Below, one piece after another: positions 1-45,453 of a DNA stretch of 45,453 nt; within the stretch, counting starts at the first letter, position 1; each line of letters starts with the position of its first letter. The notes below the pieces were generated by a model that searched no databases, was not told where the DNA came from, and worked only from the letters and a program-made list of their open reading frames with translations. Position numbers and translations under genes: made by a program. This stretch comes from Desulfobacterales bacterium (lineage in GTDB: Bacteria > Desulfobacterota > Desulfobacteria > Desulfobacterales > JAAELO01): the NCBI GenBank assembly GCA_024226555.1, contig JAAELO010000871.1, forward strand, positions 1-45,453, read 5' to 3'.

Positions 1-92
1 GGCATGACCAAAAATAACGAACCGATTTTACAGCAGTTTTTTTTGGTAATAACGAAGTATTTCGCAAAAAGAGCAGTTATTAGAGATTCCCT
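1..92. repeat. MITE-like element, copy 1 (cut by window edge)
   Basis: This is the right-hand part of a short repeated element found three more times (483-609, 8585-8745, 12975-13106). It shares the internal block around 'tatttcgcaaaaag' and the end 'ttattagagattccct'. The left end lies outside the window. It carries no coding capacity. It ends 20 bp before the start codon of the first gene, so it may hold or displace that gene's promoter. Confidence 0.75.
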
Positions 93-112
93 AAAAAAAC
101 AGGGAGAAAAAT

Positions 113-412
113 ATGAAGTGGGTCGAATTAATTCGCATTTGTTCTACACCAAAGGACCTTACACAATTGTTTAAAGATCTGGATCTGACAATTGTTGAAT
201 CAGAGCGGGATAAAAGTTTTGTTGGAATCAAAACCTATACCCATGACCAACTTAGTACAGAATTTTCAATAGCTATCCAGAGGTGTGAAGATGATCCAAA
301 AAAACTTAGCAGTGACCTTGGCCTTAGACTGTGGGAATCATTAAAGCAATACGGAATTACAAAGTACTCTATATGGGTGGAACATTCCATTGATGAATTG
401 AGGATTACATAA
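113..412 (+). CDS. Small hypothetical protein
   Basis: A 99-residue acidic soluble protein that I do not recognise. The ATG at 113 has a GGGAGA ribosome site seven bases upstream, which supports this start. There is no signal peptide, membrane segment or cysteine motif. The sequence has a mixed alpha/beta look, with a charged N-terminal half and a C-terminal 'YSIWVEHS' strand. Directly upstream is a MITE-like repeat. A second copy lies about 70 bp downstream, so the gene sits as an island between two repeat copies and has no operon partner. It could be a small cytosolic accessory protein; no function can be given. Confidence 0.6.
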   Translation: MKWVELIRICSTPKDLTQLFKDLDLTIVESERDKSFVGIKTYTHDQLSTEFSIAIQRCEDDPKKLSSDLGLRLWESLKQYGITKYSIWVEHSIDELRIT

Positions 413-482
413 TCTTTGCTGTTATTATAATTTCTTTTATGGGCTTAATATATTGACAAAAAAGTGAGTTAATTTTACTGAT

Positions 483-609
483 GGGAATCTCTAATAATTA
501 GAATTTTTGATGAAATACAAGGCTGAGAAAAAAACAACGGGTTGATTTTACTACAGTTGTTTTTTTGAAAAAGTAGTATTTCGCAAAAAGATCAGTTATT
601 AGGTTCCCT
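483..609. repeat. MITE-like element, copy 2
   Basis: A 127-bp element starting 'gggaatctctaataatta' and ending 'ttattaggttccct', imperfect inverted ends of the same type as the other copies. It is flanked on both sides by GAT, a possible target duplication. It sits 19 bp upstream of the amber-reading tRNA. A plausible promoter (TTGACA at 453-458, then a 17-bp gap and TACTGA at 476-481) lies just before it, so any tRNA transcript from that promoter would run through the element. Confidence 0.75.
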
Positions 610-628
610 GATGCAAGTTGAAAAATTT

Positions 629-704
629 GGGCGTATAACTCAGTGATTAGAGTGGGGGTCTCTAAAACCTCAAGTCAGGGGTTCAATTCCCCTTGCGCCC
701 ACCA
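629..704 (+). tRNA. tRNA with CTA anticodon (amber-reading, suppressor type)
   Basis: A 76-nt cloverleaf with encoded CCA. The acceptor stem is gggcgta/tgcgccc (7 bp with one G-U), the D stem actc/gagt, and the anticodon stem ggggt/acctc with loop ctctaaa. The variable loop has 5 nt, and the T arm agggg-ttcaatt-cccct is perfect. Loop positions 34-36 read C-T-A, which pairs with UAG. The discriminator base is A. Unlike tRNA-Pyl it has two bases between acceptor and D stem, a 5-bp anticodon stem and a normal variable loop. The D loop (agtgatta) has A where G19 is expected, so the G19-C56 contact would be lost. The charged amino acid cannot be inferred. It may be a functional suppressor or a drifting tRNA paralogue. 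Confidence 0.85.
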
Positions 705-714
705 AATGTGTTGC

Positions 715-1686
715 TCAAGATCTGAAATGTATTTGATATTGAGCTGGTGTTATACCCAACTGGCGGACAAAAACCCGTCTTAATCTTTCTTCTCGCAGAA
801 AACCAGTATGTTCTGCCACCAGCTTTATCGGAACATCACTAAGTTCAAGTAATTCCCGGGCTCTATTCAAACGCATCAATTCCACATATTTTCCTGGTGT
901 AATTCCTGTTTCTTTTGTAAAAAGTCTTGAAAAATTGCGGGGGCTCATTGCCACATGATCCGCTAAAGATTCAACTGACAATTGTTCCTTAATATTTTCA
1001 AGAATCCAGTCATGCAGTTTCTTAAACTGTTTTCCAGCCTTCGCCCTTAATTCCATTGGAGTGCTAAATTGTGATTGCCCTCCCGGTCTGCGAAAATATA
1101 ACACCAAAATCCTTGCTACTTCCATGGCAACATCAGTTCCATGGTGCTCTTCCACAATAGACAGAGCAAGGTCAATTCCGGCAGTAACTCCAGCACTGGT
1201 ATAAATTCTTCCATCACGAATGTATATCGCATCTGCATTCAGATCTGTATCAGGAAAAGATTTCGAAAAACTATCGACGGCAAGCCAATGGGTTGTAGCC
1301 TTTTTTCCTTTAAGCAAACCACAGGCTGCAAGAATAAATGATCCTGTACAGATAGAAACTATCTGTCTGGCTTTATTTGCCTGTGATTTTATGGATTTTA
1401 AGAGTTTTTGATTTTCTATTACTGCTTCTGTTCCAAAACCTCCGGGAATAACAATTATATCGGGTGAAGCACTTTTGTTAATTACAATATCAGCATATAG
1501 AGTCAAGCCGGAGTTTAGTTTTACAAGACCTCTTTTTTCGCCAGAAAATACTGATTTATAACCTTTTCCTTTATCTTCCCGATTTAAGATTTCAGTGGCA
1601 ACTGTAAAAACATCTAACGGGCCTATAATATCAAGCCCCACAGCATCAGGATAAATAAAAAATTCAATTAAACGCTTGTTTTTCAT
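715..1686 (-). CDS. GlxA-family AraC-type transcriptional regulator
   Basis: A cytosolic DNA-binding regulator of 323 residues. Residues 5-195 form a DJ-1/PfpI domain with the 'GLDIIGPLDVF' motif, and C113 of 'SICTGSF' sits at the nucleophile elbow, followed by 'KATTHW'. Residues 225-320 form a double helix-turn-helix AraC domain, with 'SVESLADHVAMSPRNFSRLF' as the first helix-turn-helix and 'ITPAQY' at the C-terminal end. The length is typical of the GlxA family, in which the DJ-1 part acts as a sensor and usually lacks enzyme activity. It lies 60 bp downstream of a same-strand isonitrile hydratase-like gene, so it probably regulates or is co-transcribed with that gene. Its stop is 10 bp from the tRNA 3' end on the other strand. 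Confidence 0.9.
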   Translation of the reverse strand: MKNKRLIEFFIYPDAVGLDIIGPLDVFTVATEILNREDKGKGYKSVFSGEKRGLVKLNSGLTLYADIVINKSASPDIIVIPGGFGTEAVIENQKLLKSIKSQANKARQIVSICTGSFILAACGLLKGKKATTHWLAVDSFSKSFPDTDLNADAIYIRDGRIYTSAGVTAGIDLALSIVEEHHGTDVAMEVARILVLYFRRPGGQSQFSTPMELRAKAGKQFKKLHDWILENIKEQLSVESLADHVAMSPRNFSRLFTKETGITPGKYVELMRLNRARELLELSDVPIKLVAEHTGFLREERLRRVFVRQLGITPAQYQIHFRS

Positions 1687-1746
1687 ATTTCAAACCCAAA
1701 TTTTGAGAAGGTATTTAATCCAAATACCTTCTCGTTTAATTTCTTT

Positions 1747-2340
1747 TTACACGTGAGCAGTATAAGGGGGAGCAGGATCATACTGTAATATTTTTCTTAC
1801 TTCCCGTGCATGTTCCGGTGAATGCATTTGCCCCACTATCCATAAAGCCATATCTATGCCTGCTGAAACACCTTGTGATGTAACAATACTTCCATCCCGG
1901 ACATACCTCATTTCAGGCATTACCTCAATGGATGAATCTTTCTCAAGATCTTCAATATTCATCCAGTGAGTTGTGGCTTTTCGATTCTTTAACAAGCCTG
2001 CCTTTTGTAAAATTAAAGCCCCCGAGCAAACAGAAGTAGTAAATCTAATTTTATCAGCCCGCCCTTTGATCCATTCCAAACAACCATTATTTATAACTGA
2101 ATCTACATCTTCAGCACCAGGAACAACAAGAACATCTATATCAGGTGCAGTTTCAAAAGTAGCAGAAGGTACTACTTCAAGCCCGCCAATACATCTTATC
2201 GATTCAGGTTTTTCTGCAATTGTAACAACTCTGCCTTTCTTTAATATGTAGCCGGATATGGCAAACACATCCATTGGTCCAATGAAATCCATGCTTGCAA
2301 CATCTTCGTATATAAATAAACCGTATGTATAATCTTCCAT
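1747..2340 (-). CDS. DJ-1/PfpI family protein, isonitrile hydratase-like
   Basis: A 197-residue single-domain DJ-1/PfpI protein. The motif 'SMDFIGPMDVF' (D18) and 'SVCSGALIL' (C105) followed by 'RKATTHW' match isonitrile hydratases of the InhA type, which hydrate isonitriles to N-formamides with a Cys/Asp pair. I start it at 2340 because AGGAG lies nine bases upstream. A longer in-frame start at 2385 has no ribosome site. The next gene downstream is a GlxA-type regulator with the same fold, so the pair looks like an enzyme with its paralogous regulator. The true substrate is unknown, and many family members act on other small molecules. Confidence 0.85.
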   Translation of the reverse strand: MEDYTYGLFIYEDVASMDFIGPMDVFAISGYILKKGRVVTIAEKPESIRCIGGLEVVPSATFETAPDIDVLVVPGAEDVDSVINNGCLEWIKGRADKIRFTTSVCSGALILQKAGLLKNRKATTHWMNIEDLEKDSSIEVMPEMRYVRDGSIVTSQGVSAGIDMALWIVGQMHSPEHAREVRKILQYDPAPPYTAHV

Positions 2341-2518
2341 TTTTTCTTTACTCCTATCTTCAGTTTTTAATTTGAAGATGCGCATCGTTTGTAAAAAATA
2401 TACATTAATTCCAGACTTGCCACAATGACATTAAACAAGCAATTTATGCCAAATGTTAAAAAAGAATATGAATGCTTTGGAAAAAGCCCACTTATTCTGA
2501 AAAATGCTTTTCAACTCA

Positions 2519-2869
2519 TCATTTAGATAAACGGTCCTGCCTTCTGATAATTTCGAATTCGTGGTGTTCAAAAAAACCTTTCCTTACATTGTCCTCTTTC
2601 AACATTCTGATAACAGGAATTTTGTCAACTAAAGCAGGTGTTTGCTCTTTGCCAAGTTTAAGCATCCTTTTTAATGCTGACAACTCTTTGTTAATAGACG
2701 CATTTGCAGCACCTATAGAGATTCTGTTACCGATATATTCAGAAATTGAAACAGAAGTTATTTTTTGAACTGAATATTTTTCAAAGAACTTTAAGTGGTT
2801 CAAGCTGGTTCTCAACCTCCTGATCTTTTTGTTGTTAATCTTGTAATCATTTTCAATTAAAGATACCAA
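2519..2869 (-). pseudogene. Truncated tyrosine-recombinase (phage integrase) N-terminal fragment
   Basis: A 116-residue reading frame that looks like the core-binding, SAM-like N-terminal domain of tyrosine recombinases. It has 'RLRTSLNHLKFFEKY', then 'ITSVSISEYIGNRI' and 'ASINKELSALKRMLKLG', the usual helix pattern before the catalytic domain. It ends soon after 'FFEHHEFEIIRR', where the catalytic domain with its R-H-R-Y residues should begin, and I find no continuation in any frame down to 2400. It is therefore a broken integrase and not an active one. It may be the scar of a lost element. It is 11 kb from the prophage edge, so it is unlikely to belong to that prophage. Confidence 0.6.
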
Positions 2870-2875
2870 CTGGGT

Positions 2876-3190
2876 ATGAAAGAATTTTCATTCTTTCATA
2901 CAGCTTATAAGGCAAGAGCAGGTAAAGAAATCTTGTTTTTCAGCCCAGGATTAAAACAGCCGGATATTAAAAACTGGAATCCGCTTCATTTTTTAAACCA
3001 AAAAGGGGTAATGTTACAGAAATTTATAAGCCATCTAAAAGAAGATCCTCATCATTATAAAAAAAAACATAGGGGCAAGCCTGCTAATGACCTTTGCAAA
3101 AACCAAAAGCAGATTTGCCCAATCCCTTTCTCAATAAAAACCCGACCAACTCAAGCTAATATCGTTCATAATTACATATGTAGGAAATAA
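2876..3190 (+). CDS. Uncertain open reading frame
   Basis: A 104-codon frame with no convincing ribosome site. It starts just outside the integrase remnant on the other strand. The middle part ('GKEILFFSPG' to 'NWNPLHFLNQKG') looks protein-like. The rest is rich in K, H and Q and has no family I recognise. It could be a fragment of a gene from the same lost mobile element, or chance. No neighbours share its direction closely; the next gene starts 135 bp further on. Confidence 0.2.
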   Translation: MKEFSFFHTAYKARAGKEILFFSPGLKQPDIKNWNPLHFLNQKGVMLQKFISHLKEDPHHYKKKHRGKPANDLCKNQKQICPIPFSIKTRPTQANIVHNYICRK

Positions 3191-3324
3191 TATTTACATC
3201 AAATTCTCTTAATGATAAGTGTTGTATGTATTATTAGTGCGTTATGCTAAAAGATAAATGCATTGCTTTATGCCCTATCCAAAAGAGTAAGTTAAATATC
3301 AATTTATGGGAAATAGATAAAGTT

Positions 3325-4230
3325 ATGAGAAAGATAAAAGCCAATGCTCATGTACTAATGATATTATCAATAATAATAGCTTCAAGTTCCTTTCCTGTTG
3401 GCAAGTTAATAACCCATGATTTGCCTCCCGAGGTTATGATGTTTATACGATTTCTGTTAGCAGCTATTTTGTTTGGGTCATATGTTTTCATAAAAAATGG
3501 ATTGGAATTTCCCCCACGGAAAAGAATGCTATCTTACTCAATATTGAGTATTCCTCCAGTTATTTTCTTTTGGTCTATGTTTGAAAGTTTAAGATATACA
3601 AGCGTAATTAATACAGGTGCTTTAATTACGCTAATTCCGGCCGTAACAGCGGTCTGGGCGGTTTTAATTAATCGAGAAATCCCGACCATACTTCGTTCTT
3701 TGGGCTTAGCTATAGGTACAATAGGCGCGCTTTTGGTCGTATTTAAGGGAGATTACATAGCGTTAATTCGTCTTCAATTCAATTATGGTGATTTTTTATT
3801 TATCATGGGCATTATGTTTTCAAGCTGGGGTAGACCTTTGTTAAAAAAACTCTATAGTGGTGAACCTATAGAGATTTTGACATTTTGGACTCTACTTTTA
3901 GGGGCTGGTTGGCTTTTAATAGCCTCGATTAACAGCATTATAAATGTTGACTGGCACAGTACTCCAAGCAAAACTTATGGAGGTATTCTATATTTAGCGA
4001 TATTTACAACCTTGATTACTTTCTTTATAAGACAAAAATGCACGGTTCAAATTGGCGCGACTAAGGTGGCCGCTTATAGCTTTTTGGTGCCAGTATTCGT
4101 GATTTTAATTACCTTTGTAACTGGAATGGAGGATTTAAAGGTATCCACTTTACCAGGAATACTTCTCATTATTATATCAATGTTTATAATTCAAAAAGAA
4201 CCGAGAAACGCACTATCGAAAACCACATAA
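3325..4230 (+). CDS. EamA/DMT-superfamily transporter
   Basis: An inner-membrane protein of 301 residues with ten predicted membrane segments in two EamA repeats. The first repeat begins 'IIIASSSFPVGKLI...PPEVMMFIRFLLAAI', the classic DMT signature. The second repeat runs from about residue 150 to the end and closes with 'FVTGMEDLKVSTLPGILLIII'. Family members export metabolites or amino acids, but the substrate cannot be told. I place the start at 3325 ('MRKIKAN'), since the 27 extra codons from 3244 are hydrophilic and have no ribosome site. The first membrane segment then begins at residue 9, as usual. A small membrane-protein gene with a strong ribosome site follows after 95 bp. Confidence 0.88.
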   Translation: MRKIKANAHVLMILSIIIASSSFPVGKLITHDLPPEVMMFIRFLLAAILFGSYVFIKNGLEFPPRKRMLSYSILSIPPVIFFWSMFESLRYTSVINTGALITLIPAVTAVWAVLINREIPTILRSLGLAIGTIGALLVVFKGDYIALIRLQFNYGDFLFIMGIMFSSWGRPLLKKLYSGEPIEILTFWTLLLGAGWLLIASINSIINVDWHSTPSKTYGGILYLAIFTTLITFFIRQKCTVQIGATKVAAYSFLVPVFVILITFVTGMEDLKVSTLPGILLIIISMFIIQKEPRNALSKTT

Positions 4231-4325
4231 CAAATCGCTAAACTCGTATCAAAAAGGTATTTTTAAGGAATATTTCTAATTAGATATTTTTCTAACACAC
4301 CTAAAAATCATTTATTGGAGGTAAC

Positions 4326-4448
4326 ATGACAGATGATAAATCAAACCCAGAAAATGAAAGAAATCCTGAAAAATCCTGGTATACAGATGTTCCCACATTA
4401 GTGAGTTTGTTGGTTATTTTAATTGCATTGATAACATCAATAATCTAA
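4326..4448 (+). CDS. Small single-span membrane protein (40 residues)
   Basis: Not a known family. The gene has a near-ideal GGAGG ribosome site five bases before ATG. The protein has a hydrophilic, acidic N-terminal half ('MTDDKSNPENERNPEKS') and one C-terminal hydrophobic segment ('VSLLVILIALITSII') that would anchor it with the N-terminus in the cytoplasm. It follows the EamA transporter on the same strand and precedes an inverted repeat, which suggests a short two-gene unit. It may be a small partner of the transporter or a stand-alone membrane microprotein. Confidence 0.65.
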   Translation: MTDDKSNPENERNPEKSWYTDVPTLVSLLVILIALITSII

Positions 4449-4481
4449 GTAGAAACATGAAGTAAAAATAGAGTCGGATCT

Positions 4482-4510
4482 TGATTTTGCCCTTTGCAAA
4501 GGGCAAATCA
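4482..4510 (+). terminator. Strong inverted repeat, possible terminator
   Basis: The arms 'tgattttgcccttt' and 'aaagggcaaatca' pair over a two-base loop, with one bulged base. The repeat lies 34 bp after the small membrane-protein gene. There is no run of T after the stem, so termination is likely but not certain. Confidence 0.5.
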
Positions 4511-4512
4511 GG

Positions 4513-5078
4513 ATTAGTGTACAAACTTGTTCACATTACCTTGAATCCGTTCTACTCTTTGCTCGTTTTCTTTCCCATGCATCAGTAGGATCTGAACATT
4601 TTACGGTTTTTCTTACTTATGATACCCCGACCAAGATATGCATCATCCATATAAAAATAAATCCTGGATAAACCAATCATTATTTTTTTTAAGACTGTTT
4701 TTTTATAGTTATTGGATGTTTAGCTTTTTTGAAAAGGAAGGCTACTTGTCTTAATAATAAACCTCCCATTTGTAATGGAGCTATTTCACAAGTCTTCATT
4801 TGAAGACAAATGGAATCCATGGAAAGTTTCAAAAATTGTAAAAAAGCAACCGTTTTAAAGTTCATAAAACAAATCAACAGACATTATTGAATTGATAGAT
4901 ACTAAATTTTTTCTATTAAAATGATAGAATATGTTTATGCTAATTCCATAGTTAAATCCACGTAACCCTCTGTATACTTTGTTTACAGCCTCATAAATCT
5001 TGTGGCATCATTAATGCTAATCTAAATACTGGAAATAGAAAAGATTCTTATCAAGAATATAAAAATGAGGCTGGAAAT
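4513..5078. other. Gene-poor stretch
   Basis: I see no convincing gene in this 566-bp stretch. A 62-codon minus-strand frame at 4689-4877 has no ribosome site and no recognisable product. A small palindrome (gtcttcatttgaagac) lies near 4793-4808. The last 60 bases before 5079 are AT-rich and probably hold the promoter of the lipoprotein gene. Confidence 0.5.
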
Positions 5079-6293
5079 ATGAAAAATAAATTGTTCTTTC
5101 AAATATTAATTTTATCATTAGTATTTTTTATAATGGCATGCAGTGAAAACGAAAATAATAATATAACATCTGACAATGAATCTTATGACAGGATTGAGAT
5201 AACAAGTGATCAGGCCGATCTTAAATCAGATCTTAAATATAAAAAGAAAGAGGTGAAAATTAAATCGGGTGATAAAGATTTAAAAGATGTAGATGGATAT
5301 TCATTTCAGTTGGTAGCTGAAGTGAGGCAACCGGAAACTCAGAATGGATATCTTGTAGATGCAACACATGTTGCGATTCATGCTAATTCAGCATATGTCA
5401 CCTACAATTATCCGGGAAATATATATGCCGGTGGAATACATGTTTTTGATATTTCTGACCCTCATATACCAAAAATAACATCAAGAATAATGTTCTCAGA
5501 CACAGATATTAATGCTGTGACATACCATGGGGATAGTTTATGGGTGGCTGGTTCAACTGCTACATATTCAGGGTATGAAAACGAAAATTTTGAGAGTCCT
5601 GCAATTATTGAAGAGTTCAGGTTAAAAAAAGGTGTATTTACAAACAATACAGTTAAATGCGACATTCCGGGTTTCTCAGCAAACAGCATTATCAAAACCG
5701 GAAACAGCTTATTAGTAACAAGCGGAAATACCTATGGAGGTATGTTTCAAATATCACTTTCAAAATCAGAATATCTTCAGATTAAAGAGAGATACTTATT
5801 CGATAATAGTAAATATGTATCGTATAACAAAAATATGATTGTAAGGTTGGTAAGTGGAGTAAATGCACAATTAGATATTTTTGAAAAGAAAGGTGAAAAA
5901 TTAAATTTTGAAGAATCTATTGACTTAGGTGTAATTGAACCATCTGACGGAAAATCTGTTGTTCATATGGATGAAAAATATATATACATTTCAAAGGGTG
6001 AGTTTGGAATAGAAGTATACGATATTAAGGACCTGACAAAAGTTCTTGAATTTACTACTCAACTCAGTAAGGGTAATACTAATGGAGTGACTACTGACAG
6101 CAAATTTATGTATATTGCTAATGGTGCAGGTGGATTATATCTGGCCTCAAAACCTTCAAAAAACATGAACTCAGAAATATTGGGAAAAATTGATTTCAAA
6201 GGTTCTGCAAACTATGTTGCGACAAATAAGAACTATATCTTTGTTGCATGTGGTAGTGGTGGTTTAAAAATATTTAGAATAGTAAATCCATGA
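5079..6293 (+). CDS. LVIVD-type beta-propeller lipoprotein
   Basis: A 404-residue lipoprotein. Residues 1-20 form a signal peptide and 'FIMAC' is a lipobox with C21 as the lipid-bearing residue, so it is exported and anchored in a membrane. After an acidic, disordered linker (residues 22-75) come blade-like repeats such as 'GGIHVFDISDPHIPKITS', 'FGIEVYDIKDLTKVLEF' and 'GGLKIFRIVNP'. These match the LVIVD/surface beta-propeller pattern of proteins that display at the cell surface. The start has GAGG eleven bases upstream. It stands alone, with the convergent ankyrin gene 62 bp beyond its end. Its partner is unknown. Confidence 0.8.
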   Translation: MKNKLFFQILILSLVFFIMACSENENNNITSDNESYDRIEITSDQADLKSDLKYKKKEVKIKSGDKDLKDVDGYSFQLVAEVRQPETQNGYLVDATHVAIHANSAYVTYNYPGNIYAGGIHVFDISDPHIPKITSRIMFSDTDINAVTYHGDSLWVAGSTATYSGYENENFESPAIIEEFRLKKGVFTNNTVKCDIPGFSANSIIKTGNSLLVTSGNTYGGMFQISLSKSEYLQIKERYLFDNSKYVSYNKNMIVRLVSGVNAQLDIFEKKGEKLNFEESIDLGVIEPSDGKSVVHMDEKYIYISKGEFGIEVYDIKDLTKVLEFTTQLSKGNTNGVTTDSKFMYIANGAGGLYLASKPSKNMNSEILGKIDFKGSANYVATNKNYIFVACGSGGLKIFRIVNP

Positions 6294-6355
6294 AAATAGA
6301 ATCCCATTAATAAACCTTTTAAAAAGCGTATAAAACAGAATCGTTCCGGTTATTC

Positions 6356-8257
6356 CTAAAAACTAAAGCTATCCTTAGTACCACAGGAAGCACATCGATA
6401 ATAATAGTCTGCTTCATAACTCATAGTTGATGGAGAACCGCTAATAATCTTCTGCCTGAGAGAGACGAGAGTATCCCGTCCGCATTTATTGCATCCTGTA
6501 GAAGTATTATACAATTTTTTCTGTCGTGCCTCTTTTATTTTTTTACCCAGTTTTATTATTGAGTCATCTCGACTGTTTAAAAAATACTCCAGTTCCCGAC
6601 TTGTTACTGCTGTCCACAGATTATTATTTTTTATCAGGTATAAAGCTGCTTCATTTAGATCATCATCTGTAACAGGTGAAAAAAGAAGGGAGGAAAAAAC
6701 AGATACCTTTTCCTTTAATTGTGGAATATTATATTTCAAAAAGAAAATTATTTCATCATGTGATTTTTTTTTAGCAATATCTGCAGGAACCCCCTCTTTC
6801 CGGTTTTTCTCATTAATGTCAGCACCATTTTTAACAAGAAAAGTAAAAACTTTTAAACAACCCTCATCAGCAGCAATATGAAGTGCCGTTTTTCCTTGAT
6901 TATTTTTAATATTGATATCAAAGTTAATATCACATTTAATAAAATCCTCAATATAAAAAACATGACCGCTTTCAATGGCTTTATTAACTGCCTTGAAAAA
7001 CTCTCTCTTTAAGTTATCTTCTTCAGCTTTATTTAATACTTGCTCATCTTTTTGAGTATACTCAAGCATATATCTGCATATATTTTTGTGATTTCTTTTT
7101 TTTGCTACTTCATAGGGAGTTAAAGGAATATAACTTCCATATGATTTTTTTGGATTTCTCTCACTGGATCGTATGTTAATGTCTGCACCATTAGCAACTA
7201 AGATCTTTGCTGTTTCAATAAATTCATCTTCATTATCAACAGCATTATACAATGGAGTGTGGTCATCTTCATCTCTTGAGTCAACTTCTACATTGTGATC
7301 AAGTAAAACCTTTACTGCATCAGATATTCCCAAATTAGCTGCATAATGAACGCAACTACGCCCACTATAAAGCTTGTTAACATCGCCCCCTTGCGCTATT
7401 ACTTCTTTAACCAGAGTGCCACTGATTTTAGCTGCCTGCCATACTGAGTTCTCACTTATTTCTGCACCCTTAGAAAGAAGAACCAGTGCAGCATCTTCAT
7501 TGTAATTAACAAGAGCTTTTGTAAGAGGAGTTTCTTTATCTTCACCCTTAACATTTATACCAAGACCTCTATCTATCAATGACAAAACTATATTCTCATC
7601 CCCTATACTTGCTGCTGAATGGAGCAATGTGTTATTTTGTCCATCTCTATATGTAATATTTGCTCCGGCATTAAGTAGAAGGTGGGCTGATGAAACAAGG
7701 TTATCTTTATTGTTATCTAAGATATTATGTACTTTAAATTTTGTTTCAAGAGCATAACTCCTGACATAATATGGTGTAGGTCTTTCCATGGCAAGCATAA
7801 GTGGTGTATACCTGCCTTTAGCAAACAAATCAATTTCTGCATTCCGTTCCAGCAATAACTTCACTCCCTCAACGCAACCAAACTGAGCGGCATAGTGGAG
7901 GGCTGTCATTTTGTACTCATCTGTAACTTCTATTGAAGCTCCCTGATTAATAAGCAATGATGCAATATCAGGATGTCCTTCTATAATTGCCCATATTAAT
8001 AATGTTCTTCCTTCATATTTAAAGGCAGGCATAGAGGATTTAATATCAATATATCTTATTTTTTCATCAAGGTCTGTGCATATGTCTATTAAATATTTAA
8101 CTATCTCGAACTGTTCATGCTCAATAGCTATAACAATATAGGACATAATATTCGATTCATTTGTAATAAGGCTTTTTACTGTTTCAATATCACCATAGGA
8201 AATTGCCTTAGAGATTTTATTATTACGAATCACTGTTTCCTCCTGTTCCATGTACAT
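6356..8257 (-). CDS. Ankyrin-repeat protein with C-terminal zinc ribbon
   Basis: A 633-residue cytosolic protein without a signal peptide. It has about twelve ankyrin repeats from residue 10 to 520, with typical motifs such as 'GRTLLIWAIIEGHPDIASLL', 'KMTALHYAAQFGCVEGVKLL' and 'GKTALHIAADEGCLKVFTFL'. A helical spacer (about 525-590) follows, then a zinc ribbon with paired cysteines, 'CNKCGRDT' and 'CASCGTKD', at residues 593-628. Ankyrin arrays bind proteins. The ribbon suggests contact with nucleic acid or a second protein. It ends in TAG with a TAA two codons later. There is no operon partner. The start is weakly defined: ATG at 8257 or 8251. Confidence 0.85.
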   Translation of the reverse strand: MYMEQEETVIRNNKISKAISYGDIETVKSLITNESNIMSYIVIAIEHEQFEIVKYLIDICTDLDEKIRYIDIKSSMPAFKYEGRTLLIWAIIEGHPDIASLLINQGASIEVTDEYKMTALHYAAQFGCVEGVKLLLERNAEIDLFAKGRYTPLMLAMERPTPYYVRSYALETKFKVHNILDNNKDNLVSSAHLLLNAGANITYRDGQNNTLLHSAASIGDENIVLSLIDRGLGINVKGEDKETPLTKALVNYNEDAALVLLSKGAEISENSVWQAAKISGTLVKEVIAQGGDVNKLYSGRSCVHYAANLGISDAVKVLLDHNVEVDSRDEDDHTPLYNAVDNEDEFIETAKILVANGADINIRSSERNPKKSYGSYIPLTPYEVAKKRNHKNICRYMLEYTQKDEQVLNKAEEDNLKREFFKAVNKAIESGHVFYIEDFIKCDINFDINIKNNQGKTALHIAADEGCLKVFTFLVKNGADINEKNRKEGVPADIAKKKSHDEIIFFLKYNIPQLKEKVSVFSSLLFSPVTDDDLNEAALYLIKNNNLWTAVTSRELEYFLNSRDDSIIKLGKKIKEARQKKLYNTSTGCNKCGRDTLVSLRQKIISGSPSTMSYEADYYYRCASCGTKDSFSF

Positions 8258-8584
8258 TTCACTTCTAATATTGCTCCAAATAGTCGTAAAATATCAAACT
8301 GTATTCAAATATTAATATGCGTTTTACCTTTAGCTACAACATATCAATTTTTTAAGATTAATAAAAGTTTGACAGAGTTTTTGAAAAGAAAGGTTAAATA
8401 ATCATTTACTTTTTGCAAAGGCCCCTATCTTTTTCCATGCATTAAATACCAAAACATCAAATCACATCGTCAACCAATTAAAAGTCGCATTAAAAAAAGA
8501 AAGAAAGCTGGTGCATATAATAAAATAATGTCAAAATATGGTTTCACAAAGTGAGCTTGCAGGTCGTTTGCAAAAAATATGTAT
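8258..8584. other. Intergenic stretch without a gene
   Basis: No supported gene. The region is AT-rich and probably holds the promoter of the ankyrin gene on the minus strand. A 94-codon plus-strand frame overlapping the ankyrin gene lacks a ribosome site. Confidence 0.5.
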
Positions 8585-8745
8585 AGGGAACCTCTACTAA
8601 TTAGAATTTTTGATGAAAAACAAGGCGTAACAAAAAACAACGAGTTGATTCGTTTATAAAAAAGGTTTTATTTTATAAAGTTTACAGTTTTATTATTGTT
8701 ATAACGATGTGTTTCGCAAAAAGATCAGTTATTAGAGATTCCCTA
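8585..8745. repeat. MITE-like element, copy 3
   Basis: A 161-bp copy with ends 'agggaacctctac' and 'ttagagattccct'. It is longer than copies 2 and 4 because about 30 AT-rich bases are inserted in the middle. The flanks read TATA on both sides of the GGGAA/TTCCC ends, a possible target duplication. It lies 48 bp before the pentapeptide gene. Confidence 0.8.
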
Positions 8746-8793
8746 TAAAAAGTTTAATTCTTTGGTATCTTTTAGACAAGGAGTACTTTCAGA

Positions 8794-11505
8794 ATGGGAG
8801 ATTGGGTAATTTATTGTAATTATGAAGAAGCGCGTGCGCATAAAAAATGGCTTGATAATGGAAGAAAAGGTGAAGGCCAATTCATACTTAAAGATAAAAA
8901 TTTAAGTGAAACTGAGAGAACTGGTTATGCCAGTAATATGACTGCCGCAAAGCTTATCCGGTGCAATTTAACACAATCTTCATTAGGATATATAAAATTA
9001 AATGAGTCTGAAGTAAAAAAATGTAACTGGGATGGTTCTGGTTTGAATAGTGCAGGTTTTATATCTGCTAATATTGATTCCTGTAATTTTGACAATTGCA
9101 ATCTCAGTGGTTCAAAGTTTGATAAAGCAAAAATTATTGATTCAACTTTCATAAAATCTAATCTGGAAAAATCACACTGGGAAAATGCGAAAACTAAAGA
9201 TTTGCAATTTAATGAAGTTATTATGAGCGGAGCAAAATTAAAAAATGGCAGCTTTGAAGATTGTGATTTTACTTCGGCTGATTTTTATTGTGCTGATTTA
9301 ACAGGAGCTACTTTTACAAATTGCAATTTTAAAGAGTCAAATCTTGACCTTGTATATATTGATGGCACAAAATTCATTAAATGCAGATTTTATAATTACA
9401 GAGGTAAACCTGATTTCATCTCTTGTGAAATTAAAGAAGCTGACCTGTCTGACAATATAGACTTTTCAGGCCATGATGCTTCTAATGAGCTTCACAAAAA
9501 ATGGTCTGACAAACAGTATTTCTCAAAAAAAATTAGGGTTGCCCATGAACTATGGTTAAAAAATGGGAAAAAAGGTTCTGGTCAAATAAACTTGAAAGAC
9601 CAGGATCTTTCTAAAACAACTATTTATAATGCTAATATTTCCAGTGGACGTTTTTTTAAATGTAAGTTCAAACAGGTTGATGCACGAAAGCTTATTTTAC
9701 ATGGGAGTGATATCAAAGATTGTGATTGGGAAGGTGCTAATCTTTGGTCTGCCACACTTACAAGAGCACGAATAGAGTCATGTAATTTCAGTGAAGGAAA
9801 TCTGGGTTTTGTTTTTTTAGATGAATCAGAAGTTCTCAACACAAGTTTTAAAAACATTAATCAAAAAATTCAATCCTTCAAAAATGCTTCTGGCATGAAC
9901 CTGCAATTTACTAACTCCAATTTGAACGGAACCTGGTTTGATAACTCTTTTTTTGAAAATTGTGATTTTAGTTATGCAAATTTAAACGGAGCTGATTTTA
10001 CCGATGCAACTTTTAAGAATTGTAATTTCAAAGAAGCAGAAATAAGAAAAACGAAATTTCTGAACACAAAATTCATTAATTGTGGATTTTGCAATTACAG
10101 AGGGAAGCCAGAGGTTTTATCATGCGAGATTATTGGAGCTGACTCGGGATATTTTGATCATTATTATTCATCAGATAAATTATTGGAAGAGTGGAGTAAT
10201 AAACTATATCTCTCCAAAGGAGATCTGATAGCACACAAAAAATGGCTTGATAATGACAGAAAGGGTAAAGGGCAAATAGTTCTTGCTAATGAAGATATTA
10301 GTAAATTTTGTTTGAATAATCTGGATATTACTGCCGCAAAGCTGAATTATTGTTATCTGGACAGATCTGAAGTAAAAGCGTTGATTTTAAATGAATCTGA
10401 AATACAAAATTGTAAATTTTATAATCATGACTTTAGCAACGCTCAATTCAATTCTGCTTCTTTGGAATCTACTGAATTTGAAGATGTTATTTTAACAGAA
10501 TCGTCCTGGCAAAAGGCTTCTGCAATAAAATTAAATTTTAAAAGTTCCATACTGATAGATGCAGATTTTGAAAATACCTTTTTAGAAGATTGCGATTTTA
10601 CATACGCAAATTTGTGTTATTCAAATCTCACAGAGGCGACTTTTATCAATTGCAACTTCAATTATGCAAATCTGGATTTTGTTATTTTGAAAGATACAAG
10701 GTTTATAAATTGCTGTTTTTGTAATTATAAAGGCCTGCCTGATCTTACTTCCTGTGAAATCAAAGATGCGAAGATTTCAGAGTCTTTGGGTCATGAGCTT
10801 GACCCCTCCGAACTATTATTAATGCAGTGGTCAGCCAAACTGTATTTATCAAAAAAGGAAAGAATTTCGCATAACAAGTGGCTTGATAATGATAAACGAG
10901 GTAAAGGGAGGATAGATCTTAAAGAAAAAGATCTTAGTAATGCTGAAATTGCTCACATTAATCTTGAAAGTGGTAGATTCATCAGGTGTATTTTCAGGAA
11001 CTCTTTAGCAAATTTTGTAAACCTTGCAGATGCCGAAATAAAAGAGTGTAATTGGGACGGTTCAAAATTAGTTTCAGCAGATTTCAGTTGTGCAAATGCT
11101 ACTGATTCTGATTTTAAGAAAACAGTTCAAACAGATTCTTCCTGGAGTTTTTCAAAAGGAGAAAATCTAAGTTTCAGGGAAGCTGTATTAAAAGAATCTA
11201 ATTTTGAAGAATCTGGTTTTGAAAACTGTGATTTTACCAGAGTTGATTTTTCCTGTTCCAATTTTACTTCATCAGTTTTCAAGAATTGTAATTTCAGAGA
11301 AGCAAACCTTGATAAGGTCAATCTTGATGAAACTGAATTTACCAATTGTGGTTTTTACAATTATAAAGGCAAACCTTTATTAAGTTTTTATGAGTCTGAT
11401 AATGAAATAAATTGTGAACTAACAGGAACAGACATGTCAGAAAATTTTGATCAGTCAGGCCCTGATGATTCAGACCACCTACTGGAAGAATGGACAAAAA
11501 GTTGA
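8794..11505 (+). CDS. Four-module pentapeptide-repeat protein
   Basis: A 903-residue soluble protein with AAGGAG ten bases before ATG. It is made of four tandem modules of about 210-240 residues. Each opens with a helix such as 'AHKKWLDNGRKGEGQ' (near residues 15, 250, 480 and 692). Each continues as a pentapeptide right-handed beta-helix, for example 'NCDFSYANLNGADFTDATF', and closes with 'NCGFYNYRGKP' plus a short 'LLEEWSNKLYLSK' linker. Pentapeptide proteins form rod-like helices; some mimic DNA and protect gyrase, but most have no known role. The modules are diverged in sequence yet keep their borders, so the gene grew by old internal duplication. It has no signal peptide and no operon partner. 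Confidence 0.88.
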   Translation: MGDWVIYCNYEEARAHKKWLDNGRKGEGQFILKDKNLSETERTGYASNMTAAKLIRCNLTQSSLGYIKLNESEVKKCNWDGSGLNSAGFISANIDSCNFDNCNLSGSKFDKAKIIDSTFIKSNLEKSHWENAKTKDLQFNEVIMSGAKLKNGSFEDCDFTSADFYCADLTGATFTNCNFKESNLDLVYIDGTKFIKCRFYNYRGKPDFISCEIKEADLSDNIDFSGHDASNELHKKWSDKQYFSKKIRVAHELWLKNGKKGSGQINLKDQDLSKTTIYNANISSGRFFKCKFKQVDARKLILHGSDIKDCDWEGANLWSATLTRARIESCNFSEGNLGFVFLDESEVLNTSFKNINQKIQSFKNASGMNLQFTNSNLNGTWFDNSFFENCDFSYANLNGADFTDATFKNCNFKEAEIRKTKFLNTKFINCGFCNYRGKPEVLSCEIIGADSGYFDHYYSSDKLLEEWSNKLYLSKGDLIAHKKWLDNDRKGKGQIVLANEDISKFCLNNLDITAAKLNYCYLDRSEVKALILNESEIQNCKFYNHDFSNAQFNSASLESTEFEDVILTESSWQKASAIKLNFKSSILIDADFENTFLEDCDFTYANLCYSNLTEATFINCNFNYANLDFVILKDTRFINCCFCNYKGLPDLTSCEIKDAKISESLGHELDPSELLLMQWSAKLYLSKKERISHNKWLDNDKRGKGRIDLKEKDLSNAEIAHINLESGRFIRCIFRNSLANFVNLADAEIKECNWDGSKLVSADFSCANATDSDFKKTVQTDSSWSFSKGENLSFREAVLKESNFEESGFENCDFTRVDFSCSNFTSSVFKNCNFREANLDKVNLDETEFTNCGFYNYKGKPLLSFYESDNEINCELTGTDMSENFDQSGPDDSDHLLEEWTKS

Positions 11506-11528
11506 ACAGATAAAGAAAATGACTATCC

Positions 11529-12639
11529 CTATCTTTTTTCTAAATTCGTTTGATTTGTTGGGAATACTACTGGTATGCCAGAACCGAATTTTATATCACC
11601 TACATATTTTTGCCAGGGTAGCTTTTTTATTTTACTACCATTGCTATTGCAAATAACGATTTGATAATATGTGTACGAATCATAAATCTTCGCTTTTTTT
11701 GAGCTTTGTATCAAAAACCTTCTGGTTTTCATATTTTTGTATGAAATAAATTTTCCATTATTACTAATTGAAATATCCGGAGTGTAATTTTTTACAAATA
11801 ATTTCTCCTTACTATTTGTAAACTTTTCCGGCATTTTAATTGTTTTATTTTTTTTTAAAATCAGTATCAAGCAAATGAAGTTTGTTTCCGGATAATCTGG
11901 CGATATGTTTCCCATCAGGAGAGAAGTATTTTTTTCCTTTTATTGTACGTAGTCGCTCTCCATTGGGACTCCATAATACAGTTCCTGATAATTTAGTTTT
12001 ATAATTTGTATAATACTTATGTAATACAGTAAGAATTTTATTATCATCTAATAAATGTATCCCGCGTACTGTTGTGTTCTTGTCTTTAGTTAATGTAATT
12101 TCCCTGATCAGCCTTCCTGAGAGTGACCAGTATCACAGTTTATCAGATACAATAGTAATTAATTGTTTCCCATCGTGAGTAAACTTAATATGACTAATTC
12201 TGGAAGAATGTGGCATTGAAGCTATTTTTTTACCCTTTAAATTCCAGATAGTGACAGGACTGAATGAGAACGATGTGCAAACAGCCAGATAATTTCCATC
12301 CGGACTAAATTTAACAACATTTAAATTTGAGAGTTTTGTTGGAATGTCTTTAATAAGATTTCCATCATAGGTCCAGAGCTTAATTGTTCCATCATTTGCA
12401 ACTGTTGCTATAATTTTTTTGCGTGGACTAAAAGAAATTGAGTTTATAAATGCATTATGGCCTGTTTGAATCACCATTTTTAATGGTTTTACTTTATCAA
12501 TTTTTTTAATATCAATCTTGCTAACATATGTATTAGTTGTGTTGCATGAATATGAAAACAAAACCATAGAGATAAAAAGAAAAAATAACTGTATTTCTGA
12601 ATTAAATGGAGTTAAAAGCCTGGATTTAATTCGAATCAT
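11529..12639 (-). pseudogene. Decayed WD40 beta-propeller lipoprotein gene
   Basis: The start at 12639 gives a signal peptide with lipobox 'LFSYSC' and then WD40 blades ('INSISFSPRKKIIATVANDG', 'VVKFSPDGNYLAVCTS', 'KFTHDGKQLITIVSDKL'). An in-frame TGA at 12133-12135 then interrupts it. The same frame goes on as 'YWSLSGRLIREI' and more blades ('FSPDGKHIARLSGNKLHLLD') until a run of nine A (T at 11848-11856). There the frame shifts and continues to 11529 as 'KTIKMPEKFTNSKEKLF'. One A fewer would restore it. With two lesions it is most likely a pseudogene of an exported propeller protein of about 370 residues. Phase variation at the homopolymer would explain only the second lesion. Confidence 0.75.
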
Positions 12640-12974
12640 AGTTTTTTTATATGCCGTATGTACCATACAAATGCAATCCTCCGGTGTGATCAAATTAAAT
12701 TCTAATATTATCATTAAAGAGGTAAAAGATGACATAAAAAAATTATCAAAATCCTCCTCCTCTTGAATAAGTTTTAATGGTAAAATGCCGAGATGGACAT
12801 AACAAATATTCATCATATTCCAGAGCCTTTTACAATAGATTTGGCTGAGGATGACAAGTGGATTGCCTTTTTAGTTCCAAAAGAAACTAAAAACAGATGA
12901 AGCTCACGATTAATTTGCAAGCTATTGTGCTTAATTGGATTGTAATAGTAATAGTTATCTTATAGATAAGATAC
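12640..12974. other. Intergenic stretch with small remnants
   Basis: No firm gene. The WD40 frame remains open upstream to 12816 but without a ribosome site or signal peptide. A 35-codon plus-strand frame at 12793-12900 ('DLAEDDKWIAFLVPKE') is protein-like and may be the tail of a lost gene. The stretch ends at MITE copy 4. Confidence 0.4.
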
Positions 12975-13106
12975 AGGGAACCTCTAAAAATTAGAAATTT
13001 TATTGAAATACAAGGGTGAGAAATAAATAGCGAGGCGATTTTACAACAGTTTTTTATTTCGAATAACATAGTATTTCGGTCAAAGATCAGTTTTTAGAGG
13101 TTCCCT
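12975..13106. repeat. MITE-like element, copy 4
   Basis: A 132-bp copy with the best-kept ends: 'agggaacctctaaaaa' and 'tttttagaggttccct' are perfect inverted repeats of 16 bp. The interior shares 'gcgattttacaacagttttttatt' type sequence with copies 1 and 2. No coding capacity. It defines the termini of the family. Confidence 0.85.
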
Positions 13107-13264
13107 AATAAAAAATAATTCAAACTTATCAAAACATGATAAGTTGAATGTAAGTACATAAAAAGACATGAGTAACACAACTGAAATAAAAAATATTATT
13201 TAGAAAACTTTGATGTATGGCGCGAAACGGCAAAGCTCGATGCAAAAAAGTGGAATGAGGGGTC

Positions 13265-13663
13265 TTGGAAAACTTTGTTGGAAAATGTGGTCGTTATATC
13301 TGGTTATCATCAACGGAATCAAAAAATTGGATAAGAGGAAGCGATTTTAAAAAATTTAATTCACAGCATTCTTTAGGAAGTATTTATCATTGTATTGGGG
13401 TAGAAGGAAACTTTATTGTTATTAAATGCAATAGAGCTGATAGTTATCGCGTTCACCCCAAATGGTTTAAGGTTGTTCCAGATACAGTCTTTTATGTTGG
13501 AGATAAAGTGGAAATATTAGATGGTTCCAAGGCCGGTTTAACAGGCTTAATTTCCAGTATGGGATGGCACTTAGAAAATAAAAAAATAATATACACTTTG
13601 ACAGTAAATGGTAAAACAAGAACCCGCAATTACTGGGATGAAGATATTAAATCTATAGAATAA
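13265..13663 (+). CDS. Hypothetical protein with SH3/KOW-like C-terminal half
   Basis: A 132-residue soluble protein. The best start is a TTG at 13265 with GAGG five bases upstream. Residues 75-130 ('FYVGDKVEILDGSKAGLTG' to 'NYWDEDIKSIE') look like a small beta-barrel of the KOW/SH3 kind. The N-terminal half has a second beta-rich segment with aromatic residues. Just upstream, in another frame, 13208-13270 reads 'FDVWRETAKLDAKKWNEGSW', which is also protein-like. So the original protein may have been longer and a frameshift may have removed its start. Function unknown; small accessory proteins of this size are often immunity-type factors, but nothing here proves it. Confidence 0.55.
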   Translation: MENFVGKCGRYIWLSSTESKNWIRGSDFKKFNSQHSLGSIYHCIGVEGNFIVIKCNRADSYRVHPKWFKVVPDTVFYVGDKVEILDGSKAGLTGLISSMGWHLENKKIIYTLTVNGKTRTRNYWDEDIKSIE

Positions 13664-13805
13664 AAGAAATTATACCCATAAAACCACTATATTTCTAAAA
13701 CCAAAGAAAGGCACCAATGTAGACACTATAACTGTGTCTAAAACTGAATAACGATACAAAAACCTGCTGGAACCTTAGTTATCAGCTCATAACAAATAAA
13801 ACAAT

Positions 13806-14057
13806 ATGGGAATGAACTCAACTGAAGAAGCTATAGAATTTATACATCTTCCATAGGGAGACTCAACAGCATTTTGTTGGTTTCTCTTATGGTAAGATTC
13901 CATAGTAACAGCCGAATTTATGAAGCTGTCTGGAATTAAGTATGAATTGTATTATTCCTTTACCGGAATAGATGCTCCTGAAATTGTTCAATTTATAAGA
14001 TCCAACTATCCTAAGTGTAAGTTTCTCCTGCCAAAAAGAACATTTAGAAGAATCTAA
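13806..14057 (+). pseudogene. Decayed PAPS reductase-like (PP-loop) gene fragment
   Basis: Pieces in two frames add up to the N-terminal third of a phosphoadenosine-phosphosulfate reductase-family protein of the kind common in phages. The first is 'STEEAIEFIHLP'. Then, in another frame, comes 'RETQQHFVGFSYGK', where 'GFSGGKDS' is expected. After a one-base loss follow 'DSIVTAEFMKLSGIKYELYY' and 'GIDAPEIVQFIRSNYPK'. A TAG at 13854 and a TAA at 14055 also break it. The PP-loop that binds ATP is altered (Y for G) and frameshifted, so the gene is dead. It lies just outside the tRNA-Leu fragment at the prophage edge and may be a relic of an earlier phage at the same site. Confidence 0.65.
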
Positions 14058-14171
14058 GTTCAAATGTTCGAAAGATTTGCAAAAGGATATAATGCGTGAA
14101 ATTATGAAAATAATAAAACAATCTTAAATGTTGACAGACTAAAGATTTTAACATATTAAGTGTTCGATTAT

Positions 14172-14214
14172 GCCGGAGTGGTGAAATTGGTAAACGCAGC
14201 GGATTCAAAATCCT
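14172..14214 (+). pseudogene. 5' fragment of a tRNA-Leu gene (CAA anticodon), probable attachment scar
   Basis: The sequence from 'gccggagtgg' to 'ggattcaaaatcc' matches the acceptor 5' strand, D arm and anticodon arm of a bacterial tRNA-Leu with anticodon CAA. After 'aaaatcc' the match stops: the anticodon stem 3' side is broken and no long variable arm, T arm or CCA follows. Integrases often cut within the anticodon region of tRNA genes. Prophage-type genes begin 230 bp downstream, so this is likely one border (att) of the prophage, with the missing 3' part displaced or lost. Confidence 0.65.
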
Positions 14215-14354
14215 GAAACACTACAATTCAAGACATACAATAACTGAACAAAACATTTTGTAACACACCGATTTTTCTATCGTTCACATTGTTTTTTGTC
14301 AATTTTGCAAACAGTTACAATTCAATGCATTTAGCTTAATTTTAGGACATGTTT

Positions 14355-14384
14355 TTGACACAATGCTTACTTTTTGCTTACTAA
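14355..14384 (+). promoter_or_regulatory. Putative promoter of the umuD'-like gene
   Basis: TTGACA at 14355-14360, an 18-bp spacer containing a direct repeat of 'gcttac', and TACTAA at 14379-14384. It is 64 bp before the start codon of the UmuD'-like gene. I do not see a clear LexA box of a known consensus. Confidence 0.4.
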
Positions 14385-14447
14385 ATATTTTTTTACCAAA
14401 TCTCTCTTTTGTCCCCATCTGTCACTCACTCATGTTAAAATATATTC

Positions 14448-14792
14448 ATGACTAATAATGAAAACCATAAGTTCATAGCTGAACCTCTTGACCTAAATAA
14501 AGAACTAATAAAAAACCCTATCTCAACATTTTATGTTCGTGTATCTGGTGATTCTATGACCGGAGCCGGAATTCATGATGGTGATATATTAATTGTAGAT
14601 AAGTCTATTGAGGCAATTGATAAGAAAGTTGTTATTGCTGTTGTAGATGGAGATTTCACTGTAAAAAGGTTCAGGGAAATAGATGGTAATGTTTCCCTGG
14701 TACCTGAAAATGATAAATATCCTGAAGTTGATTTATCCAGTTCTGAGGTTGAGATCTGGGGAGTGGTTACTTTTTGTGTTCATGAAATATAG
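14448..14792 (+). CDS. UmuD'-like S24-family protein, naturally short
   Basis: A 114-residue protein aligned with UmuD from its 'DLNKELIKNP' segment onwards. S36 in 'VSGDSM' and K73 in 'DGDFTVKRF' are the Ser/Lys dyad, 37 residues apart as in UmuD. It lacks the N-terminal arm and the Cys-Gly cleavage site, and an in-frame TAA lies 12 bases before the ATG, so a longer form cannot be made. UmuD' is the processed subunit that pairs with UmuC in the error-prone polymerase V; phage P1 HumD is a known natural UmuD' form. No umuC is near, so it may act with the host's UmuC or play another role. It is the first gene inside the prophage edge and has its own hairpin terminator. Confidence 0.85.
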   Translation: MTNNENHKFIAEPLDLNKELIKNPISTFYVRVSGDSMTGAGIHDGDILIVDKSIEAIDKKVVIAVVDGDFTVKRFREIDGNVSLVPENDKYPEVDLSSSEVEIWGVVTFCVHEI

Positions 14793-14794
14793 CT

Positions 14795-14828
14795 TCAGCC
14801 CATAGTCTTTCACGACTAAGTGGGCTGA
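14795..14828 (+). terminator. Hairpin after the umuD'-like gene
   Basis: Arms 'tcagccca'-'tagtc' and 'gacta'-'tgggctga' form a long stem with a six-base loop and a two-base bulge, three bases after the stop codon. It lacks a long T run. It lies between convergent genes and may serve both strands. Confidence 0.55.
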
Positions 14829-14855
14829 GATTCCTGTTTGTGAGTTGATGTTATT

Positions 14856-15383
14856 TTAAATTTCAAAGTCTGAATCAGAATTACTATCTGATTCAAAATT
14901 CTTACCCCTAAGAATATTATTTTTAGATTCTTTCCATTTTTCTAAACCGTCAGGTGCTCCATTAATACAGAGTATTATATCTTCTATGTATGAATCAAAC
15001 AACACTTTACTAATTTTAAAACCTTGTTCTTGAATTATTTTATCAATCGCTGAACGCATTGTGTTATTTCCAGCAACAAATATTTTGCTATGTTCTTCTT
15101 CTTCACTTAATCTAAGATTATTGAGCTCTGGTAAACAGTGTAAATAAAATTCATGCAATATGCCTTCTACAATATTTCCCACTTCATCATTATCATTTGA
15201 TATCTCTATCGTATTAGTATTCAGGTCGAATGCAGCTCCACCCTTTTTAACTTTACATGTTTTAATAACAATATTAGATTTATCCCTTAGAGAATTATTT
15301 AAAATTCCTTCTACAGCAACTCTTGCTTGATAAAAAATATTTCCTGTTTGTGCAAAAAGCCCTTGCCACCATGTAATACCCAT
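14856..15383 (-). CDS. Hypothetical protein
   Basis: A 175-residue protein I do not recognise. The N-terminus 'MGITWWQGLFAQTGNIFY' is amphipathic rather than a true signal peptide. The middle contains 'ILHEFYLHCLPEL', which recalls a protease zinc site, but the spacing is HExxxH instead of HExxH. The C-terminus ends in a low-complexity 'SDSNSDSDFEI' tail. It stands alone on the minus strand between the UmuD'-like gene and the secreted nuclease, in the cargo region at the prophage edge. It may be a lysogenic-conversion gene; no function is claimed. Confidence 0.55.
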   Translation of the reverse strand: MGITWWQGLFAQTGNIFYQARVAVEGILNNSLRDKSNIVIKTCKVKKGGAAFDLNTNTIEISNDNDEVGNIVEGILHEFYLHCLPELNNLRLSEEEEHSKIFVAGNNTMRSAIDKIIQEQGFKISKVLFDSYIEDIILCINGAPDGLEKWKESKNNILRGKNFESDSNSDSDFEI

Positions 15384-15627
15384 TTGTAACCATCCTTTTT
15401 TATAAATTAATAAATTTTCTGAAATATCAAAATTTCAGTATCATAGTAATACATAGCAATGCTTGTTCCATGTTTATCAAGATATTATAAAAATAGTATG
15501 AATATATATAGATCAACTATTTCCATAGTTTTAGATAAAAAAATATGATAGTAGTAATTATTAAAAAGTGGCATATAAATTATACAACTGGAAGATAAAC
15601 TGGACAATTTATTCAAAAAGTAAATTC

Positions 15628-16179
15628 ATGAAAAAACTAATACTAACAATCATAATACTATTATTTGCAACCTCTGCTTATTCAGCCAAATACAACCGTA
15701 AAAACTGGAAGCACTGGATAGATGCAGACAAAGACGGTCAGAACACCAGGCATGAAATACTAATCCGGGATAATATAGGAAAGATAAAATTTAAAACTAA
15801 GAAGAAACGCAGGGTTGTTTCTGGAAAGTGGATATGTCCTTATACCGGGAATACTTATTATAAAGCTTCTGATATGGATATAGATCATATAGTTCCTTTA
15901 AAGGAAGCTTGGAGATCTGGAGGAGCTGATTGGTCGAAGGAAAAGAAGAGGGCTTTTGCAAATGATCCTGAGAATCTGTTAGCTGTTGAAGATAATGCTA
16001 ATCAGGCAAAAGGGGCAAAAAGGCCTGATCAGTGGTTACCATACAACAAAAAATATTGGGCTTTTTATACTACTTTTTGGCTTAATATTAAAAATAAGTA
16101 TGGATTAAGAATGACAGATAAAGAAAAAAGCGTTCTATCAAAATTACATGGGTTTAAAACACCATATGTGGAAGAATAA
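15628..16179 (+). CDS. Secreted HNH-type nuclease (DUF1524-like)
   Basis: A 183-residue exported protein. Residues 1-19 ('MKKLILTIIILLFATSAYS') are a signal peptide, so I start at 15628 rather than at the upstream GTG (15568). The HNH core is 'DMDIDHIVPLKEAWRSG', followed by 'DPENLLAVEDNANQAKGAK' and 'QWLPYN', the layout of DUF1524-type His-Asn-His nucleases, in which the aspartate-histidine pair binds a metal and cleaves DNA. 'GKWICPYTGNTY' precedes the core. An exported nuclease may degrade extracellular or competing DNA, or help nutrition. It sits between phage genes and the att scar and is probably cargo. Confidence 0.85.
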   Translation: MKKLILTIIILLFATSAYSAKYNRKNWKHWIDADKDGQNTRHEILIRDNIGKIKFKTKKKRRVVSGKWICPYTGNTYYKASDMDIDHIVPLKEAWRSGGADWSKEKKRAFANDPENLLAVEDNANQAKGAKRPDQWLPYNKKYWAFYTTFWLNIKNKYGLRMTDKEKSVLSKLHGFKTPYVEE

Positions 16180-16361
16180 TAACCACATCAATTGTAAACT
16201 GGATATACCTTCATAGTACACCTCAGATAGCACACCTACTATTAGTACTCAAATTATACAACAAAATCAAACACTTCCCCATATGGCATAGTCATTGCTA
16301 ATTATATGTTTGAGTTTAACCAAATATACAAGTATAAGAATGTTGAAAAGGGGAATTCACT

Positions 16362-16754
16362 ATGAAAAAAATAATTATAACTTTTGCCTTGTTATTATTA
16401 TCAACCTCAAATTGCTATGCTCAGTATAAAATGGATTTTGATTTTGTAGATTATTTAATAACTACAACTTGCAGCCCAACAATATCATCAATGACTACAA
16501 CAGAAGATGCTAAAAATGGTAGATACACCTCATTAGATAGATTTGTAGCAGATAACTTAAATGACCTTACTATAGATATTGCAAAAGGGTCGGGTGAATA
16601 CATAGAAGCTCTTGCAGAAATAAAACAGATTTCAAAAGATGATAAGGAACTGTTCTTTGCAAATCTCAAAACTAACTTTGATATTATTTTTCCATCAACA
16701 GAAGTAGACCACAAATATGTGATATCTGAAATTAACAAAATTAGTGGGGTATAG
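16362..16754 (+). CDS. Secreted DUF3015-like protein
   Basis: A 130-residue exported protein with a clear signal peptide ('MKKIIITFALLLLSTSNCYA'). The mature part has 'SLDRFVADNLNDLTIDIAKG', 'GEYIEALAEI' and 'FANLKTNFDIIFPS', the pattern I know from the C-terminal half of DUF3015 proteins, which are periplasmic proteins of unknown role. The N-terminal half of that family seems shortened here. It lies 182 bp after the secreted nuclease on the same strand and converges on the tail-fibre gene. It has its own AAGGGG ribosome site. Both secreted genes look like lysogenic-conversion cargo. Confidence 0.6.
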   Translation: MKKIIITFALLLLSTSNCYAQYKMDFDFVDYLITTTCSPTISSMTTTEDAKNGRYTSLDRFVADNLNDLTIDIAKGSGEYIEALAEIKQISKDDKELFFANLKTNFDIIFPSTEVDHKYVISEINKISGV

Positions 16755-16820
16755 ATATTATAAAAAGTAAATAGGGGATTACAAAACAATCCCCACATCA
16801 GCATTGTTTATCTGTTCTAC

Positions 16821-18215
16821 TTATTGGGTCGTTAAATTAAGATAATTCTTTGGCACTTCAATAGAATCATTATTACCGGAATTAGGAGCAGCATTAAAAA
16901 TATTCTGGTGGCAAATAAAGAAATCCTTAATATTTCCATTTAGTGACCAAGTAGTATCAGATTTTTGCTGAAGCCCGATAAGTAATGAACTATTAAATAC
17001 AACATCTGTCCAACTATTATTATAAAAGAATTGAGTACCATTTATATATGCTCCAATCTCATCCATTTTTTTTACTACATTAACATAGTACCAGTTGTTT
17101 TTTGGGAAAGTTTGAGTAGTCTGTGTATAAAAACTTTCACTTCCATTCTTCATATAAAACATAAATTTATTTTCATAATTAAACTCTGCAAAATATCTTT
17201 TATCAGCACTCTCAAAAACAGCAATTAATTCTTGAGCATAATTATGACCTGTAAAATAAAACCACACACCCATAGTAATTACACTAGTTTTGTCAGCAAA
17301 TAACTGATAATTAGTTGAATATGGAAATTCAATATAATCTCCATTGCCCAGATAGTAAGAATGGAAGTCTAAGAATCCTGAGTTGCTATGGCTTTGCTTT
17401 GCAAGCTGAACACCTGAAAAACTGCCTTGATTATATACTTTTTCATCCGTTATAGACCCTGATGTTTTAATCCCTGGCATATATATTTTAAGCTCTTCAA
17501 CCATCCATTTTCCGGTTGAAGAAACCAAAATTAATTTCAACCTAACATGATCATATCTTAAAGAACATGTTCCACCACCTGTACATCTAATCCCAAACCC
17601 TTTAACACTTTTCCATATGCTAACTTCAGCGTTTGGTTTTATGGTCAAATCATAATCTGATTCACTATTAAAGTTAAATATCTTACCGTCATCAGACTCG
17701 GAAAGAGTTGAAAAAGTGAATGTTCTATTCGCTGTAGCGCTTTCCTGTAAAACATATTCTCGAACTTGTTCAGTCGGGTCAATTGTTCTATCAATATCAA
17801 CAGAAACTATAGAGCCATTCAGATACAATTCATTAAGCTTTGTTGAGATTCCATTAGGAACATTAAGAGCCCCTGTTACATTCAAATCTTTCTCAAAGGT
17901 AGCATTTTCATTAAAAGTAGAGGCTTCAGTGAATTTTGAAATTGATATACTGTCAACTAACTTCCATGCTTTAGTTAAATCAGGATTGACAACAGGTCTA
18001 ATATAATTAACACCATCAGCATCTCCAGAATAATCTACATACTGGAAATACCTTAAAACACCACTTTCTATTATTCTGCAAATATCACCAACCTGAAGGG
18101 CTATATTGATGCCTTTTGAATCGGTTCCTCTTTGATCGCCTGGGATTCCGTCAAGAGACTCATCATCACCACCAATTCTTTTACTTTTTTCAAGTACTGC
18201 TTGAATTTCTGCCAT
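16821..18215 (-). CDS. Phage tail fibre / receptor-binding protein with LamG-like domain
   Basis: The last gene of the tail operon, 464 residues. Residues 1-120 resemble fibre-base segments ('LTKAWKLVDSISISKFTEAS', 'FEKDLNVTGALNVPNG'). The middle is beta-rich. Residues 290-450 have a laminin-G/concanavalin-like fold pattern: 'YIEFPYSTNYQLF', 'VITMGVWFYFTG', 'NNWYYVNVVKKMDEIGAYING'. LamG domains bind sugars, which fits recognition of a surface glycan. It starts ten bases after the tail-hub gene and ends beside the cargo genes. Assignment rests on position and fold pattern, not on a close family match. Confidence 0.7.
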   Translation of the reverse strand: MAEIQAVLEKSKRIGGDDESLDGIPGDQRGTDSKGINIALQVGDICRIIESGVLRYFQYVDYSGDADGVNYIRPVVNPDLTKAWKLVDSISISKFTEASTFNENATFEKDLNVTGALNVPNGISTKLNELYLNGSIVSVDIDRTIDPTEQVREYVLQESATANRTFTFSTLSESDDGKIFNFNSESDYDLTIKPNAEVSIWKSVKGFGIRCTGGGTCSLRYDHVRLKLILVSSTGKWMVEELKIYMPGIKTSGSITDEKVYNQGSFSGVQLAKQSHSNSGFLDFHSYYLGNGDYIEFPYSTNYQLFADKTSVITMGVWFYFTGHNYAQELIAVFESADKRYFAEFNYENKFMFYMKNGSESFYTQTTQTFPKNNWYYVNVVKKMDEIGAYINGTQFFYNNSWTDVVFNSSLLIGLQQKSDTTWSLNGNIKDFFICHQNIFNAAPNSGNNDSIEVPKNYLNLTTQ

Positions 18216-18225
18216 TAATTACTCC

Positions 18226-20067
18226 TTATGATTTTACAAAAACTGCACCTGCAGCAATATCAACTTCAAAAAGTTTTACTCCGGCTGTTGAATAAATGCT
18301 TATTCCTGTTTTATCTATCCTAATACCACCGTTTTCTACGTGATTTTCGTTAGTCTGGATTAGCTCATTATTGTACATTGTATAATTTATATTATTTAAA
18401 ACGTTCTTAGTTGGGTCATATTCAACACTTCCACCTACAACCGGCACTCGATACGCATTTGCGTTTGAAATATCGGTCGGTGTAACCTCAACAAATTCTA
18501 AGCTGTCCCAATCATCCAGAGCTTTAGAAAACCTGATACATTGCATTTGAATTTCTAAAGAATCTGATATACTCATTTCTTCAACTAAGATTTCATAGAT
18601 ACCACCATAATCATTTTCACTTATCTGAATGTTGGAATTGGGAAGATATTCCAAGCATTCAGGCTGGCCAGAAAAATTAATTTCAGAAACTTTATTGAGA
18701 AGTAATTGAAAGTTAAGTTTTCCGAGTTTCTGAGCATGGATACTATTTGTGATGAAAGGTAAATCTAAAACTGATCCTGAAGGGTTAGTTGTTCCAGTGT
18801 CAGCAGAAACTAGAGTTTTCAAAAGAGTATCTGGTGGCTCGTTCTGTTCAGCAAAGGCTACATAACCAGAATCTGCATTTTCAGCATATTCTTGTGATTC
18901 AGCATTGAAAGAATCTAAACTAAAAATATCACCGGTTAAAAATACTTTTGTTTTGTCGATATCTCCTAAAACAGTATTCGTAAGGGTTTCAAGCCTTATT
19001 TTTTCACCACAAATCAATTGTGAATGACAAGACTTTTGGAGCTCTGGAATAATATCTTTTATGTATCTTTTGTAATTATATCCACCATTCCACTCTAAAC
19101 CCCTGGTTGTGAAAGTTGCTTTAATCTCGTCAAAATCATCAATATCAGTTTCAGGAATTCCCATATCCTTAAGAACAAATTCAATCCAATCAGCAGGGTT
19201 TGTAAAGCTTGCTGTGTCGGATCTGGAAACTTGAAACGGTACTTCATATAGTCTGTCGCCGTTTTCCCATAAGACATTGTGAAAAGTTGATGCTCCAGCT
19301 TCTACAGTTGCATAAACAAACTTATACTCTTTTCCATCATTCCCGGTTTTGGTTACTTGTCCGAAATTAGATAATTCAAACTTCTCTCCACATGCCCTGG
19401 GCGATCTTCCCTTATGAATTGTATAATTGAATTCTGCCGGGCCAAGAAGATATAAAGTTTCTGTTTCTGAAAAGAAAACAGGTGTTAATGGTAAATACCC
19501 TTTTCCTATGAAAACCGGAACTGTTGCAGATTCATCACCACGACAAGCAGCTTGACCGAATAAGTCTGAAATTAACATCGATGGATAAGTTTGATCACAC
19601 ATTTCCTGAAGAAAATCTTTGCATTTAATCCGGATAGTTTTTTCCTGAGAAAAATCAGCTCTAATAATCCGGAATCTCCAAGAATAAAAATCTGTATTGT
19701 TCAATTGCAGAGTTAAAAGAACAGTTCCTCCGGCAAAAATTGAACCCTCTGGGCCGGTTGCAGAAAGAACATCGTTACTATTATCAAGCTCAAATTCTAA
19801 GTCATCAGGGGTTTGCATGTTCATTTCTGAAGAATTTCTTCTTAGAGTAATCCCGTTAAAATTTAGTACCTGGTTCTCGAAAATTCTTTCCCTTTCTGTG
19901 TAGGAAACATTTATGAATGAATGTCCTACATTTCTGGTTCCTTCATACTTTTTGATTTCCCGGTTAGAAAAGTAATAATACAATCCATCTTGATCAGTTA
20001 TCTTGAATAACCAATTTACAAGAATATCATCACTTTTTAATATGTCTTTTTGGAACTGACTAAGCAC
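18226..20067 (-). CDS. Phage tail-hub / baseplate protein
   Basis: A 613-residue structural protein of the tail tip. It uses a GTG start at 20067 that overlaps the previous gene's end. The N-terminus ('ILVNWLFKITDQDGLYYYFS') and the 'PDDLEFELDN' to 'FRIIRADF' segment are typical of the tail-hub class that caps the tube and binds fibres. The middle third has 'GYLPLTPVFF' and 'NPADWIEFVLKDMGIP', the latter common in hub proteins. The last 80 residues are a beta segment that may hold the fibre. Order in the operon (tape measure, 139-residue tail protein, hub, fibre) supports this. The exact Pfam family is not certain. Confidence 0.65.
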   Translation of the reverse strand: MLSQFQKDILKSDDILVNWLFKITDQDGLYYYFSNREIKKYEGTRNVGHSFINVSYTERERIFENQVLNFNGITLRRNSSEMNMQTPDDLEFELDNSNDVLSATGPEGSIFAGGTVLLTLQLNNTDFYSWRFRIIRADFSQEKTIRIKCKDFLQEMCDQTYPSMLISDLFGQAACRGDESATVPVFIGKGYLPLTPVFFSETETLYLLGPAEFNYTIHKGRSPRACGEKFELSNFGQVTKTGNDGKEYKFVYATVEAGASTFHNVLWENGDRLYEVPFQVSRSDTASFTNPADWIEFVLKDMGIPETDIDDFDEIKATFTTRGLEWNGGYNYKRYIKDIIPELQKSCHSQLICGEKIRLETLTNTVLGDIDKTKVFLTGDIFSLDSFNAESQEYAENADSGYVAFAEQNEPPDTLLKTLVSADTGTTNPSGSVLDLPFITNSIHAQKLGKLNFQLLLNKVSEINFSGQPECLEYLPNSNIQISENDYGGIYEILVEEMSISDSLEIQMQCIRFSKALDDWDSLEFVEVTPTDISNANAYRVPVVGGSVEYDPTKNVLNNINYTMYNNELIQTNENHVENGGIRIDKTGISIYSTAGVKLFEVDIAAGAVFVKS

Positions 20068-20479
20068 TTAGTTTTCCCTTTATAGACAGAGTTACATCAT
20101 TGATTGAATCCATGTTTTGACCAATTCCAACACTTAAATCTGTATCGAAATAAACAACATAATCTTTATATCCGGTTTTATTATTCTCATCATACCCACG
20201 CCATACGAAAGAATTCACCATCTGATTAGCCTTGTCGAAGTAGAATTCTAAAATTTTATTCTTTATTTCTGGAGTTAGAACCGACCAACTGAGGGTAATA
20301 AAAAAATGATAATCATCGCCTAAAGAAACAACTCTCCTTCTGCTTCTATCAGCTCCATACCTTAAGATTTGCTTTTTTCCACCAGTTTGTTTTACTTCTC
20401 CACTCCATCCGATATCAAGCATATCGGGCAAAGCTACGTCTGGTGTGACAACTTCTAATAAACTATAAATAACCGACAT
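20060..20479 (-). CDS. Phage minor tail protein (distal-tail-like)
   Basis: A 139-residue protein between tape measure and hub. Its ATG overlaps the tape-measure stop (TAATG at 20479), which means translational coupling. The beta-rich pattern with 'YHFFITLSWSVLTPEIKNK' and 'YKDYVVYFDTDLSVG' resembles small distal-tail or tail-tip proteins of siphophages, which form the ring between tube and hub. It ends in TAG, and the next gene starts seven bases before that stop end. No enzymatic motif is seen. Confidence 0.6.
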   Translation of the reverse strand: MSVIYSLLEVVTPDVALPDMLDIGWSGEVKQTGGKKQILRYGADRSRRRVVSLGDDYHFFITLSWSVLTPEIKNKILEFYFDKANQMVNSFVWRGYDENNKTGYKDYVVYFDTDLSVGIGQNMDSINDVTLSIKGKLSA

Positions 20480-23400
20480 TAAGCCACCGCCCTTTTTAGC
20501 CCTGCTTTTGTCTGTGCATCTGATTGAGCAACTTTTACAACTTCACGAGCCACAACTTTTCCATTTAAATAGACGGGAATAGTAACAGTGATATCTCCAC
20601 CTTTTGAATTGCCATTAACCTTTAAATTACTAAATCCTTTTCCGATAAGTTCTAAAACCTGATCATAGCCAACTGATTTAAGAAAGTTTCCATTACGAGA
20701 GTTATTAGAATTTGCATCAGGGATCGCCCATTCTCCTCCAGCTTCACCGAAAATAGAAGCTGTATCAGCATAGCCACCTTCAGCGAATAAGCCACCAAAA
20801 ACATTACCTTTTCCAAATGGATTAATAACATTACTAAGAAGTTGCTGAAGAAACCCCCCTCTGCTACTTCCAGAACTGCCCAGGCTGCCTAATTGAGCAT
20901 TGATAGACTGAAGCTCTTTAACTACTGAATCTAAACCAACAGAGTTTATATTGGTGCCTTGAGTGTTTTCCTCTATTGCTTGTTGAAGGGTTTGAAATTC
21001 ACCTTTTCTTTCTTCAATAATTCCTTTAAGAGTTGTTAAATCATTTATGGATTTTTCTCTCATTAGTTCAGAAGAGGCACCAGAAGCTTCAAGGAAAGAT
21101 CTATATTGCTCCTGATAACTAACGAATGTTGAAACGTCTGAACTATCACCAGTTTTTGCAGCTTCGAACAATTCATTATATCGATCACCTGCACTTGCTA
21201 AACTTGTTGTATTTCCTTTAAGGGTCAGAGAATCAAGGGCGTTTTGAACAGTACTTTCAGACTCTTTTAGATTTTCAAGTTGCTCTTTTGCTACATTATA
21301 TAGCTCTTTGGTTGTTTCCCATTGCTTCTCCATTAAGTCGATTCTCTTTTGAGAATCAGTTTCTCTTGCAATATCTTCTGCTAACCCGCTTAATTCATCT
21401 TTGAGAAATCCTGCTTTGTCGTCAGATTTATCAAGAGCTATATCTCTATTCCATTGCTTTATGTTATCGATTAGAGATTGAGCTGATTCTGCAGCTCCTT
21501 CAAGAGCTGTTCTTAATTCGTTTACTGCTTGCATATCAACATCAACCGGGGCTTCAACTCCAAGTAATTTTCCAAGACCAAGCACTTCCGCATAACCATT
21601 TGACATTCTGTTAACAATTGCATTAAATAAAGACAGAATTAAATTCGGTATTTCCCTTGCCAGCTCTTCGAAAATATCAGGTATTGCTTTGAATATTTCT
21701 TTGAATATTCTGGGTATCTCTTCAACAAGCCGGTTAAGTATTCGTGATATCAGTGCTGGGAGTTGAGGAATTAATTCAGTAAATATTTTTATAACTCCAT
21801 CTGCCATTTTGGGTATTGATTTATCGAAATTCATTATGCTTTCGATTAGATTGTCTGAAAAATCTCCTACAGCATTATAAAGAGACGCATAAGCATTAAT
21901 GATGTCAGAAGGGATATTTATAATCTCTTCAAATTTTGCTATGAACTTTTTTATCCAATCACTCTGAAGCCCTGCGTCTTTATCTTCTGAGTCAGGGCTA
22001 TATTCCTTTAATACTTCTAATATCTTTTCCCATTCTGACGATGCTGCTGTTTCTTTTGCTTCTACTTGTATGTCTTCAAGGCTTTTAATCAACTCGCTAT
22101 GAGCCTTATTAAGATCAATGTTCTCTAATATTTTAAAAAAAGGTTCAAGCCTTTTGAGTCTGGCTTCTTCTTCAGGATCTTCTTTCATTCTGCTAACCAT
22201 CAATAAGTCAGCTTGCCTAATCTGTTCAGCCCTGATCAGGCTTAAAAGCTCATCACTTTTCTTACCACCATAATTCTTTTCAATTCCAAGGACTATGTCA
22301 TCAAGTTTAAGATCAACTTTGACCATCTCTTGAATAGCTTTGACAATCTCATCTTTGTTTTTGATTTCTAATTCTATTTGTTTTTTCTTACCTGCTTCAG
22401 TGTTGAACTTATCTATTCTTTCTTTTTCTTTTTTAGCTAATTCCTCTTGAGTTTTAAGTTCTTTCTGGGCCTTGAACGCATTTAAGCTTATAAGTTTTCC
22501 CTGGTACTGACCTAGTTCAGCGTTCATTTTTTCAACATCTGAACCACCGAAAACGCTTGCTAATAAGGTACCTGAAGACTCATCAATTTCTTTTTTTAAA
22601 TCAGCTATGATTTTTTTTGTTTTTAAAATATCCCGATCTAACTCAGAAGTACTTGATATTGTCTTTAGCTTTTCTGCTAATTCTTCAGCATTAGAAAATG
22701 CAAACTCTGAAAATTCTAAATTTCCTTTTTTAACTTCATCAATAGCAGTTGCAATATTCTTGAAAACACCTAGTAAGTGACCAAATGAACCAAGCAACAG
22801 ACCTGAAGTTGGACCCATCATCATACCTACTAATCCATATTTAATCATGTCTGGGTGAGACTGAACAAAGTCCCAAATATCTTTAATTGTTTCTTTGATA
22901 TCAACAAGATATTCAGCAATCTTCGAGTTTATTAAATCTTTATTCGATTCAATCCAATCACCAAAAGCTCTGGTTCCCTTAATAGCCCATTCAACAATAT
23001 CTCTTAAATCATCTTTCATAATATCAAAGAGTTTAAGAGCGTTTTCTTCCATGGATGATTTTAAAGTCTTAAATGCTCCACCAAGGGTATCACGCATAGC
23101 CTTTGCAACTTTTTCATGCTCCCCCTTGTTAGTATTTAATGTTTTATTAAGTTTCTCATATTCACCTATGTTTTCCTTAAGTACTAAAACAGATTTCGTG
23201 GCAAGTATTCCGAACATGTCAGTAACTTCATTTACAGAAAGTTGTCTTTTTTTGATCTCTTTCAAAACATCAATCAATGTTGACCCTTCGTCCATACCAA
23301 GAGCTTTTACCGCTTTTCCTGTACGGAGCATTGCTTGACGTAAATCTGTACCTGAATCACTGGCTTTAATTCCTGCATTAGCTAAAACACCTAACATTGC

Positions 23401-24018
23401 AGAAGTTTGTTCTAATGAGTAATTTAATTGTCCTGCAATTGGGGCAACATATCTAAAACTTTCTCCAAGCATATGAACATTTGTATTAGATCTTGTTGTT
23501 GTGCCGATAAGAACATCATTTAACCGGCTTAGATCAGATACCTTTAAGCCCATAGCTGTCAAAGTATCGGTAGCAATATCAGAGGCTCTACCTAAATCTA
23601 ATTGACCTGCAGTAGCTAAATTAAGGACATCCGGGAGAGCTGATATTGCCTGTTGAGCTGTAAACCCAGCCATTGCCATATACTTTAAGGCTTCGGCTGA
23701 TTGAGTTGCAGACCATTCAGTTGTTGCCCCTGCTTCCCTTGCAGCAGCTTCAAGTTTTTTGAAATCTTCAACAGATGCCCTGGAAACAGCGGAGACTGTT
23801 GCCATTTCACGCTCGAAATCAAGCCCTACTTTAATAACAGCAGTAGAGACAGCAGCAGCGACAACAGTTAAGCCCAAAACACTTTTAGAAATTCGGTTTG
23901 CAACCTTATCAACAGATTTGCCAAATTTTTTAAACTTGTTTTCAGATTTATCTATGTCTCTGTTGAATTGTTCAACTCTAACTTTGACATTTACATCAAC
24001 TGTCCCAAGAACTGGCAT
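20479..24018 (-). CDS. Tail tape measure protein
   Basis: A 1179-residue protein that sets tail length and is threaded in the tail tube. Residues 40-300 match the TP901-type core: 'FEREMATVSAVSRASVEDFK', 'ATTEWSATQSAEALKYMAMA', 'NLATAGQLDLGRASDIATDT'. Long coiled segments rich in K and E follow (about 400-650), then hydrophobic helices ('IPRIFKEIFKAIPDIFEELA') and a Gly/Ser-rich C-terminal part. I place the start at 24018 ('MPVLGTVDV') with GAGGG six bases upstream. A longer frame to 24090 runs into a conserved hairpin and is an artefact. A duplicated leader RNA precedes the gene. Confidence 0.93.
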   Translation of the reverse strand: MPVLGTVDVNVKVRVEQFNRDIDKSENKFKKFGKSVDKVANRISKSVLGLTVVAAAVSTAVIKVGLDFEREMATVSAVSRASVEDFKKLEAAAREAGATTEWSATQSAEALKYMAMAGFTAQQAISALPDVLNLATAGQLDLGRASDIATDTLTAMGLKVSDLSRLNDVLIGTTTRSNTNVHMLGESFRYVAPIAGQLNYSLEQTSAMLGVLANAGIKASDSGTDLRQAMLRTGKAVKALGMDEGSTLIDVLKEIKKRQLSVNEVTDMFGILATKSVLVLKENIGEYEKLNKTLNTNKGEHEKVAKAMRDTLGGAFKTLKSSMEENALKLFDIMKDDLRDIVEWAIKGTRAFGDWIESNKDLINSKIAEYLVDIKETIKDIWDFVQSHPDMIKYGLVGMMMGPTSGLLLGSFGHLLGVFKNIATAIDEVKKGNLEFSEFAFSNAEELAEKLKTISSTSELDRDILKTKKIIADLKKEIDESSGTLLASVFGGSDVEKMNAELGQYQGKLISLNAFKAQKELKTQEELAKKEKERIDKFNTEAGKKKQIELEIKNKDEIVKAIQEMVKVDLKLDDIVLGIEKNYGGKKSDELLSLIRAEQIRQADLLMVSRMKEDPEEEARLKRLEPFFKILENIDLNKAHSELIKSLEDIQVEAKETAASSEWEKILEVLKEYSPDSEDKDAGLQSDWIKKFIAKFEEIINIPSDIINAYASLYNAVGDFSDNLIESIMNFDKSIPKMADGVIKIFTELIPQLPALISRILNRLVEEIPRIFKEIFKAIPDIFEELAREIPNLILSLFNAIVNRMSNGYAEVLGLGKLLGVEAPVDVDMQAVNELRTALEGAAESAQSLIDNIKQWNRDIALDKSDDKAGFLKDELSGLAEDIARETDSQKRIDLMEKQWETTKELYNVAKEQLENLKESESTVQNALDSLTLKGNTTSLASAGDRYNELFEAAKTGDSSDVSTFVSYQEQYRSFLEASGASSELMREKSINDLTTLKGIIEERKGEFQTLQQAIEENTQGTNINSVGLDSVVKELQSINAQLGSLGSSGSSRGGFLQQLLSNVINPFGKGNVFGGLFAEGGYADTASIFGEAGGEWAIPDANSNNSRNGNFLKSVGYDQVLELIGKGFSNLKVNGNSKGGDITVTIPVYLNGKVVAREVVKVAQSDAQTKAGLKRAVA

Positions 24019-24042
24019 TAGCCCTCTTTTTCCCAATTTTCG

Positions 24043-24150
24043 GGCAAATAAAAAGGGGCAGATATACGAATGGTATCGGCATCCGTACACGCCCCTTTTT
24101 ACTTCTTTCGTTTTCTCTTAGTCCGTCGACCTTAAGAAAAACCCAAATTT
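24043..24150 (-). ncRNA. Structured leader element, copy A (upstream of tape measure)
   Basis: In RNA sense it has a first hairpin (arms near 24112-24120 and 24133-24141, with the loop around 'ggtcgacggact'), then 'cgaaag', then a second hairpin. The second hairpin's outer stem aaaaaggggc/gccccttttt (24050-24059 with 24091-24100) is perfect. Its inner stem tacggatg/cattcgta contains a G-U pair that forms only in the minus-strand RNA. A U-rich tail follows, so the second hairpin looks like an intrinsic terminator. A diverged copy lies at 30084-30190. It sits in the 5' leader of the tape-measure gene. Confidence 0.65.
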
Positions 24151-24170
24151 TATTTATTTTTTAGAAGAGT

Positions 24171-24958
24171 TTAAGGCTCTTCAGAACTGGCAATAGCTCT
24201 CTCTTTTAAAATAATTCTGTATAGAATTAATACTTGTTCAAATACTTCTGATTCATCAATTATGTTAAATCTCTTTTTAAACCCTCGGATATTAGCCCAA
24301 ATTGATTCATGCCGAAGGGCCACCGTGACACCATTCATACCTGCAGGAATAACCTGATCAGAACTGTATTGATAAATCTGAACAGCAGCTAAATTTCCTT
24401 CAAACAAAGCTGGCTTACAAGTTTTACACGGTGGTTTTACCTTCTTTCTTTTCTTCTTTTCATAAGGTCTTTGAATACTTGCTGATTCATAAGTTTCTTT
24501 ACATTCTTCGCAAGAAGCTCTATCTGTTTGAGCTAACCATCTTGCGAAGTCAGTTAGTTTTTTTCTTCTTTTTCCTTATCTTTCTTAACTTTTGCTTCAA
24601 CTTCTAAAATACAATCAGTCAGGAAGTTCATAAATCCATCTTCTTTGGAAAATTTCCTTTTATTTGGAGAAGAACATTTCATCTCTTTTCCGTTAGGATG
24701 GCCTTTAACTTTTTTTCCATCGAAAAAGTTCTTCCAATCTTTAATATAAGCAACGGCTGTTTCTTCTCTGGTTCTAACAGCGTTCATATCCATATTAACT
24801 TCTATTTCTTTTCTTCTGAGCTTTGCCTGAGTTGGTGTGGTTTTCTCCTTAAGCTCTGCTTTTTTACCTTCGTTGAGATACAGAACTTCAATAGCTCCAC
24901 CGATTGGGTCATCTGGATAATCAAACCAATATGAGTCATATTTTTTAAGTACTGGCAT
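24171..24958 (-). CDS. Tail assembly chaperone gpGT (made by -1 frameshift)
   Basis: This is the long form of the tail chaperone: ribosomes start at 24958, read gpG to the slippery site A AAA AAC at 24557-24563, slip back one base and continue in the frame 'LTDFARWLAQTDRASCEEC' to the stop at 24171, giving about 262 residues. The added gpT part has paired cysteines ('CEEC' and 'CKTC' about 26 residues apart, with a lysine-rich loop) that look like a zinc ribbon. Position between tail tube and tape measure is the one at which lambda-like phages keep G/GT. The gpT part has no start codon of its own with a ribosome site. Coordinates span both frames. Confidence 0.85.
24554..24958 (-). CDS. Tail assembly chaperone gpG
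   Basis: The 134-residue short product that ends at TAA 24554-24556 when no slip occurs. It starts one base after the tail-tube stop. The protein is charged, with 'GGAIEVLYLNEGKKAELKEK' and a lysine/glutamate-rich C-terminus ('VEAKVKKDKEKEEKN') that is encoded by the A-rich sequence holding the slippery site. gpG and gpGT coat the tape measure and recruit tube protein during tail assembly; neither is in the finished virion in lambda. Assignment rests on position and the frameshift design, as these proteins are poorly conserved. Confidence 0.8.
   Translation of the reverse strand: MPVLKKYDSYWFDYPDDPIGGAIEVLYLNEGKKAELKEKTTPTQAKLRRKEIEVNMDMNAVRTREETAVAYIKDWKNFFDGKKVKGHPNGKEMKCSSPNKRKFSKEDGFMNFLTDCILEVEAKVKKDKEKEEKN
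24557..24563 (-). promoter_or_regulatory. -1 ribosomal slippery site A AAA AAC
   Basis: The heptamer fits X XXY YYZ in the gpG frame (gAA AAA AAC, then the TAA stop). A stop right after the site and a 128-codon open -1 frame with no start of its own support programmed frameshifting. Confidence 0.85.
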
Positions 24959-25657
24959 TTATATTGAACCTCCGTGAATAGCACAGTTTTCTACACTTGA
25001 TTCTGATGTTAGTGTTCCTGTGCAAGTTAATGTTACAGTTGTTCCTGATTGATCTTCTTTAGCGATGTATTGACCGTCATTAGTTGGTGAACCTTCAATA
25101 ATAATAGTGTCGCCAGCCTTTATATTTATTACTGGAACATCTGTTATTGTGTCCTCTGAAGATGTTCCTTTCACAAAGGCCATTACTGGAGAAGAACCAT
25201 CAATATAGTGCTTTGTGAAATATGCAATTCTTCCATTACAAACCATTTCACCGGAATATGGATAAAGACCGCTTTTGTTTGCAGATCCGGTAGCTACTTT
25301 AATTACCTGAAACCCTGAATTCGGATCGTTAGCAAGATCACAAGTCATAAAGTGAGAATTGTTAAGATAAAACCTTTCTTTTGTCAGTTTGGTTTTGTTC
25401 AGCCATGCTTTTCTAAGGTAATCCTGTCCTTTTTCATCGCCTATAACAAGGTTACCACCATATTGTATGTTTCCAAAAGATTGACCACCAGCAAAAGAAA
25501 CATCAATTTTCCTGAATTCTTCTGCTTTAATCGTATCTGATGTATAATCAGGAAGTGTCAGAGAATTAAGCCCTGGAACCGTTGCTTGATCAATTGTTCC
25601 ATATTGAACAACTATTGCTGAATCCGCAGCTACCTGATAATTTGGTGTACCGCTCAT
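24959..25657 (-). CDS. Major tail tube protein
   Basis: A 232-residue structural protein that would stack as hexamer rings to form the tail tube. The N-terminus 'ADSAIVVQYGTIDQATVPGL' and the 'DVSFAGGQSFGNIQYGG' strand are common in siphophage tube proteins. The last 60 residues ('DTIIIEGSPTNDGQYIAKED' on) form a beta-sandwich that would decorate the tail surface. It follows the tail terminator and precedes the chaperone genes, the usual order. ATG has AGGAG five to eight bases upstream. Confidence 0.85.
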   Translation of the reverse strand: MSGTPNYQVAADSAIVVQYGTIDQATVPGLNSLTLPDYTSDTIKAEEFRKIDVSFAGGQSFGNIQYGGNLVIGDEKGQDYLRKAWLNKTKLTKERFYLNNSHFMTCDLANDPNSGFQVIKVATGSANKSGLYPYSGEMVCNGRIAYFTKHYIDGSSPVMAFVKGTSSEDTITDVPVINIKAGDTIIIEGSPTNDGQYIAKEDQSGTTVTLTCTGTLTSESSVENCAIHGGSI

Positions 25658-25661
25658 ATTT

Positions 25662-26030
25662 TTACTCCTTTTCTATATATCCTTGAAAAGATATAGTTGA
25701 TTGCCATGCTCCATCATTCCTAAATGCGGGAATTGTAAGTATTCTGAATAGCTTTATTGAATAGTGATTATCTACAGGAATAAGAGTGTTTTTATAATGT
25801 TCAATCACTTTCTCTGCTATATCATCACACTCAAAGGAGCTTTTATTATCTGAAAAAACATTTATTTGAATTTCTAAATCTGAAATCTCTTCTGTGAATG
25901 TATCTTCTGCAACATCTGAAATAATTTGCCACACACAATAAGGATAAGGTGTATTTTCTGGAGCTTCTTCATACCAAGCTTTATAACCAGTTACAAAATT
26001 ACTCCATATTGCTTTTTTAAGATCATTCAT
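25662..26030 (-). CDS. Tail terminator protein (gpU-like / neck)
   Basis: A 122-residue protein. The segment 'YPYCVWQIISDVAEDTFTEE' followed by 'LEIQINVFSDNKSSFECDDI' matches the beta-strand and helix pattern of tail-completion proteins that cap the tube at the head side. It overlaps the upstream HK97-gp10-like gene by four bases and sits directly before the tail tube gene. Family assignment is from pattern and position. Confidence 0.75.
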   Translation of the reverse strand: MNDLKKAIWSNFVTGYKAWYEEAPENTPYPYCVWQIISDVAEDTFTEEISDLEIQINVFSDNKSSFECDDIAEKVIEHYKNTLIPVDNHYSIKLFRILTIPAFRNDGAWQSTISFQGYIEKE

Positions 26031-26353
26031 ATTTTTCCACTCATTGAGTTTTTCAATTTACCTTTGTTCTTGTTGAGGTTCTTCCTAAGGAAAGGATTAG
26101 CTTTTTTATTTTTTGATCCAATCTCTTCAATCAAAGCAGCTATTTCCTTACCTTTTGCTCCAGTTTTAACAGTTGCACCTATTGTATTTTTTCCTTCCCA
26201 GGTTTCCACATGGATAGAATCTCTTGTTGCTCCAGTATCAACAGCAACGTCTTTTCTTGCTCCTGCTGCAATAGATTCAGCAGTTGCCTTGACAGCAGCT
26301 TTTGACACTTCTTTAACAAGATTTGAAATTACTTCTCCATTCCAAATGTTCAC
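26027..26353 (-). CDS. HK97 gp10-like head-tail protein
   Basis: A 108-residue basic protein. The helix 'EVSKAAVKATAESIAAGARK' and the core 'VDTGATRDSIHVE' are the signature of the HK97 gp10 family, which helps join head and tail. The C-terminal 'GSKNKKANPFLRKNLNKNKG' is also typical ('NPFLR' motif). It overlaps genes on both sides by four bases (ATGA type), in a tightly coupled neck operon. Confidence 0.85.
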   Translation of the reverse strand: MNIWNGEVISNLVKEVSKAAVKATAESIAAGARKDVAVDTGATRDSIHVETWEGKNTIGATVKTGAKGKEIAALIEEIGSKNKKANPFLRKNLNKNKGKLKNSMSGKI

Positions 26354-26697
26354 TTTTTAATCTCCTTAACCACAATATCAAGACTTCTGTTTGCCATATC
26401 TCTATTGATTGGTTCATCAATAATTTCATACATTTTAGATGTTTTGACATGTTCCATTTTCATGGTTGGAAGAATGCCTGTTCTGTATGTAATATTTACT
26501 TTCATTACAGTTGATGCACCAAGTTTCATATTTTCAATTACTTCTTTTGATGACTGAGGAATTAATTCAGCATAGCATTCATGAAACATGGCTGGATCGC
26601 CTTCAGTTTCACCTCCAAAACCATCATCAATCATGGGTATGTGAATAAACTTCACATGGTGTTGCCTTATGATCTTTTTTGATTTATTTTTCCTCAT
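26350..26697 (-). CDS. Head closure / head-tail adaptor protein
   Basis: A 115-residue protein of the neck. I start it at the ATG 26695-26697, which overlaps the stop of the connector gene (TAATG). The longer frame would need an ATT start. The pattern 'HVKFIHIPMIDDGFGGETEG', 'FHECYAELIPQSSKEVIE' and 'NITYRTGILPTMKMEHVKTS' is like the SPP1 gp16 / head-tail adaptor family of small beta-barrels ('V.YR.GI' motif) that seal the portal after packaging. Confidence 0.8.
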   Translation of the reverse strand: MRKNKSKKIIRQHHVKFIHIPMIDDGFGGETEGDPAMFHECYAELIPQSSKEVIENMKLGASTVMKVNITYRTGILPTMKMEHVKTSKMYEIIDEPINRDMANRSLDIVVKEIKK

Positions 26698-27236
26698 TAG
26701 AAATTCCAATATTTGTGATTCAAGCGAAAATGCTCTTTATAATCTTCAATATCTTCACCATGGATCATTTTAGACAGAAGCATTTTAACCATTGTCTTAT
26801 AATCTTCTGGAACGTCAACAATTGCATAACCGACATTCACGGTTAGAGTAATTGACCTAACGCCCCAGATTTCTGGCTTAGAAAAAGTATCGTTAAAAAT
26901 AATTTCACCATAGTAGGAGTCTTTACCAACAGCTTCAAAATCTATAACTTCCTGACTAACTTTATTTTCATCCAGATAACTAATACTCATTGAATTGATA
27001 TTACCCTGTTTAACCTCGTGAGCCTCCAGCTCTTTCCAAGAATCAAATTGTAATTCAACTGTTTGAACAATAGTTCTCTTTCCGGTCATTCCGTCCATCA
27101 TAGATGTTGCAGTTTTTATCTTCCCTTTAAGGTTTTCATCTTGATCTGTTAGAGTAATATCAAGCTCAAGATGCTTCTTTGCTTCCTCAATGGTAAGGAC
27201 TCCCGTTTCAGGTTCTGTTTTAACGTTTACTTTCAT
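26697..27236 (-). CDS. Head-tail connector (gp6-like)
   Basis: A 179-residue neck protein. 'LTIEEAKKHLELDITLTDQD' followed by helices ('IKTATSMMDGMTGKR') is the usual opening of gp6-like connectors, which form the ring under the portal. The C-terminal half contains 'ITLTVNVGYAIVDVPEDYKT', also common in the family. It overlaps the 55-residue gene upstream by four bases (ATGA) and the head closure gene by one. Confidence 0.85.
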   Translation of the reverse strand: MKVNVKTEPETGVLTIEEAKKHLELDITLTDQDENLKGKIKTATSMMDGMTGKRTIVQTVELQFDSWKELEAHEVKQGNINSMSISYLDENKVSQEVIDFEAVGKDSYYGEIIFNDTFSKPEIWGVRSITLTVNVGYAIVDVPEDYKTMVKMLLSKMIHGEDIEDYKEHFRLNHKYWNF

Positions 27237-27400
27237 TTTTTATCTGCTGTTTCCTTCTTTTTTCTTGTAGCTGTTTCTTTCTGAGCTTTTACAGGTTTGC
27301 CTTTGCCATTTTTTACAAGAGCCTTGGCCCGTTCATCAGAGACACTAATTGTGTCTCCGATACCGCCACCGAGAAAAGGTTCTGTTAGTTTGATTTCCAT
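27233..27400 (-). CDS. Small structural-operon protein (55 residues)
   Basis: A 55-residue protein with AAGGA six bases before its ATG and an ATGA overlap with the connector gene. The first part ('MEIKLTEPFLGGGIGDTISV') is beta-like and resembles the short N-terminal motif of small phage proteins next to connectors ('GD.i.v.e..A..L...G'). The rest is lysine-rich. It may be a head-associated or DNA-binding accessory protein. No known name. Confidence 0.7.
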   Translation of the reverse strand: MEIKLTEPFLGGGIGDTISVSDERAKALVKNGKGKPVKAQKETATRKKKETADKK

Positions 27401-27429
27401 GATTATCCTTATATTTATTTTGCTATAGA

Positions 27430-27897
27430 TTAATCTACAACAGCACTACCATTGCTCCTACGATTTGTAAGAATGTAGCGAGCTGAGATTATATTTGCTG
27501 CATTTGAACCTTCTGCATTAACTCTGATACAGCAAAAGCCATTGTTAATATCTAAAGATCTTGGATCTACCTGAAAGACGACAATCTTTCCTGAAAGATC
27601 TGCAGACGTTGTAAAATCAACAGCATCAGTTTGTTGTGTTAGTCCGTCACCTACTGAACAGTCTTCATTTGTGTAAATAGGAACTACTTTTTCAATAGCT
27701 TTTGTATCAGTTCCGGAAACATCTTTTGCCTGTTCAATCGTTAGTTTAATAGTTGCAGCGTTTGCCTGGTTGAGGTGACATTCAACATAAGCCATTCCAG
27801 CATTTTTAAGAGTTACAAAATCACCTTCAAGAGCTGATCCACCTGCCTGTGGTTTAATAGCCTCAATTGGTGGTGATTCTTCAGGGTAAAAATACAT
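27430..27897 (-). CDS. Putative capsid-associated (decoration-like) protein
   Basis: A 155-residue beta-rich protein directly after the major capsid gene. It has 'DFVTLKNAGMAYVECHLNQA', 'TIKLTIEQAKDVSGTDTKAI' and 'IVVFQVDPRSLDINNGFCCI', a repeated pattern of a jelly-roll or Ig-like fold. Many siphophages have such a gene here and some use it as a head decoration protein. That role is inferred from the location. AGGAG precedes the ATG. A strong hairpin separates it from the capsid gene, so its level may be set lower than that of capsid. Confidence 0.6.
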   Translation of the reverse strand: MYFYPEESPPIEAIKPQAGGSALEGDFVTLKNAGMAYVECHLNQANAATIKLTIEQAKDVSGTDTKAIEKVVPIYTNEDCSVGDGLTQQTDAVDFTTSADLSGKIVVFQVDPRSLDINNGFCCIRVNAEGSNAANIISARYILTNRRSNGSAVVD

Positions 27898-27926
27898 ATT
27901 TGATTCTCCTTTAATCTTTTTAATTG

Positions 27927-27955
27927 ACCTACCTTACAGAGTTTATAAGGTAGGT
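27927..27955 (-). terminator. Hairpin between capsid and decoration-like genes
   Basis: A perfect 10-bp stem (acctacctta/taaggtaggt) with a nine-base loop lies 19 bp after the capsid stop. In the minus direction it is followed by 'caattaaaaagatt' without a U run, so it may be a partial terminator or a stabiliser of the capsid mRNA 3' end. Confidence 0.55.
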
Positions 27956-27973
27956 GATAAATTCAAATTACTT

Positions 27974-29269
27974 CTATTTAAGAACTACAAATGGAGATAC
28001 AGTTTTAGTTCCTTTGTGAGGAGCTTTTGGAGAACTCCATTTTGGTTGACCATTTATGCGATAAATGAATTTAAAAGCTGTTTCATCTTCCATAAATTTT
28101 ACATGAATAGATGTTGATGGTTTTACTTTACCTTTTGTTATTAATTCATATTCAGACATATCCACTAAAACAAGATCTCCTTCAGTGCCTAAGCCTTCAC
28201 AATATTCTATTGGCATAGCTGGCCTACCCATCAATACTCCATAAGGTATTTCTGAAAGTCCACTTGGAGGCATAAAAGCAGGATAACCACTATTTTCTCC
28301 AGTTTTGATATATATTGATTGTAGAGCAGGCATTACCTCCTGATTATAAAACCAAACTGCATTTCTAAATGAAGGAACATATAGTCGAGAACTCATCATG
28401 GTAACATCTGAATATGTAACAGAATTTGCTTTCTCTCTTGTTACCTTTACTGCTGCATTTGAAGTAAGAATCCCTATTGGAACACCAGCACCTTTTCCAC
28501 TAAAAATCTTATCTTCAAGAACAAAATTAATAGCTTTTTCTGCACCTTTTTCCATTTGTGCGCCCAATGCAACTGTATCTTGCAGTAATTCTTCAGTACA
28601 CATACCAAACGCTATAATTTTCTGAAGACTGTGTTCTCTTTGCTTAAACTTTAACTTTGAAATGTCAACTGATGCTGCTTCAGCAGCAAAATAAGCAACC
28701 ATACCACCGTTTCTGTATACTTGAGCTTTACTATTCTTATCATCAGCTTCAAGAGTTTTAAGCCCATTGAAGTTAGCTCCAATAGGTTGATTATTACACA
28801 TCCCCGCAATAGTACCTTCCTGTGTTATATTATCAGTAAGTCTGAGAACAACCTGTGGCTCAACAAGGAACCCTCCATCTGATCCAGTACTCTCAGACTG
28901 TCCCGAAGCACTCCTTATAGCTTCTAACTTTTTGCTTCTTGGTCCATCCGCAGCTTGCCTTACATCATGTAGGAAATGTCCAAAATCACCACCATAAGGA
29001 TTTTCACGAGTTGTCCCTGGTGCTACTTCAACTTTTGGTTTATTTCTTGTTTCTGGATCATCGCCAGAGGGTGGTTCTTCAAGAGACTCGTTCATTTTAT
29101 CGAGAAGTTCATCTTCCTCTTTTCTTTGTCGAATCTCTTCGTTAAGGGCTTTGATTTTTGGAAGCAGTCCTTTTCTTTCCTCTGCCTCTTCTTTACTAAG
29201 TTTGTCTTTTGCTCTAAGCTCATCCATTCTGTTCATTAATTCGCGGATTTGCCTTAATAATTCTTCCAT
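27974..29269 (-). CDS. HK97-family major capsid protein
   Basis: A 431-residue capsid subunit. Residues 1-105 are a charged coiled coil ('LLRQIRELMNRMDELRAKDK'), the delta scaffold domain normally removed by the prohead protease. The HK97 fold begins near 'SASGQSESTGSDGGFLVEPQ', the likely region of cleavage. Later motifs 'FKQREHSLQKIIAFGMCTEE', 'KAINFVLEDKIFSGKGAGVP' and 'GRPAMPIEYCEGLGTEGDL' are family hallmarks. Its ATG overlaps the protease stop (TAATG), as is common for this pair. Confidence 0.95.
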   Translation of the reverse strand: MEELLRQIRELMNRMDELRAKDKLSKEEAEERKGLLPKIKALNEEIRQRKEEDELLDKMNESLEEPPSGDDPETRNKPKVEVAPGTTRENPYGGDFGHFLHDVRQAADGPRSKKLEAIRSASGQSESTGSDGGFLVEPQVVLRLTDNITQEGTIAGMCNNQPIGANFNGLKTLEADDKNSKAQVYRNGGMVAYFAAEAASVDISKLKFKQREHSLQKIIAFGMCTEELLQDTVALGAQMEKGAEKAINFVLEDKIFSGKGAGVPIGILTSNAAVKVTREKANSVTYSDVTMMSSRLYVPSFRNAVWFYNQEVMPALQSIYIKTGENSGYPAFMPPSGLSEIPYGVLMGRPAMPIEYCEGLGTEGDLVLVDMSEYELITKGKVKPSTSIHVKFMEDETAFKFIYRINGQPKWSSPKAPHKGTKTVSPFVVLK

Positions 29270-30069
29270 TACAGATTCCTTTCAGTTTTAATTGAATCGA
29301 TTAGAACTGCTTCATAATCTTCATCAAAAGTATTAGTTTCTGTTTCTTCCTCTTCCTCCACAGATCCATGAGCCTCCAGCCCAGAATCATCACGGTTCTC
29401 CGCGCGTGTATATTTAGACACAATAGTGTCAATTTTCTTTAGTAGGTCTTCTCGTTTCTCTTCAGGTGTTGAATCAAGAAGGGCAGAAAGGTTTGATAGG
29501 TCGTAGCCTTCTTCCGGATTATTTCTTATTTCTTTGACTTTGTTTTTAGATCGAAGACTTAATTCATTACCCAGATAAGCCGGAAAAGTGACCTGAGAAC
29601 CATCGAAAAGTTCATTACACCCATCTTCTTTAAGGGTTCTTATTAATCTTCCATCTTCATCTTCTTCCCATGAATCTCCGTCACCATTCACACAAAAACC
29701 AAAAGAATTTCCCTTTAAATCACCCCTTTCAATAGGTGTAAGAACCATGTCTCTAATTAACTGTGTGTCAGGTGGTTCGCATTCATAAGCAAGCCCAACT
29801 TCATCCTCCCAAACTCTTAAAGTGCCTGGTGTTGTATTTCCTAAAATGTAGTTTGGATCATGATTGAACAGGTCAACAGTTTCGGAAGTTTCAAGAGCTT
29901 TCCTGAAAAAACCCGGTTTAATAATTTCCCTAAAACCACCAAGATTTTGAGAAAGCACATTGAATTTTGCAAAGTAACCTATAATCTTTGTAGGCTCATC
30001 TTTCTTTTTTACAACTCTAACCTCTGCATCTTTGAACTTCAGAGATCTTCTTTCATTTTCTTTACTCAT
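29269..30069 (-). CDS. HK97-family prohead protease
   Basis: A 266-residue serine protease (family S78) that trims the capsid delta domain. The catalytic His lies in 'VDLFNHDPNYILG', the Ser in 'DLKGNSFGFCV', and 'VTFPAYLGNELSLRSK' closes the domain. An acidic tail of about 70 residues follows ('GSVEEEEETETNTFDEDYEA'), which may act as a scaffold segment. I start it at 30069 ('MSKENERRS') with GAGGAG four bases upstream. The longer frame to 30132 lies inside the leader hairpin. The gene is preceded by leader RNA copy B. Confidence 0.92.
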   Translation of the reverse strand: MSKENERRSLKFKDAEVRVVKKKDEPTKIIGYFAKFNVLSQNLGGFREIIKPGFFRKALETSETVDLFNHDPNYILGNTTPGTLRVWEDEVGLAYECEPPDTQLIRDMVLTPIERGDLKGNSFGFCVNGDGDSWEEDEDGRLIRTLKEDGCNELFDGSQVTFPAYLGNELSLRSKNKVKEIRNNPEEGYDLSNLSALLDSTPEEKREDLLKKIDTIVSKYTRAENRDDSGLEAHGSVEEEEETETNTFDEDYEAVLIDSIKTERNL

Positions 30070-30083
30070 TTGCTCCTCAATTT

Positions 30084-30190
30084 CCGGGCAATAAAAAAGG
30101 GGCAAATGTGCGGATGAGTGTGGCATCCACATATGCCCCTTTTTAATTCTTTCGTCTCTTTCCAGTTGGCCGACCTTTAAGAGAACCCGA
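30084..30190 (-). ncRNA. Structured leader element, copy B (upstream of prohead protease)
   Basis: Same layout as copy A. The second hairpin has a perfect 11-bp outer stem (30094-30104 with 30134-30144) and an inner stem that in RNA sense reads tgtggatg/catccgca. Compared with copy A (tacggatg/cattcgta), the second pair changes from A-U to G-C on both sides, and other changes keep pairing through G-U. The first hairpin (tctctt/aagaga around 'ggtcggccaactgg') and the 'cgaaag' linker are shared. It lies between portal and protease genes, 15 bp before the protease start. Confidence 0.65.
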
Positions 30191-30207
30191 TTTGTATTTT
30201 TAAATTA

Positions 30208-32106
30208 TTAGATCCAAGTTATAAAACATCTGCAATCTTCATGAAGCTGCGGATGTTTTATGCTTCTTTCTCCTTCAATTATAAATTCACCATTTATTCC
30301 AACAGACTTTCCATTTAACTCTTTACATTTTTCACAGGTATCAACTCTGTTTTTCCATATAGCTCTAAAGCCAGCTTCATGAATCACACTTCTTGCAACT
30401 CTGTTATCTAAAGAAACAATATGTCTTTCTGCTAATTTTAAAGGTCTTGATTTACCTTCTTTTCCATAATTCCATTCATCAAGACGAAGTAAAACAGAAT
30501 CTTTTCCACCTTCTTTAAACGACTGCTTAAGCTGTCCTATAGAAGAAGAACGGTAATCGTTAACGAATCGTTCAACGTATTTATTAATATCTTTGCTAAT
30601 TTTTGGAGACATTTCAGAGTCAACCCCGATCTCTTCAGAAAGGGAACTATATATTTCCTGAGAGAAAGCTCTGAACAAAGGATATGATTTTTGATCAATA
30701 TAAGATTTAAATTTTCTATAAAATCTATCTAATGATTTGTTAAATTTTGGATTTTTAATTTCTTCCTTAATGCTTTTAGATTCATAGTTAAGAATATCTT
30801 GTGTTAAATTCTGAAAACTTGGTAAATAAACTCTTTGAATACGATCTCTTAAAACCATTTCATTTCTATTTCGCTTATCAGTGCTTTTGGTTTCTGGTTC
30901 CTGAATCTTATCAATATCTGTAATAGCTGCTGTATTTAGTTGAACCCTTCCAACATCTCCACCTTCAACGGGATTTCTATCTTCAAATTCAAGTAAATCA
31001 TTAAGCGGAACTCCCATTCTCCACCACTTTTCAGATATTTCAGATCTTTCTTTAGAATCACCTCTTAAGAAAGCATTGAAGTTATACATGATATAAATTC
31101 CAGCTTTTCTTTCTTTTTCAGAGAGAATTTTATAATTCATTTCCTCTTCATCTTGTTTGATCCAAGGAAGTAAGCCTGATTGATAATACCTTCTCTTTTC
31201 CTGTTCTGTATTATTAAAGTTTGTATTGCTATCAGATATTGATATTCTGGACTGAGGAACACCAAATATTCCACAGATATCAACTTTATTTAATTTAAGA
31301 AGATCTAACATTTGCTGATCAGCCATTTTTATTTCGTATGGTTTAAACTCCATTCCGTTTTCTAAAATCATAGGAGCTCTACTTTTTTTATTGCTTCCAT
31401 ATCTTGCTTTAAGACCTGCAATGAAATCAGGCTTTTGTTTCTCTCCTAATGTTTTTGGATGTGAGAAGATTCCTCCAGGGTTCATTCCGTTTTTAAAAAA
31501 ATTAGCTTGAAACCGATCCATTTCAATTCCGATTCCAATTTGTTCTTGTGCGTAATTTGTAATAACTGATATTCCAAGAACCCCATCATTACTATAATTT
31601 TTAGTGTGTAGAATATTGTCGGCACTATAATATTTGTAGCTGTATCCATCCTGAACTTTGTATCTTAAAACTCCTCGCCCCTTACCTTTTCGGACTCTTT
31701 CAAGTGTTGTAACTTCAGGAGATAAAGGCCATATATATTTACAGGGATTCATCATTGTTCTTTCAATAAAGCTGTAACTGTTGCCATCCAATAAAGCATG
31801 TGGCATCAAGGTCTTTTTGAAAACAAATGCGCCCATTTCTGGATTAGGCCTTAGCTTTACACGTTCATAAGCGTAATGGTCTTTCAGTTTTATACTTCCT
31901 CCACCCTTAAGCTTTTGCCTAACTTCTATAGGTAGAGATGCTTTGTCATCAGATATAGCTTTTACACAGCTAAAAACAGAAGCAACTCTCATTGATGAAT
32001 CTTTGTTAACAACTGCTCCAGATCCAGACTGAGCAAAATTAAAGAAACTTGGAGTCCATAATTTTTCATTATTGATATCTGCTGATCTAACTTCAAATAT
32101 TGCCAT
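30208..32106 (-). CDS. Portal protein fused to a MuF-like head protein
   Basis: A 632-residue protein. Residues 1-400 are an HK97-type portal: 'VASVFSCVKAISDDKASLPI', 'NPEMGAFVFKKTLMPHALLD', 'DICGIFGVPQSRISISDSNT'. Residues 425-632 are a Mu gpF-like domain of helical type, ending with the signature 'RVDTCEKCKELNGKSVGING' and 'HPQLHEDCRCFITWI'. Portals form the dodecameric DNA port; MuF proteins are minor head proteins. Usually these are two genes, so the fusion is notable and would place one MuF domain per portal subunit. Its ATG overlaps the stop of the small membrane-protein gene. Confidence 0.9.
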   Translation of the reverse strand: MAIFEVRSADINNEKLWTPSFFNFAQSGSGAVVNKDSSMRVASVFSCVKAISDDKASLPIEVRQKLKGGGSIKLKDHYAYERVKLRPNPEMGAFVFKKTLMPHALLDGNSYSFIERTMMNPCKYIWPLSPEVTTLERVRKGKGRGVLRYKVQDGYSYKYYSADNILHTKNYSNDGVLGISVITNYAQEQIGIGIEMDRFQANFFKNGMNPGGIFSHPKTLGEKQKPDFIAGLKARYGSNKKSRAPMILENGMEFKPYEIKMADQQMLDLLKLNKVDICGIFGVPQSRISISDSNTNFNNTEQEKRRYYQSGLLPWIKQDEEEMNYKILSEKERKAGIYIMYNFNAFLRGDSKERSEISEKWWRMGVPLNDLLEFEDRNPVEGGDVGRVQLNTAAITDIDKIQEPETKSTDKRNRNEMVLRDRIQRVYLPSFQNLTQDILNYESKSIKEEIKNPKFNKSLDRFYRKFKSYIDQKSYPLFRAFSQEIYSSLSEEIGVDSEMSPKISKDINKYVERFVNDYRSSSIGQLKQSFKEGGKDSVLLRLDEWNYGKEGKSRPLKLAERHIVSLDNRVARSVIHEAGFRAIWKNRVDTCEKCKELNGKSVGINGEFIIEGERSIKHPQLHEDCRCFITWI

Positions 32107-32258
32107 TAATTAGTAGCCCTCGGAGCCATTTTGTAACCAAAAAAAGTTAATAGAGTTCCTACAACCGTTAGAGAAATCCCAAGAGAAAACTCTAAATATA
32201 GACCAGCACCTAAAGCACCAAGCCCAATTAAAAGTATTATGTCTGAAATATATTTCAT
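32106..32258 (-). CDS. Small membrane protein between terminase and portal (50 residues)
   Basis: A 50-residue hydrophobic protein with two possible membrane segments ('IILLIGLGALGAGLYLEF' and 'ISLTVVGTLLTFFGY'). GAGG lies five bases before the ATG within the terminase end, and its stop overlaps the portal ATG. HK97-like phages often keep such a tiny membrane protein here; its role is not known. Confidence 0.75.
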   Translation of the reverse strand: MKYISDIILLIGLGALGAGLYLEFSLGISLTVVGTLLTFFGYKMAPRATN

Positions 32259-34145
32259 TTAAACCTCTATATTTAAAAGGGAACCATCGTTACCTTCTTG
32301 TTCTTCTTCACTTGGCTTTTCATGCATTATTGCACGATTTAAGCCCATTAATAGGGCAATAATCCCATCTATTTTTTCTTTAGATTTTCTTTTATCTGGT
32401 TTATAAGCTCCACCCGGACCTATATGAACAACTACATTTGAAGCATTCCAACTTAAAACAGGATTGTTGTTGTGAGCTAAGAGTTGAAGGTTTACTAATT
32501 GTTCGAACTCTTTAGTTACCCAAGAGAAGTTTTCCCAAGTCTGAGAAATTCTCACACACTCATAATCCTTATCCATTAAATTATTTATAATTCCGGTCGA
32601 GTTGTAGGGATCAAAGGCAAGTTCAGCTATGTTATAAAGAGTATTATCTTTATCAATTTGATGTTCTATCCAGTTATAATCTGTTATTTCTCCGGGTGTT
32701 GCATGAAAGTTACAAGATTTATCTTTCTTCCAAAGATTATAATTTACACCATGCTCTTTAGATCTAATTTCAATGTTTTCTTTCGGAACAAAGAAGTGTG
32801 GGATAATTTGATAAGGATCAGGAATTATATAATCCCTTTTGTTAAGATCCAGTTCAATATCTTCTTCTTTTTCTTCCAGTACAAAAATAAAAGCTTGATC
32901 AGTCAGGTCTTTATGAACTTTTTTAATTTCTGCAATTACTTCATCTCTGTATTTTTTTCTCTGCGAAGCAATACTTTCTTGTTCTGGTGGAAAAACATGA
33001 ACAAGTGCTGCAAGGTCGTCAGTCGTTGCTAAGTCTAAGCCAGTGTAGCAAGTTCTATTAATCAGATCTCTTCTTCCAAAAGTTCCATCAGACAAATACC
33101 ACTTTTCCATATCCAACCAGGGAGATGAAGAAGCACACCAAATATTTAAATGTTTAGTTTTAAAGTTAACAAGTGTTGCTGGATTACCCTTTGCAGCAAG
33201 AGCCTTAGTTCTCAATCTGGGTAAAATAGTTGGGATATATGGCATGTTTGGATTTGCTTTTTCCCAAACTGATTCGTCAAAAGGATCATCATCTTTATCA
33301 AGTGTATAAATCAGAGGTAAAACACTATCATTCTCTACATCGATATCAGGGTTTAAGATCTTCTCCATATATTCTCTATGTTTGAAACATGGACCTTGTA
33401 GATTTACCCCTGCTGTTGTGATTATATAAACGAGAGGTTGTTCTCTTCCTGCTAAAGCACTATCTATTACATCATACATACCAGCGTCTTTATGGGCGTG
33501 ATATTCGTCAACAAGCGCAAAATGCGGGTTTAATCCATCCTCTGTTTTACTTTCTTTTCCAAGAGGTTCAAATTTACTATTTGTAGCTGAAATACTCATA
33601 TTGTCCCTAAGGGTTTTAACTTTCTGCCTTAGGAAAGGAGTTTTTGAAACTATTGCTTTAGCATCTTCATGAGCTATTCTCGCTTGTTTTAGCTTGGTGG
33701 CTATTGTGTAACACTCTGCCCCGGCTTCACCATCAGCCTCAAACATGTAACAACCAGTTGAAGCACCTTGAAAAGTCTTGCCATTTTTACGGGCAACTTC
33801 ATAATAAAGCTCTTGAAATCTTCTTTTCCCGGTTTCAACCTGCAACCATCCAAACAGAACCCAGTTTAAAAAAATCTGTGGTGGTGTTGGTTCAAAATAT
33901 GTTCCTGCTAAAGCACCTTTGTAATGCTTATATTCTCTGATTGTATCAAGCATGATATCAGCCATATCTGAAGAGAAATAAAACCCTCTTTCATGCGCAT
34001 GGTGAAGATCATTGAATTGTCTCTCACAAGCCCACTTGAGAAGCTGGCCCGCAATTGTACGACCTTCAAGCACATCCATCATGTACTTAAAGCCTTCGTG
34101 TTCAACTATGTCCTGTGGTAAGAGATCTGTATTATACATTTCCAA
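32259..34145 (-). CDS. Terminase large subunit
   Basis: A 628-residue packaging motor. The ATPase has its Walker A-type loop in 'YYEVARKNGKTFQGAS' near residue 120 and Walker B in 'FALVDEYHAHKDAGMYD', with 'VYIITTAG' as the coupling motif. The nuclease begins at 'CYTGLDLATTDDLAALV' with the first metal-binding Asp, and later acidic residues lie in 'IAELAFDPYNSTG' and 'KEKIDGIIALLMGLNRAI'. It cuts and pumps phage DNA into the head. It overlaps the small subunit gene by 14 bp. Confidence 0.95.
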   Translation of the reverse strand: MEMYNTDLLPQDIVEHEGFKYMMDVLEGRTIAGQLLKWACERQFNDLHHAHERGFYFSSDMADIMLDTIREYKHYKGALAGTYFEPTPPQIFLNWVLFGWLQVETGKRRFQELYYEVARKNGKTFQGASTGCYMFEADGEAGAECYTIATKLKQARIAHEDAKAIVSKTPFLRQKVKTLRDNMSISATNSKFEPLGKESKTEDGLNPHFALVDEYHAHKDAGMYDVIDSALAGREQPLVYIITTAGVNLQGPCFKHREYMEKILNPDIDVENDSVLPLIYTLDKDDDPFDESVWEKANPNMPYIPTILPRLRTKALAAKGNPATLVNFKTKHLNIWCASSSPWLDMEKWYLSDGTFGRRDLINRTCYTGLDLATTDDLAALVHVFPPEQESIASQRKKYRDEVIAEIKKVHKDLTDQAFIFVLEEKEEDIELDLNKRDYIIPDPYQIIPHFFVPKENIEIRSKEHGVNYNLWKKDKSCNFHATPGEITDYNWIEHQIDKDNTLYNIAELAFDPYNSTGIINNLMDKDYECVRISQTWENFSWVTKEFEQLVNLQLLAHNNNPVLSWNASNVVVHIGPGGAYKPDKRKSKEKIDGIIALLMGLNRAIMHEKPSEEEQEGNDGSLLNIEV

Positions 34146-34671
34146 CTTTCTTTATATGGTTGCCTTTTTCAGCTCTTTCTTTTGCTCTTAATGCTGCCTC
34201 TGCTCTACGTTTTGCGATTTTATCCTCTCTTGATTCTTCTGGAGAGTCTGCAAGAACCTGAACTCCTTTCCTGTCATAAGGTGTCATACCGAACTTACCA
34301 AGCATCATGACCACTCTTTTCCACGCGTCTTGCATATCTCCGACAGCAGGGTGTCTCTTAATCAAGAGTTTACCTGACTTATCTTCACTTTCATAAAAAC
34401 GTTTTTTTGGTTTTTCAATAATCACTCTCATATCTCTATATTCTGAGAACGCATCACACAGCATTGACAGGGCTAAACCATCTGTTTCAGCCATTACGTT
34501 CATACCTTCAGGCCCAACAATCCGAGCTAAATCGTGGTAAGCTCGAGCAGCCTTGCGCCCAAGCCATTTTGGAGGGTCTGGAATTCGCTTTTCTGGATTT
34601 GGTTCATTTTCTGGCAAAGACCTTCTCCCCGGGTTTCCTTCTAATTTTTCCTGATCTGTTGTTTTTGGCAT
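34132..34671 (-). CDS. Terminase small subunit (P27 family)
   Basis: A 179-residue DNA-recognition subunit. 'KLEGNPGRRSLPENEPNPEK' and 'DPPKWLGRKAARAYHDLARI' are the P27-family signature, followed by 'MNVMAETDGLALSMLCDAFS' and the C-terminal 'KFGMTPYDRKGVQVLA'. It recognises the packaging site and loads the large subunit. It is the first gene of the head operon. The 300 bp upstream probably contain the cos or pac site. Confidence 0.92.
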   Translation of the reverse strand: MPKTTDQEKLEGNPGRRSLPENEPNPEKRIPDPPKWLGRKAARAYHDLARIVGPEGMNVMAETDGLALSMLCDAFSEYRDMRVIIEKPKKRFYESEDKSGKLLIKRHPAVGDMQDAWKRVVMMLGKFGMTPYDRKGVQVLADSPEESREDKIAKRRAEAALRAKERAEKGNHIKKVGNV

Positions 34672-34972
34672 TTTCCTTACCTGCCATTAAAATTCTATGA
34701 AAAAAGTTTCAAATTCTGCGACTGTATCATTTTCGACATAGCATGATCTTGTTATGCGCGTTACCCTCTCAGGAATCCGCGCCCCCTACCCCTTTGCAAT
34801 GACACCTTTAAAAGATTTTGTTTTACGTTTATTAAATCATATTCCATATATTTTCTCATTAGTAACACCTTTCAGTTAAACTCTGTCTTCACACCCTTGT
34901 GAAGCCCCGTTAATTGGGACTACGTTTAAAACAATATTAAAACATCTGTTCTTTAGTGATGATAATGTCCAA
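34672..34972. other. Non-coding stretch, candidate packaging site
   Basis: No gene is seen. A GC-rich patch near 34765-34795 ('ccgcgccccctacccc') stands out in AT-rich surroundings, just upstream of the terminase small subunit and downstream of the HNH gene cluster. This is where HNH/terminase phages keep cos. A small hairpin-like 'ttcacacccttgtgaa' lies at 34891-34906. Confidence 0.4.
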
Positions 34973-35311
34973 TCACTGTTGAATGATGTAGTATGATATA
35001 ATTTCCCTTAGTATTTTTTCAGGGTTTATTCCGCCTGGTATTCTACAGACTATCTCTTTTGTTTTATCTTCTAACTGATTCTCTTTGATTAAGTTTATGA
35101 ATGTGCACAGTAAGGTTGTTGCATATAGCATTTTCTCTATTGCTTTTGGGCTTTCCATGTCTATTCCATTTGGAGCTTGCTTATCAAACCAAACAACTTG
35201 AAAAGAATTATCTGAAAGCTTTATTGCAATTCCACATGGATGAAAGAGCATCATGTTTAATTGATTCAATAGACCTTTTTGCTTAAATTCTTTAGAGTTC
35301 ATTATCTCCAC
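34973..35311 (-). CDS. Conserved phage protein, paralogue of the 35619 gene
   Basis: A 112-residue protein. Its N-terminal 30 residues ('NSKEFKQKGLLNQLNMMLFH' then 'PCGIAIKL') match those of the gene at 35619-35954 ('NIKEFREKGYLQELNRLFLH' then 'PLGLALEI'). The second halves differ: here 'VVWFDKQAPNGIDMESPKAI' and a helical tail, which still aligns loosely. The motif is common in small proteins near phage terminase and HNH genes, with no assigned role. It may act in packaging or in DNA metabolism. Confidence 0.7.
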   Translation of the reverse strand: MEIMNSKEFKQKGLLNQLNMMLFHPCGIAIKLSDNSFQVVWFDKQAPNGIDMESPKAIEKMLYATTLLCTFINLIKENQLEDKTKEIVCRIPGGINPEKILREIISYYIIQQ

Positions 35312-35352
35312 CTGTTTTTTATCTTGCCCATTATTGCCTTCTTAATTCTTAG

Positions 35353-35622
35353 ATGTTATCAATGTTTATGCTTCTGGATCATCTTATAATTCTAATCCTT
35401 GTTGTAATCTCAGTCACTGCTACTGGCTTTTTCCTTGGTTATCTCTCCTGTCAGTCTTGGAGAGCTGTTGTTAGTAGAATCCTTGTATTTATAATTATTC
35501 CACCTTTTGCATATGTTCTTTTAAGTGTTAATTATTACAATGATGTTATTAGCACCCTTGATCTGTTCGGTTTTTTTATGCTTGGTTTTTTTATTAGTGC
35601 CTTTATATTTGTTAAAAATTAA
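35353..35622 (+). CDS. Possible small membrane protein on the opposite strand
   Basis: An 89-residue frame with three hydrophobic segments ('HLIILILVVISVTATGFFLG', 'ILVFIIIPPFAYVLL' and 'LFGFFMLGFFISAFIFV'). It fills the gap between two minus-strand paralogues and overlaps the end of one by four bases. The polar parts ('YLSCQSWRAVVSR', 'NYYNDVIST') look like a real protein. A clear ribosome site is missing. It may be a moron-type gene, or the chance reading of a gap. Confidence 0.45.
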   Translation: MLSMFMLLDHLIILILVVISVTATGFFLGYLSCQSWRAVVSRILVFIIIPPFAYVLLSVNYYNDVISTLDLFGFFMLGFFISAFIFVKN

Positions 35623-35954
35623 GTCTTCTTATCCAAAGACATAAGATCATCAATATCTATAAACTGAACAACATAACCGAGAGTTTCTTTTCTCAGCTTT
35701 GCTCTTCTGTCCATTTCTTTTTCCATGAACTTAGCTTTCTTAATAGCATCAGGATCAGTTGTGATATCATCACCAAACCTAATTCCTTCAGGATCTTCTC
35801 TGTAATCCCAAACACCTCCAAGTTTTTCCTCTCCTGACTTCTCTTGTATTATTTCTAAAGCTAAACCAAGAGGGTGAAGGAATAGTCTGTTTAGTTCCTG
35901 AAGATATCCTTTCTCTCTAAACTCTTTTATGTTTATTCTTTTAGGTTCTGGCAT
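35619..35954 (-). CDS. Conserved phage protein (EFREKGYLQELNRLFLHPLG type)
   Basis: A 111-residue protein with a helix-rich N-terminus that is shared with the gene at 34973. 'GGVWDYREDPEGIRFGD' in the middle and a helical stretch ('AIKKAKFMEKEMDRRAKLRK') follow. Such proteins are frequent in siphophages of Gram-negative hosts beside HNH/terminase genes and have no known function. AGAGGAAG lies four bases before its ATG. The 34973 gene looks like a diverged duplicate. Confidence 0.75.
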   Translation of the reverse strand: MPEPKRINIKEFREKGYLQELNRLFLHPLGLALEIIQEKSGEEKLGGVWDYREDPEGIRFGDDITTDPDAIKKAKFMEKEMDRRAKLRKETLGYVVQFIDIDDLMSLDKKT

Positions 35955-35963
35955 AGCTTCCTC

Positions 35964-36222
35964 TTATGGTGTGTTAATATCTGCTAATCTACATAGAAAT
36001 GGGAATTCATACTCTTGCTTTCCAAGGTATTCTTTAGGAACCCAAAATCCTTTAACAATCTCGTTAATAGCTTCTTGTTTAGCTTCTTCAAGAGCTTTCA
36101 TGAATGATTCTAATTCTTTTATATCTTCAACATCACATGTTATAGAACCAGAATAAGTTGCACCTGTTGTTTTAGGTCGAGGTTTTGCAAATAATTCGGT
36201 AAGTGTTGGAAACTCTTATCAT
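35964..36222 (-). pseudogene. Small phage gene with a frameshift at its start
   Basis: An 82-codon open frame ('FPTLTELFAKPRPKTTGATY', 'DVEDIKELESFMKALEEAKQ', 'EYLGKQEYEFPFLCRLADI') ends at TAA 35964 and reads as a real protein, but has no start codon. An ATG with a good GGAAG site at 36220-36222 lies one base out of frame just upstream. Removing one A in 'atgataagag' would join them as 'MIEFPTLTEL'. This is a recent frameshift, a sequencing error, or a recoded start. Its stop lies eight bases before the next gene's ATG, so it fits the operon. Product unknown. Confidence 0.55.
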
Positions 36223-36387
36223 TTTTCTTCCTAACTCTTATTAATTTAGGTTTTTGGGTTTTTCATACCTTTAATTTTTTGATTCTAACTCAAACCATTG
36301 CCTTTTTACTCTCCTTGGTGTTGAACGAAAATGTTCGTGCAAAAAAACTAAGTGAAAAAAGAGATCAAGAAAAAGAATAATTATCGT

Positions 36388-36753
36388 TTACCTCCTCGGA
36401 TTTCCAAAGCCACCATCTTTTGAAGCGGTTTTTCTATCATGACAACTCTTACATTTAGGGTCCCAATTACTTTTATCCCAAAATAAATCGTAATCACCTT
36501 TGTGTGGGATTCTGTGATCTAATATATTAGAAAGCTTGGTACATCCTTCTGAACAGCAGTAAGGGTTTTCAATTAAGAATTGCTTTCTTTCATTTTTATA
36601 CCTGGCACTGTTTAACCATTTTTTTACTTTTGGATCCTTGGAGTATCTTTTCTTTTCCTGAACCTTTGCTTTAGGTTTGCACTTCTCACAATATTTTTCC
36701 TGCGTGAGACTTCTTTTACATCGATAGCAAGGTTTTTTAGGAGCTTTAGGCAT
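36388..36753 (-). CDS. HNH endonuclease
   Basis: A 121-residue phage HNH nuclease. The N-terminus has a small zinc-type cluster ('CYRCKRSLTQEKYCEKCKPK'). The core runs 'NPYCCSEGCTKLSNILDHRI', 'NWDPKCKSCHDRKTASKDGG', with H-N-H residues and CxxC metal ligands. HNH proteins beside terminase genes assist the terminase in cutting cos DNA in HK97-like phages. The ATG overlaps the stop of the upstream 44-residue gene. Confidence 0.9.
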   Translation of the reverse strand: MPKAPKKPCYRCKRSLTQEKYCEKCKPKAKVQEKKRYSKDPKVKKWLNSARYKNERKQFLIENPYCCSEGCTKLSNILDHRIPHKGDYDLFWDKSNWDPKCKSCHDRKTASKDGGFGNPRR

Positions 36754-36887
36754 TAGTACTTGCTCCTTAATTTAATCCATTGTTCTTCAAGCCATACGTA
36801 AACCTCTATTAATCCGGTAATTACAAAAGATATAGTCATAACGATTGCAGCAAAAAGAGTTACTATTTTATGAATTATTGATTTCAA
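36753..36887 (-). CDS. Small membrane protein in the lysis region (44 residues)
   Basis: A TTG start overlaps the previous stop (TTGA), with AGGGTG about eight bases upstream. One hydrophobic segment ('IVTLFAAIVMTISFVITGLI') is followed by a charged tail ('EVYVWLEEQWIKLRSKY'). It could be a spanin-type or holin-accessory protein, given the endolysin and holin upstream. No family match. Confidence 0.6.
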   Translation of the reverse strand: MKSIIHKIVTLFAAIVMTISFVITGLIEVYVWLEEQWIKLRSKY

Positions 36888-37027
36888 TGAGTAACACCCT
36901 TTTGTGGTTCAGGTTTGTGTATGTTTTTCATGAATTTTTTATACATTTGCATTAATTCAATTAATAAATCAGGGTTTTCAACTAAGTCTTCAATCTCTAT
37001 AGGTTTTAAGCCTTCATTATTATCCAC
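36884..37027 (-). CDS. Small soluble protein (47 residues)
   Basis: I start it at a GTG (37025-37027) just after the holin stop, giving 'MDNNEGLKPIEIEDLVENPD' then 'LLIELMQMYKKFMKNIHK'. A longer ATG frame to 37075 lies inside the holin gene. It is acidic, then helical, with no membrane segment. The stop overlaps the next gene's TTG. Role unknown; it is part of the lysis cassette by position. Confidence 0.55.
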   Translation of the reverse strand: MDNNEGLKPIEIEDLVENPDLLIELMQMYKKFMKNIHKPEPQKGVTH

Positions 37028-37028
37028 C

Positions 37029-37592
37029 TTATTTACCGCCTTTCTTCTTCCATGCTTCAACAGAAGGATTATCAAAATTATTGATAAAATCTTCTGATTC
37101 TTCTCTGAATTCTTTCAGGTCTTTCTCATCCTGTTTAGGTTGTCTAATTTGCTGGATTTGAGCCTGAATCTCATTGAATTTAACCGGATCAAAAGTTATT
37201 TTATTTTCTCTGAATTTTTGAAGTTCCCTGGCACAGAAGTAGAAACCTATAATTATTATTAATATGTTCCACATGCGTTCCGGTACGGTTGATAATCCGA
37301 GATTTAGAATTTGAAACTCTTCAGGATTCACATAAGAAAGGATAAAATAAGCTACAATAAGGACAACAAACAAAGGGCGTGGCATTCTGTTAATACCATC
37401 CCAAAAGGAATCCCAAAGAGTACGGTTGGTTCTGTTATGAAATTCTGAACTAAACTGATTTTGAGTGCTTATATAAGCCTGATGGTTGTATTTATCTCTG
37501 TCTTTTTTGCTACCTGTGAAGGTTTGAACAACTGAGTTAACACCTTCAGCTACACCTTTTACAGCTTTTCCAAATATATCAAATCCAAACAT
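37029..37592 (-). CDS. Holin of the 3TM (GTA-holin) family
   Basis: A 187-residue inner-membrane protein. The pattern 'FHNRTNRTLWDSFWDGINRM' then 'PRPLFVVLIVAYFILSYVNP' and 'VPERMWNILIIIIGFYFCARELQKFR' is that of 3TM holins used by gene-transfer agents and phages. These make the lesion through which endolysin passes. The C-terminal part is charged and cytosolic. It begins right after the endolysin stop. Confidence 0.88.
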   Translation of the reverse strand: MFGFDIFGKAVKGVAEGVNSVVQTFTGSKKDRDKYNHQAYISTQNQFSSEFHNRTNRTLWDSFWDGINRMPRPLFVVLIVAYFILSYVNPEEFQILNLGLSTVPERMWNILIIIIGFYFCARELQKFRENKITFDPVKFNEIQAQIQQIRQPKQDEKDLKEFREESEDFINNFDNPSVEAWKKKGGK

Positions 37593-38132
37593 TTATACTT
37601 CCTTCCTGAAAGATTCTGCCCGATTAGTCCAACCTTTAATAAATACAGATTGAGAGCTATCGTGCTTTACTATTGCTTTGTAATAGTTGATTCTTTCGTC
37701 TACAATGGCGTTATTGAAGGCGTTTTCCATCTCTTCTTGAGCTTGATTAGCTCCTTTTATAGTGATTGGCCCTATAATCCCGTCAGCTTCTATTGGAAAA
37801 CCAAGTCTTTTAAGAACTATTTGTACAAACTTAATTGATCTTTTAGGCCCGTGATTTATAGAACTATCAAAAACTAAAGGCTGGATCTCATCGGGTAACT
37901 CATCGATTGCAGGTTTGAAATAGTAATTCCTTCTATAGATGATTTTAGCCAGTTCAATATCTAACTCTTTAATTTCCTGAATAGATACAGGTCGGTTGTA
38001 CCATCTTGATAGAGTTTTATGGGTAATTCCGAAATTAGTTGCTCCACCTCTATCAGCTTTATGGTTTACAAAACCACCTTCTTTTATAAGTACTTCCTCA
38101 ATCATTTTTTCTATTTTGTTGTAATCAGTCAT
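37593..38132 (-). CDS. Endolysin, GH108-type lysozyme with PG-binding tail
   Basis: A 179-residue peptidoglycan hydrolase. 'VLIKEGGFVNHKADRGGATN' then 'FGITHKTL' is the GH108 signature with E18 as the catalytic acid. 'VFDSSINHGPKRSIKFVQIV' and 'FPIEADGIIGPITIKGANQA' form the second part, a peptidoglycan-binding fold. No signal peptide, so it needs the holin for release. Its ATG overlaps the end of a small membrane-protein gene. Confidence 0.93.
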   Translation of the reverse strand: MTDYNKIEKMIEEVLIKEGGFVNHKADRGGATNFGITHKTLSRWYNRPVSIQEIKELDIELAKIIYRRNYYFKPAIDELPDEIQPLVFDSSINHGPKRSIKFVQIVLKRLGFPIEADGIIGPITIKGANQAQEEMENAFNNAIVDERINYYKAIVKHDSSQSVFIKGWTNRAESFRKEV

Positions 38133-38301
38133 TTTTATTTAATTCCTTCATTTTTATCTTATGCTCACACCACCTTGAACGAATATTCAAAAGCACTAAA
38201 ACGAGAGAAAGATAAACTAATGCCCCTTTGACAAATGATAGGCTTCCTATTGTTGCACCTAATAAAGCTACAAAATAACTCCATGCCTCTTTCAATCCCA
38301 T
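38125..38301 (-). CDS. Small membrane protein before the endolysin (58 residues)
   Basis: GAGGA lies about six bases before the ATG. Two hydrophobic segments ('YFVALLGATIGSLSFVKGA' and 'LVYLSLVLVLLNI') and a basic tail ('RSRWCEHKIKMKELNKND') suggest a holin- or antiholin-like protein. It overlaps the endolysin start by eight bases and the previous gene's end by ten. It would be a second membrane component of the lysis cassette. Confidence 0.7.
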   Translation of the reverse strand: MGLKEAWSYFVALLGATIGSLSFVKGALVYLSLVLVLLNIRSRWCEHKIKMKELNKND

Positions 38302-38435
38302 ATAGAATCCTCTTTAGCTTCTTCATAAATGTTTTTGACTGTTAGTCCTTCAAAGGGTTCATCTTCAAAACCATAGAAAAACTCGTGTAAGTCCTCTTCT
38401 TGGAAATCTTCTGTTATGTTTTCATTACTTCTCAT
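38292..38435 (-). CDS. Small acidic protein (47 residues)
   Basis: An acidic protein ('NITEDFQEEDLHEFFYGFED' then 'EPFEGLTVKNIYEEAKEDSI'). I start it at 38435 since a longer frame to 38510 includes a perfect hairpin. The ribosome site is weak. Acidic small phage proteins often mimic DNA or inhibit host enzymes, but nothing specific is seen here. It is translationally linked to the next gene. Confidence 0.5.
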   Translation of the reverse strand: MRSNENITEDFQEEDLHEFFYGFEDEPFEGLTVKNIYEEAKEDSIWD

Positions 38436-38468
38436 GGGTGAATTATAATTTAAGTTTTTCACCTTGTC

Positions 38469-38491
38469 GTGGCACATAGCGTATGTGCCAC
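38469..38491. terminator. Perfect 10-bp hairpin after the zinc-ribbon gene
   Basis: gtggcacata and tatgtgccac pair over a three-base loop. On the plus strand a T-rich run (ttttattta) follows, so it would stop plus-strand transcription. On the minus strand it lies two bases after the zinc-ribbon stop and may trim or attenuate the operon. Confidence 0.65.
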
Positions 38492-38493
38492 TT

Positions 38494-38652
38494 TTATTTA
38501 TTTTTTCCATATTTTTTTGTTAACTTTTCCTCTGTATAAAAGACCTTATCGCACTCTAAACACAGTCTTTTCCTGATTGCAGAATTACTTTCATATCTTT
38601 TTCTATTTTTTATAATACGGTTATTATCTTCTCCACATACTGGACAAAGCAT
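38494..38652 (-). CDS. Zinc-ribbon protein, NrdR N-terminus-like (52 residues)
   Basis: A 52-residue basic protein with 'MLCPVCGEDNNRIIKNRKRY' and 'IRKRLCLECDKVFYTEEKL'. The four cysteines (CPxCG, CLxCD) and the arginine-rich middle match the zinc ribbon of NrdR. The ATP-cone that follows in NrdR is absent. A small phage DNA-binding regulator is the best guess, perhaps for the late operon it heads. AGGAG lies nine bases before ATG. Confidence 0.75.
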   Translation of the reverse strand: MLCPVCGEDNNRIIKNRKRYESNSAIRKRLCLECDKVFYTEEKLTKKYGKNK

Positions 38653-38922
38653 ATATACAGTTCTCCTATTGAATTGTTATTTGTGATTTTTAGATTGTGA
38701 GACCACTAATTAAAGTGGTTTGTGAGTTTTTTAAAGGGTGAAGTAAATATATCAGTTGGTTGTTTGCATAACAAACGTTATTTTTACTTTTTATTGGGGA
38801 TATTATATAATACGTTGTTATCTTAATAAATTAAGGCCTTGACAAACAACTTAATGGGAAATAACCTAAATCAAAAAATAAATGAGCCGTTAAATATAAT
38901 TAAATAATTTGGAGACCATTTA
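38653..38922. promoter_or_regulatory. Divergent regulatory region
   Basis: This separates the minus-strand late operon from the plus-strand Sel1 gene. On plus, TTGACA at 38839-38844 with TAACCT 17 bp further could drive the Sel1 gene. A TATAAT-like core (tattatataatac, near 38808-38820) is symmetric and could serve either strand. A small hairpin (accact/agtggt) lies at 38702-38719 with a T run on the plus side. Confidence 0.4.
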
Positions 38923-39954
38923 ATGAAACGCTTTTTGATATTTATCCTTATTTTTCTATCAACCGCATTATTTGCGGAGACTATTTCGAAGGCAAAATTC
39001 GGTGATGCAGATGCTAAATTTAAAATAGGTAATATGTATTATAAGAGCAAAAATTATTCTAAAGCTGTTTTATGGTTTCAAAAAGCTGCTTTAAGCGGGC
39101 ATACAGTTGCTCAATTTAAATTAGGTGCTATGAATTACAGGGGAATAGGGGGTGTTCAGGATTATGAAAAAGCTATTTATTGGTATAAAAAAGCTGCTTT
39201 AAAAAGCACAGGTGCTCAATTTAATTTAGGCGTTATGTATGAACATGGACGTGGTGTAGAAAAAGACTTCTCTCAAGCTTTATTTTGGTATCAAAAAGCT
39301 GCTCTAAAAGGAAATGCAGACGCTCAATTTAACATAGGAATTATGTATTATAATGGTAAAGGAGTAACTAAAAATTATTCTAAGGCTTTTCATTGGTATC
39401 AAAAAGCTGCTTTGCAAGGGGATGCAAGTGCTCAATTAAATTTAGGCTATATGTATGAAAAAGGAGAAGGAGTTACTAAAGACAACCCAAAATCTTTTTT
39501 ATGGTATCAAAAAGCTGCTTTACAAGGAAATGCTAATGCCCAACATAATTTAGGTGTCCATTTTCATTATGGAAAAAATAAAGACTATTCAAAGGCTTTT
39601 TCATGGTATCACAAAGCAGTGTCAAATGGACATATAGGTTCTCTGTTTAATTTAGGCCTTATGTATAATTACATCTACAAAGATTACTCGAAAGCTGTTT
39701 TATGGTACAAAAAAGCTGCATTGCAAGGGCATGCTAGTGCTCAATTAAGCTTAGGTTATATGTATAAAAGTGGTAGTGGAGCAATAACCAATTATGTAGA
39801 AGCTTATAAATGGTATAATATTTCAAAAGCTTTAGGTAATCAATATGCATCTGAGTTATTAAATTCAATCTCTAAAAAGATGACACCTTCTCAAATAGCT
39901 GAAGCTCAAAAACAGTCAACTATTTTGTGGGCAAAAATTCAAAAGAAAAAATAA
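38923..39954 (+). CDS. Exported Sel1-repeat protein
   Basis: A 343-residue protein with a signal peptide ('MKRFLIFILIFLSTALFA') and GGAGA ribosome site. It has eight Sel1 (TPR-like) repeats of about 36 residues, such as 'DAQFNIGIMYYNGKGVTKNY' followed by 'SKAFHWYQKAALQG'. Sel1 proteins act as scaffolds in the periplasm or at the surface. It is the only clear plus-strand gene in the middle of the prophage, has its own promoter region and a possible terminator, and so fits a moron or cargo gene expressed in the lysogen. Host interaction partner unknown. Confidence 0.88.
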   Translation: MKRFLIFILIFLSTALFAETISKAKFGDADAKFKIGNMYYKSKNYSKAVLWFQKAALSGHTVAQFKLGAMNYRGIGGVQDYEKAIYWYKKAALKSTGAQFNLGVMYEHGRGVEKDFSQALFWYQKAALKGNADAQFNIGIMYYNGKGVTKNYSKAFHWYQKAALQGDASAQLNLGYMYEKGEGVTKDNPKSFLWYQKAALQGNANAQHNLGVHFHYGKNKDYSKAFSWYHKAVSNGHIGSLFNLGLMYNYIYKDYSKAVLWYKKAALQGHASAQLSLGYMYKSGSGAITNYVEAYKWYNISKALGNQYASELLNSISKKMTPSQIAEAQKQSTILWAKIQKKK

Positions 39955-40042
39955 CAATTACATTTTGTTTTAATAGCAAGGTTGTATTCTTTATTAAACG
40001 ACCTTGGTTGAAGCTCTTTCTGATTAAATTATTAATGATGAC

Positions 40043-40399
40043 CTATCGTTTTTTCTTTTTCTTTTTTTGAAATACCTCTGGTACAAAGGCCTCTTTTACT
40101 TCATCAGGAAACCAGCCTTGTTGAAGCAAATGTAATATCCTCATTGTTCTTTTTTCATTTTTTTTGAAGAACTGAAATACTTCATTAGTAATAATAAAAC
40201 TAGTTGGACCATGTAGCTTTGACCACATCCAGTGAGCTTCTTCTGGAGGGCGTTTATAAACATGGTAATGGTTATGTTCTGGTAACTGCCTTCTACATTC
40301 TGGACAAATATCAATACTACCGCAACTATAGTAATTTGCTATGATTGGACTCATAATAGACTTACCATATTCTAAATGTAAATATATATCAGTTCCCAT
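40043..40399 (-). CDS. Hypothetical protein with Cys/His cluster and poly-lysine end
   Basis: A 118-residue protein. 'CGSIDICPECRRQLPEHNHY' then 'HVYKRP' supplies three cysteines and several histidines, likely a metal site. The C-terminus is a run of lysines ('FQKKKKKKR'), encoded by a long A-rich tract. The family is unknown. It lies downstream of a small membrane-protein gene in the early/middle operon and ends facing the Sel1 gene. Confidence 0.6.
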   Translation of the reverse strand: MGTDIYLHLEYGKSIMSPIIANYYSCGSIDICPECRRQLPEHNHYHVYKRPPEEAHWMWSKLHGPTSFIITNEVFQFFKKNEKRTMRILHLLQQGWFPDEVKEAFVPEVFQKKKKKKR

Positions 40400-40460
40400 T
40401 CCATTAACCTCTGATATTCAGTTCCTAAAAGCATGTACTCTTGAATTTCTATTTCATATC

Positions 40461-40667
40461 TTATTTTGTATTTAGTTTAAGGTTAATCTCGTTTTGGTCA
40501 ATTGTTTTTTCATGGATTTTTATATAGTTGTTTTTGCGAGGATAAGCGTCTTTTAACTTATATTTGTATTCAGGTTTGTCTTTTTCTTTTTTGTTAATAT
40601 AAACAAGAAAAAAAATACAAAATAAAATTAAACCAACAATAATTAACCCATAAACATCATCTTCCAT
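40461..40667 (-). CDS. Small membrane-anchored protein (68 residues)
   Basis: One N-terminal membrane segment ('YGLIIVGLILFCIFFLVYI') followed by a basic, tyrosine- and lysine-rich cytosolic tail ('KKEKDKPEYKYKLKDAYPRK'). GAGG lies five bases before the ATG. It resembles small superinfection-type membrane proteins in size and shape only; no family assignment. Confidence 0.6.
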   Translation of the reverse strand: MEDDVYGLIIVGLILFCIFFLVYINKKEKDKPEYKYKLKDAYPRKNNYIKIHEKTIDQNEINLKLNTK

Positions 40668-40694
40668 TTAAACCTCATATTTTATTGATTATGT

Positions 40695-41135
40695 TCATGA
40701 TTTAAACTTATTTAAAATTCTTTCTTCATGCTCTTTTTCCATAATAAATGGACATTCTTCAATTCCTGCTTTTATTAAAGCTACTAATCTATGTCTTCCA
40801 TCCATCAATTCGATTTTTCCATTTTCCTTAATTGTCATCCAGGGCATATCAATTTCACCTCTGCTTATAGCTGATTTTACAATGTCATATCTTACTGGAT
40901 GTAAATCAAGGTGGAATTGTGGATCGCTATTTAATACATTTAATAATTGAAGCGTATTAACGCTTTGTTCTCTTATATGTCCCATTGTTTTGGGGATATA
41001 GTTTATTTCTTTTTGATATTCGTATTTAGTACAAACAGGGACTTGATCAATTGACTGAAATTGAATTTTTCTATGTTCAAACTGAAAATCATTATTCAAA
41101 TTCTCAAAAAACTCTAAATAGAAAGTAGGTATCAT
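40695..41135 (-). CDS. ParB/sulfiredoxin-like domain protein
   Basis: A 146-residue protein. 'IELMDGRHRLVALIKAGIEE' then 'CPFIM' is the core of the ParB N-terminal-like (sulfiredoxin) fold, which binds nucleotides and in some phage proteins acts as nuclease or modifies DNA-linked targets. 'HPVRYDIVKSAISRGEIDMP' precedes it. There is no DNA-binding helix-turn-helix or partner ATPase, so it is not a partition protein. AGGTG lies seven bases before ATG. A decayed gene lies upstream. Confidence 0.75.
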   Translation of the reverse strand: MIPTFYLEFFENLNNDFQFEHRKIQFQSIDQVPVCTKYEYQKEINYIPKTMGHIREQSVNTLQLLNVLNSDPQFHLDLHPVRYDIVKSAISRGEIDMPWMTIKENGKIELMDGRHRLVALIKAGIEECPFIMEKEHEERILNKFKS

Positions 41136-41159
41136 TTTGTTTCACCTAATCAACATATT

Positions 41160-41353
41160 TTATTTTAACAGCATTGATGAATATGAGAATTTAGAAAGAT
41201 TATCAGAGCCAGTACGAGCCTCTCTATCAGTGCATAAAAAATTAGATGTTTCTTTTCTCTTCCAAAACCTTCTCTCTCTTTTTTATATTCTTCTCTATCC
41301 TCTGTTAAACGCTTGCGACTTTCATCTAAAATCTCATTTTCCTGTTTATACTT
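41160..41353 (-). pseudogene. Remnant of a small phage gene
   Basis: Two minus-strand frames look coding. The first reads 'ENEILDESRKRLTEDREEYK' then 'KEREGFGREKK'. The second, shifted by two bases, reads 'CTDREARTGSDNLSKFSYSS' then 'MLLK' and ends at TAA 41160. No start codon precedes the first part. It is most likely one protein of about 65 residues broken by a frameshift near the T6 run. A plus-strand frame over the same bases is less protein-like. Confidence 0.35.
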
Positions 41354-41526
41354 CTAACTTCTGTGACAATAACCTCTTCCCCTAATTCTTGCCCTTCGTG
41401 CCATAGTATACGTAGAGTTTCACCTTCAACATATTCATTTTGTGCAAAAATCTCTGAATAAGTCCCTTTGTTTAGTTCTAATTTTATTAGAGACACATGC
41501 ATTTCTTTTAAATTAATACTTTTCAT
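41326..41526 (-). CDS. Small hypothetical protein (66 residues)
   Basis: A 66-residue beta-rich protein with AAGGAG six bases before ATG. It includes 'EMHVSLIKLELNKGTYSEIF' and 'GETLRILWHEGQELGEEVIV'. No membrane segment. It ends in TAG with a TAA seven codons on in the same frame. It belongs to the early/middle operon by position. Confidence 0.65.
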   Translation of the reverse strand: MKSINLKEMHVSLIKLELNKGTYSEIFAQNEYVEGETLRILWHEGQELGEEVIVTEVRSINRKMRF

Positions 41527-41559
41527 GTCAGCTCCTTAAATAAACGACCTATTAAATTA

Positions 41560-42195
41560 TTATTCTTTTATTTCAGGCTCCATTATCGTTTTTACAGGGT
41601 TATTGGTAATTTGCTCAACTATTCCTTGGTATCCCGCCTGACTTGTTACATCATTTCTGGTTTGAAACCAGTAGAGAACAACTTTAGAATGATTCCCCTG
41701 CATAGGAACTTGCATATTTTCAATTAATTTACGAGATCTGTTTTGTATATTATTAGCTTCCTTAGAATCAATATTAAGAACTAAATTAACATTTCCTTCA
41801 AATTTATTATAAATGTTAATTTGCGAACTGTTATCTTCTGCAACTGGTTCAACAAAGCCAGAAATGTTTTCAAAATTTTTTTTATCAAATTTATCTGTAC
41901 CTTTATTATTTAATAAACAGCCAACAAATGCTTTTAAATGATGTGAAAATGCAATAATGTTATTTAAATCAGAGATAGCAGGTATTGCACCGGGAGAAAG
42001 AGAAAACAAATCAGCAATTATACTGCCTGACTTTACTTTTTGAATGTACAATTTAGATTCATTTGCTGAAGCTGCTCCCTCTTCTTTTAAAAGAAAATCC
42101 TTATATTCATCAGCAAGGCACAAAAGACTGTTTGTATATTTTACAAGCTCAACAGGTTCAGAGTTCTTTAATTCTATTCTCATCAGTTTATTCAT
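41560..42195 (-). CDS. Conserved hypothetical prophage protein
   Basis: A 211-residue soluble protein. 'LVKYTNSLLCLADEYKDFLL', 'LYIQKVKSGSIIADLFSLSP' and 'IIAFSHHLKAFVGCLLN' are motifs I associate with a family of prophage and mobile-element proteins without a known function. The C-terminal half is a beta domain ('SKVVLYWFQTRNDV', 'AGYQGIVEQI'). No catalytic motif is visible. It stands between the regulatory gap and the small-gene cluster. Confidence 0.65.
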   Translation of the reverse strand: MNKLMRIELKNSEPVELVKYTNSLLCLADEYKDFLLKEEGAASANESKLYIQKVKSGSIIADLFSLSPGAIPAISDLNNIIAFSHHLKAFVGCLLNNKGTDKFDKKNFENISGFVEPVAEDNSSQINIYNKFEGNVNLVLNIDSKEANNIQNRSRKLIENMQVPMQGNHSKVVLYWFQTRNDVTSQAGYQGIVEQITNNPVKTIMEPEIKE

Positions 42196-42372
42196 TTCAG
42201 ATTAAAATCTATCTATATTGGAGATCTATGAAATTATAGAAAAAATCTGTTTTAATCAACTTTTTTCTCATCTAAATTGAATGAAATATGTCCTTCTTTT
42301 TTAATAAATTATTTTTATCAAATTCTAACATATGTGATTGTCAAATGAGGTCATTGATTAGAAAAATATTAT

Positions 42373-42495
42373 TTAAAAAGGATTTTGGACTGAACCCACA
42401 AACGAAAACTGATTCAAAATAATATCTGTCGTGTACCGCACTGCCCCGTTTTCAGGATCTCCTCCAAGGTTACCAAGTATTATTACTTTGTTTAC
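42373..42495 (-). pseudogene. ssb N-terminal remnant
   Basis: The minus strand reads 'NKVIILGNLGGDPENGAVRY' then 'T', the opening of a single-strand DNA-binding protein, preceded by GGA and a GTA where GTG or ATG is expected. After that the match to SSB stops and the frame ends at 42373. So the gene has lost its start and nearly all of its OB fold. It lies near the replication genes, where phage ssb genes are common, so the prophage probably lost its own SSB. Confidence 0.7.
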
Positions 42496-42541
42496 TCCAG
42501 ACAATTATCGCTCCTTTGTTTTACTTTCCACCATTAGGTTA

Positions 42542-42679
42542 TTAATGTGTAAAATTTGACAGAATTATAAGTGTTGCTGTTATAAAGACTAATAAAGTTA
42601 CCATCAAGATAAAAATTCTAATAATTATAGCTATTATATATTCATTTTTCTTTCTATTGTTTAGCACTTTGTGTGCCAT
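42542..42679 (-). CDS. Possible small membrane protein (45 residues)
   Basis: A 45-residue frame with a basic start ('MAHKVLNNRKKNEY') and a long hydrophobic segment ('IIAIIIRIFILMVTLLVFIT'). The ribosome site is weak (AAGA). It lies between the helicase loader and the ssb remnant. Plausible, not proven. Confidence 0.4.
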   Translation of the reverse strand: MAHKVLNNRKKNEYIIAIIIRIFILMVTLLVFITATLIILSNFTH

Positions 42680-42792
42680 AATTCTTATTGATATTAATGC
42701 TTAAAATATAAAGATTTACAGAGCTTGTTTTCTTAACAATGGATAGTGTTTACATTATATGTACACATGGTGCTTACTATATCACCACCTTA

Positions 42793-43482
42793 CTATTTCC
42801 TGTATGATTCCCAATCAAAAGTATAAAAACCACCTTTCTTCTCATTAAATCTATCAATAATCCTCTGACCTATAACCTTCTCTAAATCACCATAATTAAG
42901 GTTTGTAAGTAGAATTGTAGGTCTTTTATTTTCATATCTACTGTTAATTATCCTGAATAAAAGATCTTTCTCAAAGTCTGAACTACACTGAACTCCAACT
43001 TCATCAAGTATCAACAATCTTACATTTAGGTATTTTCCAATAATCAGAACATCTTTTTCATCTGAGCTAAACATGTTTCTCATTTCAGCAACAATATCGT
43101 AAAATGACCTATAGAGTGCCATTTCACCTTGATCTAAAAGATTTAAAACTATTGAACAACCAAGATGAGTTTTCCCGGTACCGGGATTTCCCGAAAGAAT
43201 AAGAGAGGTTCCATGGGGTTTTATTCCCTTGAAATTGTCTGCATACTTTTTCATGGTTAATTTGATTTCTTCAGCTTTTTTGTTACTAGTTACAAAGCTA
43301 TCAAATCCTTTATTTTCAAAGCGAATAGGAACTCCACTTCGTTTCAAAAGTTCTCTTCTTTTCTCTTTCTTTTCCTCTTTGGCGTAATCATCAGCACATT
43401 TGGGACAGGATGAATAGAGAACACTATTTCCAAAACATATTTTTTGAGGTTTATATTCCCCATGTATTTTACAAGTCTTCAT
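42793..43482 (-). CDS. DnaC-like helicase loader
   Basis: A 229-residue AAA+ ATPase that would load the replicative helicase on the phage origin. Residues 4-29 hold a zinc cluster ('CKIHG', 'CPKC'). Walker A is 'SGNPGTGKTHLG' (about 98-109), Walker B 'RLLILDEVG', and sensor-type 'PTILLTNLNYGDL' and 'IIDRFNEKKGG' follow. I start at 43482 ('MKTCKIHGEY') with AAGGAAC upstream. The longer frame lies in the initiator gene. It overlaps the initiator by 14 bp, the usual pair. Confidence 0.92.
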   Translation of the reverse strand: MKTCKIHGEYKPQKICFGNSVLYSSCPKCADDYAKEEKKEKRRELLKRSGVPIRFENKGFDSFVTSNKKAEEIKLTMKKYADNFKGIKPHGTSLILSGNPGTGKTHLGCSIVLNLLDQGEMALYRSFYDIVAEMRNMFSSDEKDVLIIGKYLNVRLLILDEVGVQCSSDFEKDLLFRIINSRYENKRPTILLTNLNYGDLEKVIGQRIIDRFNEKKGGFYTFDWESYRK

Positions 43483-44497
43483 GGAATGTTCCTTGTTTAC
43501 CTTGGTTTTCTGAGTAATAATCTTTGTTGAATCCATGACTTTTATTACCTTTTGCCTGATCAAAAGCCGTTGCTGCATTCTGAAATTTAATTAAATCATT
43601 CGTTGATTTTTTTCGGATAGAAGCCAAAGACTTGATATTCTTAGCCCAAAAGTCATCACCAACCACAAAATCTAATACTCTCTTGATGTATTCAAGCTCA
43701 AATCCATCAATGCGAATGAGGTTTTCAACAGCTTTACAGCCGTTTTTGATCAAAGCATTAGTTACTTTGGGTGCTAATTTCCCATGTTCTTTGCTAACTT
43801 CTTTCTGAAAATCCCGAACTAAATTTTCAATTTTGGCGGAAGCGTAGAGAGCAGGAGAAGGAACTGGAGCAGGAGCAGGAGCAGGAGTCGACGACTCGTT
43901 AAGATTCGTTGACGTTTCGTTATCGACTCCTTGACGTTCCGTTAACGTTTCGTTGATTTCCGTTTCACCATCCGTTGACGATTCGTTAACGTCTTGTTGT
44001 CCATCCGTTGGAGTATCGTTCTGCAAATCCTCATCACTCGTTGACGCTTCGTTATCGACTCGTACAGCATTCGTTAACGAAAGATAGTCTTTCTTTGAGA
44101 TAGCGTTAACGCCATCTTTCTTAAGCTTTTCATAAATCTCATTATTTACTTTAGCAAGTCTGGAAAAACGAGCTTTATCGCTCCTGTCTGGCGACTGATA
44201 AACCCAAGGTTGTCTGATATCCCAATTATGAAGAGAATAAACTCCATTTTCATCAACATCTAAGAACTGACAATCAAGCAGAGTTTCAACAAAAAGCCCT
44301 TCCTCACCGTTCCATTCAGCATCAATTTCAATATCAAAGGCATCATATCCAGTTAGTACTCCGCTTGGTTTATTTGTAGCTACAGACATCCACAATTCGA
44401 ATAAAGAAAGAACTCCTTCAGCTCCAAGTTTCTTTTGGAGCTTTTTCTTTTTCCGATTATTTTTAAAAGATAATGAAATACGTATATCTTCAGCCAT
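43469..44497 (-). CDS. Phage replication initiator with internal 11-residue repeats
   Basis: A 342-residue origin-binding protein. Residues 1-125 are a winged-helix type domain ('AEDIRISLSFKNNRKKKKLQ', 'GAEGVLSLFELWMSVATNKP', 'VYSLHNWDIRQPWVYQ') as in phage replisome organisers. Residues 145-200 are a linker of 11-residue repeats (NEASTSDEDLQ, NDTPTDGQQDV, NESSTDGETEI, NETLTERQGVD), followed by a Pro/Ala segment. Residues 225-310 form a DnaD/loader-binding-like helical domain. The repeats are the direct product of 11-bp DNA iterons in the gene. The DnaC-like gene follows with overlap. Confidence 0.88.
   Translation of the reverse strand: MAEDIRISLSFKNNRKKKKLQKKLGAEGVLSLFELWMSVATNKPSGVLTGYDAFDIEIDAEWNGEEGLFVETLLDCQFLDVDENGVYSLHNWDIRQPWVYQSPDRSDKARFSRLAKVNNEIYEKLKKDGVNAISKKDYLSLTNAVRVDNEASTSDEDLQNDTPTDGQQDVNESSTDGETEINETLTERQGVDNETSTNLNESSTPAPAPAPVPSPALYASAKIENLVRDFQKEVSKEHGKLAPKVTNALIKNGCKAVENLIRIDGFELEYIKRVLDFVVGDDFWAKNIKSLASIRKKSTNDLIKFQNAATAFDQAKGNKSHGFNKDYYSENQGKQGTFHEDL
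43893..44079. repeat. 17 x 11-bp iteron array, probable phage origin of replication
   Basis: On the plus strand, units such as attcgttgacg, tttcgttatcg, ttccgttaacg and attcgttaacg follow each other every 11 bp from 43893 to 44079. About 12 of 17 keep CGTT and eight keep a TTRACG/TTATCG core; the others have drifted. The array is inside the initiator gene, as the lambda origin is inside gene O. AT-rich DNA lies on both sides. The 11-bp step matches one helical turn, so all sites face one side of the DNA. Confidence 0.75.
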
Positions 44498-44500
44498 AGT

Positions 44501-44998
44501 TTAACCCTTTGCACTAATCCAATGAGAGAGATTTTTTGCAGTTCCCCACCAATTATCTGAAATTCTTAACCCCAGGAACTCTTTATATTCTGATTTGATG
44601 TAATCCATTACTTTGGTGTTGAGGTAATGTTTTTCAAGAATAGCACCTTCATATTCATCTTTATTTTTAAGGGATTCTGTAGAAGGAGCTTTAAGACCTT
44701 TAAAATTGAAGCTTTCACCCTGAATTGTGAATCTCCATTGGTATTCTCCGGATCTAAAAACAAGCTCAATTTCAGTAACTTTTGAGCCTTTAGCAAGAGC
44801 AAGTTTACCTTCTTCAAGTCCTGCTTCATCACCATTTATTGTGATTCTCTCAACAGCTTCATCAACTGTTTTTTCGAAAACAACTTTGCTTCCTACTTCA
44901 AGATCTGTTTCCTGCTCTTCGATTTTAAAAAGTAGCCATGTTAAAAACTCATGACCAAGGAATTTATATCTGTCATATGCTATTGATACGTCTATCAT
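44501..44998 (-). CDS. RdgC-like protein, C-terminal part
   Basis: A 165-residue frame. 'FLGHEFLTWLLFKIEEQETD' is the hallmark of RdgC-like recombination proteins, followed by 'VVFEKTVDEAVERITINGDE' and 'FKGLKAPSTE'. RdgC binds double-stranded DNA as a ring and limits RecA; phage forms may aid recombination or guard DNA ends. It lies in the same frame as the gene at 45002, separated only by TAA ACC. So it is either the second half of a gene cut by a nonsense codon or a re-initiated separate subunit. Confidence 0.75.
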   Translation of the reverse strand: MIDVSIAYDRYKFLGHEFLTWLLFKIEEQETDLEVGSKVVFEKTVDEAVERITINGDEAGLEEGKLALAKGSKVTEIELVFRSGEYQWRFTIQGESFNFKGLKAPSTESLKNKDEYEGAILEKHYLNTKVMDYIKSEYKEFLGLRISDNWWGTAKNLSHWISAKG

Positions 44999-45001
44999 GG
45001 T

Positions 45002-45453
45002 TTAAGCCTCTATAATAAAGGGTAATAGGTTATGAAGTTTCTCTTTTTCCATGGTGTTTAAATCAAGATCCAGTTCAGCAATAGTGAATGGAAATAGATT
45101 TATAAGAGTGAATCCAAAGGTTTTGGCAAAGAGTGTTTCAAGCTCTTCATTTGCAGCTTTCTGAGTTGAATAGAAGTAAAGATCTTCATTCTCATAATCC
45201 CAAATAAGGTCATAAACAGAGGGAGTAGGGTCTATTTTCATTAAAAGAATTTCGGTTATTTGTTCTTTAATTCTTTGCTTTAATCCCTTTGCAATGAATT
45301 CTTGACCTGTTTCTTTGAGTCTCTTTTTTATTTCCTGATCCAGTTTTTTCTTAAGAAGCTGTGCCGGGATCTTCTTTTTATCTATTCTTAGGGAAAAGAT
45401 AAAATATGACCCTACCAGAAAAGAAGAGTCTTCAAAATAAGGATTAAAAGGAC
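45002..45453 (-). CDS. RdgC-like protein, N-terminal part (runs off the window)
   Basis: The frame is open to the window edge, at least 149 residues, including 'SYFIFSLRIDKKKIPAQLLK', 'DQEIKKRLKETGQEFIAKGL' and 'FAKTFGFTLINLFPFTIAEL'. This matches the N-terminal and middle part of RdgC ('vPa..lk' helix, then 'l...FGl.l.pl.P'). The true start is outside the window; an inner ATG at 45241 is not the start. It ends at TAA 45002-45004, in frame with the next gene. Confidence 0.75.
   Translation of the reverse strand, partial: PFNPYFEDSSFLVGSYFIFSLRIDKKKIPAQLLKKKLDQEIKKRLKETGQEFIAKGLKQRIKEQITEILLMKIDPTPSVYDLIWDYENEDLYFYSTQKAANEELETLFAKTFGFTLINLFPFTIAELDLDLNTMEKEKLHNLLPFIIEA

Follow-up and report, generated by a model that had tools for sequence, protein, structure and literature searches.

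Can a bacterium that keeps the ordinary genetic code also keep a tRNA that reads one of its stop codons, UAG, and what would such a tRNA do there? The question is raised by a contig from a Desulfobacterales bacterium, analysed here over its entire 45,453 bases (the window), in which ARAGORN finds a sole tRNA, at 629-704 on the forward strand, with the anticodon cta. We lean, with moderate confidence, toward the explanation that this CTA tRNA is a rare natural amber suppressor, an extra tRNA that works weakly. By the relevant passages of PMC13092985, bacteria with the standard code can have natural suppressor tRNAs, which occur in 0.3% of the genomes studied there. As those passages describe them, they resemble the CTA tRNA in reading a stop codon in a cell whose stops are ordinary and whose release factor is intact. 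The 0.3% counts stop-reading tRNAs of any sort, whereas the tRNA described here is predicted to read UAG, carries an A at position 19, and has no close relative that our searches found. Bacterial chromosomes seldom hold stray suppressor tRNAs, and the kind is already known; the CTA tRNA adds one. The present case is a single gene, a suppressor predicted from its sequence. If it works, it would make it possible to examine how readthrough is tolerated in a cell that has release factor RF1 and 23% TAG stops, and whether such a host expresses TAG-recoded phage genes.

The tRNA gene and its contig

The tRNA gene has the following features.

629-704, forward strand: type I tRNA gene with anticodon CTA and encoded CCA (ARAGORN; Rfam RF00005; pairing check)
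646, forward strand: A at tRNA position 19, replacing G (sequence)
662-664, forward strand: anticodon CTA (tRNA positions 34-36) within the loop CTCTAAA (ARAGORN position 34; sequence)
701, forward strand: discriminator base A73, with pairs G1-C72, G2-C71, and G3-C70 (sequence and pairing)

The preliminary description, made from the letters of the window, took this gene for a canonical tRNA with a CTA anticodon, and the evidence bears it out. Rfam model RF00005 aligns with 629-701 at 65.3 bits against a gathering cut-off of 29 and, on the question of a pseudo-tRNA, this score lies within the range of the genome's own 58 tRNA matches (51.7-73.8 bits; 150 of 492 first-look candidates were scored). 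All 21 pairs of the cloverleaf are standard, with G-U taken as standard. The acceptor stem has 7 pairs and is separated by two bases from the D stem (ACTC/GAGT), which carries the D loop AGTGATTA. The anticodon stem has 5 bp, one of them G-U (GGGGT/ACCTC), the variable loop 5 nt (AAGTC), and the T stem (AGGGG/CCCCT) bears the T loop TTCAATT; the 3' end consists of A73 and the CCA encoded at 702-704. The normal D-arm spacing, 5-bp anticodon stem, and 5-nt variable loop originally given for the gene are therefore all correct. Its loop, CTCTAAA, has what an amber suppressor loop calls for: seven nucleotides, CUA as the anticodon, a U at position 33, and a purine at position 37. The minimum-energy fold of the single strand (-28.7 kcal/mol) is not the cloverleaf (-27.9 kcal/mol); judged by hairpin count, some ordinary host tRNAs likewise do not adopt the cloverleaf in their predicted fold.

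The single flaw is the one already pointed out from the sequence, the replacement of G19 by A at window position 646, which makes the usual G19-C56 pair impossible. The D loop holds GG in 45 of the 45 other distinct tRNAs from the genome's stretches, and A19 occurs in none of them. At viral-contig loci, 4 of 107 CTA tRNAs and 5 of 58 other tRNAs lack the GG; one of those four CTA tRNAs, at locus L145, has by eye the same G-A order as the CTA tRNA. The loss of G19 should weaken the tRNA somewhat.

The contig around the gene carries these further features.

57-83 and 8709-8735 (one mismatch): further copies of an interspersed repeat
576-602, forward strand: copy of the interspersed repeat, 26 bases ahead of the tRNA
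2519-2869, reverse strand: truncated tyrosine-integrase relic of 116 aa (PHROG 1 integrase, E 1e-8, profile positions 182-280 of 611)
about 16821-45453, no strand assigned: prophage (Pfam and PHROGs; left boundary approximate; extends to the contig end)

With up to 3 mismatches allowed, the interspersed repeat, TATTTCGCAAAAAGANCAGTTATTAG, occurs 512 times across the genome (0 for a reversed-pattern control), or at about one copy per 15 kb. The three copies in the window, at 57, 576, and 8709, tie the contig to the present genome; no copy was found beyond 8.7 kb in the window, where the prophage sits. Given that abundance, a special association of the tRNA with the repeat beside it is ruled out. 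The ORFs close to the tRNA encode a 99-aa product of no known family, an AraC/DJ-1 regulator, a DJ-1 protein, the integrase relic, and an EamA transporter. The relic lies 1.8 kb from the tRNA with two genes intervening and scores 20.5 bits against Pfam Phage_int_SAM_1, below the cut-off of 22.3; it is a possible trace of a one-time mobile element. Integration at the CTA tRNA itself is unsupported, since a search of the window with the 23 bases of its 3' end, allowing up to 5 substitutions, turned up no second copy; the same search over 40 host stretches and loci L073-L102 gave a single match, the end of a tRNA-Gly in L066. The prophage, of the tailed-phage type, has genes for tail, capsid, protease, portal, terminase (TerL), holin (GTA-type), lysis, replication, and a tape-measure-like protein. 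The CTA tRNA lies outside it, 16 kb away.

Stop codon use in the host genome

A suppressor to which the host had adapted might be expected to leave its mark on the use of TAG. We counted stops in 685,921 bases, made up of 40 stretches plus the window, covering 9% of the genome and mostly chosen around tRNAs, with ORFs taken by simple picking rather than by a gene caller. Of the 434 ORFs with 150 codons or more, 264 stop at TAA, 100 (23%) at TAG, and 70 at TGA. TAG accounts for 16.7% of stop triplets on both strands and 23% of ORF ends, so it is not avoided as a stop.

The preliminary description had also supposed that backup stops would soften readthrough, and this did not hold. A TAA or TGA follows within 10 codons after 51 of 100 TAG-ending ORFs, 135 of 263 TAA-ending ORFs, and 38 of 69 TGA-ending ORFs (one TAA and one TGA ORF were left out for insufficient sequence downstream), and the two out-of-frame controls after TAG, at the same loci and over the same distance, give 53 of 100 and 49 of 100. 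The picture is unchanged for ORFs of at least 250 codons (35 of 70 after TAG; 37 and 35 out of frame). Because the rate after TAG equals both that after TAA and those of the out-of-frame controls, backup stops as an adaptation are rejected for the sampled 9% of the genome. The supposition had leaned on four TAG-ending genes with an in-frame TAA within 10 codons. All four are real, the small gene being on the minus strand, but the list was selective: among 41 ORFs hand-picked from 60 in the window, 8 end in TAG, three of the four among them, and a TAA or TGA lies within 10 codons in 6 and not in the other 2 (P = 0.16 at a base rate of 51%). Within the 9% of the genome that was sampled, stop use is normal and there are no backup stops, an outcome that had been named in advance as speaking against the proposal. 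This normal use of TAG argues against a host-wide adaptation, not against the tRNA gene itself.

Nor is recoding of UAG seen in the sample. Stops flanked by coding-like open frames number 1 of 14,523 for TAG, 8 of 43,756 for TAA, and 0 of 28,793 for TGA in the 686 kb, and recoded genes find no support there in the form of a TAG excess between such frames. Reassignment of UAG from stop to sense can be set aside: TAG ends 100 of 434 ORFs, one TAG in 14,523 lies between coding-like frames, and RF1 is kept, at 512.8 bits against a cut-off of 423.25. The genome uses the ordinary code, and no sign of adaptation to the CTA tRNA was found in it.

Relatives of the CTA tRNA

The genome is a draft of 7.69 Mb in 904 contigs, 97.95% complete and 3.7% contaminated. 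Stretches and loci picked to cover all 58 tRNA matches gave 46 distinct tRNA sequences of 33 anticodon types, one of which, the tRNA at 629-704, has the anticodon CTA; it is also the single match of a type I CTA pattern in the whole genome. Neither Ala(TGC) nor Ile(GAT) was seen among the 46. These two usually lie within rRNA operons, which drafts lose, and the other anticodons missing from the list are covered by wobble.

A comparison with the host tRNAs, proposed at the outset as the way to a parent isoacceptor, could be run and yielded no clear parent. With gaps, the closest are Met(cat) at 56/76, the host maximum, Val(tac) at 55/76, and Ala(ggc) at 53/76; without gaps, Val(tac) is the top host tRNA at 51/76. 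Against Val(tac), both bases differ in 7 pairs and a single base in 1, yet 21 of 21 still pair; because the double-sided changes leave every pair intact, the cloverleaf was maintained by selection at some time. Trp was considered as the parent and rejected: the anticodon arm core is one base off that of the host Trp (GGTCTCcAAAACC to GGTCTCtAAAACC), but the discriminator is A73 where Trp has G73, which leaves a resemblance only.

Two other host tRNAs are unusual in their own right. One, at L038:4909-4984 (+), is named Asp and has the anticodon ATC, a T-A first pair, and A73; its flanking genes belong to ordinary Pfam families. The other, at L053:9133-9207 (-), is the lowest-scoring tRNA of the genome (51.7 bits), with a Trp anticodon and without CCA; none of five neighbouring ORFs tested has a Pfam family, and L053 is possibly a phage or foreign contig.

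Beyond the host, close relatives were sought and not found. Order-wide, blastn at E 1e-4 matched 1 of 194 sampled genomes and the type I CTA pattern 1 of 389, in both cases the window's own; the family of this genome has no other genome in the collection. In the GTDB 220 collection, from which the window's own genome is perhaps absent, a narrow pattern gave 0 matches and the strict CTCTAAA pattern found 7 contigs in 84,980 species genomes, 6 of them with a CTA tRNA by ARAGORN; these patterns demand a D arm of the CTCAG/AGAG type and count CTA tRNAs of that type alone. Phage-family genes were present at L227 (endolysin) and L231 (HNH endonuclease and DnaB-like helicase), the tested proteins of L228 and L229 had no PHROG match, and ordinary bacterial genes adjoin the CTA tRNAs of L225, L226, and L230. 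The last of these, at L230:979-1054 (-), stands on a Planctomycetia MAG contig that also has ruvB and a tRNA-Arg.

In IMG/VR, a broader pattern matched at least 120 stretches. ARAGORN calls a CTA tRNA in 75 of 80 of the matches listed, and 96 of the 120 matches listed satisfy the strict CTCTAAA pattern. Phage-borne amber tRNAs thus share with the CTA tRNA the type I body and, in most matches listed, the CTCTAAA loop; CCA is encoded in 71 of 116 distinct sequences among those matches, as it is in the CTA tRNA. They differ in that the window tRNA lies outside the prophage, comes with no TAG recoding seen in the sample, and is at most 57/76 identical to any of those compared (80 of the 120 loci listed). 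Since the viral CTA tRNAs are scarcely closer than the host maximum of 56/76, a phage origin is weakly supported. Three tight patterns had no matches in IMG/VR, and blastn at E 1e-3 found none among 50,697 phage or 72,556 plasmid records. Type I CTCTAAA amber tRNAs are frequent in viruses and seldom seen in bacterial genomes, and these searches turned up no donor.

Explanations for the gene, and other amber tRNAs

Viral contigs often have tRNAs of this shape and loop, bacterial genomes seldom do, and no close relative was found in the order, which suggests to us that the CTA tRNA arrived by horizontal transfer, likeliest from a phage or other mobile element, which perhaps left it behind. If transcribed, it would be charged mainly by lysyl-tRNA synthetase (LysRS), given U35, A73, and the G1-C72 pair. 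Among host tRNAs with encoded CCA, only Lys(ttt), Tyr(gta), and the odd Asp(atc) have both A73 and U35; the variable arm of the host Tyr tRNAs is long, and the G3-U70 pair of Ala is missing from the CTA tRNA. The genome encodes a class II bacterial LysRS (657.9 bits; cut-off 427.6). According to the passages of PMC9976931 on this enzyme, several U35 amber suppressors inserted lysine, A73 is important, and G73 makes a tRNA partly glutamine-inserting; the same passages have LysRS use all three anticodon bases. Because position 36, here A rather than U, is one of these, charging by LysRS may be poor. Lysine is probably the likeliest residue that the CTA tRNA would insert at UAG. Reading UAG at modest efficiency against RF1, it would cause low-level lysine readthrough, which could be tolerable because about half of the TAG-ended ORFs meet another stop within 10 codons by chance. 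We hold a fuller proposal to be unlikely: that a suppressor gained by horizontal transfer, working and inserting lysine at UAG, has become a lasting trait of this ordinary-code bacterium, where it extends proteins at the C-terminus at a low level and allows mobile genes that are interrupted by amber codons or recoded with TAG to be expressed.

The strongest rival to a weakly working suppressor is an unexpressed or decaying relic: a tRNA from a mobile element, recent and so well folded, but silent or uncharged and without effect on the cell. We regard it as a real, if doubtful, possibility. The A at position 19 fits it, as do the integrase remnant nearby, the normal TAG use without adaptation, and the lack of any relative found that could show conservation. 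It is further consistent with the promoter signal, which is not above chance (1 promoter-like site in 400-900, none standing out, against 2.0 expected by shuffling). What speaks for a functional tRNA instead is the soundness of the molecule itself, with its full set of stem pairs, its CCA, and a covariance score in the range of host tRNAs.

The gene could instead belong to a phage or satellite whose genes are recoded with TAG, and work only when that element is active, an explanation that we consider very unlikely. CTA tRNAs of this kind are frequent in viral contigs. This one stands outside the prophage, beside host repeats and genes that, save for the integrase relic, lack phage families; read with the standard code, the prophage ORFs for terminase, portal, protease, and capsid have no interruption; and the sample has no TAG excess between coding-like frames. 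A TAG-recoded phage has reportedly been published, as an example alongside phage-borne amber suppressor tRNAs.

That an ordinary tRNA owes the CTA to a mistake in assembly or sequencing has very little to commend it. The assembly is a draft in 904 contigs, the gene begins 628 bases from a contig start, and Ala(TGC) and Ile(GAT) are missing among the tRNAs seen. Against these points, the body is at most 56/76 identical to any other host tRNA found, 193 other genomes of the order give no match at E 1e-4, and the gene lacks the G3-U70 pair of Ala; it is unlikely that an ordinary tRNA was misread.

A pyrrolysine tRNA has next to no chance of being the answer, as the preliminary description had rightly held: the CTA anticodon and the ARAGORN label tRNA-Pyl suggest it, yet the label follows the anticodon and is given likewise to other canonical CTA tRNAs, the shape is canonical, the anticodon stem having 5 bp and the D stem being preceded by two bases, and in the 97.95% complete draft the best PylS match reaches 23.9 bits against a cut-off of 178.15, with sub-cut-off matches also in 12 of 14 control genomes. 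In tRNA-Pyl, by the passages of PMC8318568 that describe it, the anticodon stem is longer by a nucleotide and the spacer before the D stem shorter by a base; tRNA-Pyl shares the CUA anticodon with the CTA tRNA, which differs in its canonical shape and in a host with no PylRS over the cut-off.

CTA tRNAs also occur on bacterial contigs of the Obscuribacterales, at L225:679-754 (-), in a Candidatus Obscuribacterales MAG, at L226:6284-6359 (-), in Cyanobacteria bacterium DS2.3.42, and at L247:1501-1572 (+). They share with the window tRNA the bacterial contig and the CTCTAAA loop and differ in body. The tRNAs of L225 and L226 are 99% identical and lie inside a stretch that is 81% alike over 886 bases; in Pfam alone, eight neighbouring proteins tested showed no phage family. 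At E 1e-8 the L225 tRNA matches in 6 of 53 genomes of its order: those of L225 and L226, a third (G420) that has both its own CTA tRNA (L247) and a tRNA-Lys(ctt) (L243), and three that match through tRNA-Lys(ctt), Thr(cgt), and Thr(cgt). CTA tRNAs were therefore seen in 3 of the 53 genomes. The anticodon arm of L225, GAGCTCCGGTCTCTAAAACCGAGGGT, is one base from that of the L243 tRNA-Lys(CTT), GAGCTCCGGTCTCTTAAACCGAGGGT, which suggests a lysine tRNA turned amber reader; judging by these arms, the L225 and L226 CTA tRNAs are likely to derive from tRNA-Lys(CTT).
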